A stretch of DNA of 64,000 nucleotides from a virus. The notes beneath the pieces are model-generated. The model was not told where the DNA came from. It did not search any database and saw only the letters and a program-made list of their open reading frames with translations. The DNA is taken from positions 1-64,000 of IMG/VR virus record IMGVR_UViG_3300045974_000067, one strand, 5' to 3'. Shown piece after piece: positions 1 through 64,000 of this stretch. Made by a program: the position numbers and the translations under genes. Within the stretch, counting starts at the first letter, position 1, and each line of letters begins with the position of its first letter.

Positions 1-261
1 GGAAGCTAATCCAATACGATCTACAGTTTCACTTCCTAACGTCCATAAGAAACGTCCAGCTACACTTCCCTTTAGACTTAGAAAATAGTTGCGAAGACGT
101 TCTATTTCATCACTACTAAAACTACAATTAAGTTGGATCTGACATGCACTTAAAACTCTTTCAATAGTCTCTGGAAATTCTTCTGTTCTATTCTCATTTA
201 GTTTTCTAGCATAAGTTCTCTTATAAGTCAGATAACCTACCGAACTAAACGGTGTTTCCAT
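1..261 (-). CDS. Class II ribonucleoside-triphosphate reductase, N-terminal part (runs off the window)
   Basis: The gene opens with an ATG at 259-261 and stays open for 87 codons to the window edge, so only the N-terminus is present. Its start (METPFSSVGYLTYKRTYAR) and the later stretch LKGSVAGRFLWTLGSETVDR match, from memory, the N-terminal region of adenosylcobalamin-dependent (class II) ribonucleoside-triphosphate reductases. These reduce NTPs to dNTPs in the cytoplasm and would supply precursors for phage DNA synthesis. The catalytic cysteines lie outside the window, so activity cannot be judged. It is the last of the replication genes in the direction of transcription. A GAGG ribosome site precedes the ATG. 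Confidence 0.8.
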   Translation of the reverse strand, partial: METPFSSVGYLTYKRTYARKLNENRTEEFPETIERVLSACQIQLNCSFSSDEIERLRNYFLSLKGSVAGRFLWTLGSETVDRIGLAS

Positions 262-273
262 AAATACCTCTAT

Positions 274-438
274 TTATTCATCAGGTGAAAGCATCTCTAA
301 TAGCAACTGATGGAACGTCCATGAAGCCAGCGGGATTGCTGGATTACTACCTGCATTTTTAAAAATTCTAATTCTCTGGGTAGCTTCATCTATCGCAATT
401 TCATAAAGTGTATTTTTAACTTTAGCTGTAGCGATCAT
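274..438 (-). CDS. Small hypothetical protein (54 aa)
   Basis: A 54-codon frame whose ATG overlaps the stop codon of the upstream gene (TAATG), with AAGGAG before it inside the upstream coding sequence. The product (MIATAKVKNTLYEIAIDE...) has no recognised domain. It fills the gap between the primase-helicase cluster and the reductase without intergenic space, which supports it as a real translationally coupled gene. Function unknown. Confidence 0.6.
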   Translation of the reverse strand: MIATAKVKNTLYEIAIDEATQRIRIFKNAGSNPAIPLASWTFHQLLLEMLSPDE

Positions 439-599
439 TAAAACTCCTTTAAGATCAATTCATGAATTCTACTGAATGGTAGACTTGAAATAAGTTCTAA
501 CATACCAAAGTGATTTTGATATGCAGATATTATATTTTCATCCATATCTATTAGAATCCATTTATTTTCTGCAACAGGAATTAATAGCCCTTTTTCCAT
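438..599 (-). CDS. Small hypothetical protein (53 aa)
   Basis: A 53-codon frame that starts two bases after the primase-helicase stop and ends in the ATG of the next gene. The product (MEKGLLIPVAENKWILIDMD...) shows no signal peptide, membrane segment or known domain. Tight packing on both sides supports expression by coupling. Function unknown. Confidence 0.55.
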   Translation of the reverse strand: MEKGLLIPVAENKWILIDMDENIISAYQNHFGMLELISSLPFSRIHELILKEF

Positions 600-600
600 A

Positions 601-3207
601 TTAACCTAACTTCTCAAATTGATCAATAGGTGCAGCTTCCATATGTACTAAACGACCTGTCTCATGTACATAATACGCACCTTCAACTGGCCCTGTAAGA
701 CCTATAGTACGACTCTTTAATACTGACATTAAAATAGAGTTTCTAACATCTTCATCTGGATCTAACATATTTCTAGCAAATGCAATAATATCAAAGCTTA
801 CTTGTTTAATACTACCACTACCACGGATATCATCCATGTTAGGTAATCTTCCTTCTTCAAAACTTTTCTTGCCTACTGGTGCTTTACGAAGATGGCTTAC
901 TAATCCTACCCAGACTTCATGACGTTTTACAAGACGCAATAAATCATTCATAATCTTATCTATTGCTTCATTTCCAACTAAGTCTTCAGCACCTTCAGAA
1001 ACTAGGATAGTAATGTGATCAATAATTAAATATTTACAGCCTACCAAACACATATACTCTAGTTGATCTAAAATAGAATCATCTTTAATAGAGCCTTGAT
1101 GGTCAAGCAATACTACTCTATCATCACCAAAGACTTTATCAAAGCCTACTTTAAGTTCATCTTCAGGTATTTCAGTAAATGCTGAATTTTTGTTAATAGC
1201 CATCCCTGAGAGCTTAATTCCTGTTTCGGCTGGAGACTCTTCGAGGGAGATAATACCAAGCTTATCTTTTGTTGTAGCGAGTACATGTAATCCAATCTCC
1301 CGCATAATGGTGGACTTACCGCTATTATGTGTAACAATAAAATTACCAAGTACAAATCTACCGTCACCATCTAACTCAAAACCATAAAAATCATCAATAC
1401 TTAAATTAATAATTTTAAATGAATATCTATGTGGATTTTTAATTTGAGCTCTTGGTCTTGCTTGTTTCCTAGGAAGTACAGTAGGGATTAATTCTAAATT
1501 TTCTCCAGATAACCATACTCTAAAGCAATTTCCAAATTTATTATTTTGTTGTTTTCCTTTAGTAGTTGTATATCCTAGTGACTTAGCTAATCTAACAAAT
1601 TGGTCAGTAATTAATTCACTTTTCTGTGAGAACTCAAACATATTTTTAGCAGTATCATAAGAACCATCTGTGTCTAATAAGCCAGCCAATAATGCCAACC
1701 TATCCTCTATATTACTTGTTAAGTAGATCTCAGGAATATGTTTGTTATTTATAAGATTTAAGTCCTTTAATATAACATGTACACCTCTAAAACTCCAAGC
1801 AAAATCAGATGACTGTTTTTCGACATCAAAGCCAAGTTCTAATAATTTATTAGGTATTTCTATATCGTTAGAGGAAATTCTACTACCAGCAGAATATCCA
1901 TCACCTAACCAAACACCAATTGCATATGGGTGCATTGGTAGTTCTTTTTTAGAAAATTCTAGCATTGAAGTTTTAAAAGATTTACTTAGATGTTTTCTTT
2001 TATCAGACCATAGTAAATAGTCAACAACACTTACATCTACTATTTGATCTTTAGACAAACCCCATCTACCTTCATGATCATTATTTACTAAACTTAATAC
2101 ATGGTTAATATTACAATCAAAATAATCACCATCTCTTAATTGTACTCTAACCATTGATTCTTTACCGCGATATAGTTGTTTTACAGTTCTGGGTAAATTA
2201 TCTGGCCCCATTACTTGTTCATTTATTTCAATATTTTGAATCTTTTTAATGCTACCATCAAACATTAAGACTTCGGTATCATAAGCCAAACAGCCTGTAC
2301 CAGAAATAAACAAAGCTATTTCACCCATACGCATACCACGAATTTTCTTATTAATACCACTAAGACATTCTGGATATGGTACAGATTCTACTAGATTACG
2401 TTTTTGTATAGCTTCCCAAATTTCTTCTTTCTTAATAATACCTACAGGAGACCAAGCAGCAGCATCCCAAATACATTGAAGCAGCCTATCACCACCTAAC
2501 TTTACATATACTTCATTAGCATCTTTGAAGGGCGGTTTCCATATCTTTACTTTATCAATTCCAATAATACGAATAGCTTTTTGTGTAGCTTCTTCACCTG
2601 CTTTATCTGCATCTAATGCTAATACAACTTCTTTGAAAGATCTAATCCAGTCACGATGCTCTAATAAATCTTTAGTTGCAGCTGCAGATGAGATTGATAT
2701 TACTGGATAAAACTTATTCTTATACTTATCATAATTAGCCTGTGCAATAGTTAATGCATCTATTTCACCTTCTGTAATAATTAGTCTTTTACCAGCACCA
2801 TTGAATAGTTCTCGACCAAATAAACCACCAGCATTACCTATCCAAACAAAAGACTTTGGTAAAGAACGTTTCTTATAGCCGCCACCAGAGTATGGATAAT
2901 AGTGTGCATTAATTTCACCATCAGGGCCATAGCTAACTTTTACATTGTAGAACTCACATACTAGTTTCTCAATCTTACGATCTCTAAAACCTCGAGAAGG
3001 GTAAGTGTCACGTATCTCTTCAACTGTTTCTTTTGAAAATACTTTAGGCTCTCTAACAGGAGTTTCTACAGTACTATCATGGTCAGCTTTAAAGTGTGTA
3101 CTGCAACTAAAACAGAAGCTAGATCCATCTTCATACATAGATCTAGCATCACTACTGCCACACTCTTCACTTAAGCATGGCAGTTTGTATTGCACAATTT
3201 TACCCAT
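601..3207 (-). CDS. T7 gp4-like primase-helicase interrupted by an intein
   Basis: The 868-residue precursor primes and unwinds DNA at the phage fork. Residues 11-35 carry a zinc-binding set of cysteines (CLSEEC, CFSC). A Toprim primase domain follows, with IITEGEIDAL (about 143-152) and LALDADKAGEE (about 196-206). The RecA-like helicase has Walker A (SGTG/SGKST) split by an intein at residues 306-628, a Walker B-like YLIIDH (about 726-731), and LVSHLRK (about 769-775). Removing the 323-residue intein leaves about 545 residues, close to T7 gp4 (566). It belongs with the DNA polymerase, exonuclease and SSB genes upstream. The ATG is followed by a normal zinc-finger start and the gene overlaps the wHTH gene at its 5' end. 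Confidence 0.93.
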   Translation of the reverse strand: MGKIVQYKLPCLSEECGSSDARSMYEDGSSFCFSCSTHFKADHDSTVETPVREPKVFSKETVEEIRDTYPSRGFRDRKIEKLVCEFYNVKVSYGPDGEINAHYYPYSGGGYKKRSLPKSFVWIGNAGGLFGRELFNGAGKRLIITEGEIDALTIAQANYDKYKNKFYPVISISSAAATKDLLEHRDWIRSFKEVVLALDADKAGEEATQKAIRIIGIDKVKIWKPPFKDANEVYVKLGGDRLLQCIWDAAAWSPVGIIKKEEIWEAIQKRNLVESVPYPECLSGINKKIRGMRMGEIALFISGTGCLAYDTEVLMFDGSIKKIQNIEINEQVMGPDNLPRTVKQLYRGKESMVRVQLRDGDYFDCNINHVLSLVNNDHEGRWGLSKDQIVDVSVVDYLLWSDKRKHLSKSFKTSMLEFSKKELPMHPYAIGVWLGDGYSAGSRISSNDIEIPNKLLELGFDVEKQSSDFAWSFRGVHVILKDLNLINNKHIPEIYLTSNIEDRLALLAGLLDTDGSYDTAKNMFEFSQKSELITDQFVRLAKSLGYTTTKGKQQNNKFGNCFRVWLSGENLELIPTVLPRKQARPRAQIKNPHRYSFKIINLSIDDFYGFELDGDGRFVLGNFIVTHNSGKSTIMREIGLHVLATTKDKLGIISLEESPAETGIKLSGMAINKNSAFTEIPEDELKVGFDKVFGDDRVVLLDHQGSIKDDSILDQLEYMCLVGCKYLIIDHITILVSEGAEDLVGNEAIDKIMNDLLRLVKRHEVWVGLVSHLRKAPVGKKSFEEGRLPNMDDIRGSGSIKQVSFDIIAFARNMLDPDEDVRNSILMSVLKSRTIGLTGPVEGAYYVHETGRLVHMEAAPIDQFEKLG
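1324..2292 (-). mobile_element. LAGLIDADG intein in the helicase Walker A motif
   Basis: Codons 306-628 of the primase-helicase form a full-length intein. It begins with Cys (CLAYDTEVLMFDG, block A), has a block B with N-x-x-H (CNINHV, about 365-370), two LAGLIDADG-type endonuclease motifs (YAIGVWLGDG at about 428-437 and LLAGLLDTDGS at about 506-516), a block F region (DDFYGFELDGDGRFVL) and the C-terminal VTHN followed by extein Ser+1. Splicing would join G305 to S629 and rebuild SGTGSGKST. The insertion sits at the most conserved site of the ATPase, as is usual for inteins in phage helicases and terminases. Both nuclease motifs retain an acidic residue, so the homing endonuclease may be active. 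Confidence 0.95.
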
Positions 3208-3730
3208 AGATCACCTTTAGACTTTCAAATAAATCTCTTGCTTCATCAGGTGTTAATGTTAATGATTCATTTAAACCATACTGCAATGTAAATAACACTC
3301 TACAATTCTTTTTAACATTAGTAGGCGAAATAGTAAGGTCTTTTAATCCAGAATCTGCTAATGGTAACTCAGCTGGATTAATAGGTTCACCTGGAAGTCT
3401 ACCATGTTTAGTAGTGCTTGCATCTCTACGATGACCACCCTTCTTAGTATGCGCTTTTCTTACAGAGTCAAGTCTGGCATGAATATAATCAGGTGTCTCT
3501 CCTTCAAATATTAATGCACCATTTTTAGGTGGACGATTAGCTGAATAATACTTAAATGTCATCTTTGACGGAACTCTAACAATTTGATGCGTTTGAAACA
3601 ATGCTGAAATCTTTGCAGAAGCTGTATTGTAATGCATTGAGGCACGTTCAGCTATTTCTTTTGGAGTCAATCCTGGTTCTGACTCAATAATTTTAAATAG
3701 ATTTTCATATACCTCTTTAACAGAACTCAT
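3200..3730 (-). CDS. Winged-helix DNA-binding protein
   Basis: A 176-residue protein whose N-terminal 65 residues read as a winged helix-turn-helix: GLTPKEIAERASMHYNTASA, then a short wing ending in YYSANRPP. This resembles MarR/DprA-type wHTH modules. The middle is basic (residues about 90-115: RKAHTKKGGHRRD), which fits nucleic-acid binding, and the C-terminus is unrecognised. It overlaps the primase-helicase start by 8 nt and follows a small membrane-protein gene. A role as transcription regulator or replication accessory factor is inference. Confidence 0.6.
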   Translation of the reverse strand: MSSVKEVYENLFKIIESEPGLTPKEIAERASMHYNTASAKISALFQTHQIVRVPSKMTFKYYSANRPPKNGALIFEGETPDYIHARLDSVRKAHTKKGGHRRDASTTKHGRLPGEPINPAELPLADSGLKDLTISPTNVKKNCRVLFTLQYGLNESLTLTPDEARDLFESLKVIYG

Positions 3731-3918
3731 TACTCTTCCTTTTTATGTGCTCCCAGATTTATTAATAGTTGACTAATAAACATTAGGGATATACCAATTA
3801 ATAAGAAATCAGATGATTCTAAGTTAACTTTTGAATAAGAAACTATTGCACCTGATATGAGAAAATAAACACCACACATTCCAGCAAATACACCTAATAC
3901 ACCTATTAATTTCTTCAT
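3730..3918 (-). CDS. Small two-helix membrane protein (62 aa)
   Basis: The 62-residue product has two hydrophobic stretches, about residues 4-24 (LIGVLGVFAGMCGVYFLISG) and about 38-55 (FLLIGISLMFISQLLINL), and a charged C-terminus (HKKEE). It is packed between neighbours with 1-4 nt overlaps. An inner-membrane location is likely; no function is recognised. Confidence 0.6.
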   Translation of the reverse strand: MKKLIGVLGVFAGMCGVYFLISGAIVSYSKVNLESSDFLLIGISLMFISQLLINLGAHKKEE

Positions 3919-4097
3919 GATTTTAACTTAAATGTACTACATGCTAATGATGATTTAGGAGCTAAACTTCCATGCTCAGAAATATTCACCCATCTAGGCA
4001 GCTTAAGAACTTCTATCGAATACTTGCATTCATACCATGAATGCTTTGTTTGAACTAATTTAAATCCATATAAACAATCTTCACAATTATTACTCAT
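3915..4097 (-). CDS. Small cysteine-containing hypothetical protein (60 aa)
   Basis: A 60-residue protein with four cysteines (C5, C8, C24, C53 region; CEDC near the N-terminus), possibly a small zinc-binding fold. It overlaps both neighbours by 4 nt, typical of translational coupling. No family is recognised. Confidence 0.55.
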   Translation of the reverse strand: MSNNCEDCLYGFKLVQTKHSWYECKYSIEVLKLPRWVNISEHGSLAPKSSLACSTFKLKS

Positions 4098-4780
4098 ATT
4101 TGTGTCGCCAGTAGCATCATTCTAATCCTATCCTTATGACGTTGTGTGATAGGCTCTTTAACTACCCAGGATACTTTATTAACTAAATGATTTACCCATA
4201 CGCTACCAGCCATAGGTGCTTCTTGTGTTATTAAAGTCCATGTTTCAGCATAACTAAGTGTAGCCTTAGTTTTGTATTGTTCAATAGCAATAAATTCAAA
4301 CTTATGCTTACCATTAGTTTTAACACGCTGTACTAATTCATTACTAGAACTAATATACCAACGCCAATTTGATTCTTTACCTTTAGTTTCTTTACCCATA
4401 CTTCTATACTGCTTTTTACCTAAGTATAGTCTTTTAGCTTCTATATCACGAATAACATAAATGAATCCGATATACTCTTCACTATCCATTGGTTCAGGAA
4501 ATTGCCAATGCCCATTACCTCTATAGTGTAAAGAATTAACGCGGCTATCTACCTTACCTTCAAGTGAAACTTGTCTAGCTCTATGAGTATAAGTTCTTTC
4601 TCTTAGTGGGTGTAATTTTAGTGGGTAAGAATAGTCTTTAAGCTCTTCAGGTAATTTAAACTTCTCTTTAGGTGCTTCCTCTTCTTTTTCTGTATTCTTG
4701 TATGTTTCTAAATATAAAGTCTGTGGAATAGGAGGAGTGAAGTTTATTAATACTTCTGGGAGTTTAAATTTCTCAGTCAT
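4094..4780 (-). CDS. GIY-YIG-like nuclease
   Basis: The C-terminal half has the pattern of phage GIY-YIG (Seg/Hef-like) nucleases: GFIYVIRD followed by RLYLGKKQYRS, then NWRWYISSSNELVQ, KFEFIAIEQ and a late glutamate (LSYAETWTL). The N-terminal ~110 residues are proline- and lysine-rich with two KFKLPE repeats. It sits between the exonuclease and the primase-helicase, where a Holliday-junction or host-DNA nuclease would fit; it could also be a free-standing homing endonuclease. The frame is open from a TTG at 4813, but ATG 4780 (MTEKFKLPEV) is preferred because it has an AAAGGTG element upstream and does not run into the structured RNA at 4814-4922. The start is uncertain. Confidence 0.65.
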   Translation of the reverse strand: MTEKFKLPEVLINFTPPIPQTLYLETYKNTEKEEEAPKEKFKLPEELKDYSYPLKLHPLRERTYTHRARQVSLEGKVDSRVNSLHYRGNGHWQFPEPMDSEEYIGFIYVIRDIEAKRLYLGKKQYRSMGKETKGKESNWRWYISSSNELVQRVKTNGKHKFEFIAIEQYKTKATLSYAETWTLITQEAPMAGSVWVNHLVNKVSWVVKEPITQRHKDRIRMMLLATQI

Positions 4781-4813
4781 TTCACATTTACACCTTTCTA
4801 ACTTCCTGGTCAA

Positions 4814-4922
4814 GTTACAGTCGAATTACTACGGCATGAGTTCGGCTAGGCCACGAGCGGCACGCAGAATCCTAGCTAGACGCACCGAACGACTGTTACC
4901 TGACCCTACCCCTATGCCGTAC
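4814..4922 (-). ncRNA. Candidate structured, pseudoknotted RNA (GC-rich island)
   Basis: The interval between the exonuclease and the GIY-YIG gene is GC-rich and has no gene. On the minus strand it has four helices: P1 TACGGCAT (4914-4921) with ATGCCGTA (4830-4837), P2 ACAGTCG (4890-4896) with CGACTGT (4817-4823), P3 GTTCGG (4885-4890) with CCGAAC (4840-4845), and P4 CTAGG (4871-4875) with CCTAG (4846-4850). P1 and P2 interlock as a pseudoknot, with P3/P4 as a hairpin between them; P2 and P3 compete for one base. No known RNA family is recognised. The helices are seen directly; function as ncRNA or cis element is inference. Confidence 0.5.
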
Positions 4923-4982
4923 TTTTGCCCCTCACAGACGGCCATTCTGGGCCAGTTCTGGGCACTTTTTGAAAATTTCCAT

Positions 4983-6017
4983 TTATGCCACTTTCTTTTT
5001 AAGGAAAGCAGATACATTGGGAATACTTACTTCTTCATCTCTCTTCGCATCAACGCTATTAACTTGTTCAACTCTATTATGCTCTTCTTCAAGCTCTCCT
5101 GTGGGATCACTAATCTTTCCCCATCCAAGCATTTCAGTCCAAGTTCTATTGTCTTCTTCTCTGGGTTTTGGATTAGTATATTGTTCAGGTATTGTGAGCG
5201 ATACCTTCTCAGGCTTATCAGCTTTTTCTTCCTCCAAGTAAGGGACATCTGGCCAGCCTTCTAAATTAAATTCATCATGGAAATGTTTCTTCAGATATAG
5301 AAGTTTACCATTAAGCAATAGTTCTTTCTTCCAATCTTTGCCAAAAGCTATTTGATAAGACTTAATAATAGTGTGTTGAAAGTCTTCTTCAGTAGTATCT
5401 GGCTCTAGGTATCGCCTAGCTTTTACTTCACCTACACCTGGAATACCTTTAATGTTATCAGTACTATCGCCTTTGAGTAATTGCTCATAGAAAAATCTTA
5501 TGGCTTCTTCCTCTGACACATTAAGAAACTCGTTCTTGTGCATTAGATAATGTCGGCCTGGAATACATTTAAGATCTTTATCAATACTACAGATTACATA
5601 ATTATCACCAACACCAATAGCTTCTTGCTGAAATATCCTTAAAAGATCATCAGCTTCCATTCCATGTGCTTCTACAGCCATACCTACATCTGCTGCTCTT
5701 TTTCTTAACAAAGGGACAAATGGATTTCTTTTCTTTGGATCTGCATGACGATTAGCTTTATATTCTGGATAAATATCATTTCTAAAGTTACCATCACCTT
5801 TAACTGCCATACGGTATTGATCAGTATAACTCTTTTCACAAAGATCTTTTACAATCTCTTGAAATCTAATCCAAGCTTTCTCTAAATAGATAGCATCTTC
5901 TTCAGGTGTAAATTCTAATGGCTCAGGAGAAATCATAGTATAGCCAGTAGCTGTTTTATATCTATTCTCGCAAGCCATGTACGCAACTACATCACCATCA
6001 ATTATGCATATTGTCAT
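4983..6017 (-). CDS. T7 gp6-like 5'-3' exonuclease (FEN family)
   Basis: A 344-residue protein with the FEN/5'-nuclease layout: N-terminal IIDGDVVAYMA with metal-binding Asp, the YPEYKANR arch region (about 83-91), AHGMEADDLL, YVICSIDKDLKCI, and the helix-three-turn-helix GDSTDNIKGIPGVGEVKARR (about 185-205). It would remove RNA primers and degrade host DNA to supply nucleotides. The C-terminal 80 residues are charged and unrecognised, making it a little longer than T7 gp6. The start overlaps the preceding small gene as ATGA and has AAGGAG upstream. Confidence 0.9.
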   Translation of the reverse strand: MTICIIDGDVVAYMACENRYKTATGYTMISPEPLEFTPEEDAIYLEKAWIRFQEIVKDLCEKSYTDQYRMAVKGDGNFRNDIYPEYKANRHADPKKRNPFVPLLRKRAADVGMAVEAHGMEADDLLRIFQQEAIGVGDNYVICSIDKDLKCIPGRHYLMHKNEFLNVSEEEAIRFFYEQLLKGDSTDNIKGIPGVGEVKARRYLEPDTTEEDFQHTIIKSYQIAFGKDWKKELLLNGKLLYLKKHFHDEFNLEGWPDVPYLEEEKADKPEKVSLTIPEQYTNPKPREEDNRTWTEMLGWGKISDPTGELEEEHNRVEQVNSVDAKRDEEVSIPNVSAFLKKKVA

Positions 6018-6175
6018 TTAAATACTTCTCCTTTAAACACATTAGGAGTATATTGACTTTCAGGTATTGTATCAATTATACATCTTAATTTGTTCATATA
6101 ATCAAACTGTGCATTCTCATTATGCACTTGAATTAAACGGTTATAAATCCAAGTTAAAAACTCTTTATCATTCAT
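6014..6175 (-). CDS. Small hypothetical protein (53 aa)
   Basis: A 53-codon frame (MNDKEFLTWIYNRLIQVHNE...) linked by 4-nt overlaps to the genes on both sides. The product is soluble, with no recognised motif. The ribosome site for the exonuclease (AAAGGAG) lies in its last codons. Position and coupling support it as real. Confidence 0.6.
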   Translation of the reverse strand: MNDKEFLTWIYNRLIQVHNENAQFDYMNKLRCIIDTIPESQYTPNVFKGEVFK

Positions 6176-6429
6176 AAGTTCCAACCTTTACAATGTATAA
6201 ATACCTCCATTCGAGCTTGTTCAATAAGCCCTAGAAGTTCTTTTGTTGTCATATCAGAATTCATGTAACGTGTCTTGCTGGTATCCTCAAAATCTTCCTC
6301 ATAAATGATAACTACATTTTTGAATCTATTAGGGTACTTCCTAGCTACCATTGCAAACTCATGAAAGCGTTCTTCCATAGTGGCATCACGCTTCCAATTT
6401 GGCATTATCTCTAAATTATCGTCACTCAT
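6172..6429 (-). CDS. Hypothetical protein (85 aa)
   Basis: An 85-residue soluble protein beginning MSDDNLEIMPNWKRDATMEE. The frame is open from a GTG at 6438, but ATG 6429 is preferred because it directly overlaps the end of the MazG-like gene. No family is recognised; the C-terminus has an isolated Cys (HCKGWNL). Confidence 0.6.
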   Translation of the reverse strand: MSDDNLEIMPNWKRDATMEERFHEFAMVARKYPNRFKNVVIIYEEDFEDTSKTRYMNSDMTTKELLGLIEQARMEVFIHCKGWNL

Positions 6430-6706
6430 CAAGTACACCCATTTTCTTTGATATTCCTGAAAAGTAATCTAATTTATTCATCTTCTCATCACTGAAAGTA
6501 GTATCAAATTCAATACCAATTTCATGTTCTAGTAGTGTAAGTATTGTAAAGAAATCTCTTAACTCAAACTCTAATTCATCTAAGTTAGTACGTTCCCTAC
6601 TAGGATGATGATCAGATGTAGTAAATCTAAGGCATTTAGTAATACACTGTATAACTTCTCCAGCTTCCTCTGCAAGGCATATTAAAAGATATTGTTCTTT
6701 ATTCAT
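6422..6706 (-). CDS. MazG-like NTP pyrophosphohydrolase domain protein
   Basis: The 94-residue product has the E-x-x-E and later E-x-x-D pattern of the all-alpha NTP-PPase (MazG/dUTPase-2-like) superfamily: LAEEAGEVIQ at about 11-20 and LEFELRDFFT at about 45-54. In phages these enzymes hydrolyse NTPs or (p)ppGpp-related compounds. The enzyme is short for the family, so substrate and activity remain open. It sits in a run of small coupled genes upstream of the exonuclease. Confidence 0.65.
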   Translation of the reverse strand: MNKEQYLLICLAEEAGEVIQCITKCLRFTTSDHHPSRERTNLDELEFELRDFFTILTLLEHEIGIEFDTTFSDEKMNKLDYFSGISKKMGVLDE

Positions 6707-6903
6707 TTGAACAGATTCTCAAATTTAGTTTGAAGTAGTCTTAGTTGATGTGCTTTACCATCAATGAAAGACATATCTAATAATCTATTAATAAGAGTAA
6801 ATGTTACAAAGTCATCAAGTTCAACCTCATATGCTTCATTATCAAGTTCTACAACCATTATACCTCGTCTACTTGCTACACTACCTTTCCAACTAGTTTT
6901 CAT
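6703..6903 (-). CDS. Small hypothetical protein (66 aa)
   Basis: A 66-residue soluble protein (MKTSWKGSVASRRGIMVVELD...) with a predicted beta-rich N-terminus and a helical C-terminus. It overlaps both neighbours. A ribosome site is seen as AAAAGGG upstream. No family recognised. Confidence 0.6.
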   Translation of the reverse strand: MKTSWKGSVASRRGIMVVELDNEAYEVELDDFVTFTLINRLLDMSFIDGKAHQLRLLQTKFENLFK

Positions 6904-7090
6904 CGTAAACCCTTTTAATATCTCTTACGATATTATGAAGATAATAAGGACAAGAAGGAGACTTAGACATAGTAACCATTTTGCCATTAGGTGTTCGTAG
7001 CTTAAGATGCTTCTTACTATTCTCTAAAATACAGCCCTTATCAATGTATGGTTGGAGTGTTCGTCGAAGTTCTTTGTCAATATGTACCAT
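6893..7090 (-). CDS. HicA-like small protein (65 aa)
   Basis: The 65-residue product has KHLKLRTPNGKMVTMSKSPS followed by a helical NIVRDIKRVY, which recalls the dsRBD-like fold of HicA/YcfA proteins (basic strand, then a Lys/Arg-rich helix). There is no HicB-like partner beside it, so a toxin-antitoxin role is not supported. It is the first protein gene downstream of the tRNA gene, in a coupled cluster. Confidence 0.5.
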   Translation of the reverse strand: MVHIDKELRRTLQPYIDKGCILENSKKHLKLRTPNGKMVTMSKSPSCPYYLHNIVRDIKRVYDEN

Positions 7091-7106
7091 GGTTGATTCC
7101 TTTAAA

Positions 7107-7192
7107 TGGTCGGACTGGAGGGATTCGAACCCTCATGCGATTAAGCGCTGGATTTTAAATCCAGAGTGTCTTACCAATTTCACCACAGTCCG
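7107..7192 (-). tRNA. tRNA-Leu (UAA), with encoded CCA
   Basis: The minus strand folds as a class II tRNA. The acceptor pairs CGGACTG with CAGTCCG. The anticodon stem CTGGA/TCCAG encloses TTTAAAA, giving anticodon TAA (7155-7157). A GCG-CTTAAT-CGC variable arm fits leucine, and the T arm is GAGGG-TTCGAAT-CCCTC. ACCA follows the acceptor stem, so the CCA end is encoded. UUA would be a common codon in this AT-rich genome. Confidence 0.96.
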
Positions 7193-7200
7193 TTTAAAAA

Positions 7201-7764
7201 TTAAGAATGTTTTCTTGTGCTACGAGAAATTCTATACGGTACATTTGTATAAGTTTTAGAATTTAACATCTGGACAACAGCTTTTACAAGCATACCTGTT
7301 TCTTTTATGATCTCTTGTTTAGATATTTGGTAGGTATCGTATAGAGTTCTATACTTTAAAACTTGTTCATCTGTTAACTTAGACATTCCATTATTAGCGC
7401 CTGAAACATCTAGTTCTTTTAGATGTTCTCCGTACTTAATACCTAAAACATCAACAGAATGCCTAGCATTTGCATGTTCAGTTATCGCCTCTAAATTCTC
7501 ATAACGATTATTAAGTTTATCTCCATCAATATGATTAATAACGTAACCATCAGGAATATTGTAATCAATATGAACCATATAAACAAGTCTATGGACAGGA
7601 TATGTTTTTCCAAACATATTTATACGTTTATAGCCGCCTGTAATAAACCCTATTTCTTTTGCTGTTATATTATTAACTACAATACCGTCCTTAGATACAT
7701 TGATAACACCTTCTACAACTAAGTCTAAGAAGAACTGATCTCTTTCAATTGTTGATTTAGCCAT
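7201..7764 (-). CDS. HNH homing endonuclease
   Basis: A 187-residue protein with the phage HNH pattern: VHRLVYMVHI, DGYVINHIDGDKLNNRYENLEAITEHANARH (split here as VINHIDGDKLNN and YENLEAIT), where His and Asn of the metal site are present. The C-terminal KLTDEQVLKYRTLYDTY reads as a NUMOD-type HTH DNA-binding module. It lies directly upstream of the tRNA-Leu gene. Free-standing HNH genes of this kind spread by cutting intergenic or nearby target DNA. Confidence 0.88.
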   Translation of the reverse strand: MAKSTIERDQFFLDLVVEGVINVSKDGIVVNNITAKEIGFITGGYKRINMFGKTYPVHRLVYMVHIDYNIPDGYVINHIDGDKLNNRYENLEAITEHANARHSVDVLGIKYGEHLKELDVSGANNGMSKLTDEQVLKYRTLYDTYQISKQEIIKETGMLVKAVVQMLNSKTYTNVPYRISRSTRKHS

Positions 7765-7773
7765 TTAATCCAC

Positions 7774-8217
7774 TTACTTAATTTGAGTACTTTCTAAAAG
7801 ACTAACAGGTGAAGTTGTTGCATAAGAGCTGCCATTACAGTTTACAACACCGCCTGGCAAACTACCTGTAACTTCTCTTGTTACTATTGGACTTCTAAAG
7901 ATTAATTTTACAAGTTCTAGTACAGAATCAGATCTCTTAGTAGCCTCTTCTAATCTAATTTTTAGAACAGTATTATCTAGAAGATCTTGATCACGTTCAA
8001 GTTTCTTACCTTTTAAATCTAACTCTCTACGCTCCTCATGCAAACTCTTATACTGCTCTTGTGCTTTAAGCAATTCTCTACTAATCAGCTTCTCTTTGTT
8101 TAACTGCTCTTCTACACCTTTCAATCTATTAAGTTCTTTAAGTTCTTCAAGAATCATTTCACCTGCAATTGCTGGAAGATTCTTCTTAATTGTATCAAGG
8201 ATATCTTGATTTATCAT
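7774..8217 (-). CDS. Coiled-coil hypothetical protein (147 aa)
   Basis: Residues about 20-110 are strongly helical and charged (LEELKELNRLKGVEEQLNKE..., then KGKKLERDQDLL) and predict a long coiled coil. The C-terminal 35 residues are small and Ser/Gly-rich (GSLPGGVVNCNGSS). It lies just downstream of the DNA polymerase, so a replication accessory role is possible, but no family is recognised. Confidence 0.6.
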   Translation of the reverse strand: MINQDILDTIKKNLPAIAGEMILEELKELNRLKGVEEQLNKEKLISRELLKAQEQYKSLHEERRELDLKGKKLERDQDLLDNTVLKIRLEEATKRSDSVLELVKLIFRSPIVTREVTGSLPGGVVNCNGSSYATTSPVSLLESTQIK

Positions 8218-8227
8218 TTAGGTTCCT

Positions 8228-10117
8228 TTAATGAACATCATACCATGTATTGCCAATTTTACCACTCCCATCCATAATATTAATTCCTAATAATTTAGGT
8301 CCATCAATAAATGCCTGCTTGCCAATTGCAGCAGCTTGTTCAGCAAATTCTTCAGGTACCATAAAATCAATTTCATCATGGTAGAATATTAGTGGTTGAT
8401 ATGGTATATTAGCATCTTCAAGTCTTTCCATTGTAAGCATTAGAGCAGCACAACAAGTAGCCTTCTCACATGCTTGAAGCAGATACACTAACAACTTATG
8501 AAAGCTATCCACATAAATCTTATTTCCAGCAATACCTGGGATATAGCCTGAACTATACTGACTAGTACTACCATAGATCTTTTGTAAAGCATCCATCAAA
8601 GCTTTAAATCCAGGTACAGCTTTAGTAAAGCCAGCTTTTAACTTTTTACCTTTAGTATCATCTACTGTATCAAAAATATAACTCCACATCTTTCCACCAG
8701 CAGCGCCAAATAGGAATGCGTATAGAATACGCTTAGCTCTAGCTCTAGGAACAGTGTGAATAATACCCATTTCTTTTAAAACTCTAGTCAACACATCAGC
8801 ATTGTACTGATGGATATCATCATGTAATAATTTATCAATATACTCAGGTGACTTTAAATAATGAGCTAAACCGCGTGCTTGATTGCCAGCACTATCACAA
8901 CCAATGAGCTTCCACCCAGGAGCACAAGTAAACAATGCTCGCATTTCTGGCCCCCAGACTGAATCAGCTGCTGGAATATTAACAATGATATTATGCCTAG
9001 CACGCATACTAGGGGTGCCGATAGTAAAACACTTGCCATGTACTCTGCCATTTTTATAAGCCTCTACAAGACCTTTAACCAGAGAATACCTAGACTTATT
9101 TGTTAAGAAGTCACAATAAATCTTCCCATTACCTTCTAGAAATTCTAAACTATCTTCAGTAACTTTAGCTGAACTCTTAATCTTTTCACCATTTTTATCT
9201 TTTAAGTATTCACCAGTAGTCTTGTCCTTTTTATAATTAAACATAGTAGGTTGCCAGCCATTTCGATACAGAAATATTTTGACATCGTCAACACTCTCTA
9301 AATCTAATGGTTCAAATAGCACTCTACTATAAGGGCCTTCTACCAGTCTATCTTCATCTTGTCCAGATAGCGGATTAATATTAAACCAATTTGCAACATG
9401 TGCATTATACAGACCTACTTTTGTCCACTTGGGAACCTTAGGCTCTACTACACCTTTAGCAAGGTCTACAGCTACAGTCTTTATACCAAGTAATGGCACT
9501 AAAATTTCTCTAGTCTTGTTAAGTTCTATTTCAATAAGCTTCATTAATTCTACAGCTTTATCATAATTGAAAGGCCAGCCATGTAACTCTGCTTGAGCAC
9601 ACCATTTAGCAGCAGCATGCTCAGCCTTCATATATACTCTAATACGTTCATCTTTAGTAGCAGCATGTTTGAATTCATTAAGTACAGTATTGTAAACTCT
9701 TTCAGTTACTTCTAAGTCTTGTTTCCAATACTCAAGCATTTCTTCTGAATATTGTGAGAAATCCTTAAAGTCACCCTTATGAAAATTTAAGGCTTTACCC
9801 CATTCTTCCAAGCTATGTCCATCATTACCAAATCTTTTATAATTTAGTATTTGAGAGAATATCATAGTATCATGTACTACAACCTCTTTATGCAGCTTAA
9901 ATCCAAACAATTTTTCTAAGCATGGTATATCGAAACCTAATACATTATGGCCTATGATAAGATTACCAGGCCTATTAATATAGTCTTGCCAACCAAGATC
10001 GCCATCTAACCACCATTTAATGACTTTTGTATCTTTATCTTTAACACCTACAATCCATGCTTTAGTCACTGTATCTAGCAAACCATCTGTTTCAATATCT
10101 AAAATAAATTTACTCAT
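8228..10117 (-). CDS. T7-like family A DNA polymerase
   Basis: The 629-residue protein is the replicative polymerase. The 3'-5' exonuclease has motifs ILDIETDGL (residues 5-13), GHNVLGFDI and YWKQDLEVT. The polymerase has motif A (LIGCDSAGNQARGLAHY), motif B (RARAKRILYAFLFGAAGG) and motif C (FYHDEIDFMV). The size is near T7 gp5 (704). It probably partners with the primase-helicase downstream. The frame is open to 10138, but ATG 10117 (MSKFILDIETDG) is chosen because AGGAG lies 5-6 nt before it and exonuclease motif I then starts normally. Confidence 0.95.
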   Translation of the reverse strand: MSKFILDIETDGLLDTVTKAWIVGVKDKDTKVIKWWLDGDLGWQDYINRPGNLIIGHNVLGFDIPCLEKLFGFKLHKEVVVHDTMIFSQILNYKRFGNDGHSLEEWGKALNFHKGDFKDFSQYSEEMLEYWKQDLEVTERVYNTVLNEFKHAATKDERIRVYMKAEHAAAKWCAQAELHGWPFNYDKAVELMKLIEIELNKTREILVPLLGIKTVAVDLAKGVVEPKVPKWTKVGLYNAHVANWFNINPLSGQDEDRLVEGPYSRVLFEPLDLESVDDVKIFLYRNGWQPTMFNYKKDKTTGEYLKDKNGEKIKSSAKVTEDSLEFLEGNGKIYCDFLTNKSRYSLVKGLVEAYKNGRVHGKCFTIGTPSMRARHNIIVNIPAADSVWGPEMRALFTCAPGWKLIGCDSAGNQARGLAHYLKSPEYIDKLLHDDIHQYNADVLTRVLKEMGIIHTVPRARAKRILYAFLFGAAGGKMWSYIFDTVDDTKGKKLKAGFTKAVPGFKALMDALQKIYGSTSQYSSGYIPGIAGNKIYVDSFHKLLVYLLQACEKATCCAALMLTMERLEDANIPYQPLIFYHDEIDFMVPEEFAEQAAAIGKQAFIDGPKLLGINIMDGSGKIGNTWYDVH

Positions 10118-10162
10118 GATCGCTCCTAGCAGGACCACTCAATAGCAGTCCGGCAATTAATA

Positions 10163-10867
10163 TTAAATATGCTTCCAAGTTGATCCATCTATTACACAAC
10201 GTATTGTAGTAGAATCAACATCGAACATCTTAGCTATACTATAATTCGTAAAACCATCTGCATTTAATTTACGAATAATCGGTATATTGCTACTAGTTAA
10301 TTTATTTGATAAATTACCAATACTTACAGAATGCATTCTATTTTCTAAAGAAGAGACCCATTCTAGATTAATTAATTTATTATTTAATTTATTTGCGTCT
10401 ATATGATTAACTTGTGGCCTATTTTCAGGATTCGGAATAAAAGCTAATGCAACTAATCTATGTATACCTGTTTGAATTTGACAGCCTTCAATCCAAACTT
10501 TAGTTTTTAAATAGCCATTCCCATCTATAGCACCATTTATAATGGTACCTTTTTCCAAATTAATCAATCTACCTAAATCAGATACAAGATAAAAATCTCC
10601 AACACTCTTCCATAATTCATTGGAAATACCAATAGAATGATCCAAATTTCTTTTTCTTATTAATTCAGCATCTACAACTAAATTAATATTATCAAATAGT
10701 TCATACGCAATTTTTCTTAAATATATTGACTTTTGATTACTAGTTATTCTCAATGAACCTGAATTAGTAAATGTTGGAACAAGATAAGAGTTAGTTTTAA
10801 AACTAAAAACATATCCTGTATTAGATAGAGAAAAGTTATCTCCAAAATCTTTCCAAATTTCATTCAT
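10163..10867 (-). CDS. HNH homing endonuclease with NUMOD-like modules
   Basis: A 234-residue protein. Residues about 65-125 hold a NUMOD4-like segment (LWKSVGDFYLVSDLGRLIN) followed by HNH: GIHRLVALAFIPNPENRPQ, VNHIDANKLNNK, LEWVSSLENRMHS. A C-terminal helix-turn-helix (NADGFTNYSIAKMFDVDS) would bind DNA. The N-terminus repeats a degenerate NUMOD-like unit (IWKDFGDNFSLSNTGYV). It is wedged between the DNA polymerase and the DUF3310 gene, and unlike its neighbours is a typical selfish gene. Confidence 0.88.
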   Translation of the reverse strand: MNEIWKDFGDNFSLSNTGYVFSFKTNSYLVPTFTNSGSLRITSNQKSIYLRKIAYELFDNINLVVDAELIRKRNLDHSIGISNELWKSVGDFYLVSDLGRLINLEKGTIINGAIDGNGYLKTKVWIEGCQIQTGIHRLVALAFIPNPENRPQVNHIDANKLNNKLINLEWVSSLENRMHSVSIGNLSNKLTSSNIPIIRKLNADGFTNYSIAKMFDVDSTTIRCVIDGSTWKHI

Positions 10868-10877
10868 TTATATTCCT

Positions 10878-11570
10878 TTAATTACCTAGTTTCTTATGAA
10901 CATCAACAGCTTTAATTGGCATATTTCCATTTTCAATATACATAATTATATACATTAAATAAAATTGAGCCTTTTTAAGTTCTTGTAGTTCTTCGTCTTT
11001 TCCACCATTACGATCTAAATATTTACGTAATTGTAATTCTAACGCTGCTTTAAACTTAGTTGGATCCCTTAGTGTAGGAATCCTAGACATAGCATCAATC
11101 CATTGTAATTCTTCGATATAATTTTTATAGTGTGATGGATTTATATGATCCTTTTTCAAGGGTTGAATAAATCTTTTAACTTTCTCAGTATAGTCTTCAG
11201 GCACAGCCTGTACATTATCTTTCATATGAATACCAGTTTCTTTCTCATTAAATGGATCCCAGACAGGATTACATTTTTCACAACCTGGACATTGCTTTGC
11301 TTTACAAATAGCTTTTGCTTCTAGTATCTCTTTATGCTTTTCTTTAGTCTCACCGTCTAGCCAAATATACCTTGCTAGCATTTCATACCATCCATCTAGA
11401 TCATCAACATTCTTAAGGACAGCACAAGGTCTTCCAGTAAGATTATCAGTTACATTTATAATATAGTCACCACATTCATTCATATCTTGCAAGTACTCAG
11501 CCAATTCGTCTAATTTAGTAGTTGTCTCTTGTCTAACACCATTCTGGATTAATTCGTAGGTATATCTCAT
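10878..11570 (-). CDS. DUF3310-domain protein (T7 gp1.7-like nucleotide kinase family)
   Basis: The C-terminal part (about 140-215) fits DUF3310: DHINPSHYKN, EELQWIDAMSR, KAALELQLRKYLDRNGGKDE, then LKKAQFYLMYII. In T7, gp1.7 with this domain acts as a nucleoside-monophosphate kinase. The N-terminal half has a CxxCxxC cluster (CKAKQCPGCEKC at about 90-101), a possible zinc site. It overlaps the SSB gene by one base (TAATG). Kinase activity is inferred from the family. Confidence 0.65.
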   Translation of the reverse strand: MRYTYELIQNGVRQETTTKLDELAEYLQDMNECGDYIINVTDNLTGRPCAVLKNVDDLDGWYEMLARYIWLDGETKEKHKEILEAKAICKAKQCPGCEKCNPVWDPFNEKETGIHMKDNVQAVPEDYTEKVKRFIQPLKKDHINPSHYKNYIEELQWIDAMSRIPTLRDPTKFKAALELQLRKYLDRNGGKDEELQELKKAQFYLMYIIMYIENGNMPIKAVDVHKKLGN

Positions 11571-12112
11571 TAGAATACCTTTCCGTCGTCTTCCTCTGTA
11601 GTTGGGGTAGCTTCAGGCATTACTGTCTCTGTATCAAATACATCTTCAAACTCTTCCATAGGCTTGCCTACCCAGACCACATGCTTGATCAACTGAATTC
11701 CAACAAGCATTGCTGAAATACCTTCTTTACCTTGGTATACGTAATCTTTTTCAAAGATACGGATATTAGCAATACTTCCGTTACCAACAGTATTTGGATC
11801 TACAGGATTGCCCCTACCATCTACCAACTCAACAGGCACAGATGGCTCATCAAATACACCTTTAACTTTTCCTTCTTTAAGACTCTTCTTCTTCAAACCA
11901 GCCTTGTAGTAAAGAATCTTACTCTCTTCATCAGATGGATCTTCACGTACAGCTTTTACCTTAATGTGATGTTGTTCCCATTCAATCTTTTGGGCTTTGT
12001 TAGTAGTCCTGATCTGAACTTCCCAAGTAGGGTTTTCTGGATTAAATACTTTAGCAGGACGCTTTGGATCGAGTTTAGGGAACCAAATTTCCACATTTTT
12101 CAAAATAGCCAT
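11570..12112 (-). CDS. T7 gp2.5-like single-stranded DNA-binding protein
   Basis: The 180-residue protein has a beta-rich OB-fold body (ILKNVEIWFPKLDPKRPAKV, IANIRIFEKDYVYQGK) and a strongly acidic C-terminus ending in phenylalanine (PTTEEDDGKVF), the hallmark of T7 gp2.5-type SSBs whose tail contacts polymerase and helicase. It would coat single-stranded DNA at the fork. A class A promoter-like repeat lies about 50 nt upstream at 12163-12179, suggesting strong expression. Confidence 0.8.
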   Translation of the reverse strand: MAILKNVEIWFPKLDPKRPAKVFNPENPTWEVQIRTTNKAQKIEWEQHHIKVKAVREDPSDEESKILYYKAGLKKKSLKEGKVKGVFDEPSVPVELVDGRGNPVDPNTVGNGSIANIRIFEKDYVYQGKEGISAMLVGIQLIKHVVWVGKPMEEFEDVFDTETVMPEATPTTEEDDGKVF

Positions 12113-12137
12113 TGATGTATTCCTTTAGATTTTTAAA

Positions 12138-12150
12138 CCCCATTACGGGG
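12138..12150 (-). other. Leader hairpin downstream of a class A promoter-like repeat
   Basis: CCCC-GTAAT-GGGG on the minus strand, 12 nt downstream of the class A repeat and before the SSB gene. TTTAAAAAT follows, so it might also act as a weak terminator, but its place between promoter and gene suggests a 5' leader hairpin. Confidence 0.45.
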
Positions 12151-12162
12151 CGAGGGTGGTGA

Positions 12163-12179
12163 ATCATTAATTTAACGGG
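12163..12179 (-). promoter_or_regulatory. Class A promoter-like repeat upstream of the SSB gene
   Basis: Minus strand CCCGTTAAATTAATGAT, shared with intergenic copies at 25538, 54465 and 59671 and a near copy at 46465. The spacing to a minus-strand gene and AT-rich end (AATGAT) fit a promoter for a phage single-subunit RNA polymerase. Promoter activity is inference. Confidence 0.6.
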
Positions 12180-12193
12180 ACTTTATAACCGTT

Positions 12194-12499
12194 TTATATT
12201 TTTGCTTCTTCTATGTCGAGCGCCTTAAGTTCCTGCTCAAGTTTGATACGGTACTCCGCTCTATGCTTGTCTTTGGCTTCTTTGGACTCACTGTAAGGTT
12301 TGATCAACTCTGTAGCTACAATACGAAGATCTAATTCGTCTTTAGAATATGTTAAAGATTGATTATAAATGTCTCCTTTCAATAGTTTAAGGTCATGTAT
12401 TTTATGAATGAAATAAATAGGTATCAACAACTTATCGCTATAGCCAATATTCAAGATTATAGAAAATTTATCAGCATCGCATCCTTTATCATAACTCAT
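12194..12499 (-). CDS. Hypothetical protein (101 aa)
   Basis: A soluble 101-residue protein with a highly charged helical C-terminus (KEAKDKHRAEYRIKLEQELK). The frame is open from a TTG at 12517, but ATG 12499 (MSYDKGCDADKF) is preferred because AAGGTG lies 6 nt before it. No family recognised. The class A repeat follows immediately downstream of its stop. Confidence 0.6.
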   Translation of the reverse strand: MSYDKGCDADKFSIILNIGYSDKLLIPIYFIHKIHDLKLLKGDIYNQSLTYSKDELDLRIVATELIKPYSESKEAKDKHRAEYRIKLEQELKALDIEEAKI

Positions 12500-12500
12500 A

Positions 12501-12701
12501 CTATTCACCTTTTCCAATGTATGTATCCCATTCTTCAGCAGTTATCCCTGTCATAATAAACTCACGATCATCTGCAGATAGATTAGGGAATGCTAATTGT
12601 GCCAGTAAGCCATCTGTCCACTGTTTCAATTGCTCTTCAGTTATATTAATATCAAGTGTGTTCTCGATACCTGTAAAAGGACTAGTTCGTGTTATCTTCA
12701 T
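12501..12701 (-). CDS. Conserved small phage protein (66 aa)
   Basis: Starts MKITRTSPFTG and ends in a motif FIMTGITAEEWDTYIG that recalls small conserved proteins of T7-like and other podovirus or siphovirus genomes (my recollection, not a search). ATG 12701 is chosen over the earlier in-frame start at 12725 because the family begins MKI(T/S)RTSPFTG. The product is acidic and soluble. Function unknown. Confidence 0.65.
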   Translation of the reverse strand: MKITRTSPFTGIENTLDINITEEQLKQWTDGLLAQLAFPNLSADDREFIMTGITAEEWDTYIGKGE

Positions 12702-13143
12702 TATCTTTTCTTTCCCAATAAGCATTTGTTAATTTAATAGAGTCTAGTACATTCTCTGTTACAAACTCTTTAGGTATAAAATAAAGAGGACCACCAGCAT
12801 CATTCCAACACATTACAACTTGAACAAAATCTTGATCTTTGTCTGTCCAATCACATACATCAAAACTTTCAGGAACTTCATAGAGAGTAAGCCATCTATC
12901 ATTTGCAACTGAAGCAATGCCTGTAGAAATCTCTCTTAAATCTTCCTTTGATTCTACTAATTGAATCTTACCACCGAATAAATCGTAGTATGGTTGATCT
13001 GCAAATTCACTTTTAAGTATTTCATCTACCATAGTACTATAGAAATCAAATGTCTTAGTAATCAAAGCAAATAACTTATTCGGCATTTGATTTGTATGAA
13101 ATAGATTAAAAGTATCTCTATAGGTTGGACCTAAATCTTTCAT
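12682..13143 (-). CDS. Hypothetical protein (153 aa)
   Basis: A 153-residue soluble acidic protein (MKDLGPTYRDTFNLFHTNQ...) with many aromatic residues. The ATG overlaps the stop of the previous gene (ATGA) and has AAAGGTGAT upstream. No domain recognised. Confidence 0.65.
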   Translation of the reverse strand: MKDLGPTYRDTFNLFHTNQMPNKLFALITKTFDFYSTMVDEILKSEFADQPYYDLFGGKIQLVESKEDLREISTGIASVANDRWLTLYEVPESFDVCDWTDKDQDFVQVVMCWNDAGGPLYFIPKEFVTENVLDSIKLTNAYWERKDNEDNTN

Positions 13144-13319
13144 TCAATCACCTTTCTATAGACTTCTAATTTAGAATTACCTTGAAAAAGATTCTCAGGC
13201 TCTTCTAGAAAATTATCTATATCAGCTCTTAGCATAGCTTCTGGATTAGAAAATCCTTTATAATATTCTTCTTTTACTTCATACTCTCTTTCAACTATTG
13301 CTACAATTTTAAATCTCAT
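13140..13319 (-). CDS. Small hypothetical protein (59 aa)
   Basis: A 59-codon frame (MRFKIVAIVEREYEVKEEYY...) with AGGAG 6 nt before the ATG and a 4-nt overlap with the next gene. It sits between the RNA polymerase and the 153-residue gene. Soluble, acidic, unrecognised. Confidence 0.65.
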   Translation of the reverse strand: MRFKIVAIVEREYEVKEEYYKGFSNPEAMLRADIDNFLEEPENLFQGNSKLEVYRKVIE

Positions 13320-13329
13320 TTAGAACTCC

Positions 13330-15591
13330 TCATGAAAAAGCATATTCAGAATCAAGTACTAATGTAATATCTAAAGTACCTAATTCTATTCCACTTATAT
13401 CAGCCTCTATATCTTTAACAATACTAGATAAAGGGTCTGATTGATATAGTTCTACAAATGTTTCTCTAATCACTCTAAATAGTTTAGGCATGTCAGCTAG
13501 TAAACAACCAAATGAATCATGCACAGTAGTAATAGGAAAATCAGACCTATTAACAGCTAACATTAAATGTGCTGCATCAAGACTGTGTATAGCATTAGGA
13601 CTAGCACCTTGGCTTTGTTTATTTTTACTTGGTTTACTATTCTCAATAAAGCATATAGCTAATTGTATTGTATTAGTATAATATCCAGTACTATTCCTTT
13701 CACCAGCAGGAGGTCCATATTGAATCCAAATCTTTTTAATGACACCTTCTGTATAATGCTGTACTACTGGAAAGTTAGTAATAGGCACATGCCAAGATAG
13801 AAACTTATTATTCTCTTCAGCTTTCTTACCAGCATTCTCAAACACTGATAATAATTGCATTGGACGCTTTAGCGAGAACTTACAATCCTCATATACTAAT
13901 TTACCTAAATAAGCACCCCAACGATGTTCCATTGAGAATAGCTGCTCTATGCCATGTTTCCTAGAGTCATCTATAATTTGCTGTCCACAACCAAAAGCTG
14001 TAGAGCCATATGATAATGTCATTACATTTCGTTTTGATATTTTTCTTCTATCTCTGGACTCTTTAATTCTATGCCAATATACACATGAGCATATTGTCAT
14101 TAATAAATCATTATCATTTTTGAATTTAATAATATTCTTAATAAGTTCTTTTCTACGATCTGATTTTAGTGGTGCTTCAGAGATTTGATGTTTAAGATCA
14201 GCTAATGTATCTATTAGATTTTCACAGTCTTTTAAAGTTTCTTTATCTAATTGATCAACATCAAAATCAATAGCTTTCCAGACATGTTCAGCCACATACA
14301 AATAAAGATCACCAGGAGAATCTAACGGTACAAGATTAACGTATGGTGCTGTTATTTCATCTCTAGTTAATGCTGCTAAGTGTTGTTGTCCATTAGTAGA
14401 ACCATCAACATAGGCTTCTAAATGTGATTCATACTCATACGGATCAATTACACCTGAGATAATATGTTCAGCATTCTGATACTGCCAGTATCTAAACTTA
14501 GATAATTCAACGCATGCTGCTAAGAATTGCCAAGGTTTGTCTGCCTTCATCCATCCCTGATTTACTTTAGGACTCTCAGCATAACTTATTAATATCTCTT
14601 CATTATCTAGGCTCCAAAGCACTCTATCAGATAACGGTATTTTATCAGTCTTAACTCCTTCAATATTAGAATTACCAGCCCAATTAGATGCAATAGAAAT
14701 TAATAGCCAATCAAAGCCTTCTTTAGTAATTGGTTTAGAATCAGCTCTAAGTAGTAATCCCTTGGCTAGGTCTGAGCCTTGATTATGTAAGTATGCTGTA
14801 GCTGGATATACTCTTGCACGAAAGTCTAGTGTGTATAAGTGATAGAAAGTTTTACCAATAAATCTTTTAGCAATATCTCCTATAGCTTTTGCTTCACGTA
14901 TCTTCGATTGTTTTGCTTCAGGATTGTGCATTTCCCATATATCAGCAAATGCATCAGTCTTATTCCTTAACGCCCAAGCATAAATAGGATAGATTTCTTC
15001 ATTAATAGTCCAGCCAACTTTCTGTAATTTATTAAGTGTATTGAATACTAAAGGATGAGTCTCAGGAGTGAGCTCTTTAAGAACATCTCTATCAGCAGTC
15101 TTTACCATCATTACGCCTGTTTCATGCCTAGTAGTAATCCAAGGTGCGTAAGGAAATAGTGATGGTAACTTTTCAGTCTTGTCTAAACTTAGAGAATCCC
15201 ATAGTGTACTGATCTTATCTTCATTAAGAACCTCTATGACATAGGTTGCATGTCCATTTCCAGCTCTACCAAGAAGTACTTTAATTAGGTCTATTTCTTC
15301 AAATGAGTATAGGAGAAATGCACCAGCTTTAGCAGCCAGCGCACTATCTCTTTTCATCTTATTTTTATTACGAATATTATGTCCAATAGCGCTTATAACT
15401 TCTGTCATTAATACAGTCTTACGGGCCACACTACGACCTACCCTTGTGTATAAGTAGAGTACTGAGATAGTGTGGTCTACTAGGTCTTCTGGATCTAAAT
15501 CCTTTAAAAACTTAACAGGATTTTGGTGTGAGATCTCAAACTTTAACCTATTGTTTATTGAAGCAACTAATTTTTGTTTCGTTGGCTCCAT
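13330..15591 (-). CDS. T7-like single-subunit RNA polymerase
   Basis: The 753-residue enzyme has the four T7-family signatures: DFRARVYPA (256-264), catalytic Asp in VDGSTNGQQH (D396), motif B with R516, K520 and Y528-G529 (RRKISKRNVMTLSYG), and motif C TVHDSFG (H691, D692). It is shorter than T7 RNAP (883 residues), chiefly at the N-terminus. It would transcribe later phage genes from phage-specific promoters. It heads the replication cluster in transcription order and is distinct from the MuF-linked polymerase at 43374-48284. Confidence 0.95.
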   Translation of the reverse strand: MEPTKQKLVASINNRLKFEISHQNPVKFLKDLDPEDLVDHTISVLYLYTRVGRSVARKTVLMTEVISAIGHNIRNKNKMKRDSALAAKAGAFLLYSFEEIDLIKVLLGRAGNGHATYVIEVLNEDKISTLWDSLSLDKTEKLPSLFPYAPWITTRHETGVMMVKTADRDVLKELTPETHPLVFNTLNKLQKVGWTINEEIYPIYAWALRNKTDAFADIWEMHNPEAKQSKIREAKAIGDIAKRFIGKTFYHLYTLDFRARVYPATAYLHNQGSDLAKGLLLRADSKPITKEGFDWLLISIASNWAGNSNIEGVKTDKIPLSDRVLWSLDNEEILISYAESPKVNQGWMKADKPWQFLAACVELSKFRYWQYQNAEHIISGVIDPYEYESHLEAYVDGSTNGQQHLAALTRDEITAPYVNLVPLDSPGDLYLYVAEHVWKAIDFDVDQLDKETLKDCENLIDTLADLKHQISEAPLKSDRRKELIKNIIKFKNDNDLLMTICSCVYWHRIKESRDRRKISKRNVMTLSYGSTAFGCGQQIIDDSRKHGIEQLFSMEHRWGAYLGKLVYEDCKFSLKRPMQLLSVFENAGKKAEENNKFLSWHVPITNFPVVQHYTEGVIKKIWIQYGPPAGERNSTGYYTNTIQLAICFIENSKPSKNKQSQGASPNAIHSLDAAHLMLAVNRSDFPITTVHDSFGCLLADMPKLFRVIRETFVELYQSDPLSSIVKDIEADISGIELGTLDITLVLDSEYAFS

Positions 15592-15602
15592 AGATACCTC
15601 TA

Positions 15603-15707
15603 TTAACTAATTAATAAAACAAACATTTTAATTAGAATACTATATAATATCAAACTTACAATACTTAGTAAAGGTATTGTTATCATAAACTTAAATAATT
15701 TTCTCAT
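15603..15707 (-). CDS. Tiny membrane protein (34 aa)
   Basis: A 34-codon frame beginning MRKLFKFMITIPLLSIVSLI and hydrophobic almost throughout. Its ATG overlaps the stop of the previous tiny gene as ATGA, implying coupling; no independent Shine-Dalgarno is seen. Probably an inner-membrane peptide of the lysis or host-takeover region. Confidence 0.4.
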   Translation of the reverse strand: MRKLFKFMITIPLLSIVSLILYSILIKMFVLLIS

Positions 15708-15823
15708 AAGAAGAAATACGGCATTACTTTAAATATTAAAAAGCCTAGAGATATATACAAAATGGTTGTTATAATTATACGCATAAAAAATAACCATAAT
15801 GTAAATATCCAGCTTAGTAACAT
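15704..15823 (-). CDS. Tiny membrane protein (39 aa)
   Basis: A 39-codon frame (MLLSWIFTLWLFFMRIIITT...) with GGAG 5 nt before the ATG. It is hydrophobic over most of its length, with one or two membrane segments. It is coupled to the next tiny membrane gene. Function unknown; nearby lysis genes make a holin-like or anti-holin role conceivable. Confidence 0.5.
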   Translation of the reverse strand: MLLSWIFTLWLFFMRIIITTILYISLGFLIFKVMPYFFL

Positions 15824-15861
15824 ATTAACTCCAAATGAAAAAATAACGCGATGAGAAATAC

Positions 15862-15897
15862 CCAACTACTAACACCCCGAAGGATATTAGTAGTTGG
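15862..15897 (-). terminator. Hairpin, possible terminator
   Basis: Perfect 11-bp stem CCAACTACTAA / TTAGTAGTTGG with a 14-nt loop, just after the stop of the 73-residue gene. The minus-strand tail (GTATTTCTC) is only moderately T-rich; the plus-strand side (TATATTTT) is richer. Termination is plausible but not certain. Confidence 0.5.
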
Positions 15898-15903
15898 TAT
15901 ATT

Positions 15904-16125
15904 TTAAAACCGATTTAAAAACTTTAGGATTTTTATTTTCAGGGGTACTTTTCGTACTACACCTGGGTTTTCATACTTAAATATTATTGCTTCACATCTA
16001 TCTATTGATAAAGTACTTTCAATATGCAATGGAACAGTTTTGAAAGGGTCGAATCCTTCATAATATGTTACAACATGTACTATGCTTTCAACGACCCCTC
16101 TTCCTTTCTTTTTAGTTTTTAGCAT
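15904..16125 (-). CDS. Hypothetical protein (73 aa)
   Basis: A basic 73-residue protein (MLKTKKKGRGVVESIVHVVTYY...) with a Lys-rich C-terminus (VPLKIKILKFLNRF). It overlaps the membrane-anchored gene before it. No family recognised; it ends the lysis cluster just before a hairpin. Confidence 0.55.
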   Translation of the reverse strand: MLKTKKKGRGVVESIVHVVTYYEGFDPFKTVPLHIESTLSIDRCEAIIFKYENPGVVRKVPLKIKILKFLNRF

Positions 16126-16579
16126 ATCTTACAGCAGAGTTATAGGCATCATTTAGATAAGTCTGAGCCTCCTTTGAAGTATCTACTACTGTAGTAGCCA
16201 CAGTCTCATACATTGCAGACGAGCGACCCTTAACAGCATCAATAACATTATCTTCTGGAACTAGTGCATTTGAGTATTTAGTTGAAATAACTTTGTAATT
16301 AGTTTGAAGTGTTGCCACTTGTGCATTCAAAACTACTACTTTAGCTTTTTCAATATTCAACGCAGAACGTTCTTCTGGTGTTTGAAGATTATAAATTGCA
16401 TTAGTTCGAAGACTACTTATAACGTGTCCTAGGTAAATTGGATCCTGGTAATAAAGAGTAATAGTTGCACTTGCAATCATTACCATTGTAAATGTCAAGC
16501 CAATCAACAAATACTTATTAAGTGAATCAAAGAATTCGTTAATCTTAGACATTGTCGAGTTGTATGTAGTAAAGTTCAT
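16112..16579 (-). CDS. Membrane-anchored coiled-coil protein of the lysis region
   Basis: The 155-residue product has a single membrane segment at about residues 24-44 (YLLIGLTFTMVMIASATITLYY region) and then a helical, Ala-rich outer part (ALNIEKAKVVVLNAQVATLQ). A type II anchor with a periplasmic coiled coil is the layout of i-spanins, but no partner lipoprotein is seen, so this is only a suggestion. ATG 16579 (MNFTTYNSTM) is chosen over the more upstream start because AAGGAG lies 6 nt before it. Confidence 0.6.
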   Translation of the reverse strand: MNFTTYNSTMSKINEFFDSLNKYLLIGLTFTMVMIASATITLYYQDPIYLGHVISSLRTNAIYNLQTPEERSALNIEKAKVVVLNAQVATLQTNYKVISTKYSNALVPEDNVIDAVKGRSSAMYETVATTVVDTSKEAQTYLNDAYNSAVRYAKN

Positions 16580-16589
16580 TTGTAGCTCC

Positions 16590-16664
16590 TTAAAGTTTAA
16601 GTGTAATTGCAATTAAAATAAGTACGATTGAGTATGTAACAATTTGACTAATTAACCTTAACAT
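16590..16664 (-). CDS. Tiny membrane peptide (24 aa)
   Basis: A 24-codon frame, MLRLISQIVTYSIVLILIAI and four more residues, with a strong AGAAGGAGATATTA ribosome site. It is a single hydrophobic helix. Its 3' end contains the region just before the next gene's ribosome site, which argues for co-translation. Confidence 0.45.
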   Translation of the reverse strand: MLRLISQIVTYSIVLILIAITLKL

Positions 16665-16683
16665 TAATATCTCCTTCTATATC

Positions 16684-16711
16684 ATATAAGATACCATTAT
16701 TTGCGAATATT
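16684..16711 (-). promoter_or_regulatory. Class B promoter-like repeat
   Basis: Minus strand CGCAAATAATGGTATCTTATA, split as CGCAAATAA and TGGTATCTTATA. It is shared with repeats at 17325, 57674, 58766 and 59592, each 25 to 250 nt upstream of a minus-strand gene. It overlaps the stop codon of the 45-residue gene. Promoter function is inference. Confidence 0.55.
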
Positions 16712-16834
16712 AGAAACTTTTAATAATTGATTAGTCTCATGTGTAATTTCTAAAATACTCTTAAATATTTTTAATTCGTAATTAAAATGTAGTGTAATAA
16801 TCAATAAAATAAAAAGCAAAGCTATTTGTAACAA
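16697..16834 (-). CDS. Small membrane protein with TTG start (45 aa)
   Basis: A 45-codon frame read from TTG 16834, with AGGGGTGA 4 nt upstream, overlapping the lysin's stop region. The first 17 residues are hydrophobic (LLQIALLFILLIITLHF), the rest helical and charged. A single-helix membrane protein of the lysis cluster is likely; the non-ATG start lowers confidence. Confidence 0.42.
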   Translation of the reverse strand: MLQIALLFILLIITLHFNYELKIFKSILEITHETNQLLKVSNIRK

Positions 16835-16838
16835 AATA

Positions 16839-17300
16839 TCACCCCTTATAAAAGATATGATTGCCAATAGTTTTAGTGTACTTCAGTTGATGCGCCCACT
16901 CTGGATCTACATATACAGCATGAAAATGAGTACTACCATTTGTAATATCTTTTAATTTATTATCTAAAGCCTCACTAGCTATTTCTTTAGCCTTGTTAAA
17001 CGAATCGTAATCATCTATAGCATGCTTATAGAGTGTCCAAGAAAATTGATACGGTTGATAAACTATAGTACAAACAGAATTTCCAGTTCTTCGTACCCTA
17101 TTCATAACTACGTTTGCGACTGCTTGCATACCTTTAAGACTTTCGCCCCTAGCTTCAAAATAGATATTTTTAGCTAAGCACTCAACTTCACTTTCTGGGA
17201 AAGTATTTTCAATTGAAAGTGATTCAGTTTTTTCAATTAAGTCAGTTACAACAAATACAAGCATCATTGTAATACTTAGCAATACAATACTTTTAAACAT
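16839..17300 (-). CDS. SleB-like cell wall hydrolase (endolysin) with signal anchor
   Basis: The 153-residue protein has an N-terminal hydrophobic segment (FKSIVLLSITMMLVFVV) that would act as a signal anchor or signal peptide, then a Hydrolase_2/SleB domain: CLAKNIYFEARGES with the catalytic glutamate, GMQAVANVVMNRV, and the C-terminal STHFHAVYVDPEWA. It would cleave peptidoglycan in the periplasm at lysis. ATG 17300 is chosen because AGGAG lies 6 nt before it, while the frame is open further. A class B repeat lies directly upstream. Confidence 0.9.
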   Translation of the reverse strand: MFKSIVLLSITMMLVFVVTDLIEKTESLSIENTFPESEVECLAKNIYFEARGESLKGMQAVANVVMNRVRRTGNSVCTIVYQPYQFSWTLYKHAIDDYDSFNKAKEIASEALDNKLKDITNGSTHFHAVYVDPEWAHQLKYTKTIGNHIFYKG

Positions 17301-17324
17301 AATGGCTCCTATATGTTGTCTTTC

Positions 17325-17348
17325 ATATAAGATACCCTTATTTGCGCT
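17325..17348 (-). promoter_or_regulatory. Class B promoter-like repeat upstream of the lysin
   Basis: Minus strand AGCGCAAATAA followed by GGGTATCTTATAT, 25 nt before the lysin ATG. The close match to the copy at 57674 (one base difference in 20) outside coding sequence argues for selection. Promoter function is inference. Confidence 0.6.
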
Positions 17349-17383
17349 CAATTTTTAGCCCCACCGTTAGGCAGGGCTATAGC

Positions 17384-17893
17384 TTATTTAGAAGGTACAG
17401 ATTGAGCAAGCAATATGTCTTTACGTGCAGATCCACTTGTAGTACCAAACCAATAACTAACACAGGCAGTCCAGGCAGTACCTAGAGAGCCAAGCATTAC
17501 AAGTAGTGGTGGTGAGTTAATTACACTATCATCTGCAAGCATCCAAATTAGTATTCCAAAGAATCCACCAGTGATTAAATAAGTAAGTATAGATGGTGTA
17601 TTAGATTGTGTAACTATTTGCATTTGACGTGCAGAATCTTTATCTTTGAATTCTAAGTCTGCGTATTTAAACTCACGTTCTTTTTCATGATCTTGATATT
17701 CTAATTCTAATTTCTTAATCTCAGCTAATTGATCAGGAGTGATCTTACCATCTTCAAATTGTTTACTAATAGTCGCAATAGTAGCATCTTTAATTCCAAA
17801 TACACTACCTAATGCTGCAACTGCTGCACCACCTAATGGGCCTAATAGTGCAGAGGCTAATGTTGGTGCTAGTGTTTTTAGGAAATCATTCAT
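17384..17893 (-). CDS. Holin of the 3TM GTA-release type
   Basis: A 169-residue protein. Residues 10-35 are small and hydrophobic (LASALLGPLGGAAVAALGSVFG), a charged helix follows, and two membrane helices lie at the end (ILTYLITGGFFGILIWMLA and PPLLVMLGSLGTAWTACVSYW). This is the layout of the Pfam family of 3TM holins for gene-transfer-agent release. It would permeabilise the inner membrane for the SleB lysin next to it. ATG 17893 is chosen over a more upstream in-frame start because it overlaps the end of the 52-residue gene and begins with the family's MNDFLKTL-like start. Confidence 0.8.
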   Translation of the reverse strand: MNDFLKTLAPTLASALLGPLGGAAVAALGSVFGIKDATIATISKQFEDGKITPDQLAEIKKLELEYQDHEKEREFKYADLEFKDKDSARQMQIVTQSNTPSILTYLITGGFFGILIWMLADDSVINSPPLLVMLGSLGTAWTACVSYWFGTTSGSARKDILLAQSVPSK

Positions 17894-18044
17894 CAAGGTT
17901 TCTCCGTCTTTCTTCCGGATATAATATTGGTTCTTTTCTTCGTTCATACTCTGCAGGAGGATTCTTTCGAAATTTACCTTTAGCATTCTTCCAATATTCT
18001 ATAATTTCAGCTACTGTTAATAGCTCACCAATTTTACGTTCCAT
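17886..18044 (-). CDS. Small charged hypothetical protein (52 aa)
   Basis: A 52-codon frame, MERKIGELLTVAEIIEYWKN followed by a basic proline-containing tail (RKNPPAEYERRKEP, then EERRRN). It overlaps the holin start by 8 nt and the zinc-finger gene by 11 nt. Not recognised. Confidence 0.55.
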   Translation of the reverse strand: MERKIGELLTVAEIIEYWKNAKGKFRKNPPAEYERRKEPILYPEERRRNLDE

Positions 18045-18357
18045 TGTCTATCCTTCTCTCGACTAATCTTCGTTCATGCTCTTTAGGCCATGGACTTAGA
18101 ACTTCTCTGCGATTAACTGGACAACGTGTACAAATAGAACTATTTCCATCTTTGCATACAAGTGCACCATTACGATCTAATCGTACACCTTCTACAACTA
18201 TATAATCATGTAATTTCCATGATGCATCAAAACAAGGGTCGCTTGTATTTAGAAAAGCGCCTTTGCCTATTAATGTACCACAATGTGGGCAGGAAACAAA
18301 GGTAAGTTGTGGTAACACTAATTCATTACCACATTTTGCAAGTTTATGTTTTGGCAT
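18034..18357 (-). CDS. Cysteine-rich (zinc-ribbon-like) protein (107 aa)
   Basis: The product has CPHCGTLIGKG (about 23-33) and later CKDGNSSICTRCPVNRRE (about 77-94), giving five or six cysteines suited to one or two zinc sites. It is soluble and lies between the fibre cassette and the holin. Function unknown. Confidence 0.6.
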   Translation of the reverse strand: MPKHKLAKCGNELVLPQLTFVSCPHCGTLIGKGAFLNTSDPCFDASWKLHDYIVVEGVRLDRNGALVCKDGNSSICTRCPVNRREVLSPWPKEHERRLVERRIDNGT

Positions 18358-18399
18358 ACTGCTCCTTTAAATCCCCTTAATATTTATCATAAAATTATT

Positions 18400-18771
18400 T
18401 TAATGAGTACCATAATTATATCCTATACTTTGCCCGTAGTTCGGCCCCGATGTCCCTGCTGCTGCGCTGGCGTCAGTTTGAACGCGGAACAGAATGGCGA
18501 ATCTGCCATTCAACTTCCAACCGATCCCCGTTTGAAATAGGTACTGGTTGGTAAAACGGAGGTGGAAGAACACCCCGAATGGGAATGCCACTCGGATGAA
18601 GAAAAGTGCGTTGTAGAACAGGCTCTTGTTCTCCGTGATCCGTGGTGTGAAGTTCCATTTATCCTTTTCCTTGAATATCCAAGCGATACCAATAGACTTG
18701 ATGCTGTCGGTGTCGAGCAGCAACGGCCACTTGTTGAGGGGCGATGCCGGATCGCCTTCGATATTAAGCAT
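18400..18771 (-). CDS. GC-rich phage protein linked to the tail fibre (123 aa)
   Basis: A 123-residue protein whose end, TGIGWKLNGRFAILFRVQTD then SGPNYGQSIGYNYGTH, recalls a small protein often encoded after fibres in proteobacterial prophages (recollection, not searched). The start overlaps the fibre stop (TGATG). Base composition is GC-rich like the 3' part of the fibre gene, and unlike the rest of the genome, so it likely moved together with the fibre tip. A fibre assembly or capping role is possible. Confidence 0.65.
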   Translation of the reverse strand: MLNIEGDPASPLNKWPLLLDTDSIKSIGIAWIFKEKDKWNFTPRITENKSLFYNALFFIRVAFPFGVFFHLRFTNQYLFQTGIGWKLNGRFAILFRVQTDASAAAGTSGPNYGQSIGYNYGTH

Positions 18772-21700
18772 CAGGCGGTCACCGCTTTGATGACGGCGAA
18801 GTTGATTATCACTGCTTCGGATAGCGACCCGGCAGTCACATTTTCAAGCTCAAAAATGATTAGTCCAGCAGCCCATACCAAAGCTCTAAGCCGATAACTA
18901 GCGCCATTTGCCATGCCTACCCCAGTAATGTTGCAAACAAAGCAATCCGTTGCAGCTACAGTGCTGTTGTTAAACGAAAATTGGACATTGGTAGTTGCCG
19001 CCAGCGCAGCGTTATTCATCACAATCTGCCCATTGGTCTTGTTCAGCGTCACTGCGGTACTCTTACTCGTCGCCTGCGTGACCGTACCACCACTGCCGGT
19101 GCCGTAGCCGAGTCCTCCGGTGCTGACGTTGAGGATATTGCCGCTGGCATCTACACGGAGTCGTTCAGTACCATTTGTCCCGATATAGGCGTTTTTTGAA
19201 TCAGTAGTGGTTATCTTCAGCACACCACCAGCACTAATAATTCCACCTTCTCCAGCAGCGGTTGCAGTGCTGGTCTTCTGTAAGCGAATCGACCCGGCAT
19301 TAGAGGTTACATACAGGTCCGTTTCTGCTGTGGCTCCAGCGTTGGTGTTGCTGACTTCCAGCTTTAGAAGCCCGTTGACACTGGTGGATTGCGTGATATT
19401 CCCACTGGAGTCGATACGCATGCGTTCGATTGGCGCTATGTTTGCTCCGCTAGTCAGGAACAATAAATTACCAGTCGGATACTGCGCATTCGTTCTCGCA
19501 CCATTAACCGCTTGAATCATGGCGCTGGTGAAATAGTTGGCATTTGCCCCAGTGATCGCAGCGAAGTTGAGAGAGGTAAGGTTGTTGGTTGTAGTGTCAG
19601 TGTTTACAAGAGTAAGCCCCGCCGTTCCAGTACCAACGGCGGTTGCCGTTGAACTACCTGCTATCGTATGTCTAGCTGATGCTGTTTGGTCATAGGTTGA
19701 AGCTCCAGCAGTCGATACATTCAAATATCCACTCGCATCCAGCGTCATCGCCTGCGTAAATGTGATCGGGTTGCCTGCGGTGCCGCTGGGAGCGGTGTAC
19801 CAAGTGTGACCCGTGCCAATCTCGTATTTATTAGCAGCCGCGCCGACGATGTATGTGTCTGCTGTGCCGTTGTAGTAGGTATTGTTTCCGAGTGAGAGTC
19901 CGATTGCATTGCTACCCTCTATGGAATTTGAACCGGGTAGTTGAATTGCTTTTCTATTTGCTCCACTCCAAGCCGAAGGCACAACCCCCAAGCCAAGGTT
20001 GCCGGAGGAGTCTAGCGTCATCGCCTGAGTGAAAGTGATCGGGTTGCCTGCGGTGCCGGAGGGTGCGTTGTACCAAGTGTGAGCGCCTGCGTTTTGGTTG
20101 TAATAACTTGCGGCGTTTGTGGACTTATATGTATATGCAGACCCATTCCAATAGCTATTAAGCCCAATCTGCATTTGAGTACTGTAGGAACATACAAAGC
20201 CAAGAGTGCCACAATCCATTACTTTGAATCCTGAACCCCATGCACTCGGCGTCACCCCAAGGCCGAGGTTGCCGGAGGCGTCGAGGGTGGCAACTGTTAT
20301 GTTATTGGTTCTGAATAATATGGGTTTGTTTGCATACGCCGCCACATAGACATTCGTAGCGTCTGCGCTAAAGTACGCTTGCATTGCATTTCCTATGTTC
20401 ACTTCATAGGCAGCATTCCCCGATGCGGTATTAAGTGAGTAGGCGCAGTTCCAAGCACCGACGTTTAATGTGGTAGTTCCATTTCCTGCACTCCCCGTCG
20501 CACTCAACGTCCCCGTGACGGCGAGGCCGGTGGAGGTTATATTGGCGATATTAGTTCCACCAATATAATTCTGAATTGCAGTTCCGTGATAAATCTGGAA
20601 ATTTGGCGCATTGCCTGTTAGCTGCGAAGTTCCCCCAATAGTTACTATCCCACTCGCACTCAGCGCCCCGGTGACGGCGAGGCCGGTGGAGGAGACTGTT
20701 GTAACTTTTGACCCGTTAATGTAGGTATCAAGAGGAAAATTGTTGTTGCTTGAAACGTAGGTATTCCCGCTTCCCAATAATCCAAGTTCTGCCGTATTTT
20801 GTGTCTGGACTACCTTGAAGTAGCTTTGGTTATTTGCTCCGTTAGCAATAACGACTGAGCCAAGACTGTTTGTAGCCGTCACCGTAGTAAAACTCCCCGT
20901 CCCGGTGACGGCGAGACCGGTGGAGGTCGTGTCAGTAACCGTTGTCGAACCAATGCGACCAAGAATATGGCCCCCATAAGTGCCACTTGTACTTCCACCT
21001 ACAATAATATTGCCGCCATCGGTCACGGTATTCCCGCCGCCGAGAACCATTGACCCGCCCGTTGCGGTATTTAACAAGGCTCCCTGCGTAGCGGAAGATA
21101 CATAGTTTCCCGTCGCACTCAGCGTCCCCGTTACCGCCACCCCCGTACTCGTCACATCGGTGACTGTGGTGCTATTTATCGCTTGAATAACGTGTTGGCC
21201 AGTCGGAGCATTAGTGGTATGATTCGTGGCAGCAGGAGCTGTAACCGTCGTGATTGTCTGTGTACCAGTAAAAGTATTTGCCGCATCTGTTCTAGCTATA
21301 GTTGCGTTAGTTGTTGGGAAAGTCATTGTAGTACTGTCAGTACCAGCCAGAGTCATAGAATTACTAATAGTTAATGACTTACCACTTGCAGCCTTGGCAG
21401 AACTATAATCCTTTTCCCAGGTACCTGCAGCACTACCAATATTAGTACATGTAGCAAGTATATCACAGCCAGGTGCAATAGTCCAGAATGCTCCACCCCC
21501 GTTTGCTTGAACAACTATTGCTTGAGTTGAATCATTATCAATTTCAAACTTCCAACCTACTTTAAGTGTTGTAGCATTAGGTAATACAACAGTCTGACCT
21601 TGAGTACCTGTAAAGATAGTATAGTAAGGTGTAGTATTAGTGAATGTAGTAGTACTACCAGCAGTAGCAATACTCTGCATACCTAAACTTAAAGTATTAG

Positions 21701-22076
21701 CAATTAGGCTATCAGTCCAACTAGCGCTTGTGCCATTAGTAGTTAGAAGTTTATTTGCATTACTTGTTTGACTAGGCAAAGTAACAGGAGGATCTTGCCA
21801 AGTAGGTGCGCCACTACCATTAGCAGTAAGTAATTGTCCAGCAGTGTTAGATCTAGTAATTGTATAGACTACACCACTAATAAGCTCAATAATCCCACTC
21901 GCTGCAGATCTCTTTAATATTTTACCAGTAGTACTCGAAAACAATGGTAATTCAGAATCTACAGATACACTCGCAGTACTCTCAAGTTTATCTGAGTTTA
22001 AGTTATTAAAATTAGCATCAACTTCATTGTTAGTTAAAGGAGAACCTTTACCTGCACGAGTAACAATAGTAGACAT
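18771..22076 (-). CDS. Tail fibre with repeated modules and an acquired GC-rich C-terminal part
   Basis: A 1101-residue fibre. The N-terminus (MSTIVTRAGKGSPLTNNEVDA) is the common phage fibre anchor. The shaft contains many copies of a unit like STGLAVTGTLSATG (about residues 300-560), then two or more repeats with LGLGVTPSAW and AMTLDSSGNLGLGV. The C-terminus resembles a fibre tip (STVAATDCFVCNITGVGMANG). From roughly 21.3 kb downwards the base composition becomes GC-rich, while the N-terminal part stays AT-rich. A mosaic receptor-binding fibre is the best reading. Confidence 0.85.
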   Translation of the reverse strand: MSTIVTRAGKGSPLTNNEVDANFNNLNSDKLESTASVSVDSELPLFSSTTGKILKRSAASGIIELISGVVYTITRSNTAGQLLTANGSGAPTWQDPPVTLPSQTSNANKLLTTNGTSASWTDSLIANTLSLGMQSIATAGSTTTFTNTTPYYTIFTGTQGQTVVLPNATTLKVGWKFEIDNDSTQAIVVQANGGGAFWTIAPGCDILATCTNIGSAAGTWEKDYSSAKAASGKSLTISNSMTLAGTDSTTMTFPTTNATIARTDAANTFTGTQTITTVTAPAATNHTTNAPTGQHVIQAINSTTVTDVTSTGVAVTGTLSATGNYVSSATQGALLNTATGGSMVLGGGNTVTDGGNIIVGGSTSGTYGGHILGRIGSTTVTDTTSTGLAVTGTGSFTTVTATNSLGSVVIANGANNQSYFKVVQTQNTAELGLLGSGNTYVSSNNNFPLDTYINGSKVTTVSSTGLAVTGALSASGIVTIGGTSQLTGNAPNFQIYHGTAIQNYIGGTNIANITSTGLAVTGTLSATGSAGNGTTTLNVGAWNCAYSLNTASGNAAYEVNIGNAMQAYFSADATNVYVAAYANKPILFRTNNITVATLDASGNLGLGVTPSAWGSGFKVMDCGTLGFVCSYSTQMQIGLNSYWNGSAYTYKSTNAASYYNQNAGAHTWYNAPSGTAGNPITFTQAMTLDSSGNLGLGVVPSAWSGANRKAIQLPGSNSIEGSNAIGLSLGNNTYYNGTADTYIVGAAANKYEIGTGHTWYTAPSGTAGNPITFTQAMTLDASGYLNVSTAGASTYDQTASARHTIAGSSTATAVGTGTAGLTLVNTDTTTNNLTSLNFAAITGANANYFTSAMIQAVNGARTNAQYPTGNLLFLTSGANIAPIERMRIDSSGNITQSTSVNGLLKLEVSNTNAGATAETDLYVTSNAGSIRLQKTSTATAAGEGGIISAGGVLKITTTDSKNAYIGTNGTERLRVDASGNILNVSTGGLGYGTGSGGTVTQATSKSTAVTLNKTNGQIVMNNAALAATTNVQFSFNNSTVAATDCFVCNITGVGMANGASYRLRALVWAAGLIIFELENVTAGSLSEAVIINFAVIKAVTA

Positions 22077-22095
22077 AATACACCTTTTTAGAAAT

Positions 22096-22121
22096 GGAGG
22101 ATCACGGAGGAGTAATCCTCC
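22096..22121 (-). terminator. Hairpin between fibre genes, possible terminator
   Basis: Minus strand GGAGGA-TTAC-TCCTCC (22106-22121), which can alternatively pair with ATCCTCC at 22096-22102. It follows the stop of the 150-residue gene; a short TTTC tract follows. May attenuate transcription into the fibre gene. Confidence 0.45.
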
Positions 22122-22129
22122 TCTCTAAC

Positions 22130-22582
22130 TTACGCCAGAGTAATTTTCCAGGTAATTGCCAATGTATCATTGACACCCTTATTAATTACACTAAACACAG
22201 TACGTGCAATCATAGTTCCTGCAGTGGAAGCATTGAAGATACCTGCTTCAGTCAATGCACCAGTACCATTACCAGCGGCAAACGTTGCAACAGCTTGCAG
22301 TGTATCATTGGCAAGAGTAGTCGTCACCTGCGTGACAGTGGCAGCGGAACGAGTACCAATTTCAGTACCTAAAGCAGTATCAGCAGCAGCAGCAGCAGTA
22401 GCACCAGTACCAACACCTAGATGAGAAATCGCACCTGCAGTAGCGTCTTTCATACGGCTAGTAATATAACCTAAACCAGTAGTAACAACTAGATTGTGTT
22501 GTTGCTGCTCTTTAATATTGCCAAACTCATCAGTCAGAACTAATTGTACAAGGCCCTTAGCCTTAATAAATTCATGTGTCAT
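22130..22582 (-). CDS. Phage structural protein of the fibre region (150 aa)
   Basis: The protein starts MTHEFIKAKGLVQLVLTDEF and continues with VVTTGLGYITSRMKD, GVGTGATAAAAADTALGTE, and NKGVNDTLAITWKITLA. This pattern is familiar from small tail-fibre-linked proteins in many phages. Gly/Ala/Thr-rich composition fits a beta-structured virion protein. It is positioned between two fibre genes. Likely virion-associated. Confidence 0.65.
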   Translation of the reverse strand: MTHEFIKAKGLVQLVLTDEFGNIKEQQQHNLVVTTGLGYITSRMKDATAGAISHLGVGTGATAAAAADTALGTEIGTRSAATVTQVTTTLANDTLQAVATFAAGNGTGALTEAGIFNASTAGTMIARTVFSVINKGVNDTLAITWKITLA

Positions 22583-22598
22583 GATTAACCTTTACTTA

Positions 22599-24797
22599 TT
22601 AAAATGTGGAGGATGTACCAACGTAGTCCTGGCTAAAATAATCGGTGCCAGCGTAGGAGTACAAGAATGTATAACCAGATGTTGCGATAGAAACAGTTTC
22701 TGTAGAAACTTTACTAATTGTTAAGAGTTTAATATCACTCTTAGTAAGACTATCTTGTAATGCATCTGAATAAGTTTTAAGAATAATATCAGAAGTTACT
22801 TTACTCTCTGTGAGAGATTTAGTAAAATCTCTCTTTAAACTCTCAGAAGCAATAACTAATTCAGTAGGCTTGTCACCATATGTAAAATATACACTATCTG
22901 ATTTACTAACAGTATTGCTAAAGCCTGTCGAGAATGTTAAGTAGATATTATCCCAATATGTCGTAGTATCAAGATATTTATCTCCCATTACCCAACTTAA
23001 TCTGTCATAAGTACTAATTGGTTCTACTAGGTTTCTACTATAAACATTAAGTAAGTTAATTGTCTCACTATAATGCACTGTTTCAGTTTTTAGATTATTG
23101 GAAGCTTTAGTAATTATTTCACTAGTGGTAATTGAATCTAAGAATGTCTTTAGTGTAAATAATAATAAACTAATATTATCAGATAGTCCTACTAATTCTG
23201 TTTTAATAGAACTACTAGTTTTAGCAATAGTATCAGTTGATGTAGTTAGTTCTGATAGATTCTTGTTAGTAAGTAACACTATAGAATCTACTTTACTAAT
23301 TGTTTCAACAGGCGTCTTGGCTAAACTTAATTGAACTAACTCTGATACAAACTTAAGATCACTCTTTAAAGTACTAGTATCAAAGAATAATATAGAATTA
23401 GTAGCTAAATTCTCTATATTACCTTTACCAACAGTCTTGATATTAGAATCACTAGTTACTTTACTTTCAGAAAATGGTTTAGTTGTTAACTTAAGTATTG
23501 TATCGATAGATGAAAATGTATCACTAAACTTAGTAGAGAGATTGATAGCTACATAGTCGTCCCATACACCTAATGCATCTAGATACTTATCTCCCATTAC
23601 CCAGCTTAAGAGATCAAAAGTAGAAGTAGTCTCTACTATAGCTCTATTGAAAGATACTAATAGATTTAAGTACTCAGTTAACGCTATATTTTCTTTCTTA
23701 TTTAAACCCTGTACTTTAGATAACAGCTCAGTTGCATGAATGCTATCAACACTAATTTTACTAACTATCTTTGCATTGAATTCAACTAAAGCTAAATTCT
23801 CCTGTTTGATAGTTATTAAAGCCTTATTGATTGCATCTGATGTAGCTAGTGCTTCAATCTTATTGACTACAATACTCTTTAACAAATTATCTGAAGATAC
23901 AACAGATTCAATCTTATTAGTTGCAGTTTGCTTAAGTACTTGCTCAGCTGAAGCTAAACTTTCTTGTTTGATAGTTGTTAGGATTTTATTAATCACAGTT
24001 GACGTAGTTAACGGCTCAACTTTATTAGCTGCAATTCCTTTAAATACACTATCTGAAGATACAATAGCATCAAACTTATTAGCTGTAGTTTGCTTAAGTA
24101 CTTGTTCAACGAGTGACTTAGTATCCACTGTAGTTTTACTAACAGTTTTTCTAATAACCTCAGTACATATAGTATTCTCATACAAAGAATAAAACATATT
24201 TCTAAGGAAATATACAGTATCACTAAGACCTAATGACTCTTGTACAACCTTAGTGGGTTTCTTAGAAACATTATCTGTAACAGTAGCATTATCTTTAAAC
24301 TTAGAATCAATATATTTTGAAATTAATTCATACAACGCAGGATGATCTGTTAGAGCTTTATATGCATAGAATTGTAACTGTTGACTACTATGCACTAACT
24401 CTCTAACTTCAGGCCTAACATTAAGCCCAATAGTATCCCAGAAAGTAGAGACATCATTAAACTTATCAGTCTCATTATAGGATAAGAAGTCAAATACAGA
24501 TTGATAATCATGTGGCCATAAGTATTGGTGCACATCGTAGTTGTCTTCTTCAACTATTTCTGAAGATACTATATTGATCTCATTATAGTCTTCGGTAGCA
24601 ATTACTTGTTGTAATGGCTCTGTAGCTGAAACTCCACTAACAATTTCCTTTGCTTGTATTTCTACATCTTTCTCAGAAACTACTAATACACTAGGTTGAG
24701 CATTACTACCAATACTAGGCACAGTATAATTAACAGTAATACCTTTAATAGTTTCTTTTGCATTGATATTTAGTTCTTTTTCAGAGGGTATCCTCAT
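22599..24797 (-). CDS. Repeat-built tail fibre-like protein (732 aa)
   Basis: The protein is made of degenerate repeats of about 30-40 residues containing TTSDxIxK or SKSDSV units (for example LTTSTDTIAK, VTSDSNIKT). Two long near-duplicates share LSWVMGDKYLD followed by a tryptophan (VWDDY and TYWDN). Another pair shares NKxE with IKQESLASAEQVLKQT and IKQENLALVEF. Rich in Ser/Thr/Leu and low in Cys. It lies in the fibre gene block, so a shaft or fibre role is inferred; no enzymatic domain is seen. Confidence 0.65.
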   Translation of the reverse strand: MRIPSEKELNINAKETIKGITVNYTVPSIGSNAQPSVLVVSEKDVEIQAKEIVSGVSATEPLQQVIATEDYNEINIVSSEIVEEDNYDVHQYLWPHDYQSVFDFLSYNETDKFNDVSTFWDTIGLNVRPEVRELVHSSQQLQFYAYKALTDHPALYELISKYIDSKFKDNATVTDNVSKKPTKVVQESLGLSDTVYFLRNMFYSLYENTICTEVIRKTVSKTTVDTKSLVEQVLKQTTANKFDAIVSSDSVFKGIAANKVEPLTTSTVINKILTTIKQESLASAEQVLKQTATNKIESVVSSDNLLKSIVVNKIEALATSDAINKALITIKQENLALVEFNAKIVSKISVDSIHATELLSKVQGLNKKENIALTEYLNLLVSFNRAIVETTSTFDLLSWVMGDKYLDALGVWDDYVAINLSTKFSDTFSSIDTILKLTTKPFSESKVTSDSNIKTVGKGNIENLATNSILFFDTSTLKSDLKFVSELVQLSLAKTPVETISKVDSIVLLTNKNLSELTTSTDTIAKTSSSIKTELVGLSDNISLLLFTLKTFLDSITTSEIITKASNNLKTETVHYSETINLLNVYSRNLVEPISTYDRLSWVMGDKYLDTTTYWDNIYLTFSTGFSNTVSKSDSVYFTYGDKPTELVIASESLKRDFTKSLTESKVTSDIILKTYSDALQDSLTKSDIKLLTISKVSTETVSIATSGYTFLYSYAGTDYFSQDYVGTSSTF

Positions 24798-24806
24798 AAC
24801 GCCTCC

Positions 24807-25400
24807 TTAGACGTCTGGAACATCCTCTGTTGGGCTATACATAATCTTTACTAGACCACGTACAGGTTTCCAGGTTTTTCTGAAGATGCCACCAGTAGGT
24901 TCTGTAATACGTAATTCAAAGAAACCATAAACTGCTGTGGTAGCTGTTGGTAGAACACTCCATACAGGAGATATAGACAATGCTGCTGGAAACTGTACAT
25001 ATACAACATTAGGGATATAAATTTCCCAATTAGGATCTAGATTAGGAGTAGTACTGCTAATATAAGAAGTTTGATTACCTAACTTATAATAAACATTACT
25101 ATATCGAATTACATCTTCTCTATCATAAGAATTAGTAGCTACCCAAATATTACGATAATTAGGTACTCTAACATTTAAGGTTACTTGATCACCACTTGGC
25201 TTAGCAATAGAAGGTATTTCACCAGCTACATTTAATCCTTCTACAACTACAGCTTCATATGTATAACCAGCACCTACATTCTCTATGAAAGATAATGTAA
25301 TTGGGAACTCTAATTGTTCACCTCTAACCATGCTCCATAGTACACTTCCACCATCACTTTGTAAATCAACTGTAGGGCTAGTTATATCTGATCTCGCCAT
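24807..25400 (-). CDS. Tail/fibre-region structural protein (197 aa)
   Basis: A 197-residue protein (MARSDITSPTVDLQSDGGS...) with beta-rich features, including a segment YYKLGNQTSYISSTTPN that resembles carbohydrate-binding-like 'YWxxGxxxY' modules also seen in the tail tip protein (YKSLISSNTSLPTSS). It is the first gene after a class A repeat and a leader hairpin. A minor tail or baseplate-like protein is likely. Confidence 0.6.
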   Translation of the reverse strand: MARSDITSPTVDLQSDGGSVLWSMVRGEQLEFPITLSFIENVGAGYTYEAVVVEGLNVAGEIPSIAKPSGDQVTLNVRVPNYRNIWVATNSYDREDVIRYSNVYYKLGNQTSYISSTTPNLDPNWEIYIPNVVYVQFPAALSISPVWSVLPTATTAVYGFFELRITEPTGGIFRKTWKPVRGLVKIMYSPTEDVPDV

Positions 25401-25504
25401 AATTGATACCTTTATTCTAGATTAATGTATACACTAATACTTATCTTACTTAATATTCTTATCTATACTTACTTAATAACATACACAACTAAGGGACAGC
25501 TAAC

Positions 25505-25533
25505 GGCTCCCCTTATAATAACTCAGGGGAGCC
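25505..25533 (-). other. Leader hairpin after class A promoter-like repeat
   Basis: Perfect 9-bp stem GGCTCCCCT / AGGGGAGCC with an 11-nt AT-rich loop, starting 4 nt downstream of the class A repeat on the minus strand. No T-tract follows, so it is not an intrinsic terminator. A transcript 5' hairpin (stabiliser or RNase III site) is likely. Confidence 0.55.
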
Positions 25534-25537
25534 AGCC

Positions 25538-25555
25538 TTATCATTAATTTAACGG
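25538..25555 (-). promoter_or_regulatory. Class A promoter-like repeat upstream of the fibre genes
   Basis: Minus strand CCGTTAAATTAATGATAA, preceded by CTCAAGA as in the copy at 54465 (CTCAAGC). It is upstream of the 197-residue gene and the fibre block. Promoter activity is inferred from recurrence and position. Confidence 0.65.
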
Positions 25556-25573
25556 TCTTGAGTACAGCCAATG

Positions 25574-25759
25574 CTATGTAAGTGTTAGTGACTTGATTTG
25601 GTTTATACTAATCATATTTAGAATGCCAGTATTTGTAATTGCTATTAAAAGACCTTCGTCAAGAATTACACTAGGAACATCTTGGATAGATAGTTGAGTA
25701 TCATTTACTAAAATGACTTCTAATGTACTATTAAGATTACTAGAGCGATATGTGTTCAT
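25574..25759 (-). CDS. Small hypothetical protein after the tail tip gene (61 aa)
   Basis: A 61-residue protein (MNTYRSSNLNSTLEVILVND...) whose ATG overlaps the tail tip stop codon as ATGA; an earlier in-frame start at 25774 would overlap more. Beta-prone, no family recognised. Probably a minor tail protein by position. Confidence 0.6.
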   Translation of the reverse strand: MNTYRSSNLNSTLEVILVNDTQLSIQDVPSVILDEGLLIAITNTGILNMISINQIKSLTLT

Positions 25760-28700
25760 AATACTGCCATCCAATTTAATGTACCGGTTGCAAGAACTTG
25801 CGCTGTTGATAAAGTAAAGCCGAAATTATTAATATAACTATTATTAGTAGGTGTTGTAGTATTTACAACTGGTACTCTGCGTTTAATAACTACAGATCCA
25901 CTCTTAAGTCTAGAAACTAATGAAGCACCTAATGAAAGATTTGGTGTACTATTTACGGAAATATAAAACGCATTAGTGATATATGTAAGACTACTGCCTA
26001 TGCGACTATATGTGTAAGTTGAGTAATTAGTACTACTAGGACCAGGATGGTATAATGTTGCACCATTTTGGTTAGTGGCACTAATATGGTCGACTGTTAG
26101 AGTTCCATTTAAAGGCGCATAGATATAGGCATCCCATGTACCTACTCCTGGCGTATAACAATCTATTTCCCATTGCATCGTGTAGTCCATCTGGTAGATC
26201 TCGCCTGTACCAGTGGCGGCACCTAAAGCATAATAAGCACTTGTAGTAGATGGGTTAGCAGCATTACATGTATATGTAAGTGGAGTAGGAGCAGTAACAG
26301 TAGTTTGACTATAAGTATAAGAAATAGCCCCGAATAATGCAGTGCTAGTATCATAAGCTTGGGTATAAATACGCCAAGACCATGTCCCTGCAGATGGGAA
26401 TGTAAAAGTGTACGAATCAGTGACTGTAGAAGTTGTATCACCAGGCATGTTAAGAGTACGTAGTGTATCTAGTACCCAAGAACTACCATTCCAGTACTCT
26501 ACACGCCATTGGACTGTTCTATACAGGTATTGACTAGCACCATTACCTCTTTGGCTCTTTACACTTACAGATGGAGTAATATTAGCACAGTTAGCTGCAG
26601 TAGTATAAGTAGCAGATGTCCAATTAGCAGCAGAAGTATCACCTGAACCAGTATTAATTGCAGTACTGCCTGTTGCAGCAGCAAGATTTAGTGTAGCTGT
26701 TGGTGTAAATTGCCACTGCATAGTTCCAGTGCCAGTTTCAGTAATAGCATTAGGTGTACAATTAATTGTTTGATTTTGAGCAGCGTAAGCAACAGAATAT
26801 AATTGTAATGAATTTGGACTAACAATAACTTTAGGTTGAGTCTTCCAATACCCAGGTAAAACTACATTAGTTGCATTAGTGCATACGCCAGTTTCAATAC
26901 GTGATAAAGTAGAGTATTGAACAGCGTATCCTAATGAGCCTACATATTTATATAAAGAAACTTGTCCAGAGTCTATCCTGGCATAATCATTAACATGTGA
27001 TCCAGCTACTGAATAAGATTCTATCCAGCCATCTGAATGCATTGCTACTAAAGAACCTACATTAATTTGTACACCAGCTTGCAATGTGCCTGTTAATATT
27101 TTATCGGCTGTTAGATTACCAATCATTGCATTGGCAATAGCGCCATTTTGTATAGCAGCTGTACCTACAGCAATACTATTAGCTGATAGATGATTAGCAT
27201 TAATAGCATCAGCGGCAATTTCAGTAGCAGTTATAGCATTAGCAGCGATATTTGCAGTAGTAATAGTATCAGCAGCTATTTCAGTCGTAGTAATAGTTCC
27301 GGCAAATATTTGAGTAGCAGTGATAGTATTTGCAGCAATCTTGGCAGCAGTAATAGCATTAGCAACTATTTTACCAGTACTAATTGAATTATCTGCAATC
27401 TCAGTAGTTGTAACTGCATCTGCAGCAATAAGAGCAGTAGTAATAGAATCTAAAGCTATCTTAGCAGTAGTAACAGCATTAGCAGCTAGAGTAGTTGTAG
27501 TAACATTTCCTGCAAGTATCTTAGCTGTAGTTACAGAACCATCTGCTAAATTACCAGCCTCAATAATTAACGGATTAAGGTCGCTATTACCAATCTTACC
27601 AGTAGTAGCATCAGCACCATTAGTACCACCATAAGGCGTAGTAGAAATAACATTATCGACAGAATGATTCTTAAACCAAAGCTTAAGTGCCCTACCTAAA
27701 GATGAAGCAATAGTCGTACTTGTACCTTTAAATCTTTGTATTTCAACTGCATCACTAAATATAGGTGTTGCGCCTACTGCACCATAAACAATTGTGTCTT
27801 GATGACCATGTCCTTCAGTATATGCTTGATCACCAGTAGTATTAATAAATACAGTGCTTAGACCAGTTATAATAGTGATATTTGAAGGTGTAGGCGGTGG
27901 AGTAACATCTCGTACATATGCTTGCTTAACAGCATACACATTTACTCTAAGATCATATGATACAAATTTATACTCCACATGTAATACAAAGTAACCTATG
28001 TCACCTGTCAATGCAGTAACAATATAATTACCTTTAGTACTACCAGTCGTTGTAACTAAAGAAACAGTACAACTATCTTGTGCACCTATACTATATGCCA
28101 CACTTGCATCTCTAGACTTATCTTGAGTACCATCTATGACATTAATATTACCAGCTGTATTACTAAAGCCATAATTATAGCCTGTGTAGTCCTGCAGTAC
28201 ACCTACATTATCTACTGAAAGACTAACACTAATAGGCGCTGGCCTTATTAAAGAAGGTGTCTCCCAAGTAAACCCTGTTACTATATCGTCTCCTGTATCG
28301 CTAGAGGCAATAGTTCGGCTCGCATAGAGGTCGTCTATACCACTCGGCACCGTGGCTGACCATCCAGTCGGGACAACCGTCAAGGCACTCACAGGGAAAC
28401 TATACGTACCACCTGTGGGCGTTCCTGGGGCAGAAGTCCCTCTGTAGTAAACACTCAAGGCTTGGAAAAATTTTGGCCCAAAAGATATAGGATCAATTGC
28501 TGTAGAAATCAGTGGCCAATTGTCTCTATTAGCAATAGCTTTGTTAGAGCTAGCAACAATAGCAAATACATATGGCCCTGTAGTTTTAAGAGCAGGTACT
28601 TCAAATGTATTGCCTGAAGTAGTGCCAATATCAACCCATACAGTTGCATCGTCAATAGATGCAACAGGCGTCGTAGTATACTTAATAATATAATTATTTA

Positions 28701-30843
28701 CTCTGATATCATCTGCTTTATTCCAAGTTAATGTACCTACAGATGTTGCTACTTCTTTAGTTCCTGCAAAAGTAATTGAAGCAGCCTGATCAAGACTTAT
28801 AGTAGAAACTGAGTGAGGAACAACTATTTCTGTATCTTTAGCATTCCATGCAAGAATACTAGCATCAAACGCATTAGTAGTAAGTTCTATTTCTCCATTA
28901 TCGCCAGGTTTAACTTCAGTAACACGCATAAGAATACTTGGTATTCCTAATATTTCGCTGTTAACTGAGACATAATCACCTGGCTCTAAGTCAAAGAATT
29001 CATTAGTAACTTTAAAGTTATAAACAGTATTATACCTGGAACCTCGAACTCTTTGTTCAGCTTTAGCAAGTGCATGATAATAATCAGAAATTCCAGTTTC
29101 AAAGAATTCTGATTCTAGTAATACTCCGCTATCTTCTGTTAAATAAGTTTGATAAACAGTATCATTAGAGTAGAAAACCCAACGAGTGTTAACAGCAGGA
29201 TCCTCATAACCAATATGTAACCAAGTAGCGGTATCAGTAGGTACATTAGTATTAGATGCAATTTTACTTTTATAGACATTACCACCTTGAATTACTACAT
29301 CTCCTAAATTATAAGGAACAGTACCGCCTGCAGTATTCCAAGTTGGATATTGTTGTCTAAGAATATAATTTAAACCATTATAAACAACTGTGTCATTTAC
29401 TGCATAGAAATTACTACTACTAAAAGCACCTCTATTATTACCTGTAGTAATTGCAGTAGTCTTAGGCGGCCAACTTACAGAGTCTTCAGCGAATTCTTTA
29501 GCTTCATTAAGAAATCTAATAGTTACAAAATTAAAGCGTGCTTGAGCGTTAGGCCAGGCTGTAGCATTGTTATTACCTCTAACAATATGTTCATCACCAA
29601 TTGTTCTAACCATCAATGACCAGCTAGAACTTGTAGGCAATGAAGTGTTGCTACTAATTAAACTTTTATAAATATTAATATTATAGCCATCATCATATTG
29701 AACTTCTTGCCCTATAGCATATGAATGACCACTTTGGTAAAGGACAGGATAAGATAAGCAAAGTTTATATTTACCAGCTGACCATAAAAGTTCAGCGTTA
29801 TGCATTGTATCTAAAATAAGTTCAATATTATCTCTAATTGTCTTAGCAGTATCAATAGTGATATTACATTCAAATAATTTAAGGTCTCTTTGTGCTGTGT
29901 TAGAAGTCCAAACATAACCATCTTTAGAGATATTGGTCATCACAACCATATCACAAATTACTGAAGCGTCATAAAAAGAATCTAAGTCTATCTGAGCAGT
30001 TGATAAACTTTTCCCATATGATGTATTAGTTAAATAGTCTAATAAGCATAAAGCAGGATTGTTTGAATAAGTTATCGTAGTAGATAATGTCCTAGATCCA
30101 GTAGAGCCAGTAATAGAGTGTACTTTAGCACCAGTTACAAAGAATTTAACATTAGGTACTCCATGGTATTGTGGCTCATCTCTATTTAATTTAAATACAC
30201 AAGTAGAATATGGGGTATTTGTAAATACTGCATTTGCGCGAGTACTATCATTAGCTACGATAAGAGGGTCAACTACACCACCTTCTGGAAATATATTAAT
30301 CTTTAAACCATAATTAAAATCTTTATCTGTATGTAATCTATCATCAATTGTTACATTAAAACATCCAGAAATATTTCCAGTGCAAAGTGCTTGTTGTACA
30401 AATAAAAATTGATGCTTTTCTCCTGACTGAGTGTAAGTCATTGGTCCGCCTAAAAGAGACCAAAGGATTCTGATGCTAAGCCAGCCACCAGCCATAGCAT
30501 CAATATTACTATTAGCAGGGATACCAGTGCCTGAATTATAAGTTACAGTACTATAGCCTGCCGGCGGTGCAGCATAATAATAGTTATTAGTAGTTAAGTG
30601 GTATACCCTAGTCCCAGCAATACAATTACGGCCATACAAAACAGCTAATGTTTTAGACTCGCCTTCTGTGGAAATTTGAAAACCTTTAGCAGCATCAGCA
30701 CGAGCGGCAGCTTCTTCCTGCGCCTTTTTAAGTTTATCAGCTTGCCTTTGTTGCATTACTGTACTAATGATAAACATTGCAGCTGTTGCCCAACTTATTA
30801 CGCCTACTGCCGCACCTATTACAGCACATACTACAGCTGACAT
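25756..30843 (-). CDS. Tail tip / host-specificity protein (lambda J-like), 1695 aa
   Basis: The N-terminus has a hydrophobic segment (ALIGAAVGVISWATAAMF-like) followed by a coiled region and GESKTLAVLYGRN, as in J-like tip proteins of proteobacterial siphophages. A phage-tail-protein-3-like core follows (TNEFFDLEPGDYVSVNSE, about 590), then FN3-like domains. Residues about 1090-1270 consist of short repeats of the type NAITATxIAAD/TIT, a known helical or beta-spiral region of J proteins. A GC-rich patch at about 28310-28450 encodes GTSAPGTPTGGTYSFP and nearby sequence, a shuffled module. It probably contacts the receptor at the tail tip. Confidence 0.8.
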   Translation of the reverse strand: MSAVVCAVIGAAVGVISWATAAMFIISTVMQQRQADKLKKAQEEAAARADAAKGFQISTEGESKTLAVLYGRNCIAGTRVYHLTTNNYYYAAPPAGYSTVTYNSGTGIPANSNIDAMAGGWLSIRILWSLLGGPMTYTQSGEKHQFLFVQQALCTGNISGCFNVTIDDRLHTDKDFNYGLKINIFPEGGVVDPLIVANDSTRANAVFTNTPYSTCVFKLNRDEPQYHGVPNVKFFVTGAKVHSITGSTGSRTLSTTITYSNNPALCLLDYLTNTSYGKSLSTAQIDLDSFYDASVICDMVVMTNISKDGYVWTSNTAQRDLKLFECNITIDTAKTIRDNIELILDTMHNAELLWSAGKYKLCLSYPVLYQSGHSYAIGQEVQYDDGYNINIYKSLISSNTSLPTSSSWSLMVRTIGDEHIVRGNNNATAWPNAQARFNFVTIRFLNEAKEFAEDSVSWPPKTTAITTGNNRGAFSSSNFYAVNDTVVYNGLNYILRQQYPTWNTAGGTVPYNLGDVVIQGGNVYKSKIASNTNVPTDTATWLHIGYEDPAVNTRWVFYSNDTVYQTYLTEDSGVLLESEFFETGISDYYHALAKAEQRVRGSRYNTVYNFKVTNEFFDLEPGDYVSVNSEILGIPSILMRVTEVKPGDNGEIELTTNAFDASILAWNAKDTEIVVPHSVSTISLDQAASITFAGTKEVATSVGTLTWNKADDIRVNNYIIKYTTTPVASIDDATVWVDIGTTSGNTFEVPALKTTGPYVFAIVASSNKAIANRDNWPLISTAIDPISFGPKFFQALSVYYRGTSAPGTPTGGTYSFPVSALTVVPTGWSATVPSGIDDLYASRTIASSDTGDDIVTGFTWETPSLIRPAPISVSLSVDNVGVLQDYTGYNYGFSNTAGNINVIDGTQDKSRDASVAYSIGAQDSCTVSLVTTTGSTKGNYIVTALTGDIGYFVLHVEYKFVSYDLRVNVYAVKQAYVRDVTPPPTPSNITIITGLSTVFINTTGDQAYTEGHGHQDTIVYGAVGATPIFSDAVEIQRFKGTSTTIASSLGRALKLWFKNHSVDNVISTTPYGGTNGADATTGKIGNSDLNPLIIEAGNLADGSVTTAKILAGNVTTTTLAANAVTTAKIALDSITTALIAADAVTTTEIADNSISTGKIVANAITAAKIAANTITATQIFAGTITTTEIAADTITTANIAANAITATEIAADAINANHLSANSIAVGTAAIQNGAIANAMIGNLTADKILTGTLQAGVQINVGSLVAMHSDGWIESYSVAGSHVNDYARIDSGQVSLYKYVGSLGYAVQYSTLSRIETGVCTNATNVVLPGYWKTQPKVIVSPNSLQLYSVAYAAQNQTINCTPNAITETGTGTMQWQFTPTATLNLAAATGSTAINTGSGDTSAANWTSATYTTAANCANITPSVSVKSQRGNGASQYLYRTVQWRVEYWNGSSWVLDTLRTLNMPGDTTSTVTDSYTFTFPSAGTWSWRIYTQAYDTSTALFGAISYTYSQTTVTAPTPLTYTCNAANPSTTSAYYALGAATGTGEIYQMDYTMQWEIDCYTPGVGTWDAYIYAPLNGTLTVDHISATNQNGATLYHPGPSSTNYSTYTYSRIGSSLTYITNAFYISVNSTPNLSLGASLVSRLKSGSVVIKRRVPVVNTTTPTNNSYINNFGFTLSTAQVLATGTLNWMAVL

Positions 30844-30854
30844 TTTATACTCCT

Positions 30855-31457
30855 TTATGCTTTACCCCATAAGAAGTTAACTGCTTTAGCACCTACGAAT
30901 ACCTGATCAAAAGCGGTATCATTAGGGTTAACTTGTCGTATAGAATCTTGAGATGTAAAAATAGCCTTAGTCATGTTTAAATTAGCCATTGGAGATGAAC
31001 ATTCTAATGCCATAATAACTTCATTATCTTGTGTCGTAGAATATCCATGCGAATCAACTATTCCAATATAAATTGGTATAATATCTTCAAAATCTAATAG
31101 AGGTTCTCCAGGCAGAGCACTACCTAAAATAGTATCAGTGCTATTATAAAAGCCAATATAGATTTCTATAGAAGAACCTACTAATCCATTATCAAATAAA
31201 CCTCTAAAACTAAAATCAGGATCAGTATAGGATACTTTGTAAGTAGACCTGTCTACGATATTAGAAAGTTTAGGTGCTTCAACACTAATAAGGTTATTAT
31301 TAGAAATAAATGTACCTAATCCAGAAATATTAATATCAAATGGTGCAGAAGTATGGTAATAAGTAATTGAGGGAGTAATTAATTTTAATAAAAGAAATCC
31401 ACCAACACCACCACCAGATAATATAGTTTTAATATTACTACTAGTTTTTCGCATCAA
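30855..31457 (-). CDS. Minor tail protein (DUF2163-like), 200 aa
   Basis: The protein has a compact beta pattern with FRGLFDNGLVGSSIEIYIG and IPIYIGIVDSHGYST followed by VIMALECSSPMANLN, typical of the tail assembly protein that sits between the tape measure and tail tip (DUF2163-like). It ends VNFLWGKA. An N-terminal hydrophobic stretch (LSGGGVGGFLLLKL) is present. Function as a distal tail or hub component is inferred from order. Confidence 0.6.
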   Translation of the reverse strand: MMRKTSSNIKTILSGGGVGGFLLLKLITPSITYYHTSAPFDINISGLGTFISNNNLISVEAPKLSNIVDRSTYKVSYTDPDFSFRGLFDNGLVGSSIEIYIGFYNSTDTILGSALPGEPLLDFEDIIPIYIGIVDSHGYSTTQDNEVIMALECSSPMANLNMTKAIFTSQDSIRQVNPNDTAFDQVFVGAKAVNFLWGKA

Positions 31458-31965
31458 TTAATCTCCTATTCCAATTATTTTTATTACCGTAGAGATCATC
31501 TAACTTTACTGTAGTAAATTCTTCAATAACCTCTTCTATTGAAGTTTTATCAGTAGGAAAGATAGTAGTAAAAACTGTATCCTCTACTGCATAAGCTGAT
31601 TTTCTATCTCCAACTCTTGTAATCAATTGCATTGGAGCATATATTTCTTTTGCTCCATCAGGACTCCAAATAATCAATCTACCTTTAGAAATAATATTAA
31701 AAGTCTCTTTAATATATTCAGTGCCTGTTAGAAATGTACCTTTACTAATTTGTATTTCTCTAGCACATAAATGTCCGACAAATGTATTCTTAACCGGTAT
31801 TTCAACTTCAGGCATTCCTACAGATAATCTTTCAATTTTATCCAACAACTCCATATACTTACTTATATTATAGTTACCTTTAACTAGTTGCCTTAATGCC
31901 ATTTCTAGTTCACTAGGCCTAGTAGCCCAAGTATTAGGTTTAGTAACTGGCATTAAATAGTTCAT
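31441..31965 (-). CDS. Minor tail protein (174 aa)
   Basis: A soluble 174-residue protein (MNYLMPVTKPNTWATRPSEL...) overlapping both neighbours, in the conserved position between tape measure and tail tip. No motif recognised. The run of coupled genes suggests a distal tail component or assembly factor. Confidence 0.6.
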   Translation of the reverse strand: MNYLMPVTKPNTWATRPSELEMALRQLVKGNYNISKYMELLDKIERLSVGMPEVEIPVKNTFVGHLCAREIQISKGTFLTGTEYIKETFNIISKGRLIIWSPDGAKEIYAPMQLITRVGDRKSAYAVEDTVFTTIFPTDKTSIEEVIEEFTTVKLDDLYGNKNNWNRRLIDAKN

Positions 31966-32591
31966 TATAATGCCTCTACAAACTTTACAGAACCAGGATT
32001 AATTAGAATACCATCTGAATACGTCATACCTAAAGCCACATCTATATCATACCTAGCAGATAACGTTACCTTATCACCATAGATAATTTGAGTACCTGCA
32101 GAAACACCTTGCCTTAATGAGGGTGAAATTTTAACACCAGCATTACCTATACCTGAGTCTATTACTAAATATACTTTGCTATGGCCTACAAAAGAAATAA
32201 ACTCACCAACAGCTAAGGGCTGTATAGTATCTTCAGTAATATTAAAAGTATCTGTACCAGCTGATACTGAATTAGACATAGTAAAAATTAAACCTTTCCT
32301 AGTCTTATTACTATCAGGTCGAAATACTTGTGGCATACGTATATAAATAACATTGGTATGACCATTCATTACGCTGTGCACTAAGTAGTTAACAGAATCA
32401 TTTGTTGGTACTATATTAGCCTGTAACTCCCATCGTTGTACATTCTGAGAATGTGCTTTACGACGAAGACTCATAGTATCACTAATATACGCTGGCTGAT
32501 TACTAACTAAGCTTAATGGAGTAGAAAATACGCATGCTAATTCTGAATCTAATCCTGTATTGTAATTACTTTTTAAAATACCATATCTCAT
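31965..32591 (-). CDS. Distal tail-like protein (208 aa)
   Basis: A 208-residue protein (MRYGILKSNYNTGLDSELAC...) with RKAHSQNVQRWELQANIVP, an arrangement like the N-terminal segment of distal tail or minor tail proteins that follow the tape measure. It is the first gene after the tape measure. The assignment rests mainly on order. Confidence 0.6.
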   Translation of the reverse strand: MRYGILKSNYNTGLDSELACVFSTPLSLVSNQPAYISDTMSLRRKAHSQNVQRWELQANIVPTNDSVNYLVHSVMNGHTNVIYIRMPQVFRPDSNKTRKGLIFTMSNSVSAGTDTFNITEDTIQPLAVGEFISFVGHSKVYLVIDSGIGNAGVKISPSLRQGVSAGTQIIYGDKVTLSARYDIDVALGMTYSDGILINPGSVKFVEAL

Positions 32592-32641
32592 TATAAACTC
32601 CTAAAGAAGGATTAATGGCCGTATTTCTACGGCCATCTTTC

Positions 32642-35600
32642 CTATCGCCTATTACCTCTCTCGTAATTATGTGTATTGACTCCACCTGCAATTTCAGGTA
32701 TCATCTTCTGGATCTCACTACGAGTTTGTCTACTAACATCACCTGTAATATTAATATTAAAAGTAGATTGAGTTTGTGTTTTCTTAGCTGTAGGGATAGC
32801 TTTCAATGTATTTAAGGAAGGTGTCATAGGAGAGTAGTTTCCAACAATGCCACCATCAGCAAACTTAGGCATTGCTCCTGAATTAATACTATGAAGTAAC
32901 TTGCCATATTTCTTGGTAGAATCTGCATTAACTACAAATTCACCATTGGAAAGTGCCGCCATAATACTATCAGAAGTACCTGTGCCTGGGCCATTCACTA
33001 GCCCACCACTAGCAAAACCAAGCCATGATGTAAAACTACTCCAACCAGAACTTATAGAATTGCCAATTCCTCCAAGACTAATTCCTCCAGTGCCACCAGA
33101 ACCTCCAGAGAATAGTCCTGTTAGACCTTTCCAGGCTGAACTTAATACATCACCTAAATTACTCCAGCCTTTAGAAAGTACGTCTGATAGACTAGTTTTA
33201 GCACTAGTATCCATTGCATCACCAACAGATTTAGCACCAGTTGCAGAGCCATCTTCAATACCTTGCTTAATAGAAGTAGCAATATCTACACCATTCCCAT
33301 TGTCAGAATATAAAGGATTATCAGTAGTAAGTTTGTTTTGGAATGGAGCAGTAACTTTAGCACCAATGCCTGTACCTACTTTTTCAAATCCACCAAAAGC
33401 ACTTGACATATATTTTTGAAGATCTTTATCCCAGCCTGTTTGTGTCATTAGACCATTTACAAATCCTGTAATAGCATTATCAAGAAAAGTAGACGTAAAT
33501 TTATTAAACATATCTTTAATAACATTGCCAGTAGTTGTCGTTCCAGTTATAATTCCTCTAATTCCAGAGATCATATCTGTCTTAACACTCTTTGCAAAAT
33601 CAGTACCAGCTTGCATAGCTTCAGCAGATAGTGCTGGTTCAGACAATGCAGCAAACGCTTCCTTAGCAGCAAAGTTAATATTCTTAACAAAGGTACCCAA
33701 GTGCGTTTTAGCTTCAACTACCGTACTATCTAAAATACGTTGCGCTAATGCACCTTCTGCTGTGGTATTCTTAGCCTTATCAATGTCATCTAAAAATTTA
33801 AGAGTCTGTTGTAAATCCTCTGCCTTAATGTTTTTAAAGACGTCCATTGCTATTGTTTCTGCATTAGCGCCTTTAAGTGCATTATTTAATATTGACAAGG
33901 CTTCGGCATCTGTCTTAGCTTTAGAGACTCTATCAGTGAAAGGAGTAGTAGACGCTATTTGTGGTATTTCCGGCATTTTAAAAGAAGAAGTTGCAGCAAT
34001 CTTTTCTGGTGTGAGTCTCTCGGCAATAGCCTTCATTACTTTATCTATAGCTACTTCATTTTCACCAGAGCCAGGTATAATCTTTGCCTTAGCTAAAGCA
34101 ATAGGGTCTTTAGCAGCACGTAATGTATCAATATACTCAGCCATTGCAATAAGTTCTTCTTTAGACATTTTATTAAGTAAGTCTAAATTTTCAGTTATAC
34201 CATTCTTCTTTAACTCATCTGCAAGATAATTAGCAGTAGCATCTACAGTCATTACACTTGTACGTATTTGTTTAGCTAGTGTTCCATCCTTATCTACAGT
34301 AATTCCAAACATAGTCTTTAATTTCTCTAACCATGGAGAAACTAATGTAGTTATTTGTTCAAATGCTGTTGTGAATGTTCCAGTTACGTCATCTGTAGCA
34401 GCTTTTACTTCTGGAACATTAAACACTTCTTTGAATTTAGGAACATTTTTAGCTACATAATTTTTAGTTTCATCTGGGAGACTAGCAACATTTAATACAC
34501 CTTTCTTTAATACGTCAAAAGAAGGAATATGCGGATTAGCTTTCTTTAATAATTTGTCTAGGTTACCTTCACCCCAATTATAGGCTGCAGCAACTTTATC
34601 ATAAGCTTCGGAACCATACTTATCGAATAAATGTTTAAGATGTTCTATAGAGACTTTAATATTAGTATATGGATTAAATCTTTCATCTAAGAAATCGGCA
34701 GGTTTAGGACCAACTGCTTCAATTGCCTTAGCTAGATCTTTAGTTCTTCCACCAAGTTCATTGTACAAGGTTACTACTTTTTCTTCCCAGACTTTTGCTG
34801 AATCAGAGATTTTAAGTTTTGCATCAGAAGCTACACCTAAGCCTAACTGCCCTACACCAATATTCCCAGTACGACTTATAGCTTCAGGATTAAAGCCTGA
34901 TTCAGAATGTAGTAATTGTGATACAAAATCTGGATTAAGTTTATTCTTAGTAGCAATATCTCTAGCTGTTGCAATATAATTAGCAGTATTCGGAGATGCA
35001 GCATGGGCAGAGCCGATAGGGTTCATATTAGCAAAACTACTATTATACGCTTTTCCAAAGAACTCTTTAATAGCGCCTGCTGTATCTTTAGTCCAACCTT
35101 TAATTGTTTCTAAGATATGTTTTCCATTAGTATCAGATAACTCGTAAAGTTGTGCATCTATAACATCTCTTTGGGCTTTCAACTCGTCTATTCTATCACC
35201 ATATGCTTGAGCTTGCGTTCCAGTAGCTGTTAAAGACTTAAACATTAATTTGTCTATTTGAGACTGAACATTACTTCTTTCTTCTTGTTTAGCTTCTATC
35301 TTTGGACTAGGTCTAATTCCAAGCAAGTCCTGTATCCAGATTTTACCTAGATGACTCCATTTTTCAAGCTGTGGAGAAAACCAATCCCAGTTCTTCCAAA
35401 GTGTATAGCCTGTCACAATAGCTGCACTAATACCTATAATAGCTAAACCAATAGGATTAGTAAAAGCAAACAATATCATAGAACTAATAGCTGCACCAAC
35501 AGAGCTTCCAAGAAGTTGGCCTAACAAGGAAGAACCCATTACAACACCTATCTGTGCCCAACCTGGATAACCAACCATATCTTCTGCTATCTTAGATCCA

Positions 35601-38203
35601 ATGTTAAAACCACCGAGTGCTCCAAAGATACCACCTATACCAGCACCTGCAGTCATAACTCCTGACCTAAAAGCTTCTTTTGCTTCTCCAAGTTTCTTGC
35701 CTATATTAGAACTAACCTCTTTAAGACCATCTGTAGTTTTACTTAGATTCTTTATTTCACTACCAAGTGCTTGAGCATCTAATTTACGATCTCTAGCTGC
35801 TTGTACAGCAGATGTCACGCTATCTCTAGCTGATTGAATGTCTGCACGAGAAGATAAAGTATTCGCTTGTGTAGCCCTTAGATTATTTAAGGCAGATGTT
35901 ACATTACTATTTGCAGACTGTAACATATCCTTTTGTTTAGTTTGGAACAGGTCTAATTTAGTAGTATTTTCTGCAATTTTCTTGTCCATCATCCCTTTCG
36001 TAAATGCTTGAACAATATTGCTACCAAATTTTGTTGGGAATGTAGCAAGAGTTGTAGCACCTTCAAGCATAAACTTTCTGCCACTTTCAAACAGAAGTGA
36101 CATCTTAGCAATTAGTGCTAGTGTTCCACCAAAGCCTCTATCTCCAAAAATACCTGATCCAAATAACATATCAGTACTAAACTTAATAATTCTAAGCATA
36201 CCTATCTGCAATGTACTCGTAATTTTATTTAAAGTTTCATCACTAATAATATTACCCGCAGATATACCAAAGGCAGTTGTAAGTAAACCAAATAGTGCAC
36301 TCCTGACTGGACCTGCATCAATAGCCATAGTAATACCTTTAGCTACTACTAGAGCTACAGCACCAATAGCTGGTAATTGCAGCATTGGAGGTAGTGCATT
36401 TATAAAGTCATGACCCATAATCCTCTGGCCAGATGATCTTTGAGGTCCACGTGCGACATTAGCTTCTGTATCATACGCTTGATTAGGTATTGTAGCTAAG
36501 AAACCAGGTACAGTACCTGGAGTAGTGTCTTTAATACTAAGCATTTGCTTAACAGTATGCGCTAGTGTAGACGCAGGATTTGTTAAAGTTTTTATTGCAG
36601 TATATGCTGCACCAACTGCTAATGCTAGTAGCTTAAATGAGCCTGTTAAACTACTAGAGAATAATAGTAGAATAGGCCCAACTGTCATTATAGTATCAAA
36701 GAAACCACCTAATCCTATATTCTTAAACGCATCACTAATAAAGGTAGTAAACTCTTTAATATAGGCAATAGGCGTACCTAATAGCTTACCAATCCACATT
36801 ATAATACCTTCTACTAAATCTGGTATCCAAGAGTGTCCTATTACCCTGTCATATAACCAAAAGAAAGCTCTCTCGACTGTATTTACCCAGTCTAAAACTA
36901 TTTTCTTCATTGGTTCTAAATGTGGTATAAACTTAGAGACATCAATTGTTTTAAAATTAAACCCAGTGAAGTTATTAATAACGTCAGAAACTTTAGATAA
37001 CCCACTAAGCAACATAGATGGTAATCTAGTAAAGAAATTTAGTATATCTACTTCTAGGAATGCAATCTTAGTCTTAATATTATATACAATAACATCGAGC
37101 CTATCAGCAAATCTTGCAATAGCTAGCGCTGCATCATTAATCATCTCTGGCAAACCGAAGCCTTTCTTTCGATTAGCACCAAAGATTACACTATTAATAG
37201 AATTGAATAAAAGAAATACTGAATTATGTAAGTTAATAAATGCTTGAGCGAATGTAAGCCCTACGCTCTTGAACTTTTCATTGACTTCAGCAGAACCTTT
37301 AAGTAGTGCACCAAATACTTCTTTAGATGTTAATTGACCAGCAGCGCCCATTGCACGCAATTGTCCAGTAGTAACTCCTAAACTATCAGAAATTACTTTA
37401 CCTAGAGCAGGAGCATCTTCAAGAACAGCTTTAAGATCTTGTCCTTGTAATGTACCAGCACTAAGACCTTGTCCTAGCTGTAAAATTGCCATACTAGCCA
37501 TTTGTGCACTAGCACCAGACATCGCAAGAGCTTTAGCTACTGTTTGTGTAACTACAGCTACATCATTCTGTGAAGTGCCAAGTGTAGATGAAGCGTTAGA
37601 TAACTTTTGATAAAGTTCTGCAACATCTGCAATTTGCATTCTAGTAGATAATGCAACATTTCTAATATTATCAAATGCGAACTCAGCAGCTGGTGCTGTC
37701 TTAGTTACTAAAGCAATACGTGTATTAAGTCCTGTTAACGCATCAGATAGAGAAGTGATAGCAGCAGCAGTTCCTACTAATGCTGTTGCACTGCCTAAAA
37801 ATACCATTAAATTACCAAAACTATCTTTAGCAGACTCAATATTAGATTTAACAGTTGTTAATGAACTATTTATTGAAGCTAAAGAACTCTTATCTAAGGA
37901 AACATCACCTATAATATTAGCTTTAGTGGGTTTTGAAATAGCTGTTTTAATTGAGGCAACTGTTTTGTCTAAAGTAGCAACAGATTTATTATTGTCTACA
38001 AAATCAATTTTAATGCTTGAATTCTTTTTTACATCGGTAAGATTTTTATTAGCATTACTTAATACAGTGTTTACATCCACTCCTGATGTTTTAAAAACAA
38101 TATCTGCTCTATTACTGTTCAACGTATTTATTTTAGCTCGTAACCTATCAATTACGTTGTCTACAGCAGAGCCGTCAGCTACTAGTTGTAGTTCAATAGA
38201 CAT
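32642..38203 (-). CDS. Tape measure protein with lytic transglycosylase domain (1853 aa)
   Basis: The longest gene. It starts with helical regions and a tape-measure core (GLSAGTLQGQDLKAVLEDAPALG at about 250-275; split as QGQDLKAVLEDAP). Hydrophobic segments lie around residues 505-545 and 905-930 (FTNPIGLAIIGISAAIV). Residues about 1085-1215 are an SLT-type transglycosylase: LLHSESGFNPEAISRTG, GVGQLGLG and VAAAYNWGEGN. The enzyme would open the peptidoglycan during DNA entry. The length predicts a long tail (about 1.5 angstrom per residue gives around 280 nm). The C-terminus has DxxMAALSNGEFVVNA, a signature often found in tape measures. Confidence 0.93.
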   Translation of the reverse strand: MSIELQLVADGSAVDNVIDRLRAKINTLNSNRADIVFKTSGVDVNTVLSNANKNLTDVKKNSSIKIDFVDNNKSVATLDKTVASIKTAISKPTKANIIGDVSLDKSSLASINSSLTTVKSNIESAKDSFGNLMVFLGSATALVGTAAAITSLSDALTGLNTRIALVTKTAPAAEFAFDNIRNVALSTRMQIADVAELYQKLSNASSTLGTSQNDVAVVTQTVAKALAMSGASAQMASMAILQLGQGLSAGTLQGQDLKAVLEDAPALGKVISDSLGVTTGQLRAMGAAGQLTSKEVFGALLKGSAEVNEKFKSVGLTFAQAFINLHNSVFLLFNSINSVIFGANRKKGFGLPEMINDAALAIARFADRLDVIVYNIKTKIAFLEVDILNFFTRLPSMLLSGLSKVSDVINNFTGFNFKTIDVSKFIPHLEPMKKIVLDWVNTVERAFFWLYDRVIGHSWIPDLVEGIIMWIGKLLGTPIAYIKEFTTFISDAFKNIGLGGFFDTIMTVGPILLLFSSSLTGSFKLLALAVGAAYTAIKTLTNPASTLAHTVKQMLSIKDTTPGTVPGFLATIPNQAYDTEANVARGPQRSSGQRIMGHDFINALPPMLQLPAIGAVALVVAKGITMAIDAGPVRSALFGLLTTAFGISAGNIISDETLNKITSTLQIGMLRIIKFSTDMLFGSGIFGDRGFGGTLALIAKMSLLFESGRKFMLEGATTLATFPTKFGSNIVQAFTKGMMDKKIAENTTKLDLFQTKQKDMLQSANSNVTSALNNLRATQANTLSSRADIQSARDSVTSAVQAARDRKLDAQALGSEIKNLSKTTDGLKEVSSNIGKKLGEAKEAFRSGVMTAGAGIGGIFGALGGFNIGSKIAEDMVGYPGWAQIGVVMGSSLLGQLLGSSVGAAISSMILFAFTNPIGLAIIGISAAIVTGYTLWKNWDWFSPQLEKWSHLGKIWIQDLLGIRPSPKIEAKQEERSNVQSQIDKLMFKSLTATGTQAQAYGDRIDELKAQRDVIDAQLYELSDTNGKHILETIKGWTKDTAGAIKEFFGKAYNSSFANMNPIGSAHAASPNTANYIATARDIATKNKLNPDFVSQLLHSESGFNPEAISRTGNIGVGQLGLGVASDAKLKISDSAKVWEEKVVTLYNELGGRTKDLAKAIEAVGPKPADFLDERFNPYTNIKVSIEHLKHLFDKYGSEAYDKVAAAYNWGEGNLDKLLKKANPHIPSFDVLKKGVLNVASLPDETKNYVAKNVPKFKEVFNVPEVKAATDDVTGTFTTAFEQITTLVSPWLEKLKTMFGITVDKDGTLAKQIRTSVMTVDATANYLADELKKNGITENLDLLNKMSKEELIAMAEYIDTLRAAKDPIALAKAKIIPGSGENEVAIDKVMKAIAERLTPEKIAATSSFKMPEIPQIASTTPFTDRVSKAKTDAEALSILNNALKGANAETIAMDVFKNIKAEDLQQTLKFLDDIDKAKNTTAEGALAQRILDSTVVEAKTHLGTFVKNINFAAKEAFAALSEPALSAEAMQAGTDFAKSVKTDMISGIRGIITGTTTTGNVIKDMFNKFTSTFLDNAITGFVNGLMTQTGWDKDLQKYMSSAFGGFEKVGTGIGAKVTAPFQNKLTTDNPLYSDNGNGVDIATSIKQGIEDGSATGAKSVGDAMDTSAKTSLSDVLSKGWSNLGDVLSSAWKGLTGLFSGGSGGTGGISLGGIGNSISSGWSSFTSWLGFASGGLVNGPGTGTSDSIMAALSNGEFVVNADSTKKYGKLLHSINSGAMPKFADGGIVGNYSPMTPSLNTLKAIPTAKKTQTQSTFNINITGDVSRQTRSEIQKMIPEIAGGVNTHNYERGNRR

Positions 38204-38217
38204 ATAAAATCCTTTGT

Positions 38218-38256
38218 AAAAAACCCTGACAAAATCCTAGAAGGATTTATCAGGGT
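38218..38256 (-). terminator. Intrinsic terminator upstream of the tape measure
   Basis: Minus strand: outer stem ACCCTGA / TCAGGGT, inner stem AAATCC / GGATTT, then a run of six T. The stop codon of the 105-residue gene lies inside. It would stop or attenuate transcription of head and proximal tail genes before the tape measure. Confidence 0.85.
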
Positions 38257-38567
38257 CGTCTTACTGTTATGATACTACCTAATGGTTTACCATATTTTAA
38301 TGCAGTTCTTTCTACAAAGTGTGCTGAAGCTTGCTTAGAGGAGCCATTATTAAGTCTTTCAATATAAACTACATTGTTACTTATAACAGCTTCATCTTTA
38401 TTAAGTCGGACTAGATTCCAACCAGACCTTGCTTTACCTGTTTTAATTGGAGTAGCTGCTCTTAATTCGTTTAGCATAGTTTGAGTAGCTTTGAAAATCT
38501 CCAATTCTAACTTATCTTTAATTTTATTACGTAAGTTATTTAATGTAGAATCAATATTTTTAATCAT
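38250..38567 (-). CDS. Phage tail completion-like protein (HK97 gp10 family-like), 105 aa
   Basis: It has TPIKTGKARSGWNL followed by NNVVYIERLNNGSS and a late VERTALKYG, matching the pattern of HK97 gp10/minor tail completion proteins (TPxxTGxxxxxW...NxxxYAxxxExGxS). It usually lies before the tail tube; here it lies between chaperones and tape measure. It is coupled by a 4-nt overlap to the preceding gene. Confidence 0.65.
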   Translation of the reverse strand: MIKNIDSTLNNLRNKIKDKLELEIFKATQTMLNELRAATPIKTGKARSGWNLVRLNKDEAVISNNVVYIERLNNGSSKQASAHFVERTALKYGKPLGSIITVRRP

Positions 38568-38884
38568 ACGATTTTGTCTCCATCAACAGCCTTCTGCATC
38601 ATTGTAAACATAACAGAACCAGTAAGACCTTTTATGCCTATTGTAGATACTTCTTGTATATGCCTTAGCGATGGAAATACATCTTCTGGTTTAATTTCAG
38701 CACCAAAAGAACGCATAATAAGAGATGTCCTATAATCTTCTTGCCAGCCTGGTGGTTGCTTATCAAAGTAAGCTATCCATCCTAAGAATTCTTCATAGGA
38801 CATCTCGTCCATAATTATGTAAACTGGCAGATGAAGTTTATATGCAATATCGAATATTTGCATCTCTTCATCTGTTAATTTCAT
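38564..38884 (-). CDS. Tail assembly chaperone-like protein (106 aa)
   Basis: The acidic protein has YEEFLGWIAYFDKQPPGWQE, a pattern typical of the second tail-assembly chaperone (lambda GT / Tac family). It overlaps the previous gene by ATGA. No slippery heptamer is evident at the junction, so separate translation is preferred over a programmed frameshift. Confidence 0.65.
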   Translation of the reverse strand: MKLTDEEMQIFDIAYKLHLPVYIIMDEMSYEEFLGWIAYFDKQPPGWQEDYRTSLIMRSFGAEIKPEDVFPSLRHIQEVSTIGIKGLTGSVMFTMMQKAVDGDKIV

Positions 38885-39207
38885 TTCTTAGTGTCTGGCT
38901 GAACTAAACCTGAATGCTTCATAATTTCATTAGATAACTTAGCTAACTCATCGATAGGAAAATCATACATCTCATCTTCTGTTAGATCAGCTAATTCAGG
39001 TGCACCTAATTGAATTACATGAACAATAGTTTTAATATTATCCATTTCAGAGGGTGATTCTTCAAATGATTTTACAAGCTTCTGTACATCAATAACTTGA
39101 GCAACCGTTAATTTTTGGATATCAATTTGCTCGCCCATAAATTTAACTTTAACAGGAGCTTTAGATCCAACAAAACGATTCTTTTCACCTGGCACTTTAA
39201 TACCCAT
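38881..39207 (-). CDS. Tail assembly chaperone-like protein (108 aa)
   Basis: A 108-residue protein (MGIKVPGEKNRFVGSKAPVK...) that precedes the second chaperone as gpG precedes gpT in lambda. Its acidic helical C-terminal half (LTEDEMYDFPIDELAKLSNE) fits. The role in coating the tape measure is inferred from order and size. Confidence 0.6.
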   Translation of the reverse strand: MGIKVPGEKNRFVGSKAPVKVKFMGEQIDIQKLTVAQVIDVQKLVKSFEESPSEMDNIKTIVHVIQLGAPELADLTEDEMYDFPIDELAKLSNEIMKHSGLVQPDTKK

Positions 39208-39209
39208 TT

Positions 39210-39446
39210 TTAAGTCCCTAAAATAGATTTACAAATTGGCAAATCATCTATCTGCTTCTTTAAAGCATGTAATGCAGTTAATGTTTTAAAGATCTCAGAA
39301 GCTCTTTCCTGATCATCTGCAGTTTCAGCAATTCTTTCAGATGTTTTAAAAATACTAACATCAACTTCTCTGCGCATCCTTCTTACAGTAGCTTGCATAA
39401 TAAAGTCCATGCGAAGAGGTTTGCTATTTAAGTTTCTATGATCCAT
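39210..39446 (-). CDS. Small tail-region protein (78 aa)
   Basis: A helical 78-residue protein (MDHRNLNSKPLRMDFIMQAT...) between the tail tube and the chaperones. Basic N-terminus and charged helices; no family recognised. May be an accessory chaperone. Confidence 0.55.
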   Translation of the reverse strand: MDHRNLNSKPLRMDFIMQATVRRMRREVDVSIFKTSERIAETADDQERASEIFKTLTALHALKKQIDDLPICKSILGT

Positions 39447-39525
39447 ATGTTCTCTTATCGTAATGATTAGGGACGCCCTATCTTGTCATTTAATATCGAG
39501 CATCTGCTGATATCCCTTAGTTCAC

Positions 39526-40122
39526 TTAAACAGTGTAAGCACCATAAAAGTCAGACTGAATAGACAGCGTCAAAACTGCTGTCATAGAGTCTTTCAGATC
39601 AGGCTTCACAAGCATAGCTTCCAACTTACCATTCCAGTAGTACTCAGAATTACCCACAGTACCAAGTTCGCCAGCAACACTGCCAAAACCAGCCGGTTCA
39701 GCAGTCAACAACGAAAAGCGCCAGGCACGCAGGATACCATCACCTACCATGTTACCTAAAGCCTGGGCAACAGTGGCACCCTTAGCCCAGTCAACTGGGA
39801 TAAAGTTGATAGTAACTTGCAAAGAAGGTGCATCTGCCTGACCTTGAATAGTCTTAGCTTGTTTAGTTCCGAATTCAGGAACATTAACAATGTTAGCAGG
39901 TGTACCAATTTCTGGGAACGTACGAACATTTTTAATACGATGGAAAGAACCAGAAGCACCAGCAGTGCCAAGATTTTCAGTTGCAAACAACGCTACAAAA
40001 GCAGACTCACTAGGACTTGCTAAAGCAGTAGCAGCACCTAAGTAAGTAGTAGAACTTACTGTACCAGTGGCAACAGACAGATCTGAATAGATCGCTGCAC
40101 CGAGATTGTTGATATGTGGCAT
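39526..40122 (-). CDS. Major tail tube protein (198 aa)
   Basis: The 198-residue protein starts MPHINNLGAAIYSDLSVATG and has a beta-rich, Ala/Gly/Thr-rich make-up of tail tube proteins (IPVDWAKGATVAQALGNMVG, EYYWNGKLEAMLVKP). Codon and base composition are somewhat more GC-rich, as in highly expressed genes, like the capsid gene. The place just after the head-tail joining genes supports it. Confidence 0.75.
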   Translation of the reverse strand: MPHINNLGAAIYSDLSVATGTVSSTTYLGAATALASPSESAFVALFATENLGTAGASGSFHRIKNVRTFPEIGTPANIVNVPEFGTKQAKTIQGQADAPSLQVTINFIPVDWAKGATVAQALGNMVGDGILRAWRFSLLTAEPAGFGSVAGELGTVGNSEYYWNGKLEAMLVKPDLKDSMTAVLTLSIQSDFYGAYTV

Positions 40123-40133
40123 CTTATTTACCT

Positions 40134-40547
40134 TTACAAGTTATTACTGCAATATGAAAAATTTATTGAGTAATTAGTCCTAAACAAGGTAGGATCATCG
40201 GGATCACCGCCTACTGTAGACAAACTACTTGAGAAAAATTGAGTAGCGCCGTTAGTATTAGGTATTATTTTTCCTACTAGATAATCATCCAATTTATCAG
40301 CAATGATATTAGCACGCTTTGGAGTAGCACCTGCAGGAATAAAAATATCAATAATGACCTGTCCACTGATAGATCTTAAAGGATTTGTTGGATTGTACTG
40401 ACCAGCTAAAATGGCAACTCTTATAAATTCTTCACCAGTGTTAACTGCTGAAAAATTTTCAGGAAAAGTCTTAATACCTTCAGACTTCCATTGAGTAGTA
40501 CCAAATATAGAATATATATCTTGCTCTGTTTGTGCATATTTACCCAT
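40134..40547 (-). CDS. Tail terminator-like protein (137 aa)
   Basis: A 137-residue protein with FIRVAILAGQYNPTNPL, SGQVIIDIFIPAGATPKRAN and ADKLDDYLVGK, a pattern of tail terminator / DUF4128-like proteins (beta-alpha fold, gpU-like). It directly precedes the tail tube gene. Assigned by order and the pattern. Confidence 0.6.
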   Translation of the reverse strand: MGKYAQTEQDIYSIFGTTQWKSEGIKTFPENFSAVNTGEEFIRVAILAGQYNPTNPLRSISGQVIIDIFIPAGATPKRANIIADKLDDYLVGKIIPNTNGATQFFSSSLSTVGGDPDDPTLFRTNYSINFSYCSNNL

Positions 40548-40930
40548 TATGCTTCCTTAACTATATTGACAGTCATTAAAAAACCATCATTTTCATAAGG
40601 AGGAATTAAATGCCATACATTACCATTTATTACAATATCATCATAGTCAGAGATATCAGAAATATCAGTAGCTTTGAGTAATAATTGCTTGTGTAATGCA
40701 TGACTATTTACAGGTTTTGCGCTTCCACTTATCCTGCCGGTTCTCGTATTATTAACAATAATCCCTTTAATAGTTTTGTTAATAGTTGGTGTAGGTTTAG
40801 GTAGATTATCACTTGTAGTGAAGTCATATCCTTCAACCGTTCTTTGAATCAATTGAACATTAACAGCTAAATCTCCAACTGACTTGAAAGCTTTATTAAC
40901 CTGAGCTGTAACATTTCCATGTAGCCCCAT
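40547..40930 (-). CDS. Head-tail joining / neck protein (127 aa)
   Basis: A 127-residue protein (MGLHGNVTAQVNKAFKSVGD...) with a beta-rich core (DIVINGNVWHLIPPYEND). The size and order (connector, this gene, terminator, tube) fit a head-tail stopper. No strict motif seen. Confidence 0.55.
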   Translation of the reverse strand: MGLHGNVTAQVNKAFKSVGDLAVNVQLIQRTVEGYDFTTSDNLPKPTPTINKTIKGIIVNNTRTGRISGSAKPVNSHALHKQLLLKATDISDISDYDDIVINGNVWHLIPPYENDGFLMTVNIVKEA

Positions 40931-41406
40931 TAATTAGCCCTCCACCAACTACTAGCACCACCATTTTGTAGCAAAGGTTTTATAATACGCCTAACAGTAC
41001 TAGGAACTGTACTTGGAGGTAGTATTTTAGACATGCTAATACTACCAACATTAAGCCCTATAGTTCTGCCAGTATCGTCAAGAATACCATCATTATTAAG
41101 TAAGTGATAAGCAAGTTCAAATGTAGCTTCTAATATCCTAGTAGGCAATGTATCTTGTAAACGAATATTACTTCCAACACGCGGATCAAAATAAAAACCT
41201 ATCCTTGGAAATGCTAACGGTTGGGATTCACTTACAGCTACTCCATTCCAGGACATATCATTAAAAATCTTTGTAGCCGTGACTAATGCCTGCGCCTTTT
41301 GTGTATCTGTAGCAGCTGTCCAAGCAGCTACATCAATACGATCCGCAAAATACGTATTGGCTTCATCGACAGTCACATATGAATTAGTTCCCTTAGTAAG
41401 TGCCAT
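40930..41406 (-). CDS. Head-tail connector (DnaT-like/gp6-like) protein (158 aa)
   Basis: The N-terminus MALTKGTNSYVTVDEANTYF matches the widely conserved phage connector protein annotated DnaT-like or gp6-like (Ala-Leu-x-x-Gly-x-NSYxxxxEA). LPTRILEATFELAYHLL is its second helix. ATG 41406 is preferred to the GTG at 41415, since the GTG belongs to the ribosome site AGGTGA. Confidence 0.75.
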   Translation of the reverse strand: MALTKGTNSYVTVDEANTYFADRIDVAAWTAATDTQKAQALVTATKIFNDMSWNGVAVSESQPLAFPRIGFYFDPRVGSNIRLQDTLPTRILEATFELAYHLLNNDGILDDTGRTIGLNVGSISMSKILPPSTVPSTVRRIIKPLLQNGGASSWWRAN

Positions 41407-41423
41407 AAGTGTCACCTTTTGTC

Positions 41424-42608
41424 TTAGGAGTGAAACACAGGTAAAATCCCAAGAGACAAGGCTGAAGTAGCCTTACGCTTCCAGACACCCTTTGTAGTTG
41501 CATCAAGAGTGGTGTCAACCAGCGCTTCTTGAGTAGTGCCAGTAATCACGGCTTGATAGTCAACATCTGACGGGAACTTGGTAGCATCGCCAGTCCAATC
41601 ATAACCAGCCGGATGAGCAACATATCCCCAACGGTACCAAATATCAGTAGAACCGCCACCCTTGTATGCACGTGCATCACGGTAGATTTCAGTCGGGGTA
41701 GGAACTGCCAGAGCTTGCATGGCAACAGAGCCAGGAAGCACAACAAAGGAAGTCTTAGTACCAACGATATCTACACCTGCACCGCCGTTAAGAGCAGCAA
41801 GTTGTGCACTGCTAAAACCTTGTGAGGCACGAGTTTGAATCAGACGGAATTTACCACCAAAGATAGTAGTAAATGTGATATTACCATCTACAACACCAAC
41901 ATCATCCGTCAAATTAGCTGAACGGAAAGATGCAACAGTCTCAGGTGATACGACCAAATAAGCATACTCAGGTTCGTAATCCTTCCATGCAGCACCAATA
42001 GCCTTCAGGAAGCCTTCAGCACGAGCAGCACCTTGAATAGCAGTAGTAGCTGCAATAACAGGAGCAGCACTCCCCAGATCCACATAGAATCCATAACGAG
42101 CACTAGTAGGATCATTATCAAAGGTCTGACCACCAAGACCAGCAGAGCCAGAGCCAGTAGCCGCACCATTCAGAGCTTCACTAATAGCAACACCTTTCAG
42201 AACTGCAAGAATAGCATTATGCTCATCTTGTGCACGAGTTTCTGAGAAGTCACGACCAATCTTAGCCAGACCGTCTTGCTGTGTAACGATTTGCTGCATA
42301 TTAACAGAAGTAGCACCATGCGTACGAACAGTCTTAATATAAGTACTATAGTCAGACGCAAAGGTAGTACCAGTGCCATTAGTAGAGTCAGTCAGAGAAG
42401 CAACATTGATAGTCGGGTTCAAAGGTTTGAACCAACGGACTTGACCAATGAAAGTTTCAGTAGACGTATCGATGTTGGGATTAGTTCCAACAATACCCGT
42501 TCCAGATAATTTCTTAGCACTAGTATATGCTTCGTCAGAGTAAGCAGTAATAGCAGCTTGTAGTACAAAATTTGATGCACCAGCCAAATCAGTTGTAGGC
42601 GTACCCAT
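41424..42608 (-). CDS. Major capsid protein (394 aa)
   Basis: The 394-residue protein follows a scaffold-like gene and precedes the connector gene, the usual place for the major capsid protein. It has alternating Ala/Gly-rich strands and helices (AARAEGFLKAIGAAWKDYEP) and YAYLVVSPETVASFRSANLT, plus AYKGGGSTDIWYRWGYVAHP, patterns seen in P22-like/T7-like or DUF-capsid proteins. No separate protease is seen; the scaffold is a distinct gene. The gene is more GC-rich than its surroundings, in line with high expression. Confidence 0.85.
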   Translation of the reverse strand: MGTPTTDLAGASNFVLQAAITAYSDEAYTSAKKLSGTGIVGTNPNIDTSTETFIGQVRWFKPLNPTINVASLTDSTNGTGTTFASDYSTYIKTVRTHGATSVNMQQIVTQQDGLAKIGRDFSETRAQDEHNAILAVLKGVAISEALNGAATGSGSAGLGGQTFDNDPTSARYGFYVDLGSAAPVIAATTAIQGAARAEGFLKAIGAAWKDYEPEYAYLVVSPETVASFRSANLTDDVGVVDGNITFTTIFGGKFRLIQTRASQGFSSAQLAALNGGAGVDIVGTKTSFVVLPGSVAMQALAVPTPTEIYRDARAYKGGGSTDIWYRWGYVAHPAGYDWTGDATKFPSDVDYQAVITGTTQEALVDTTLDATTKGVWKRKATSALSLGILPVFHS

Positions 42609-42626
42609 TTACTTATCCTTAATAGA

Positions 42627-43325
42627 TTATCTCTTCCCAATTTTCCCTTCCGCTGCTAATTTAATAACCTCGGCTTGAGACATTGAGAATAACGATTTAT
42701 TTTCCCCGGAACCACTTCCTCCACCACCATTATTACTAGAGTTCTGAGTTCCAGCGCCAGATGATGCTTTGACTTTAAACAAAAAAGATTGTTCTTCAGC
42801 AGAAGCAAAGGCAGTAACAAAGTCGTTAATAGAGATTCCGCTACGATGTACCCATTGGTTCTTATCGTTCTGAATTAATTGATCGACAATTTCCTTTTGA
42901 GCCATCTCAAAAGCTTTAGCATTCCTAAAATCTAGACCCTTAAGTGCATCACGCACAGCAACGTCCCTACTTAATTCGGTATTTTGCTTCTCAAGAGCTG
43001 CTAATTTAGCATTAGCTTCTGCAAGTTTCAATTCAGCAATTTCTTTATGCTTTCCTTGTTCTTCCAGACGTTTTAGTTCAGCTTCTTTTTCTTTGCGTTC
43101 AATCTCAGCCTGTTTAGCTAATGCTTCATCACGTTGCTTGTAAGCATTATCTAATAGCTTCTTTGTATCCTTTAATTGCTCTGCAACTTTCTCTTGAACA
43201 AGCTTGGCAATCAGATCCTTATCTTTGTCTTCAACAGACTTCTTAGCATCAGCTTCAGCTTGAGCTAAACGTTCTGCTTCTAACTCTTCAGCAGTTTTCT
43301 GATTGTTGTTTTCATCACTCATCAT
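42627..43325 (-). CDS. Scaffolding protein (232 aa)
   Basis: A charged coiled-coil protein: residues about 10-130 are Ala/Glu/Lys-rich helices (LEAERLAQAEADAKKSVEDK), then a Gly/Ser-rich linker (NNGGGGSGSGE) and a C-terminal helix (SMSQAEVIKLAAEGKIGKR), which is the classical capsid-binding hook of scaffolding proteins. It lies directly upstream of the major capsid gene. Confidence 0.85.
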   Translation of the reverse strand: MMSDENNNQKTAEELEAERLAQAEADAKKSVEDKDKDLIAKLVQEKVAEQLKDTKKLLDNAYKQRDEALAKQAEIERKEKEAELKRLEEQGKHKEIAELKLAEANAKLAALEKQNTELSRDVAVRDALKGLDFRNAKAFEMAQKEIVDQLIQNDKNQWVHRSGISINDFVTAFASAEEQSFLFKVKASSGAGTQNSSNNGGGGSGSGENKSLFSMSQAEVIKLAAEGKIGKR

Positions 43326-43373
43326 GTATTCCTTCTATGGGTACGACCCATTTAAATTAAAATTAGCACAGCT

Positions 43374-44748
43374 TTATCCTATACCATAAAAGTAACGATT
43401 ATCTTTAAAGTTCTCTTGAACTGTTGCAAGAATATCGCTCTTTGTTAGTATATCTTCCTTAGTAAGTATTTTACCACCTACTCTTGACCTTCCAGCCACA
43501 GGTATCAGGCCAATATCAATTGCTTCATTTAAGTATTTATCATAAAGGTCTCTTGGGAAACCTCTTGCTAACATCTCATCTAAAGTCGACTTGATAGAGT
43601 CCTTTTCTACAGCATTGGCATAGATGATCCTTAAAGCTTTTCGTGCATCTAGCATATCAGCTGCATTTGTAAAGAATGCGTCATGTATCGTCGAAGTTTG
43701 TATATTACTTTTCTTACCCCATAAATGAAATTGTTTAACAAGAGTGGCATCATTAGAGTGATTACCATTAACACCAAAAGCTGTACGTGCTCTTGTAGCA
43801 TCAGCAATGTCATTTATTTTACCAGGTTTATTTCTAAACTCTTCCCACCAATTAGGTTCAGTTCTTTGTGGTATTTGAAGTATGTTATTTACCCAATTAC
43901 CATTAGCATCTTTATAAGCTAATTTTTCTTCAAAGTTTTGAGTATAATTTTGTTCTAATATTTTGCCATCAAAATTAACCCATGGAATATTAGACCAATT
44001 CTTATCTAATTTATTAGGATAGCCAACTTCGAAACCTTTAGTAATATCCTCAGAAAACAAAGAATAATTACCTATCTTAAATCCTGTTCTACGTCTTGTT
44101 GGTGTTTTAACACCTGTAATTAATTCAGATGTAAAACTACCAGGCACATAACCAGGAATACGATTTAAAAGTTTCTCACGCAGCGCTTCATCTTTAATAC
44201 CCATGATATTATTAAGCCATGTAGGTAATTTAACACCTTTCTTATAGCTACTTAATAAACTCTGCTTTAATATTGATTGAATATCAAAAGCACTTTGTGA
44301 AGGTTTAGAATTTATTAAAAAGTCTTGTGCTAATCTACCAAAATACTTAGTAAAATCTTTTAAAATAGGAGTAGATGACTCTAAATTTTCGCTCATTATA
44401 TTAGCTATTAATTTAAAGTCTTCAGGTGTTACTATTTTATTATAAGCTCTACTAAGTTTATCTACATAGTCTTTAGTCTTACTATCTAGGAAATATAATT
44501 GATCTATTAACTCAGCACCAGGATCTAATCCTTTGTTAAAGACGTCTTTAATATCTTGTCTAAGTGCTTTTAATTCATTATAAGTCTCAGGATCAAAACT
44601 TTCATAGCGTGCCATACGAGCGCTAATCTCACTTAATACAGCATCTCGCTCAGCAGCTTTAACAACAAGTGTTTCAGATTCTTTTCCTAATACCTTAGAT
44701 AGTTTAGCTTCAACACTGAAGATACCAGTGCGTTCACCTGCACCATAC
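43374..44748 (-). CDS. Exon 2 of the MuF-RNA polymerase gene (catalytic C-terminal part)
   Basis: This is the 3' exon of the split gene; 457 codons plus the G that completes the junction codon. It begins YGAGERTG (rest of motif B), and carries FGVNGNHSNDATLV and IHDAFFTNAADM, the equivalent of T7 RNAP HSQDGSH and motif C IHDSFG, with the second catalytic Asp at residue 1437 of the spliced protein. Upstream the frame stays open to an ATG at 44846, but those 33 codons lie inside the intron and include its P9 region, so they are not counted as coding. Alone this exon lacks motif A and cannot be an active polymerase. Confidence 0.92.
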
Positions 44749-45042
44749 CGATTTGTTAAACAGAATTCGTTAGATTCTGTCAATTTACTACAAAGCAAAT
44801 ATAGTTCATTTAAGTTTCCTATATTTGCTTTGTATAAATTCTGCATATTCCTATGCAGTCCAGACTATATCATCATCCCTAAGGATGTCGGGCGCTTCCA
44901 CTGGACTCCCAGTGTACTCCTTTCGGATAGTCGTTGCACCTTACTGTTTTCACAGTCTTGGCTCAGGATTGACCGTTCTGGTTTTTCCCTGAGTTCACCC
45001 GATTGTCATTTAGACATTACTGTCTAAAGCCTCTAATAAATA
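44749..45042 (-). ncRNA. Group I intron in the virion RNA polymerase gene
   Basis: 294 nt. Minus-strand helices: P1 exon CCUU+U with AGAGG (45030-45034), U-G wobble at 45043/45033; P2 at 45009-45028 (8 bp); P3 44998-45002 with 44888-44892; P4 44988-44993 with 44962-44967; P6 44943-44956; P7 44927-44932 with 44863-44868; a 6-bp hairpin at 44899-44914; P8 44874-44887; P9 44841-44858; a perfect 14-bp stem 44791-44804 / 44819-44832; and a 6-bp hairpin 44761-44779. The order P3-P4-P6-P7-P3'-P8-P7'-P9, plus AATCCTGAGCCAAG and GGTGCAACGACTATC, are classical group I core elements. The last base is G. No endonuclease ORF is inside. Confidence 0.95.
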
Positions 45043-48000
45043 AAGGTCACCATGTTCTGCTGTTTGGCAGCTTTACGTAAATCTTTCTCAGTAAGTCCTA
45101 ACTTTTGATTTAATTTAATAAATCTAGGATCATTAAAAGTAGCATTAGCAATTTCATCGTATAGACGCTTCTTTTGGTCAGTAGGTACTACATTACTTAG
45201 GCTAGCTAACTGCTTATTTTTAGTAGTTAAAGCAATAATCTGTGCGCCACTACTAGAAGCATCTTGCTCAAGAGCAATATTAATACGATAGTTAGCAAGT
45301 CTACCCAGGCTTGCGGCACTGTAATCCCCTCCTAAGAATTCGTCTATTTTAGCTGTTTCTAATGCAAGTCTTAATAACTTTCCTTGTTCTTCTCCATCAA
45401 TTTGTGCAAGAAGCTTATTCTCCAAGATAAATCGTATATCATTAGGTTTAGCTCTACGAATAGCATTACCAATAGCAATAAGATCTTTACGATGATCCAT
45501 TGCTATTTGTTGTCTACCTAGAATAGATAATGAATTATGGCTACCTTCTAAAGCATCAGATAGTCCACCTATAAATCCACCTATTTGGTCTTGTAGATTA
45601 TAAAAACCTAATTCACTAAAAGGCTTAGCTTGTGCAGTATTAAGAAATGGTCTGAATGTTTCACCTGATTGTGGCCCTATAAAGCCACGCTCGTATATAC
45701 GGCCACGATGATCAATAAAAGGAGTATTACTAAATGACATATCTTTTTCACGTAGCCAGGACATAGCCTTAAGACGTTCATATGCATCTCCTCTTTCAAC
45801 CATGTATTGTCTGTATATATTTAGATCATTATAATATTGTGCTTTACCTTTATCATCTTGAAAAGTAATTAATTTATTTATAAAGTCATGAAATTCAGGA
45901 TCTACTTTATATTGTGCTTGTGAAGCCCAATTAAGAGCATCAGTCATATTCTTGTCGATAAGTTCTACAGGTAAGTCATTAAAGCTAGAAGTTGAAGTAA
46001 TAGGTATACGAGTGTCTGTAAGTCCAAATATACCATCATCTATAAAATATGTCTTATAGCCTTCTTTAACTAATAATCTATTCTTATCTGTAGTAACACC
46101 TACACGTAAGCCTACTTCTACTTTCCGTGTGAGTCTTGCATAATTTTGTATTCTAGGATCAGTTATCCTAAGATTAACACTAAAAGTATCATAGTAAGGG
46201 CCGAAGTATTGTCCACTCATACGACTCTTCATACGTCTTTTCTGTACACCAAAAGTCTCTAGCTCATAGAAACCTTTGTCTTTAGCATCATCTAACAACT
46301 TGACACCTAAAGTATACCATTCATTCCTACTACCTCGATAGTTAGCAAGATTATATAAGTCACGTCCTAATGCTACAGCAAGTTGATCTCTATCAGGACT
46401 ATCTGCTAATGAGAGTCTCTTAGCAAACTTTAAATAAAAATCTTTTAGATTCTGGTCTGTGAGTCTTATCTTTAATTTAACGGGTATCTTGTAATCTAAA
46501 ATATTACGAAGCTGATTAGCTATTTTAGGTAAAGTTTTATCTTCCCATTTGTTTACAGCTTTAATATTAGCAATAAATGTATCATGTAGTTCTTGTAATT
46601 GTACAGGTCCAAGAACAGGATCAATATAATTAGCTTGTTTTAATTTAAATAGTAGATTAGCATCTTTACGTAACTGTGTTTCCATATAATCTGAAACATT
46701 CATTACATCAAACTTAATCTGACCATTTAAAACAGCTTTTAAATTAGTCCATGCTTCATCATTTTCTCTAAATCTTCCAAATGTTATTCTTAAGTTATCT
46801 GCTATAGCAGCTCTTTCATTAATACTCATTGTATCTGCTAAGTCATTTACAAACTTAGTAATAAATTCTTTATCTTTTTGTTTAAGAACTATACTCTCAT
46901 TAACTAATCTAAGATTATTATTAAGTACACTAGGATTAGGTGCAAACATCCTAGTATCTTCATAACGACTAGTAATAGGATTGAACTTTAAGTTAGCTTC
47001 AGTAGGTGGTGTATTTAGCACACGCGTCTTAGCAGCTTTCTTAGTACCTATTAAATTACCACGATAGTTTGTTAATGATAAAGTACCATCAAGTTCTTGT
47101 GTTTGCAATAAGTAGTATTGTTTAAGAGCAGCAGTCATTTCTGCATCACCAATAATTTCATCTGGTCTAGCAGCACCTAACTTAAGTGTATCTAACTTAT
47201 CTTTAGCAAAAGCAAATCTACGAGTATCACCAGGTAAACTACCAAAGTCACTAGTAGTCATTTGATTAAGTTGTTTAATTCCTACATTAGCACCTGATGG
47301 TGTTATAAATTTATCTAGTTGTAATTGACCACTTTGAAATTTCTGTAATCTATTAAGATCGCCAATATGCTTTATTTGTACTTCTTGTGGTTGTCTAAGT
47401 AGCCAGTCATTATAGCTTTCTTTTAATGGTGATTGTCCATCATAAAAGGCTATTTCTTTATCAGTAAGTCCTGCAAGATTCCTTTTGCGTATCTGAGCAA
47501 TACCTTCATTAGTACCTAATTGATCATAGGACTTAGTAATAGGTATAGTTGTAGAACGGCAATACCAATGAGCAGGTGGCAAGTGTGCAGTATCTCCGAC
47601 AGGATAAATATGTCCATCTCTGCTTGCACATAATGGTGTTGTACGAGAGTCTAATACTGCTACATATTGATAGCCATTTAAAATTTTTTCATTAGCTTTA
47701 TAAACTTGATGATCTGCTTGAGCATATACTGAAGTCATAGATGTTACAGTTAAACCATTAGCTTGATTTTTAGTAATATTAAAAGTACTCGATACAGTTT
47801 TAGCAATAGAAGTCTCATTGAGACCATCTGCAATACCTTTACGTATAATAGCTTCAATACGTATTCTTTCATTCTTGCCTATACCTACCCAACCTTCTTG
47901 CAATACTACATTATTATATAAAGGTTGCTTAAGTACTACATTCTCTGCAATGCTTCTTGGAGGTTGCTTAGTACGCCAAATATTACCAACAGCTTTATCA

Positions 48001-48284
48001 ATATTGTTAGTTGTGAAAGACACTTGATCTTTAAATAAATCTAATAAAGATCTCGAATGCACATTATACGTATTACTAATTGTCTTTTCTATTTCAGTAT
48101 TTAACTTAACTTTAAATTGATCAAAAGTATCACCTTGTAGCTTAGATGAACGGATTAATCCATCTACTCTAACAGCATGACCATCAATAATTAACTCTAA
48201 CTTGCCTTTTGTATTGTCAGTATAGAGTCTAATCATTGCTGCTCTATCTACAGCTTTATCATAAATTTGTGTGTTGGCATTCAT
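45043..48284 (-). CDS. Exon 1 of the MuF-RNA polymerase gene (MuF domain plus polymerase N-terminal and palm motif A)
   Basis: The 5' exon encodes 1080 codons and two bases. Residues about 130-250 form a Mu F-type head-morphogenesis domain: YVAVLDSRTTPLCASRDGH, IYPVG, then PPAHWYCRSTTIPI. The C-terminal part is single-subunit RNA polymerase: DHRGRIYERG (858-867), motif A with catalytic Asp1008 (EQDASSSGAQII), and the start of motif B with R1070 and K1074 (RKAAKQQNMVT). Without splicing the frame ends at 45033 after FIY. Joined to exon 2 it gives 1538 residues and RKAAKQQNMVT-L-YG, with R, K and Y at -12, -8 and 0 as in T7 RNAP. It lies between portal and scaffold, the usual place of a MuF gene. 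A virion-packaged, injected polymerase is inferred. Confidence 0.93.
46465..46484 (-). promoter_or_regulatory. Class A-like repeat inside the polymerase gene
   Basis: Minus strand CCCGTTAAATTAAAGATAAG, one base away from the class A copy at 54465 over 20 positions. It lies in coding sequence (PVKLKI), so chance or codon constraint is possible. An internal promoter would serve the polymerase domain's 3' half or the capsid genes. Confidence 0.35.
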
Positions 48285-48331
48285 AGCAACCTCTGACGGT
48301 CATTAGTTTAACTTAATAGAGACCGAATCTA

Positions 48332-49960
48332 TTAAGCTGCTTTAAGATTTGAGACATTATTCATCATACTATTCATTTGATTTACTTTATCAGCATAATT
48401 AGGATCAGAATTAGGCTTATTAACTACTTCGTCTTGAGTCATTTCAACTTGGCCTTCTTCATCGTCATAATCAGCAGGTACCATATCGTTCTGCTTGAGT
48501 AGCATAAGCCACAATGTACGAGGAATAAGACCATTCTGATACCACTCTGTAGCGAGCCTAAGCCAATCGGCACCTAGAGGCACAGGATTAAAGTCAGCAG
48601 ATAACTGAAATTCCACATCTGTAGATTTAAACTGTGTACCATAGCGCCAATTTAACATAAATGCAATAATATCAGCCATTTGATTAGAGACTTTAATATT
48701 AAGTGTTCCTAATTGTGCTGTCTGGGCTGCATTACGAATTTCTAATGCTACACCTGATTGCATATTCTCAGGGCTAAGCATACGAATACCTAATCTAGCT
48801 AATTCTTCTATAGTTGCCAATATAGCTCTGTCCATGTCTTGTAAAGCAGCTGTAGGTGTATCCAAGACAGAAGCTGAATCACCTTGTCTAAGCTTAATCC
48901 AAGAACCAAGCCCAGCGTCAACAATAGCACCGAATTCTTCATCTGTAATATCTGCCGCAATAACAGGTGTATAAGTAGCTGCACCTAAGAGTAAATGATT
49001 ACGACGACTAACTTTATTATACAATGCAACTTCACGGTCAATAAGCGGTGTAAGCATAGGCTCAATAATATCAATACTACCATTAAGAGGCCACGCTGGT
49101 ATAACTTTTAGACGCTCACCATTAGAAGTAATATTTTCAATAGTCTCTATTAACTCAAATCCACCATTACCACTTGGAGATGGGCCATTAGAAGCACCTA
49201 CTGTATATTTCTGTTGAATAACACCATTGACTACTGGTATAGCTACATTTTGAGTAGGCTTTTGATACTTACGAATACGATAGTATCCATCTACTATTTC
49301 ATGTACCCATACTGTATCTAATAGTGTAGGGTGAAACTCATTAACACCATATGTTTCTTCATAATTTCTAACAATAACTCGTTCAAGTATTTGTGAACCA
49401 TCTACAGAGGCAACGCTAAGTTTCCAATTAATAACTGACTCAGCATTCCATAATACAGGATATGGTTTAATTGCTAATACATCTTCTCTAGTCATTCCTT
49501 CAGTATTTTCTACTTTAGGATAATCTACGTATACCCAAGCACGGCTAGTCTGCATCTCTTCCCACAATGCGCGATCTAAGAATGATACTAAAGGAGAACT
49601 ATCTTGTGCAAATGCATCCATAATCCATTGGTAAGCATCTGCAGGTGCTGTATCAGGTAATTTAAGTTGTGGTTGCTTCCTAAGTAGTCCACCAATAATT
49701 ATTCGTGCATATTGTGTTACAATACCAGGTAGCTCAGCTTCTGCTTTAAAGAAATTATACTGTGTTTGTGTCATTGATTGAGAGAAAGGAATAAGCAAAT
49801 TTGAGAAGAATAGATTGTCAAGAATACCGTCAAAGTCTTTAACGAATCTTTCTCCATTACAAACTGCACGACTCTTTTCCCATAATTGGTTTATTGATTC
49901 GTAAGATGGACAAGGATCACATACAGTACGTCCTTGTTGAGCGGCATTCACAACACTCAT
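48332..49960 (-). CDS. Portal protein (542 aa)
   Basis: The 542-residue protein has the DUF4055-like portal pattern: QTQYNFFKAEAELPGIVTQY, GGLLRKQPQLKLP, LWEEMQTSRAWVYVDYP, PYPVLWNAESVINWK and a later AIVDAGLGSWIKLRQGD, with LEIRNAAQTAQLGTL. It forms the dodecameric DNA channel at the capsid vertex. It is followed by the MuF fusion and preceded by terminase, the conserved order. Confidence 0.85.
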   Translation of the reverse strand: MSVVNAAQQGRTVCDPCPSYESINQLWEKSRAVCNGERFVKDFDGILDNLFFSNLLIPFSQSMTQTQYNFFKAEAELPGIVTQYARIIIGGLLRKQPQLKLPDTAPADAYQWIMDAFAQDSSPLVSFLDRALWEEMQTSRAWVYVDYPKVENTEGMTREDVLAIKPYPVLWNAESVINWKLSVASVDGSQILERVIVRNYEETYGVNEFHPTLLDTVWVHEIVDGYYRIRKYQKPTQNVAIPVVNGVIQQKYTVGASNGPSPSGNGGFELIETIENITSNGERLKVIPAWPLNGSIDIIEPMLTPLIDREVALYNKVSRRNHLLLGAATYTPVIAADITDEEFGAIVDAGLGSWIKLRQGDSASVLDTPTAALQDMDRAILATIEELARLGIRMLSPENMQSGVALEIRNAAQTAQLGTLNIKVSNQMADIIAFMLNWRYGTQFKSTDVEFQLSADFNPVPLGADWLRLATEWYQNGLIPRTLWLMLLKQNDMVPADYDDEEGQVEMTQDEVVNKPNSDPNYADKVNQMNSMMNNVSNLKAA

Positions 49961-49962
49961 GA

Positions 49963-50196
49963 TTAACCTTTCCGTTTAAGCATTGCACTAAATTCAGATT
50001 GAGTACCTTCAAATACTTTACCTGTAGAGTTATTAGTGGCTTTAATACCTGTGTTAGTAGGTATAATATACCAATCAAAAGGATTAGATTCTGCATTAGT
50101 AAGAGTAGTAGCTGTCTTGAGTTTGTTTGTATCAAGAATAACATGCTCTGGTGCAGGCTTAACCTTTTCTTTAACATCTAACTTAAAATTTGCCAT
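49963..50196 (-). CDS. Small hypothetical protein between terminase and portal (77 aa)
   Basis: A 77-residue soluble protein (MANFKLDVKEKVKPAPEHVI...) ending in GKVFEGTQSEFSAMLKRKG. The C-terminal helix recalls small head-region proteins, but no family is recognised. Lies just before the portal. Confidence 0.6.
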   Translation of the reverse strand: MANFKLDVKEKVKPAPEHVILDTNKLKTATTLTNAESNPFDWYIIPTNTGIKATNNSTGKVFEGTQSEFSAMLKRKG

Positions 50197-50205
50197 ATAA
50201 TTGCC

Positions 50206-50301
50206 TTATAATAATAAACCAAGAAACACAATAATTAGTCCTATAATTATTGTCCAGAATGCAACAGGATTCTCTTCAATATACTTCAAGACAGGCTTCA
50301 A
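50206..50301 (-). CDS. Tiny membrane protein with TTG start (31 aa)
   Basis: A 31-codon frame from TTG 50301, with AAGGAG 8 nt upstream. It begins KPVLKYIEENPVAFW and ends with a hydrophobic helix (TIIIGLIIVFLGLLL). Likely an inner-membrane peptide. The TTG start lowers confidence. Confidence 0.42.
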   Translation of the reverse strand: MKPVLKYIEENPVAFWTIIIGLIIVFLGLLL

Positions 50302-50315
50302 TCAAAACTCCTTAC

Positions 50316-50489
50316 TTAATTAGAGAATTCCTTATCTTTTGCTTTAGCAATCTTAAAAGAAGTAGCGGCTAACTGCCCATTATGACGTATTTCTTCAAAT
50401 ATAAGTGTGCAATTATATTTTGTTAATGCATGCTTAACTTCTTGTTCACATGCATGTACAGCCATTTGCTCTAAGGATTCTATCTTCAT
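50316..50489 (-). CDS. Small hypothetical protein (57 aa)
   Basis: A 57-codon frame, MKIESLEQMAVHACEQEVKH and onwards, with the ATG overlapping the stop of a 14-codon frame (TAATG). Soluble and helical. No family recognised. Confidence 0.55.
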   Translation of the reverse strand: MKIESLEQMAVHACEQEVKHALTKYNCTLIFEEIRHNGQLAATSFKIAKAKDKEFSN

Positions 50490-50533
50490 TACTTCTTAGG
50501 TGGCTTTCCACCACCGCCCTTTTTACAAGCCAT
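50489..50533 (-). CDS. Very short basic peptide gene (14 aa)
   Basis: MACKKGGGGKPPKK, starting in the stop codon of the SET gene (TAATG) and ending in the ATG of the next gene. AGGTCAAGAT precedes it. Peptides of the MA(C/K)KKGGGKK type are found in this location of several phage genomes by recollection; the case rests on coupling. Confidence 0.4.
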   Translation of the reverse strand: MACKKGGGGKPPKK

Positions 50534-50904
50534 TATCTTGACCTCAAGTAGTTTAAATAATAATTTGAAGTTAATTCTTCTCCTTCAAATATATCTCTTG
50601 TAGCATAAAAATAGTAATTATTACCTATGAAATATAATACCATATTAGGCAATCTAGCATGATTACTATATCGTCCGCCTGGAGTACGCTTTTTGCCTAT
50701 TCTAGCAGAGCATACTTCTTCACCTGCTTTAAAGCTAGCTTTAGCAAACAATCCTTTGCCTTCAATAGGAGAATCTGCTACATATACATTATATTCTTTC
50801 TCAAAAGGTATTTGATCATATGTTTGTTCAGCTATTGAACGTGCTTCTTTATCAGTAATCCCAATTGCAGCAAGACACGAAATGTAACTTTCATAATCTG
50901 TCAT
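50533..50904 (-). CDS. SET-domain protein (putative lysine methyltransferase), 123 aa
   Basis: The protein has the SET pattern in order: VADSPIEGKGLFAKASFKAG (G-x-G of the cofactor site), RYSNHARLPN (the NHxxxPN motif for SAM binding) and ATRDIFEGEELTSNY (the GEEL-x-x-x-Y motif). It is a minimal SET domain of about 85 residues plus an N-terminal helical part. It would transfer methyl groups to lysines. It is encoded directly after the large terminase, so virion or packaging proteins are possible substrates; this is speculative. Confidence 0.8.
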   Translation of the reverse strand: MTDYESYISCLAAIGITDKEARSIAEQTYDQIPFEKEYNVYVADSPIEGKGLFAKASFKAGEEVCSARIGKKRTPGGRYSNHARLPNMVLYFIGNNYYFYATRDIFEGEELTSNYYLNYLRSR

Positions 50905-52295
50905 TATATTAGCCTATTAGTTCTCTTAACGGCTACAGAACTCTTGTTAATTGGATATAAATACTCAATACCATATCTTACACCATCAGAGTAATGCTCA
51001 ATACTTTCAGTCTTATCAATTGTAGCAGTGTCTTGATTATTATCAACCCATTTAGTACGCTCTAAGGATGTGATTAAGCCTTGACATTTAGAAGATACAT
51101 ATAAATTAACTTCACCAGCTGCTGTCATAAGTCTAGCATTAACAGCATTAACACTATCAACAATAGGAGGAGATTTACTTCTTGCTCTGACGATAAAGCC
51201 ATGGCGTTCTAGTATAGTAAAGTCTGTTTGGCCTACAGGTGCAGATGTTTTATGTGCTCTGCCTGTAGGATCTGGATATACAAATATTTTACATACTTTA
51301 AGTTTATAATCATCATGTCCTTGCCTCTCGTAATTAGGCCAGAACTTAGCTCTAATTGCAATAGCTAAAGTTTCTGTATCAGGATGACCTTTAAATTCAT
51401 CTATGAAATGTACTTGAGCGCCTCTGACAGCAAAAGCAGCAGAGCACTGTAAATTAACGTTAAAGTCAATACACACATGAACATCCTCACCAGGCTCATC
51501 TCTGCTACCTTGTCTAAACCATTCCAAATCATTTCTAACATGCACTTTACGCTTAAAACAATAAAAGATTGAATTGCCTGAATCTTCGAAAGTAGCTTTG
51601 TACTCTCTGTTATACTTAAGAGGATCAATAGTATGCCTGATCTTTTCAATTTCATCAGGGTCTAGATAAGGACTAGAGTGATAATCATAATGATAAGCTT
51701 TCCATTCGTTGTCTAGCTCCTGTCTGTTGTACATATCAAAGAAATAGTCATAACCTTTAGGCGTACTAATTGTTAATGATCTACCAGGACTTTTAGCATT
51801 ATAAATCTTAGCCATCTTAGGAGACCAGCGGGTAGATATACATGGCTGTATAATACCTTCCCAAGCTTCTTTAAGTCCATCACCTTTAGTCCAGTCACGT
51901 ACTTCGTCATTAACAACAAAGTAAGCACCTTTACCACGTAGCCTTCCTACAGCCTCGTAAGAAACAAGACTAAGTATTACATTAAAAGGAAACCATAAAC
52001 GACCCATTTCTTTAGAATGCTTTATTACATAATTTTCCATACCTAATTCATACATAAGTAATGGAAAATAAATATCAGTTACCTGTGTGTAGGTAGGTGC
52101 TATAATAAATACTTGTTTATTAGGCACTGAAGGTTCTAATTGCATAAGTTCATTGCAAGCAGCACTTGCAGCTACAGCAGCAAAATAACTTTTACCCCAA
52201 CCTCGACTAGCAGCTACTACAGCATTTCTAATGTTACGTGTAACAAATAGATCAGCAAATACTTCAGATTGTCCTGGGTGCAGTTCTATTGTCAT
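50904..52295 (-). CDS. Terminase large subunit
   Basis: The 463-residue DNA-packaging motor has an N-terminal ATPase with Walker A (AASRGWGKSYFAA, about 28-40) and Walker B (AYFVVNDEVRDW, about 130-141), and a C-terminal RNase H-like nuclease with VHVCIDFNVNLQCSA containing the first catalytic Asp. The length fits the family. It overlaps the small-terminase-like gene by 4 nt. With the portal it packages DNA into the prohead. Confidence 0.92.
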   Translation of the reverse strand: MTIELHPGQSEVFADLFVTRNIRNAVVAASRGWGKSYFAAVAASAACNELMQLEPSVPNKQVFIIAPTYTQVTDIYFPLLMYELGMENYVIKHSKEMGRLWFPFNVILSLVSYEAVGRLRGKGAYFVVNDEVRDWTKGDGLKEAWEGIIQPCISTRWSPKMAKIYNAKSPGRSLTISTPKGYDYFFDMYNRQELDNEWKAYHYDYHSSPYLDPDEIEKIRHTIDPLKYNREYKATFEDSGNSIFYCFKRKVHVRNDLEWFRQGSRDEPGEDVHVCIDFNVNLQCSAAFAVRGAQVHFIDEFKGHPDTETLAIAIRAKFWPNYERQGHDDYKLKVCKIFVYPDPTGRAHKTSAPVGQTDFTILERHGFIVRARSKSPPIVDSVNAVNARLMTAAGEVNLYVSSKCQGLITSLERTKWVDNNQDTATIDKTESIEHYSDGVRYGIEYLYPINKSSVAVKRTNRLI

Positions 52296-52834
52296 TCTCC
52301 TACACCTTTATAGGCTGGTTCTTCTTCATCAGGTAAATTAAAAATAGACTTGTTTTTAACTTCTGCTAATTGAGCGCCTATCTCAGACAATGTTTGCATC
52401 TCTAAAGATTCTTCTTTGCTAGGCAAATAAACAGTATCAGCTTCAGGTACTTCTATTTTATCAAATTCTTTTAATGTTTCTTGATTTATAGTTAAGCCAT
52501 TCAATCTAATTTCCATTGGTCTAATAGCTGTAGCACTAATTTCAACTGATTCAGGTGCTCTTGCATAACCATACCTAAGTAAGTCTGTAATAAGCTTTTG
52601 TTTGGTACTCAATAATGCTGCATATTTGACAGAAGAATAATTATCTCTTTGAATACCACTAGGGTAATACTGGAGATCATAAATATCTTTCTCTAACTTG
52701 TCAAACATTTTAACCATTTCTTCAATAGGATCGAATCCTAGCTCTTGAAGCTTCTTATAAGCCGCTTTGGAGACTATCGTCTTATTGCCGACATTGACTC
52801 GCCTAATAATTGGCTGGCTAATATTGTCTGTCAT
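52292..52834 (-). CDS. Putative terminase small subunit (180 aa)
   Basis: The gene precedes and overlaps the large terminase, the usual place of the small subunit. It has an N-terminal region (VNVGNKTIVSKAAYKKLQEL) and a central helical region (YAALLSTKQKLITDLLRYGY) as in DNA-binding and oligomerisation helices of small terminases. No HTH can be asserted. Assigned by position. Confidence 0.6.
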   Translation of the reverse strand: MTDNISQPIIRRVNVGNKTIVSKAAYKKLQELGFDPIEEMVKMFDKLEKDIYDLQYYPSGIQRDNYSSVKYAALLSTKQKLITDLLRYGYARAPESVEISATAIRPMEIRLNGLTINQETLKEFDKIEVPEADTVYLPSKEESLEMQTLSEIGAQLAEVKNKSIFNLPDEEEPAYKGVGE

Positions 52835-53045
52835 AATGTTCTCCTACGAACTTCTTCTGATCATCCGGAAAATGTCACCCACAAAGCGTCTCTAAATAGA
52901 CACCATTTTAAAATTCTAAACAGTGACCTAAGAAACATCTCAAATTAAAATAACCAAAGATTAGTCTACATGATCACTTTCATTTACTTCAATAAATAAA
53001 TCCTTTTAATTGAATATATTAAAGAGACCAACTAAAAGTACATTT
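52835..53045. other. Intergenic region with no gene seen; degenerate duplication of a gene end
   Basis: 211 bp without a coding frame. The part at about 52966-53015 resembles 53046-53095 in the adjacent gene: TTCATTTAC versus TTCATTTATC, then AAATCCTTTTAATTGAA versus AAATCCTTTAGTTCAA. It reads as a decayed tandem copy of the end of the downstream-overlapping gene (LKDLCVEINE-like codons broken by a frameshift). Confidence 0.45.
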
Positions 53046-53510
53046 TTATTGACCTTCATTTATCTCAACACACAAATCCTTTAGTTCAACATGATGAGAC
53101 TTTAAAGAAAATCTATACTTATACACGATATCTTCATCTATACACCAAAAACCTTGCAAATCCTTGGGTAATAAATATGTATAGTTAAACACTTCACCTT
53201 TTTGTAGCAAAGCACTTGGTAAACTTATTGTAGCTTTTGTTTTCTTATTTATAAAGATGCCACTAATTGTTGCAATATTATCATTATTCTTTTTAAATTG
53301 TCGATTAACAACTAAGATAAGAGAATTATTAGTACGTTCTAAATGTAATTGTCCTGTAACTTCAGAATACGGTGGCTCTAGAGTTACACTATCTAGAATA
53401 ATCATAAACACAATAGACATAAACATAAATGTTATTACGCCTAAAGTAGTCACTAATAATTTAGTACGTTGTCTATACATATCTAACGATGACATCTGCT
53501 CGGTATACAT
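53046..53510 (-). CDS. Membrane-anchored hypothetical protein (154 aa)
   Basis: One membrane segment at about residues 17-38 (TKLLVTTLGVITFMFMSIVF) follows a short cytoplasmic start; the rest is a beta-rich domain (LHLERTNNSLILVVNRQFKK) that would lie in the periplasm. ATG 53510 (MYTEQMSSLDMYRQ) is preferred over GTG 53519, which lies in the ribosome site AGGGGTG. Not recognised. It lies upstream of the packaging genes. Confidence 0.6.
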   Translation of the reverse strand: MYTEQMSSLDMYRQRTKLLVTTLGVITFMFMSIVFMIILDSVTLEPPYSEVTGQLHLERTNNSLILVVNRQFKKNNDNIATISGIFINKKTKATISLPSALLQKGEVFNYTYLLPKDLQGFWCIDEDIVYKYRFSLKSHHVELKDLCVEINEGQ

Positions 53511-53545
53511 AAGTAGCACCCCTTTAAGCTATTACAAGTCCATAA

Positions 53546-54085
53546 TCATTCTCCTTTTATATTAGCTTTAATGAAGAACCATATAGCTACACCAATCACT
53601 GCTAATGCAGCCCAAATGGTATTCTTTATTACAAAAGTTATTATTTCATTAAATCTAGTCTTTCTTTCATTAACTTCATGAATAACTTCTGTATGGTATT
53701 TTGCATGACTTATTGGATCTTGATTTGGGAAAGCAGACATAACTTTCTCAGACAACTCTTTTACCAATATAAAGAGAGTATTCTTAATTATTTCAGCTTG
53801 ACTTGTTATATGCTTTTCAAGCGTTCTATCAGACATATAGTTATTTAATTTTTGTATAATATCTTTAACATCTACTGTTAAGACTTTGTGGCTTTCATTC
53901 ACACTGTCCAGTTTCGATACTGTATTTTTGATATCAGATATTAAAGATTTATATAATTCATTTTGTGATTCTAATTTAGTGTTTTGTGTTTCAATCTTAT
54001 TATGCATTACTTCTAGTTGCTTTATAATGCCATTATACTCCTCTTTAATACGGCTAAAAGAGGTGTCTTCTTTTCTGACTACCAT
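53546..54085 (-). CDS. Coiled-coil protein with C-terminal membrane anchor (179 aa)
   Basis: Residues 10-90 are predicted coiled coil (IKEEYNGIIKQLEVMHNKIE), and a membrane helix lies at about residues 153-173 (NTIWAALAVIGVAIWFFIKA). The tail-anchored layout suggests an inner-membrane protein with a cytoplasmic coiled coil. A class A repeat lies 380 nt upstream beyond an AT-rich region. No family recognised. Confidence 0.6.
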   Translation of the reverse strand: MVVRKEDTSFSRIKEEYNGIIKQLEVMHNKIETQNTKLESQNELYKSLISDIKNTVSKLDSVNESHKVLTVDVKDIIQKLNNYMSDRTLEKHITSQAEIIKNTLFILVKELSEKVMSAFPNQDPISHAKYHTEVIHEVNERKTRFNEIITFVIKNTIWAALAVIGVAIWFFIKANIKGE

Positions 54086-54460
54086 TGCTTCTCCTTTAGC
54101 TATACTAAAGATTCCTCTTATTTGTATTAATAATCGTTATAAATAAATAATCATCAATACAATTAGTTATTTATAGATATTATAAAACTAACTATAAATT
54201 ATTAATATTTATTATATAATAAATAATCATTAATACATTATATACTTATAGATATTAATATTTATTATATAATAAACATTATCAATACTTAATATACTTA
54301 TAGCTAGCTTTATAACTACTCTATATAGCTACTCTTTAATAATACTCTTAATTATATATAATAATAATACCCATCTATACATGGTATACTTATAGCTAGC
54401 TTTATAGCTATACTTATAAGTACTCTTATAGCTAGCTATATAGCTATACTAAGGGGGCGG
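54086..54460. repeat. Very AT-rich repeat block, candidate replication origin
   Basis: No gene. The block is nearly all A and T and has direct and inverted repeats: TTAATATTTATTATATAATAAA twice (about 54200 and 54255, split as TTAATATTTA and TTATATAATAA), ACTTATAGCTAGCTTTATA twice (about 54297 and 54388) and several TATAGCTAGCTATA-type palindromes. Such easily melted, palindromic DNA is typical of origins or of a decayed transcription leader. Function is inference. Confidence 0.5.
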
Positions 54461-54464
54461 ACCA

Positions 54465-54484
54465 CTTATCATTAATTTAACGGG
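54465..54484 (-). promoter_or_regulatory. Class A promoter-like repeat
   Basis: Minus strand CCCGTTAAATTAATGATAAG, preceded by CTCAAG. It shares 19 of 20 positions with the copy at 46465, and extends past the core like that at 25538. It points into the AT-rich block and the 179-residue gene. T7-type origins often include a phage promoter next to an AT-rich stretch, which fits this arrangement. Confidence 0.65.
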
Positions 54485-54540
54485 CTTGAGGTAATGTGGA
54501 ATAGTAGTTAAGAAAATAAAAGAAAAAATAAAAAAATAAA

Positions 54541-54602
54541 TGCCACCCAACCTACTCCTTATAACACCCAATTAAGGGCATTATAAGAAGTAAGTTGGGT
54601 GG
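54541..54602 (-). terminator. Long-stem terminator
   Basis: An inverted repeat with arms GCCACCCAAC(T/C)TACT... and ...AGTAGGTTGGGTGGC, extended by CTTATAA/TTATAAG pairing, around a short loop. On the minus strand it is followed by a T-rich tract (TTTATTTTTTTATTTTT). It would end the transcript of the genes at 54653-59.8 kb before the class A repeat. Confidence 0.85.
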
Positions 54603-54652
54603 CTATCTTTAAATTTTTATCTTATTAAAGTACACTAATAACTCTTATTTAA

Positions 54653-54916
54653 TTAAATTATATATTTTTTATCAGAACCATCTCTGGCTTTAATAACTAC
54701 TGTATTCAAGTCGTGATCCCAAACAGCATAGAATCGACGTCCACTACGATCTTCAAACCAAGCAGAGCTAGCATACTGATCTTTATATTCACGCGGAACT
54801 AGATTAGTAATGATACCTGCTTCGAGTAAAGCGTTTAGTGTATTAATTACTTGTACAGCTGATGTGGCATGATGCTCAGCTTTACTTATTACATGGTTAT
54901 AGAACGATTTATCCAT
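54653..54916 (-). CDS. Hypothetical protein (87 aa)
   Basis: A soluble 87-residue protein (MDKSFYNHVISKAEHHATSA...) with a beta-rich C-terminus (FYAVWDHDLNTVVIKARDG). It is the last gene before the long-stem terminator. Not recognised. Confidence 0.6.
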   Translation of the reverse strand: MDKSFYNHVISKAEHHATSAVQVINTLNALLEAGIITNLVPREYKDQYASSAWFEDRSGRRFYAVWDHDLNTVVIKARDGSDKKYII

Positions 54917-54917
54917 A

Positions 54918-55214
54918 TTAAGCGGCTTTCTTCTGATGACTCTTTTTACTCAAGATACTTGCAGCCTTTGTTGCACATGCATCAGAAACTAATGTTGGTT
55001 TTTCTACAATTTTTTCAGGAATAATATCATCAAAGATAGATACATAATTTTCAGTCTTTTTGAACTTATTATGTTGACTGACAAGGGCAGCAACTGCAAA
55101 AGTATCCCTAAAATTTTGAATCTGAATTTGTGCTGCTTGAAGACTGGCCTTAGAACGACCACCCTTATAGCAAAGCTTCAACATATCATTTAGTGCTTTA
55201 TCTGAGACTTTCAT
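54918..55214 (-). CDS. Hypothetical protein (98 aa)
   Basis: A basic 98-residue protein (MKVSDKALNDMLKLCYKGGR...) with a Lys-rich C-terminus (ILSKKSHQKKAA). It overlaps the zinc-finger gene. Possibly nucleic-acid binding by composition; not recognised. Confidence 0.55.
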   Translation of the reverse strand: MKVSDKALNDMLKLCYKGGRSKASLQAAQIQIQNFRDTFAVAALVSQHNKFKKTENYVSIFDDIIPEKIVEKPTLVSDACATKAASILSKKSHQKKAA

Positions 55215-55869
55215 TTTTTAACTCCTTAAGTTGACGTTTGATTAAGATTAAACAACGTTGTGCTACAATTAACTCCTTAGAAAAAGATATAAAAGGAGCA
55301 AATCTATTTTTCTTTAGCGAATTTATTACATAAAAATCTGGAAGTGCTGCTGCAACTTTATCAGAAGCTTCTTTAGTTTTCTTTTTGTAGCAAGGTGTAC
55401 AAATTAAATCCTTCTTATTTAATGCTGTTGAAAGAAGTTCATTACATACTGTACATTTAAAAAATCCTTTCTTTTTTAATTTGCGTATTGCTACCCTTTC
55501 ATTTGTATACCTAGGATCTTTCCTAGGCCTTCTTGGAGATACAAATTCCTTATATCTATTTAATCTATATAGCCTTTCACAATCTTTACAATAATGTCTT
55601 GCATACGTATATTTAACTTCTTTTACACTACAAGTATAAGTATTAAATAAGTTAATTGGTTTTAATATTTTACATTCAAAGCATTCTTTTTCTTCAGGGA
55701 TAGCCTTTCTAGGCTTCTTAGGATTTTTAGGTTTTTGGGCATTTTCTTTTTTAATGCATTCTTTGCATCTACATACATGCCCTGTTATGCTTCTTTTATT
55801 TTTATGATAATTTTCCCAGGTTTTTGTTTCACCACATTTTGAACATTTTTTATAACGTGTAATCTCCAT
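55198..55869 (-). CDS. Multi-zinc-ribbon protein related to HNH nucleases
   Basis: The 223-residue protein has three CxxC-type clusters: CSKCGETKTWENYHKNK followed by CRCKEC, then CFECKILKPINLFNTY with HYCKDC, and CTVCNELL with CTPC. The first pattern is common at the N-terminus of phage HNH endonucleases and DNA-recombination endonuclease VII-like proteins. No HNH core is seen, so it is either a non-catalytic zinc protein or a diverged nuclease. Lysine-rich overall. Confidence 0.6.
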   Translation of the reverse strand: MEITRYKKCSKCGETKTWENYHKNKRSITGHVCRCKECIKKENAQKPKNPKKPRKAIPEEKECFECKILKPINLFNTYTCSVKEVKYTYARHYCKDCERLYRLNRYKEFVSPRRPRKDPRYTNERVAIRKLKKKGFFKCTVCNELLSTALNKKDLICTPCYKKKTKEASDKVAAALPDFYVINSLKKNRFAPFISFSKELIVAQRCLILIKRQLKELKNESLR

Positions 55870-55890
55870 AATTAATCCTTAAAATTTTAA

Positions 55891-55924
55891 GCCCTCCAAC
55901 CATCCCGAAGGATAGCTGGAGGGC
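55891..55924 (-). terminator. Intrinsic terminator
   Basis: Minus strand: GCCCTCCA paired with TGGAGGGC, inner stem ATCC-TTCG-GGAT, then TTAAAATTTT. It follows the 45-residue gene and precedes the zinc-ribbon gene. A stable UUCG tetraloop adds support. Confidence 0.85.
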
Positions 55925-55931
55925 GATTTGA

Positions 55932-56069
55932 TTAAGGCAAAGGTGTAACCATTACATTACCAGTATTATACAAGGTCTTCCATGCAACACGCGCAGACTC
56001 AATATCCTGACAGACTCGCTGGTTATAGATTTGAGTTTGTGCACTAGTACGGTAAATAATTATGATCAT
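55932..56069 (-). CDS. Small hypothetical protein (45 aa)
   Basis: A 45-codon frame, MIIIIYRTSAQTQIYNQRVC and onwards, with AAGGA 7 nt before the ATG and a terminator directly after its stop. Position between a ribosome site and a terminator makes a real gene likely. Function unknown. Confidence 0.6.
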   Translation of the reverse strand: MIIIIYRTSAQTQIYNQRVCQDIESARVAWKTLYNTGNVMVTPLP

Positions 56070-56096
56070 GATAAGTCCTTATGAGTTTTGAAGCTT

Positions 56097-56321
56097 TTAT
56101 CGAAATAGGCTGGAGTGTAATGTTACAATTTGAAGCTTAGTATCGTACTCGTCTATATGAGGGCTATACTTACCATTCCAAGCCTTTTTATTTTCGAGTA
56201 CAATAACTTCTCTTTCATCTACAGCAATAATGTCATTATACCCGTCTTCATAACCGGGTATAGCTACGATTGCATCTTGTGGCATTTTAAGCAAGTGTGA
56301 TATAAGCTCAAGGACTTTCAT
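56097..56321 (-). CDS. Hypothetical protein (74 aa)
   Basis: A 74-residue acidic protein starting MKVLELISHLLKMPQDAIVA and containing IPGYEDGYNDIIAVDEREVI. This resembles small phage proteins of the 'LxxLxxxPxDAxVxxxGxxxG' type that are common but uncharacterised. It overlaps the 34-residue gene. Confidence 0.65.
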   Translation of the reverse strand: MKVLELISHLLKMPQDAIVAIPGYEDGYNDIIAVDEREVIVLENKKAWNGKYSPHIDEYDTKLQIVTLHSSLFR

Positions 56322-56412
56322 AATTATAACCTTTATTATCCCCTAAATTAAAGAAGCACTCAATTATATACCACGGTTGAAACTCTACTACTTTGTAATC
56401 GTACTCATTCAT
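56308..56412 (-). CDS. Small hypothetical protein (34 aa)
   Basis: A 34-codon frame, MNEYDYKVVEFQPWYIIECF and onwards, with GAGGAG 8 nt upstream and a 14-nt overlap with the 74-residue gene. Soluble, aromatic-rich. Not recognised. Confidence 0.5.
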   Translation of the reverse strand: MNEYDYKVVEFQPWYIIECFFNLGDNKGYNYESP

Positions 56413-56426
56413 TTAATGTCTCCTCA

Positions 56427-56495
56427 TTAAATAATTACAATCAATACTGCAATAGTTAAATTAATCATAGTTACTACTTTATCAATAGTCTTCAT
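56427..56495 (-). CDS. Tiny membrane peptide (22 aa)
   Basis: A 22-codon frame (MKTIDKVVTMINLTIAVLIV plus two residues) with AAGGA 7 nt before the ATG. It ends a few nt before the next gene's ribosome site. A single hydrophobic helix. Short length keeps confidence low. Confidence 0.42.
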   Translation of the reverse strand: MKTIDKVVTMINLTIAVLIVII

Positions 56496-56988
56496 AATAG
56501 TGTCCTTATTAAAAGATTGTAAATTTGTCACATATTCCTGCTCTACAGTGCAGTTTTTGGAGGCATACCTAGAATATGCAGACGCTCATACCCATGTGAC
56601 CTGCGGTTGTTGGACGTCTTGTCTTAATGTCTTTCTCTAGGATTAATACATTCTCCATGCAACTAAGTATGTGGCCTCTGTCTACTATCGATTCTTACCC
56701 ATACTAGGGCGGTGCTACCGATAGAATAACAACAGCATACTTAATTGCACAGGCAATGTACTAGCTAAGTCAGATCACACCAATATACATGGTAGTGAAC
56801 CATCACTTCGAGTTACTTGCGTCTCGCCCATAACAAACGTTATGTAGGTGGACATGAAGCAGCATGTCTAATATCCACTCGTCTATCTGCCTATAGACTC
56901 CTGATAATCTTTGGTAGCTAACCAATATCATATCGCCAGGTGGCTGCTGGATTTCTGCTTGTCGTATTTGAAATACTCCATCTACTAT
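56496..56988. ncRNA. Gene-free region with an array of small hairpins
   Basis: About 490 bp with no gene and higher GC than its neighbours. Plus-strand coordinates of the hairpins: CTATCG/CGATAG (56685-56724), ATTGC/GCAAT (56744-56757), ATGGT/ACCAT (56789-56803), CATAAC/GTTATG (56829-56844), GTGGA+CATG two-part stem GACATG/CATGTC within GTG/CAC (56848-56878), GTCTAT/ATAGAC (56881-56898) and TTGGT/ACCAA (56911-56925). Seven unlike stem-loops in 240 nt suggest a structured transcript. No tRNA or known ncRNA was recognised; direction and function are unknown. Confidence 0.45.
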
Positions 56989-57303
56989 TTAACCTTCTCC
57001 TCGATACAAACAACGCTCGTATACTTCAACAGGAGAGTAACCACCATTTCCATATACAAGCTTTACAAGTCGTCCTGCACGTAATGTAAGATGCTCAATT
57101 AAAGCACCATGATCTTTATTAACATAGTTCTTAATAATATAATCATAGGCTTCATTTGCTGTAAGATTATTTGCATACATTCTATTAATCTGTACAGTAT
57201 AGTCATAAGCACTTGAACAGATATGTTGATGTACAGCTTCATCTGCATGACAAGAAAATACAATAAACATTGAAGCTAAAAGTCCAATTAAGTATTTGCA
57301 CAT
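56989..57303 (-). CDS. Secreted protein, paralogue of its upstream neighbour (104 aa)
   Basis: An N-terminal signal peptide (KYLIGLLASMFIVFSCHA) with cleavage likely after SCHA (or a lipobox-like FSC). The mature part HQHICSSAYDYTVQI, then NEAYDYIIKNYVNKDHGALIEH, matches the neighbour at 57316-57645 along its length, including the two cysteines that could form a disulfide. A periplasmic or envelope location is likely. Function unknown. Confidence 0.7.
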   Translation of the reverse strand: MCKYLIGLLASMFIVFSCHADEAVHQHICSSAYDYTVQINRMYANNLTANEAYDYIIKNYVNKDHGALIEHLTLRAGRLVKLVYGNGGYSPVEVYERCLYRGEG

Positions 57304-57315
57304 GATTAGTATCCT

Positions 57316-57645
57316 TTATAGTTTAAATTGCCAAGTACATAGTTCGTAAACTTGTTGTGGTGTAGCATTAGTTTCATATACATAATTACCAATTCGAGGT
57401 GCATGCTCAGACATTACATCTACCATACGACCTTGCTCAAGTAGTGCATAATTATTAACTACATAATTTACAGCAAGGTCTAATGGAACATCTTTAGACT
57501 TAAGTTCTGAAAATACTGTAGCATAGTTAGCAGCACTAATACACATATGCTGCGTATCTGCGTCTACGACATCAACTGGTGCTACTGGAGTCATTGCTGT
57601 TGAAACTACAGTATACGAAATAAAGCCAATTAGAAATTCTAACAT
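57316..57645 (-). CDS. Secreted protein, paralogue of its downstream neighbour (109 aa)
   Basis: N-terminal hydrophobic segment (LEFLIGFISYTVVSTA) followed by QHMCISAANYATVF, DLAVNYVVNNYALLEQG and TPQQVYELC. The neighbour at 56989 shares the HxCxSAxxYxxxx, A(Y/V)xYxxxNY and VYExC positions, so the two arose by tandem duplication. A class B repeat lies directly upstream. A role at the host envelope, such as superinfection exclusion, is conceivable but unproved. Confidence 0.7.
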   Translation of the reverse strand: MLEFLIGFISYTVVSTAMTPVAPVDVVDADTQHMCISAANYATVFSELKSKDVPLDLAVNYVVNNYALLEQGRMVDVMSEHAPRIGNYVYETNATPQQVYELCTWQFKL

Positions 57646-57673
57646 AATAGTCTCCGTAATAGTTTAGTATTTC

Positions 57674-57697
57674 GTATAAGATACTCTTATTTGCGCT
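57674..57697 (-). promoter_or_regulatory. Class B promoter-like repeat
   Basis: Minus strand AGCGCAAATAAGAGTATCTT then ATAC, 29 nt upstream of the secreted paralogue gene and touching the stop of the 44-residue gene. It matches the copy at 17325 at nearly all positions. Promoter function is inference. Confidence 0.6.
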
Positions 57698-57830
57698 ATT
57701 GTCCAAGCACACGAACACAGTAAAAGAAACTGTTAGTTTGTCTACATTCAGTCCAAAGAGAATACTCAAAATAAACTACTAACCCTATTGCAAATAAAAT
57801 AATAGTTACAGGTAGTATATAGTCTTTCAT
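57696..57830 (-). CDS. Small membrane protein (44 aa)
   Basis: A 44-codon frame, MKDYILPVTIILFAIGLVVY then FEYSLWTECRQTNSFFYCVR. The ATG overlaps the previous stop as ATGA. One membrane helix followed by a WxECR...S-x-x-YC motif, a pattern I recall from small phage membrane proteins. The cysteine pair would lie outside the membrane. Preferred over an overlapping frame at 57572-57769. Confidence 0.65.
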   Translation of the reverse strand: MKDYILPVTIILFAIGLVVYFEYSLWTECRQTNSFFYCVRVLGQ

Positions 57831-58105
57831 TTAACAACTTTCAAATGAGCCTCTTTGACAAGCTTAACAGAGTCAGTTGCTTCAATGAAGTATGTAGAAC
57901 CAGTACGCATATTAACAATTAATGGTTTTCCAGCATTAAGACTATCTGATACAGTCTTTGAATTAAGGAGAAAATTAGCAGCTTTAACTCGCATATAAAT
58001 ATCACCATCATTACGTCGAGTAAATATTTGCATTGTTTGTAAATCGCTTGCATTAATTCTTCCATCATCTACATCTTTACTGGTTTCAATTATTAATATG
58101 CTCAT
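57827..58105 (-). CDS. Hypothetical protein (92 aa)
   Basis: A soluble 92-residue protein (MSILIIETSKDVDDGRINAS...) with a beta-alpha pattern. It is coupled to the 44-residue membrane gene. No family recognised. Confidence 0.6.
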   Translation of the reverse strand: MSILIIETSKDVDDGRINASDLQTMQIFTRRNDGDIYMRVKAANFLLNSKTVSDSLNAGKPLIVNMRTGSTYFIEATDSVKLVKEAHLKVVK

Positions 58106-58123
58106 GATTATTTATCCTTTAAA

Positions 58124-58318
58124 TTACTTATCCCAGTTAATGTCAGGTTTAATATTAGGTATATTACGAACTTCCATAAACTCTTTTATAGCTTCTACAA
58201 GAGGTGCAGCATTATGCTTATGTGACAATACTAATTTTCTCTTACGTGTAGTTAAGAATGCAGCAAAGTCATAGATTGCACCTAATGCTATTTGATAATC
58301 CTCTACTTTAGCTCTCAT
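58124..58318 (-). CDS. Small hypothetical protein (64 aa)
   Basis: A 64-residue helical protein (MRAKVEDYQIALGAIYDFAA...) with FLTTRKRKLVLSHKHNA. It resembles small uncharacterised phage proteins by size and composition only. Overlaps the previous gene by 4 nt. Confidence 0.6.
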   Translation of the reverse strand: MRAKVEDYQIALGAIYDFAAFLTTRKRKLVLSHKHNAAPLVEAIKEFMEVRNIPNIKPDINWDK

Positions 58319-58533
58319 ACTTTTACTGCCTTAATGTGTCTAGTTTGAATTTCATGTTGAAAACTTTCCCAATCATTTCTATCTTCATAACTCCCAACAA
58401 GTAGTAAACGAATACCTGTTACACCTTTTAATTGGTATGGATAGTTTACAATTATTGTTTGTGCTCTTGATAATTCTCGAGATCGCATATATTCATAAGC
58501 TTCTTCATAATTTCCGCCTAATATGTAATTCAT
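58315..58533 (-). CDS. Hypothetical protein (72 aa)
   Basis: A 72-residue protein from ATG 58533 (MNYILGGNYEEAYEYMRSRE...), chosen because GAGG lies 5 nt before it; the frame is open from a GTG at 58605 where AGAGGA abuts the start and is too close. It has VTGIRLLLVGSYEDRNDWE. Not recognised. Confidence 0.55.
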   Translation of the reverse strand: MNYILGGNYEEAYEYMRSRELSRAQTIIVNYPYQLKGVTGIRLLLVGSYEDRNDWESFQHEIQTRHIKAVKV

Positions 58534-58631
58534 TTCTTCCTCATTTGAGTAATTAAATATACTTTTTAAAGTATACTTATTGCAATTTAATTTAATTAAA
58601 TACACTCCTCTTGAATGTACTTAATTAATAA

Positions 58632-58650
58632 CCCTACTCATAGAGTAGGG
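58632..58650 (-). terminator. Hairpin, possible terminator
   Basis: 8-bp stem CCCTACTC / GAGTAGGG with a 3-nt loop. On the minus strand it is followed by TTATTAATTAA, a weak T-tract. It may end the transcript entering from the right before the next small-gene cluster. Confidence 0.5.
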
Positions 58651-58684
58651 CTAGTAATCCGTGCCTCTTTTGAAAGTCTAAGCA

Positions 58685-58698
58685 ATTGTGCGCACAAT
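58685..58698. promoter_or_regulatory. 14-bp perfect palindrome, operator-like
   Basis: ATTGTGCGCACAAT in the gene-free stretch 58606-58986. Perfect dyads of this length are typical of dimeric regulator sites. No repressor gene is identified nearby. Confidence 0.35.
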
Positions 58699-58765
58699 CG
58701 GTTAGGCTGTTTAAGGCCATCACGGTAGCCTTATTGGGTGGGCGGGTAGTTTACTAGCGCGAACG

Positions 58766-58793
58766 CTTATAAGATACCCCGTTTAAAATAAGC
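58766..58793 (-). promoter_or_regulatory. Class B-like promoter repeat (diverged)
   Basis: Minus strand TTTTAAACGGGG then TATCTTATAAGCG. It keeps the GGTATCTTATA core of class B but has a different upstream half. It lies in the gene-free stretch, about 230 nt before the 72-residue gene. Promoter function is inference. Confidence 0.45.
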
Positions 58794-58937
58794 TTCTTAG
58801 GCTTTATTCCCAAAATCGTGTACGTTTATATAGATACTATATAGGCCGAGGAGTTAGCCATACCTATGGGCAGAAACGTACAAACCCTGATGAACCTCTA
58901 ATAGTCTTTGATAATAGAATTCGGTAATAGTATAGTA

Positions 58938-58976
58938 GAGCCATGCTCACTATAATAGAGGACAGGAGCATAGCTC
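58938..58976 (-). terminator. Hairpin downstream of the 186-residue gene
   Basis: GAGCTATGCTC paired with GAGCATGGCTC on the minus strand (11 bp, one mismatch) with a 17-nt loop. It lies 11 nt after the stop of the Ala-rich gene. The following TACTATACTATTAC has no strong T-run, so termination is not certain. Confidence 0.5.
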
Positions 58977-58986
58977 GACTGTTCTA

Positions 58987-59547
58987 TTAAGCGGCCTTTG
59001 GTTCTGCAGCTGCCTTGTTTGCAGCACGTTCAGCTTGATACTTGGCAAGTGCTTCTGCCGCCTTCGGATTAACAGCACGCTTCTCGATACCAGCATTATA
59101 AGCAGCAAGAATAGCTTCTTGATTCTTAATAATCCATTTAGCTGCATTGTCATCGGCAAGCTTTGCCAGTGCTGCTTGAGTGGCTGCGGTCTTTTCTTCT
59201 TCAGTCATACGCTTAACACTAGGCCAACGGAATGAATCCATAATGGCTTGATGATTATCTTGCACAAACTTAAAGTTAATATCAGTGGATGCAACAATAG
59301 CGTCCAGAGCCTTTTGCAACTTCTTACGATCAGCTTTAGTAACACGAGCAACTACGCCAGCTTCAAATGCCTTGCAAATCTCATCCTCGTTCTCATACAA
59401 GAATTGTGCAAGGTTTGCATCACCACCAGAAATCTTACGCAAGGCAGCTTCAATTTGCGGCTTACGAAGATAGTCCCTAGCTTCAGCAGCAGTACGGAAC
59501 ACGGAACCATCCGGGGTAATAAAGCCAGATTGAATAACATTTGCCAT
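58987..59547 (-). CDS. Alanine-rich protein under two promoter-like repeats (186 aa)
   Basis: A helical, Ala/Lys-rich protein (MANVIQSGFITPDGSVFRTA...; later AAKWIIKNQEAILAAYNAGI and AKYQAERAANKAAAE). The segment IIKNQEAILAAYNAG repeats a motif seen earlier as FLYENEDEICKAFEAG and FVQDNHQAIMDSF, giving three related units. Codons are more GC-rich than in its neighbours. Both a class A and a class B repeat lie upstream, so high expression is likely. It is not a recognised family; a DNA- or host-protein-binding factor is possible. Confidence 0.65.
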   Translation of the reverse strand: MANVIQSGFITPDGSVFRTAAEARDYLRKPQIEAALRKISGGDANLAQFLYENEDEICKAFEAGVVARVTKADRKKLQKALDAIVASTDINFKFVQDNHQAIMDSFRWPSVKRMTEEEKTAATQAALAKLADDNAAKWIIKNQEAILAAYNAGIEKRAVNPKAAEALAKYQAERAANKAAAEPKAA

Positions 59548-59591
59548 TTAAAATATCCTCAATAAAATGAAGGAATACATCATTGTATTCC

Positions 59592-59614
59592 TTATAAGAT
59601 ACCCTTATTTACGC
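59592..59614 (-). promoter_or_regulatory. Class B promoter-like repeat upstream of the Ala-rich gene
   Basis: Minus strand TGCGTAAATAAGGGTATCTT then ATAA, 45 nt before the gene start. Differs from the 17325 copy at one position in the core region. It is downstream of a class A repeat at 59671 on the same strand. Confidence 0.6.
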
Positions 59615-59626
59615 AAAGGGATTTCG

Positions 59627-59649
59627 CAAGGTCTTCTTGGCTGACCTTG
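59627..59649 (-). other. Leader hairpin downstream of a class A repeat
   Basis: 7-bp stem CAAGGTC / GACCTTG with a 9-nt loop, about 20 nt downstream of the class A repeat. This parallels the hairpins after the copies at 12163 and 25538. It lacks a T-tract. Confidence 0.5.
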
Positions 59650-59670
59650 ATAGCCTACTAACCAACGTGA

Positions 59671-59688
59671 TATCATTAATTTAACGGG
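59671..59688 (-). promoter_or_regulatory. Class A promoter-like repeat upstream of the Ala-rich gene
   Basis: Minus strand CCCGTTAAATTAATGATA, identical to the core at 54465. It lies in a GC-rich gene-free stretch at 59640-59800, which also contains CACAGCAG/CTACTGTG (59768-59794, one mismatch). Promoter function is inference. Confidence 0.65.
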
Positions 59689-59802
59689 CTAGCCGACCTG
59701 CCAGGTTGCCATATAGCGCAACGAAACAGGCCGACTGACACGCCACCCTAGACCAACCTACGGCCTCACAGCAGCCAAACGGCGACTACTGTGGCTAATC
59801 AA

Positions 59803-60192
59803 CTAAGCAAATAAAACATCCATTTTATGAGCTTGAGCAGATTGTAGCAGTTTTATTAGTAACACAAGTCGATCTTCTACGTACTCAGGTGATCTTCCAA
59901 ACTCAATGAAATTACCACTAGTTACAGTATTCTTTTGCAATTTTTTAGACAAAGATATTTTGTTCAGTATTGTAATAGCTCTCCTCAATACTATATCTAC
60001 TTTTAGACAATCCCAACTACCGTATAATTCGTTGGCTTCTTTATGGCATCCTAACATTTCTAAAAAGTCTTTGGCATTTACATTTGACATATTTAATGAA
60101 TAGAAGCCATCTGCAGGTACTGTTTCAAATTCACCTGGAGCGTATTCCTCTATTACTGTTGGTGCACCTACTATACTAAATGTTACAGACAT
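59803..60192 (-). CDS. Hypothetical protein (129 aa)
   Basis: A soluble 129-residue protein (MSVTFSIVGAPTVIEEYAPG...) containing GFYSLNMSNVNAKDFLEMLG and a charged C-terminus. It resembles small phage proteins of unknown function. Overlaps the next gene by one base (TAATG). Confidence 0.6.
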   Translation of the reverse strand: MSVTFSIVGAPTVIEEYAPGEFETVPADGFYSLNMSNVNAKDFLEMLGCHKEANELYGSWDCLKVDIVLRRAITILNKISLSKKLQKNTVTSGNFIEFGRSPEYVEDRLVLLIKLLQSAQAHKMDVLFA

Positions 60193-60377
60193 TACTCATC
60201 CTCCCTTAGCGGTATTACTTCAATCATACCACTATCAAGAAATAATGACTGTCTGCCCTTACTAAGATTACAAAAATGAATACTTAGTAATTGGAAAGCT
60301 TCATCCAAATCATCTGCTTCAAATACTGCATTTGCAATTATTCTAAAACGAATCTTGTTTATAGTCTTAGAAATCAT
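60192..60377 (-). CDS. Small hypothetical protein (61 aa)
   Basis: A 61-residue protein (MISKTINKIRFRIIANAVFE...) with a beta-alpha pattern. A GGGAG ribosome site precedes the ATG. Not recognised. It lies between the DHH gene and the 129-residue gene. Confidence 0.6.
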   Translation of the reverse strand: MISKTINKIRFRIIANAVFEADDLDEAFQLLSIHFCNLSKGRQSLFLDSGMIEVIPLREDE

Positions 60378-60388
60378 GATATACTCCC

Positions 60389-61231
60389 TTATATCATTGC
60401 TAATGGATGAGTTCTGGGTACAGTAAATCCAGATGCATGAAAATGACCACCACCTCCAAATTGTTCTGCAATCTTACTTACATCTACAGCATCAGGATTA
60501 AATCTATTAGATCTAAGACTAAAGATTCTACCATTAGGGCCATCACTATAACATGCAGCAAATGGTTCTTTTTCAGACATTATATTTCCTGCATCACTGG
60601 ACATTGTATAAGGTAGACTCGCTACAGGGACAGTGTATCCAGCTACATCAATATAACGCTTGGTAGACTTTAGAAGCTCATGAATATCTTTAAAATGCTT
60701 TTTATCTATCATTGCACCGATAGAAATCATCTTATCAATATCACGCCTATTAGACTTTAGTAGTTTATCCCATATCTTAAAATCATACTCATATGTGAAT
60801 AAATATGTACTAATTTCCCTAGTGCCTTCTAACTCAAATCTCCATAGATCTCTATCTTGAATATGTTGCAACATCCTAGGAATAGCTTTATCACCATTCA
60901 AGAACTTCCAGGCAAGTACTGCACTTGAATGAAATAGATTACTATGAGAAATATTAAGACCATCTACTTCTAAGTCCCATAGATCTTCTAAAGCACTCTT
61001 ATGATGATCTATTAGGATTACTGAATTAGCAGCTAATAGCATGCCTTTAACAATATCACGTTTGTAACTAAAGTCTACTAGATATACATCTCTACCAAGT
61101 ACATCTGGAACAACTCCTTGGTATGTACCTGGATAGTATTCGTATTCATCTTTAAATATTCTCCAGAAGACCCATGCACTTGAAAAACCATCTGCACAAT
61201 TACTATGAAAGATCACCAACGGCTTGCTCAT
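60389..61231 (-). CDS. DHH-family phosphoesterase (280 aa)
   Basis: Motifs of the DHH superfamily in order: IFHSNCADGFSSAW (DxD-like, about 8-21), VYLVDFSYKRDI (about 49-60), VILIDHHKSA (DHH, about 71-80) and the DHHA1 end FGGGGHFHASGFTVP (about 258-272). Relatives act as oligoribonucleases or pAp-phosphatases and may recycle nucleotides during infection. The ATG overlaps the next upstream gene slightly (61203-61231). Confidence 0.88.
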   Translation of the reverse strand: MSKPLVIFHSNCADGFSSAWVFWRIFKDEYEYYPGTYQGVVPDVLGRDVYLVDFSYKRDIVKGMLLAANSVILIDHHKSALEDLWDLEVDGLNISHSNLFHSSAVLAWKFLNGDKAIPRMLQHIQDRDLWRFELEGTREISTYLFTYEYDFKIWDKLLKSNRRDIDKMISIGAMIDKKHFKDIHELLKSTKRYIDVAGYTVPVASLPYTMSSDAGNIMSEKEPFAACYSDGPNGRIFSLRSNRFNPDAVDVSKIAEQFGGGGHFHASGFTVPRTHPLAMI

Positions 61232-61523
61232 TACTTACCTCCCTCAAAGAAAGCCAACGATCCAACTTCTCTTTACTACCCCAACAATCACTTGGTGCAT
61301 AATTATAAAAGAAAGCAGTATAGACAGGTATTAGCCATAAATTAGTATCATCTGCTGCTTGACATGCTCTTTTCAAATCATTACTAATAATAGCTGAAAG
61401 AAAGTCTCCTGGTGGAATATGCTTTTCAAGATACCTCATAATTCCACCATGCATAGACATTGGAATATACTTACCTTGAAAAGTAAATCTAATTAGCTTA
61501 GTATGCATGTCATTAATGCTCAT
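61203..61523 (-). CDS. Hypothetical protein (106 aa)
   Basis: A 106-residue protein (MSINDMHTKLIRFTFQGKYI...) with alternating hydrophobic helices and aromatic residues (LWLIPVYTAFFYNYAPSDCW). It overlaps the DHH gene by 29 nt. Not recognised. Confidence 0.55.
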   Translation of the reverse strand: MSINDMHTKLIRFTFQGKYIPMSMHGGIMRYLEKHIPPGDFLSAIISNDLKRACQAADDTNLWLIPVYTAFFYNYAPSDCWGSKEKLDRWLSLREVSNEQAVGDLS

Positions 61524-61731
61524 ATTGTTTCTTTAATCTTTCTTGAATGTCAATAGCAATTTTATGCCAAATGCTTGGGTTAATAAATTGAGTAGCATCG
61601 TCTTTAGGTTCAGGTGTAGCTGCAACTTTTTCAGCATAGTACCTAATTGCTTCAATAATAAATGCTTGCTGAAGTGCTCCATACGGCGAAAACTTCATTA
61701 AATCAGCTACAAACTCTTCATTATGTTTCAT
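61513..61731 (-). CDS. Small hypothetical protein (72 aa)
   Basis: A 72-residue helical protein (MKHNEEFVADLMKFSPYGAL...) with AFIIEAIRYYAEKVA. It resembles small uncharacterised proteins of T7-like phages (e.g. 'QAFVIEAIRxYSxxV'), by recollection only. Overlaps both neighbours. Confidence 0.6.
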   Translation of the reverse strand: MKHNEEFVADLMKFSPYGALQQAFIIEAIRYYAEKVAATPEPKDDATQFINPSIWHKIAIDIQERLKKQYEH

Positions 61732-61952
61732 AGCTTCCTCTCATGTAGATGACAAATGCATAATGGATTTATTACTTTTTTCTTCATCATACATTTGCAT
61801 ATATTCCATCTGCCTATCCTAATGTATTTGCATGTGTTACAGCTAGCCCCGTTGTTTCTCTTTTCTATTAATTGAATGTATTTCTTAGCAGTCTCCTCTT
61901 GAACAATTAATTGGGTTGTATAACGATGCAAACCATCAAGAAACTTCCTCAT
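61728..61952 (-). CDS. Cysteine-rich small protein (74 aa)
   Basis: The product has CNTCKYIRIGRWNICKC and CICHLHE, enough cysteines for a zinc-ribbon. ATG 61952 (MRKFLDGLHRYTTQ) is preferred since earlier in-frame starts up to 62009 lie deep in the nucleotidyltransferase gene; even so it overlaps the gene's end by 17 nt. Function unknown. Confidence 0.5.
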   Translation of the reverse strand: MRKFLDGLHRYTTQLIVQEETAKKYIQLIEKRNNGASCNTCKYIRIGRWNICKCMMKKKVINPLCICHLHERKL

Positions 61953-62730
61953 TATCTTCATCCAGGTAGCTATTGAGTTGTTCAAAGACATCAGCAAGGA
62001 ATTCACCAAAGTCTACAGGTAATGCATCGTCATACTTTTCAGTATTTAGTAGATTTTTAAGATACATGGTATCAATACCCATCAATTGTTCTTTGAGATC
62101 CTTATATGTCTTGATTTCAAGGCGAACAATGCTGAGTGCAATATGCATAATTGTACTGCCAGGAAGTTTGTAGCCACGATCACGGTACTTATTTGTTCTA
62201 TATAATGCACATATTGGATAGTGACTTTTTCCAAGGTATGTAAGTCGTTTCTTGGCAAGGTCTTGAAAGAATCTTTCACCAAATACAAACTCGTCATTTT
62301 GGAAGTCATATAATCCTTGAGTAATTGTATAATCGAATGTGTCTAGAATATACTCTGGTTCTCCACAAAACTTAGTGATAAGTTGTACTGTCCAGATTTT
62401 ACGACCATGCTTACTTTGACGCTTAAAAGTTAAAGCATTAATAGACTTAAATGGTGGCTCTGATGGAAACCATCTAGCTAAAAATGTTGTTGCTGCAGGA
62501 ATATCATTAACATTCTTAATATAAAAATCTAGATCATTAATACGATTGTCTGTAAAGATACTATTAATAGCACCACCAGCAAGCATTAGACCTAGACTTT
62601 GTAGATCATGTAGAATACTACCTAGGTCTTCTTTCTCACCAAAGAGTTCTTTAATAAAGCCTCTCTTTTCAGGCCCAAAGAAAGTTTCTACTGTATCAAT
62701 TACTTTTTGCTTCTCAATCAAATTATTCAT
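61936..62730 (-). CDS. Nucleotidyltransferase-like protein (264 aa)
   Basis: The nucleotidyltransferase core is seen as LMLAGGAINSIFTDNRI then NDLDFYIKN (G-G and D-x-D-x motif, about 48-72), with a further Asp in LDTFDYTITQ (about 128-137), and the later YLGKSHYPICALYRTNKYRDRGYKLP (split as YLGKSHYPICALYR and NKYRDRGYKLP). Phages carry such a protein of unknown substrate, distantly similar to tRNA nucleotidyltransferase or kanamycin-type transferases. It could modify host tRNA or a protein. Confidence 0.7.
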   Translation of the reverse strand: MNNLIEKQKVIDTVETFFGPEKRGFIKELFGEKEDLGSILHDLQSLGLMLAGGAINSIFTDNRINDLDFYIKNVNDIPAATTFLARWFPSEPPFKSINALTFKRQSKHGRKIWTVQLITKFCGEPEYILDTFDYTITQGLYDFQNDEFVFGERFFQDLAKKRLTYLGKSHYPICALYRTNKYRDRGYKLPGSTIMHIALSIVRLEIKTYKDLKEQLMGIDTMYLKNLLNTEKYDDALPVDFGEFLADVFEQLNSYLDEDNEEVS

Positions 62731-62974
62731 CTATCTCATCCTCATCAAAATTGGAATAATCATCATCTGAATCACCATCTATCTTATAGGTCTTTACTAG
62801 TTCTTTTTCTGCATGCTCACGAAGAATACTGTTCATACGATTTTCTGCATAGTGCTGTAAATTATGTTTTCTTAAGTTATAAAAGTCTACTTCAATTTCA
62901 TTTAGTTTAGAGAGTATAGAAGCAGTACTTTCATTATCTCTGATGAGTCTACGTATTGCTTTGAAATTATTCAT
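62723..62974 (-). CDS. Acidic hypothetical protein (83 aa)
   Basis: An 83-residue protein with a helical N-terminus (MNNFKAIRRLIRDNESTASI) and an acidic C-terminus (GDSDDDYSNFDEDEIDE). Such tails can mimic DNA or bind basic proteins, but nothing specific is recognised. Overlaps both neighbours. Confidence 0.6.
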   Translation of the reverse strand: MNNFKAIRRLIRDNESTASILSKLNEIEVDFYNLRKHNLQHYAENRMNSILREHAEKELVKTYKIDGDSDDDYSNFDEDEIDE

Positions 62975-63191
62975 CTAAATTAATCTCCAATTGTTTTTCA
63001 CGAAATTTAATATACTCTTCAAGTTGCTTTAAAACCCTTGCTTTGCTACCTTTAAAACCAAACTCTTCTTTTACAATACTATACGTAGATCTGCCATGAC
63101 GCTGCATACCTGCTATTTCTAATTTCAATGCACCTTTTAATACATACAACCTAGCATGCCTTATATTTTCCTCACCTTCAATAACTGTCAT
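62967..63191 (-). CDS. Conserved small phage protein (74 aa)
   Basis: A 74-residue helical protein with LYVLKGALKLEIAGMQRHG followed by STYSIVKEEFGFKGSKA. This pattern (L-K-x-E-x-x-G-M...G-x-S) recurs in small T7-like phage proteins next to ligase, by recollection. Function unknown. Confidence 0.6.
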   Translation of the reverse strand: MTVIEGEENIRHARLYVLKGALKLEIAGMQRHGRSTYSIVKEEFGFKGSKARVLKQLEEYIKFREKQLEINLDE

Positions 63192-63192
63192 A

Positions 63193-64000
63193 TTACATAC
63201 TCCTGAAATCTATAGGATCACGCCAACCTACAAATCTAGGGAATCTCGGCATCTCTTTCACACCGTGGGTAAAGTGTCTAAACTTTAAAATCTTACCATA
63301 GTAGTCTTCATGATTCTGCCACACGTGCAATCTTTCATCATGCTTCATACATCCTGGCGCGATCTCTAATAGTTGACCTTTATAGTCAGCTAAAATTTTA
63401 CCCATAGTACCAGCTGATACCATTCCAGATTTCATTGTAGAACGCTTAGCCATACCTAGATTACTTCTGACGTCTAGATTCATATTCTCTAATTGTTCAC
63501 CAAAGCCTACAACTACAGCTTCGTCATCTTGAAATCTTTTAAGCTTGTAAATTAGACCTTCTTTAAATGTTCCTCTACCATGCTTATATCTACCAAAAGG
63601 AGCTCGCATGATAAGACCTTCATAGCCTTGCTTTAGTACAACTTCTTCATAGAACAATAACTCGTCTAGATCTCTACATAATTGATGCTCTACAATTGTT
63701 ACATTTGAAAATGGATATTCTTTTTTATAGTCATCTACTAAGAATCGAGCTGCTTCAAAACGCTCATAAAAAGGTTTATCTGCTAGACTTAAATCAGCAC
63801 AATCAAATACTCTAAACTGAAAATCTGGAGTTGGTTTATCTTCAGACATTACAAATGATTGTGTACGATTATATACATCAAAGTCTGATTCGTTACCTAC
63901 AATAATCTCACCGTCTAACTCAGCAAATCCACTGAATAGATTCTGTACATATTTTGAAGGTAGATCTATATAACTCCTACTCTTGCATGCATTATCTTTT
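63193..64000 (-). CDS. ATP-dependent DNA ligase, C-terminal part (N-terminus beyond the window)
   Basis: The frame is open without a stop to the window edge, 50 codons above an internal ATG at 63849. In order it has NACKSRSYIDLPSKYV, LDGEIIVG (motif III), YEGLIMRAPFG (motif IV) and IYKLKRFQDDEAVVVGF (motif V), then an OB-fold with MGKILADYKGQLLEIAPG and the C-terminal PRFPRFVGWRDPIDF. The nucleotidylated lysine (KxDG) lies outside the window. It seals nicks in phage DNA. The T7 gp1.3-type arrangement is evident. Confidence 0.93.
   Translation of the reverse strand, partial: KDNACKSRSYIDLPSKYVQNLFSGFAELDGEIIVGNESDFDVYNRTQSFVMSEDKPTPDFQFRVFDCADLSLADKPFYERFEAARFLVDDYKKEYPFSNVTIVEHQLCRDLDELLFYEEVVLKQGYEGLIMRAPFGRYKHGRGTFKEGLIYKLKRFQDDEAVVVGFGEQLENMNLDVRSNLGMAKRSTMKSGMVSAGTMGKILADYKGQLLEIAPGCMKHDERLHVWQNHEDYYGKILKFRHFTHGVKEMPRFPRFVGWRDPIDFRSM

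What the first reader, a model, noticed from the sequence alone, without database searches (positions are those of the whole stretch)
43374..48284. MuF head protein fused to a complete single-subunit RNA polymerase: a candidate virion-carried polymerase
Seen: exon 1 has a MuF domain (YVAVLDSRTTPLCASRDGH ... WYCRSTTIPI, residues about 205-250), then polymerase signatures DHRGRIY, catalytic Asp1008 in EQDASSSG, and after splicing R1070-K1074-Y1082-G, then HDAF with Asp1437. The gene lies between portal and scaffold. Known: MuF proteins are capsid components, sometimes fused to effector or toxin domains; N4 and crAss-like phages inject a virion polymerase. Inference: this phage delivers its polymerase as an extension of the MuF protein and starts transcription with it. 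I do not recall this architecture being described in detail.
Basis: partly seen in the sequence, partly recalled or inferred. Interest (0 to 1): 0.95.

Follow-up and report, generated by a model that had tools for sequence, protein, structure and literature searches.

The report
Phage head protein fused to polymerase
A large and mostly uncultured group of tailed phages encodes a head (portal-vertex) protein whose tail end is a complete T7-type RNA polymerase, next to a second, free RNA polymerase and two phage-specific promoter motifs, which suggests that these phages carry their first polymerase into the cell inside the virion.

Summary
Gene 48284-43374 (- strand), after removal of a 294-nt group I intron (45042-44749), encodes 1538 aa: a MuF head-protein module (Pfam 143-247; homology about 1-346) followed by a single-subunit RNA polymerase with every catalytic motif. 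Intron-free relatives read straight through the junction. Hundreds of viral contigs encode relatives; catalytic residues are invariant; gene order portal/MuF-RNAP/scaffold is constant. An AlphaFold model of a 63%-identical relative matches mitochondrial and T7 RNA polymerases (E about 1e-17).

New evidence: full-size genomes of the group also carry a separate T7-like RNA polymerase, and two strand-specific promoter-like motifs. P1 (CGnAAA...GTATCTTATATGA) sits 2-4.6 kb upstream of the free polymerase; P2 (CCCGTTAAATTA) precedes head and replication operons. A scan of 2.9 million viral contigs for P1 alone returned phages of which 20 of 21 long records hold MuF-RNAP.

Best reading: a virion-delivered polymerase reads P1 and makes the free polymerase, which reads P2. 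Packaging, injection and promoter assignment are inferred. It is a new variant of virion RNA polymerase (compare N4 and P23-45), present but unannotated in cultured DSS3_VP1 and DSS3_PM1.

The parts
45043..48284 (-). MuF-RNAP exon 1 (residues 1-1080 and first two bases of codon 1081)
44749..45042 (-). group I intron, 294 nt, no room for a homing endonuclease gene; interrupts motif B of the polymerase
   Evidence: RF00028 95.8 bits; splice sites from the U.G pair of P1 helix, frame, and intron-free relatives
43374..44748 (-). MuF-RNAP exon 2 (rest of codon 1081 to residue 1538)
   Evidence: Pfam RNA_pol 1.2e-5
47544..47858 (-). MuF domain, residues 143-247
   Evidence: PF04233 2.4e-14; phrog_241 head morphogenesis 1.4e-54 over residues 3-486
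45693..45713 (-). DHRGRIY (DxxGR motif of single-subunit RNAPs), residues 858-864
   Evidence: D858, R860, R862 invariant in 83 of 83 aligned loci; aligned with DFRGR of the free RNAP
45246..45269 (-). motif A EQDASSSG with catalytic D1008, residues 1006-1013
   Evidence: D1008 invariant in 84 of 84; aligned with motif A Asp of the free RNAP
44742..45077 (-). motif B R1070-K1074-Y1082-G1083, split by the intron
   Evidence: K1074, Y1082, G1083 invariant in 84 of 84
43671..43685 (-). motif C HDAFF with catalytic D1437, residues 1436-1440
   Evidence: invariant in 75 of 75 loci that cover it; aligned with T7 RNAP HDSF
48332..49960 (-). portal protein
   Evidence: phrog_145 3e-46
42627..43325 (-). 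scaffold protein
   Evidence: phrog_206 3.5e-7
41424..42608 (-). major head protein
   Evidence: phrog_247 1.9e-18
13330..15591 (-). second, free T7-like RNA polymerase (candidate non-virion RNAP), 753 aa
   Evidence: PF00940 6.2e-67; phrog_414 6e-116; T7 RNAP 2.8e-46
16685..16694 (-). P1 motif core GTATCTTATA, about 2.0 kb upstream of the conserved core of the free RNAP
17326..17335 (-). P1 motif core GTATCTTATA, about 2.6 kb upstream of the conserved core of the free RNAP
57675..57684 (-). P1 motif core, upstream of small genes
58768..58777 (-). P1 motif core, upstream of small genes
59593..59602 (-). P1 motif core, upstream of small genes, followed by a hairpin
54468..54483 (-). P2 motif CCGTTAAATTAATGAT, upstream of the terminase and head operon
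25540..25555 (-). P2 motif, in the gap after the tail-fibre gene
12163..12178 (-). P2 motif, upstream of the SSB / DNA polymerase genes
59672..59687 (-). P2 motif, just upstream of a P1 site

Best explanation
The gene makes a structural-enzymatic fusion. Its N-terminal part is a MuF head protein that is built into the procapsid at the portal vertex during assembly (inferred from the MuF family and the portal/MuF/scaffold gene order). Its C-terminal three quarters are an active single-subunit RNA polymerase that rides in the head as MuF cargo and enters the cell with the DNA (inferred). Once inside it transcribes from phage promoters of class P1, independently of host RNA polymerase, and so makes the early genes and the free T7-like RNA polymerase (inferred). 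The free polymerase then transcribes the replication and head/tail operons from class P2 promoters, including the MuF-RNAP gene itself for the next virions (inferred). The group I intron in motif B must be spliced out for the polymerase to be made whole. Shown here: domain architecture, catalytic-site conservation, polymerase fold of a close relative, gene order, co-occurrence of two RNAPs, the two strand-specific motifs and their places.
For: MuF plus RNA_pol in one open frame in 28 of 28 relatives, uninterrupted in 52 loci. Catalytic residues invariant in 84 loci at 54-66% identity. AlphaFold model of the relative L005 (pLDDT 74.7, core 80-95) has only ssRNAPs as top PDB hits: POLRMT 7.7e-18, yeast 2e-17, T7 2.5e-17. 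Portal upstream in 85 of 85 and scaffold downstream in 87 of 87 testable loci (some contigs were fetched twice). All records of 49.8 kb or more in the first set, except the partial ESV1, hold a second strong PF00940 gene, as do all 21 records chosen by P1. P1 occurs only on the coding strand, 2-3 copies 2.0-4.6 kb upstream of the free RNAP in 9 of 10 genomes examined besides DSS3_VP1, including one of 63% GC where none is expected. In the window 5 P1 cores against 0.32 expected and 5 P2 against 0.00. P1-only scan of IMG/VR: 20 of 21 long records hold MuF-RNAP. Kolga, a more distant phage, has the same MuF module (27% identity over 1-346) with a zinc-metallopeptidase-like end instead, as expected of a swappable MuF cargo. 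MuF cargo domains thought to be packaged and injected: PMC5512222, PMC9503650.
Against: No virion proteomics, no infection data, no transcript starts. P1 and MuF-RNAP are inherited together in one clade, so co-occurrence does not prove that this polymerase reads P1; the free RNAP or host RNAP could. P1 was not found in DSS3_VP1 or in the 43 kb of ESV1 examined, and only as a one-mismatch variant in G011. A polymerase of about 1190 residues must pass a siphoviral tail, which needs unfolding; precedent only in other virion-polymerase phages. The free-RNAP profile alignment reached only probability 75.6% because the alignments are shallow. The N-terminal model is poor (pLDDT 61).
Confidence: 0.74

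Rival explanations
1. The fusion is cut during assembly so that only the MuF part is in the virion; the polymerase part works in the cell late in infection (late transcription or replication priming).
For: The polymerase lies in the head operon, so it is presumably made late; proteolysis of head proteins is known in large phages (PMC10052503, abstract).
Against: The free T7-like RNAP already serves the infected cell; the fusion is kept in all relatives including the 30%-identical Naomviridae; no prohead protease gene was noticed among the head genes searched, though not every ORF was searched.
Confidence: 0.13
2. Host RNA polymerase makes the early genes; P1 is read by the free RNAP or by a host sigma factor, and MuF-RNAP has a narrower job, such as pulling DNA into the cell by transcription or priming replication.
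For: P1 and MuF-RNAP share one lineage, so their link may be inheritance only; P1 is absent from DSS3_VP1, which has MuF-RNAP.
Against: P1 keeps an exact core of 10 bases and an outer CGnAAA block in genomes of 35% to 63% GC, which does not look like a host sigma-70 promoter; P1 stands upstream of the free RNAP gene, which cannot be made by its own product first.
Confidence: 0.1
3. The polymerase part is a dead, structural relic.
For: Only 10-15% identity to known RNAPs in the fold comparison; PF00940 scores are modest.
Against: D1008, K1074, Y1082, G1083, H1436, D1437 invariant in every covering locus; copies broken up by several insertions keep the coding parts.
Confidence: 0.03

Closest known systems
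N4 virion RNA polymerase (gp50, Schitoviridae)
   Same: single-subunit T7-type polymerase embedded in a larger virion protein, with a second, non-virion RNAP made later; early hairpin promoters (PMC12633501)
   Different: N4 vRNAP is about 3500 aa with its own N- and C-terminal domains; no MuF is mentioned for it; podovirus. Here the carrier is a MuF head protein in a siphovirus-type genome, and N4 vRNAP is not among the 50 best PDB fold hits
P23-45 gp96 tail-tape-fused virion RNAP
   Same: a virion RNAP fused to a structural virion protein of a siphovirus, making pre-early genes including a second phage RNAP (PMC10770324)
   Different: P23-45 RNAPs are two-barrel enzymes fused to the tape measure; here a T7-type polymerase fused to MuF
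MuF effector fusions (MuF-ART/VIP2, MuF-RelA/SpoT, MuF-PRTase and others; PMC5512222, PMC7302621)
   Same: MuF N-terminus as carrier for a C-terminal enzyme thought to be packaged and injected
   Different: no ssRNAP cargo is described in the passages read; here the cargo is about 1190 aa of polymerase
DSS3_VP1 QGH74596.1 / DSS3_PM1 QGH74736.1 'minor head protein-like protein' (Naomviridae), EBPR siphovirus 1 gp47+gp49
   Same: same fusion: DSS3 proteins match over nearly the whole length at about 30%; ESV1 at 55% with an HNH-bearing insertion at the same site
   Different: annotated as head protein only; the polymerase half is not named in the records

Membership tests
MuF (Phage_Mu_F, PF04233) head proteins | PF04233 above cut-off | tested here: met
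   54.4 bits, cut-off 29.6; 28 of 28 relatives
MuF (Phage_Mu_F, PF04233) head proteins | gene next to portal and before scaffold/capsid | tested here: met
MuF (Phage_Mu_F, PF04233) head proteins | present in the virion | not testable with these tools
   needs virion proteomics
T7-type single-subunit RNA polymerases | motifs DxxGR, A (Asp), B (R-x3-K-x7-YG), C (HD) | tested here: met
T7-type single-subunit RNA polymerases | RNA_pol profile above cut-off | tested here: met
   exon 2 24.8 bits against 22; 28 of 28 relatives match at E 0.01 or better
T7-type single-subunit RNA polymerases | right-hand polymerase fold like T7/mitochondrial RNAP rather than DNA polymerase | tested here: met
   on relative L005: Foldseek E 1e-17 to 1e-14, top 50 all ssRNAPs
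T7-type single-subunit RNA polymerases | template-dependent RNA synthesis | not testable with these tools
   needs purified protein
Virion RNA polymerases (functional class) | polymerase packaged and injected | not testable with these tools
   inferred from MuF fusion only
Virion RNA polymerases (functional class) | second phage RNAP whose gene lies under promoters read first | tested here: inconclusive
   second RNAP in 17 full-size records and all 21 P1 records; P1 upstream of it; who reads P1 not tested
N4-type (Schitoviridae) virion RNAP | about 3500-aa protein in a podovirus | tested here: not met
   1538 aa; tape measure and tail fibre genes of siphovirus type
Group I introns | RF00028 above gathering score | tested here: met
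   95.8 against 50 bits

The most novel reading that the evidence does not exclude
A whole clade of lytic siphoviruses runs an all-phage transcription cascade of two T7-type polymerases: the first is carried on the portal-vertex MuF protein and opens infection at a dedicated promoter class (P1, AT-rich core followed by a hairpin of variable sequence), making the second, which reads P2. This would be a separate solution to carrying a polymerase in the virion, beside N4 and the tape-measure fusion of P23-45.
Probability: 0.62. Interest if true: 0.88.

Novelty: new variant of a known kind. Interest (0 to 1): 0.83.

Why it matters
Few phages are known to bring their own polymerase; each known case changed the view of how infection starts without host transcription. 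Here a widespread environmental group (hundreds of contigs) appears to do so through MuF, a protein family whose role in ejection is poorly understood. The cultured roseophages DSS3_VP1 and DSS3_PM1 carry the same fusion, so the idea can be tested at once. The P1 and P2 motifs give ready candidates for two new phage promoter/polymerase pairs.

Tried and rejected
Considered a DNA polymerase I-like reading because motif B (RKAAKxxNMVTxYGAG) recalls Pol A; rejected because motif A is DASSSGxQ without the DNA polymerase Glu, motif C is HDAF not HDE, and all top fold hits are RNA polymerases. Considered two separate genes or a frameshifted gene; rejected by the intron match and intron-free relatives. 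Two odd weak profile hits (PH1932 regulator, CdiA tRNase) were taken as chance. An AlphaFold job on the MuF half gave a poor model (pLDDT 61), so it was not compared with a library. My first P1 scan had one N too few and returned nothing; the corrected pattern gave 104 stretches. No P1-like core was found in Kolga, DSS3_VP1 or the examined part of ESV1. The key paper on DSS3_VP1 (Rihtman 2021) is not in the library, so whether its authors saw the polymerase or did virion proteomics is unknown to me.
Full report
Observation. Using the conserved U.G pair at the 5' splice site and the frame, I place the intron at 45042-44749 (294 nt). Intron-free relatives show the same sequence read through the junction. 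ESV1 (EBPR siphovirus 1) has an insertion at the same place that carries an HNH endonuclease (gp48) between gp47 and gp49, which are the two halves of the same gene.

What the protein is. The first part is a MuF protein (PF04233, 2.4e-14; phrog_241 1.4e-54 over residues 3-486). The second part has all motifs of T7-type RNA polymerases: D858xRxR, D1008 in motif A, R1070/K1074/Y1082/G1083 in motif B, H1436-D1437 in motif C. Across 84 loci at 54-66% identity (two of them pieces of the window itself) the catalytic Asp, Lys, Tyr, Gly and His-Asp never vary. AlphaFold on the polymerase part of relative L005 (63% identical to the window protein; 1191 residues, 31 sequences) gave pLDDT 74.7 with a core of 80-95. 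Its 50 best PDB matches are all mitochondrial or T7 RNA polymerases, E 7.7e-18 to 7e-15. The best viral model is the 1463-residue A0A7S5FRK7, the length of the DSS3_VP1 protein. I could not measure the distance between D1008 and D1437 because coordinates are not returned; profile alignments put D1008 on motif A of the free RNAP and HD1437 on T7 HDSF.

How widespread. Among 84,980 cellular genomes only one MAG had hits, one of them on a contig of the same length as a phage record already seen, so this looks like a lytic virus group rather than a prophage gene. Named relatives are ESV1 (55%) and the cultured Naomviridae DSS3_VP1 and DSS3_PM1 (30%), where the gene is annotated as minor head protein-like. 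Portal lies upstream in 85 of 85 and scaffold downstream in 87 of 87 testable loci.

Second polymerase. The window also holds a free T7-like RNA polymerase at 13330-15591 (PF00940 6.2e-67). Of 24 related records, all those of 49.8 kb or more carry both genes except the partial ESV1; the others without the second are fragments of 36-47 kb. DSS3_VP1 has both as well.

Two motif classes. De novo comparison of gaps between genes found two motifs, both only on the coding strand. P1 has the core GTATCTTATA (5 in the window against 0.32 expected) inside a longer consensus tgCGnAAAaa..gGTATCTTATATGAaa from 28 sites. P2 is CCGTTAAATTA (5 near-exact 16-mers in the window against 0.00 expected). In nine of ten genomes of the group, P1 occurs two or three times 2.0-4.6 kb upstream of the conserved core of the free RNAP and never on the other strand, also in a genome of 63% GC. 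P2 lies right behind the MuF-RNAP gene, before scaffold and capsid, in most genomes, behind the free RNAP before replication genes in several, and upstream of the terminase/head operon in the window. Downstream of P1 there is usually a short hairpin whose stem sequence differs between sites (mean z -1.36 against -0.23 for random stretches, p 9e-6; sites in related genomes are not independent). DSS3_VP1 has its own repeated motif GGGTGCGTTAAAGAGGGGGA at gene-block starts.

Independent test. I scanned 2.9 million viral contigs for P1 alone (20 fixed bases): 104 stretches. Of 21 long records so chosen, 20 hold MuF-RNAP, and all 21 hold a PF00940 gene; the exception is a 54-kb fragment. So P1 marks the clade that has the fusion. 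This fits P1 being its promoter, but shared descent alone would give the same result.

Mechanism. Something must transcribe the free RNAP before it exists. A polymerase that arrives with the DNA would do it, and the only phage candidate joined to a virion protein is MuF-RNAP. The same MuF module in Pelagibacter phage Kolga (27% identity over residues 1-346) ends in a metallopeptidase-like domain instead, which fits the known role of MuF as a carrier of packaged effectors (PMC5512222, PMC9503650). Precedents for the principle are N4 (PMC12633501) and P23-45 (PMC10770324). Shown: anatomy, conservation, co-occurrence, motifs. Inferred: packaging, injection, P1 use by MuF-RNAP, P2 use by the free RNAP.

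Novelty. In the open-access library no paper was found that describes a MuF fused to a single-subunit RNA polymerase; the paper that reports the EBPR phages does not mention RNA polymerase. The paper on DSS3_VP1 could not be read. I rate it a new variant of a known kind: virion polymerases and MuF cargo fusions are each known; their combination is the new thing.

Noticed in passing
window 601-3207 (-): The primase/helicase (Toprim plus DnaB) carries an intein between the halves: Hom_end_hint 1.7e-19 and LAGLIDADG homing endonuclease at residues 306-627; this probably explains its odd 'terminase' PHROG hits.
   Followed up: partly
L069, L074, L082, L084, L085 and records G026, G036, G042: The MuF-RNAP gene of relatives is interrupted at many sites, mostly near catalytic motifs (about residues 988, 1046, 1080, 1105, 1411, and also 246, 692, 878); G036 has the gene in at least six pieces.
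   Followed up: partly
L386/L294 Pelagibacter phage Kolga gp59: Same MuF module with a zinc-metallopeptidase-like C-terminus (HEFAHH; Peptidase_Mx1 9e-5, below cut-off): a sister MuF cargo.
   Followed up: partly
L156-L159 (DSS3_VP1 genome): Repeated motif GGGTGCGTTAAAGAGGGGGA, 6-9 copies at starts of gene blocks, a candidate promoter of that phage's free RNAP in a dU-DNA phage.
   Followed up: partly
window 46468-46483 (-): A P2-like 16-mer with one mismatch lies inside the MuF-RNAP coding sequence; could be chance or an internal promoter.
   Followed up: no
window 7107-7192, 7201-7764 and 10163-10867 (-): A lone tRNA-Leu (UAA) beside an HNH endonuclease gene, and a second HNH gene beside the DNA polymerase.
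   Followed up: no
L087 (G000 63500-69713): The genome end outside the window holds a further P1 site (64309) and fragments that look by eye like a ribonucleotide reductase broken by insertions.
   Followed up: no
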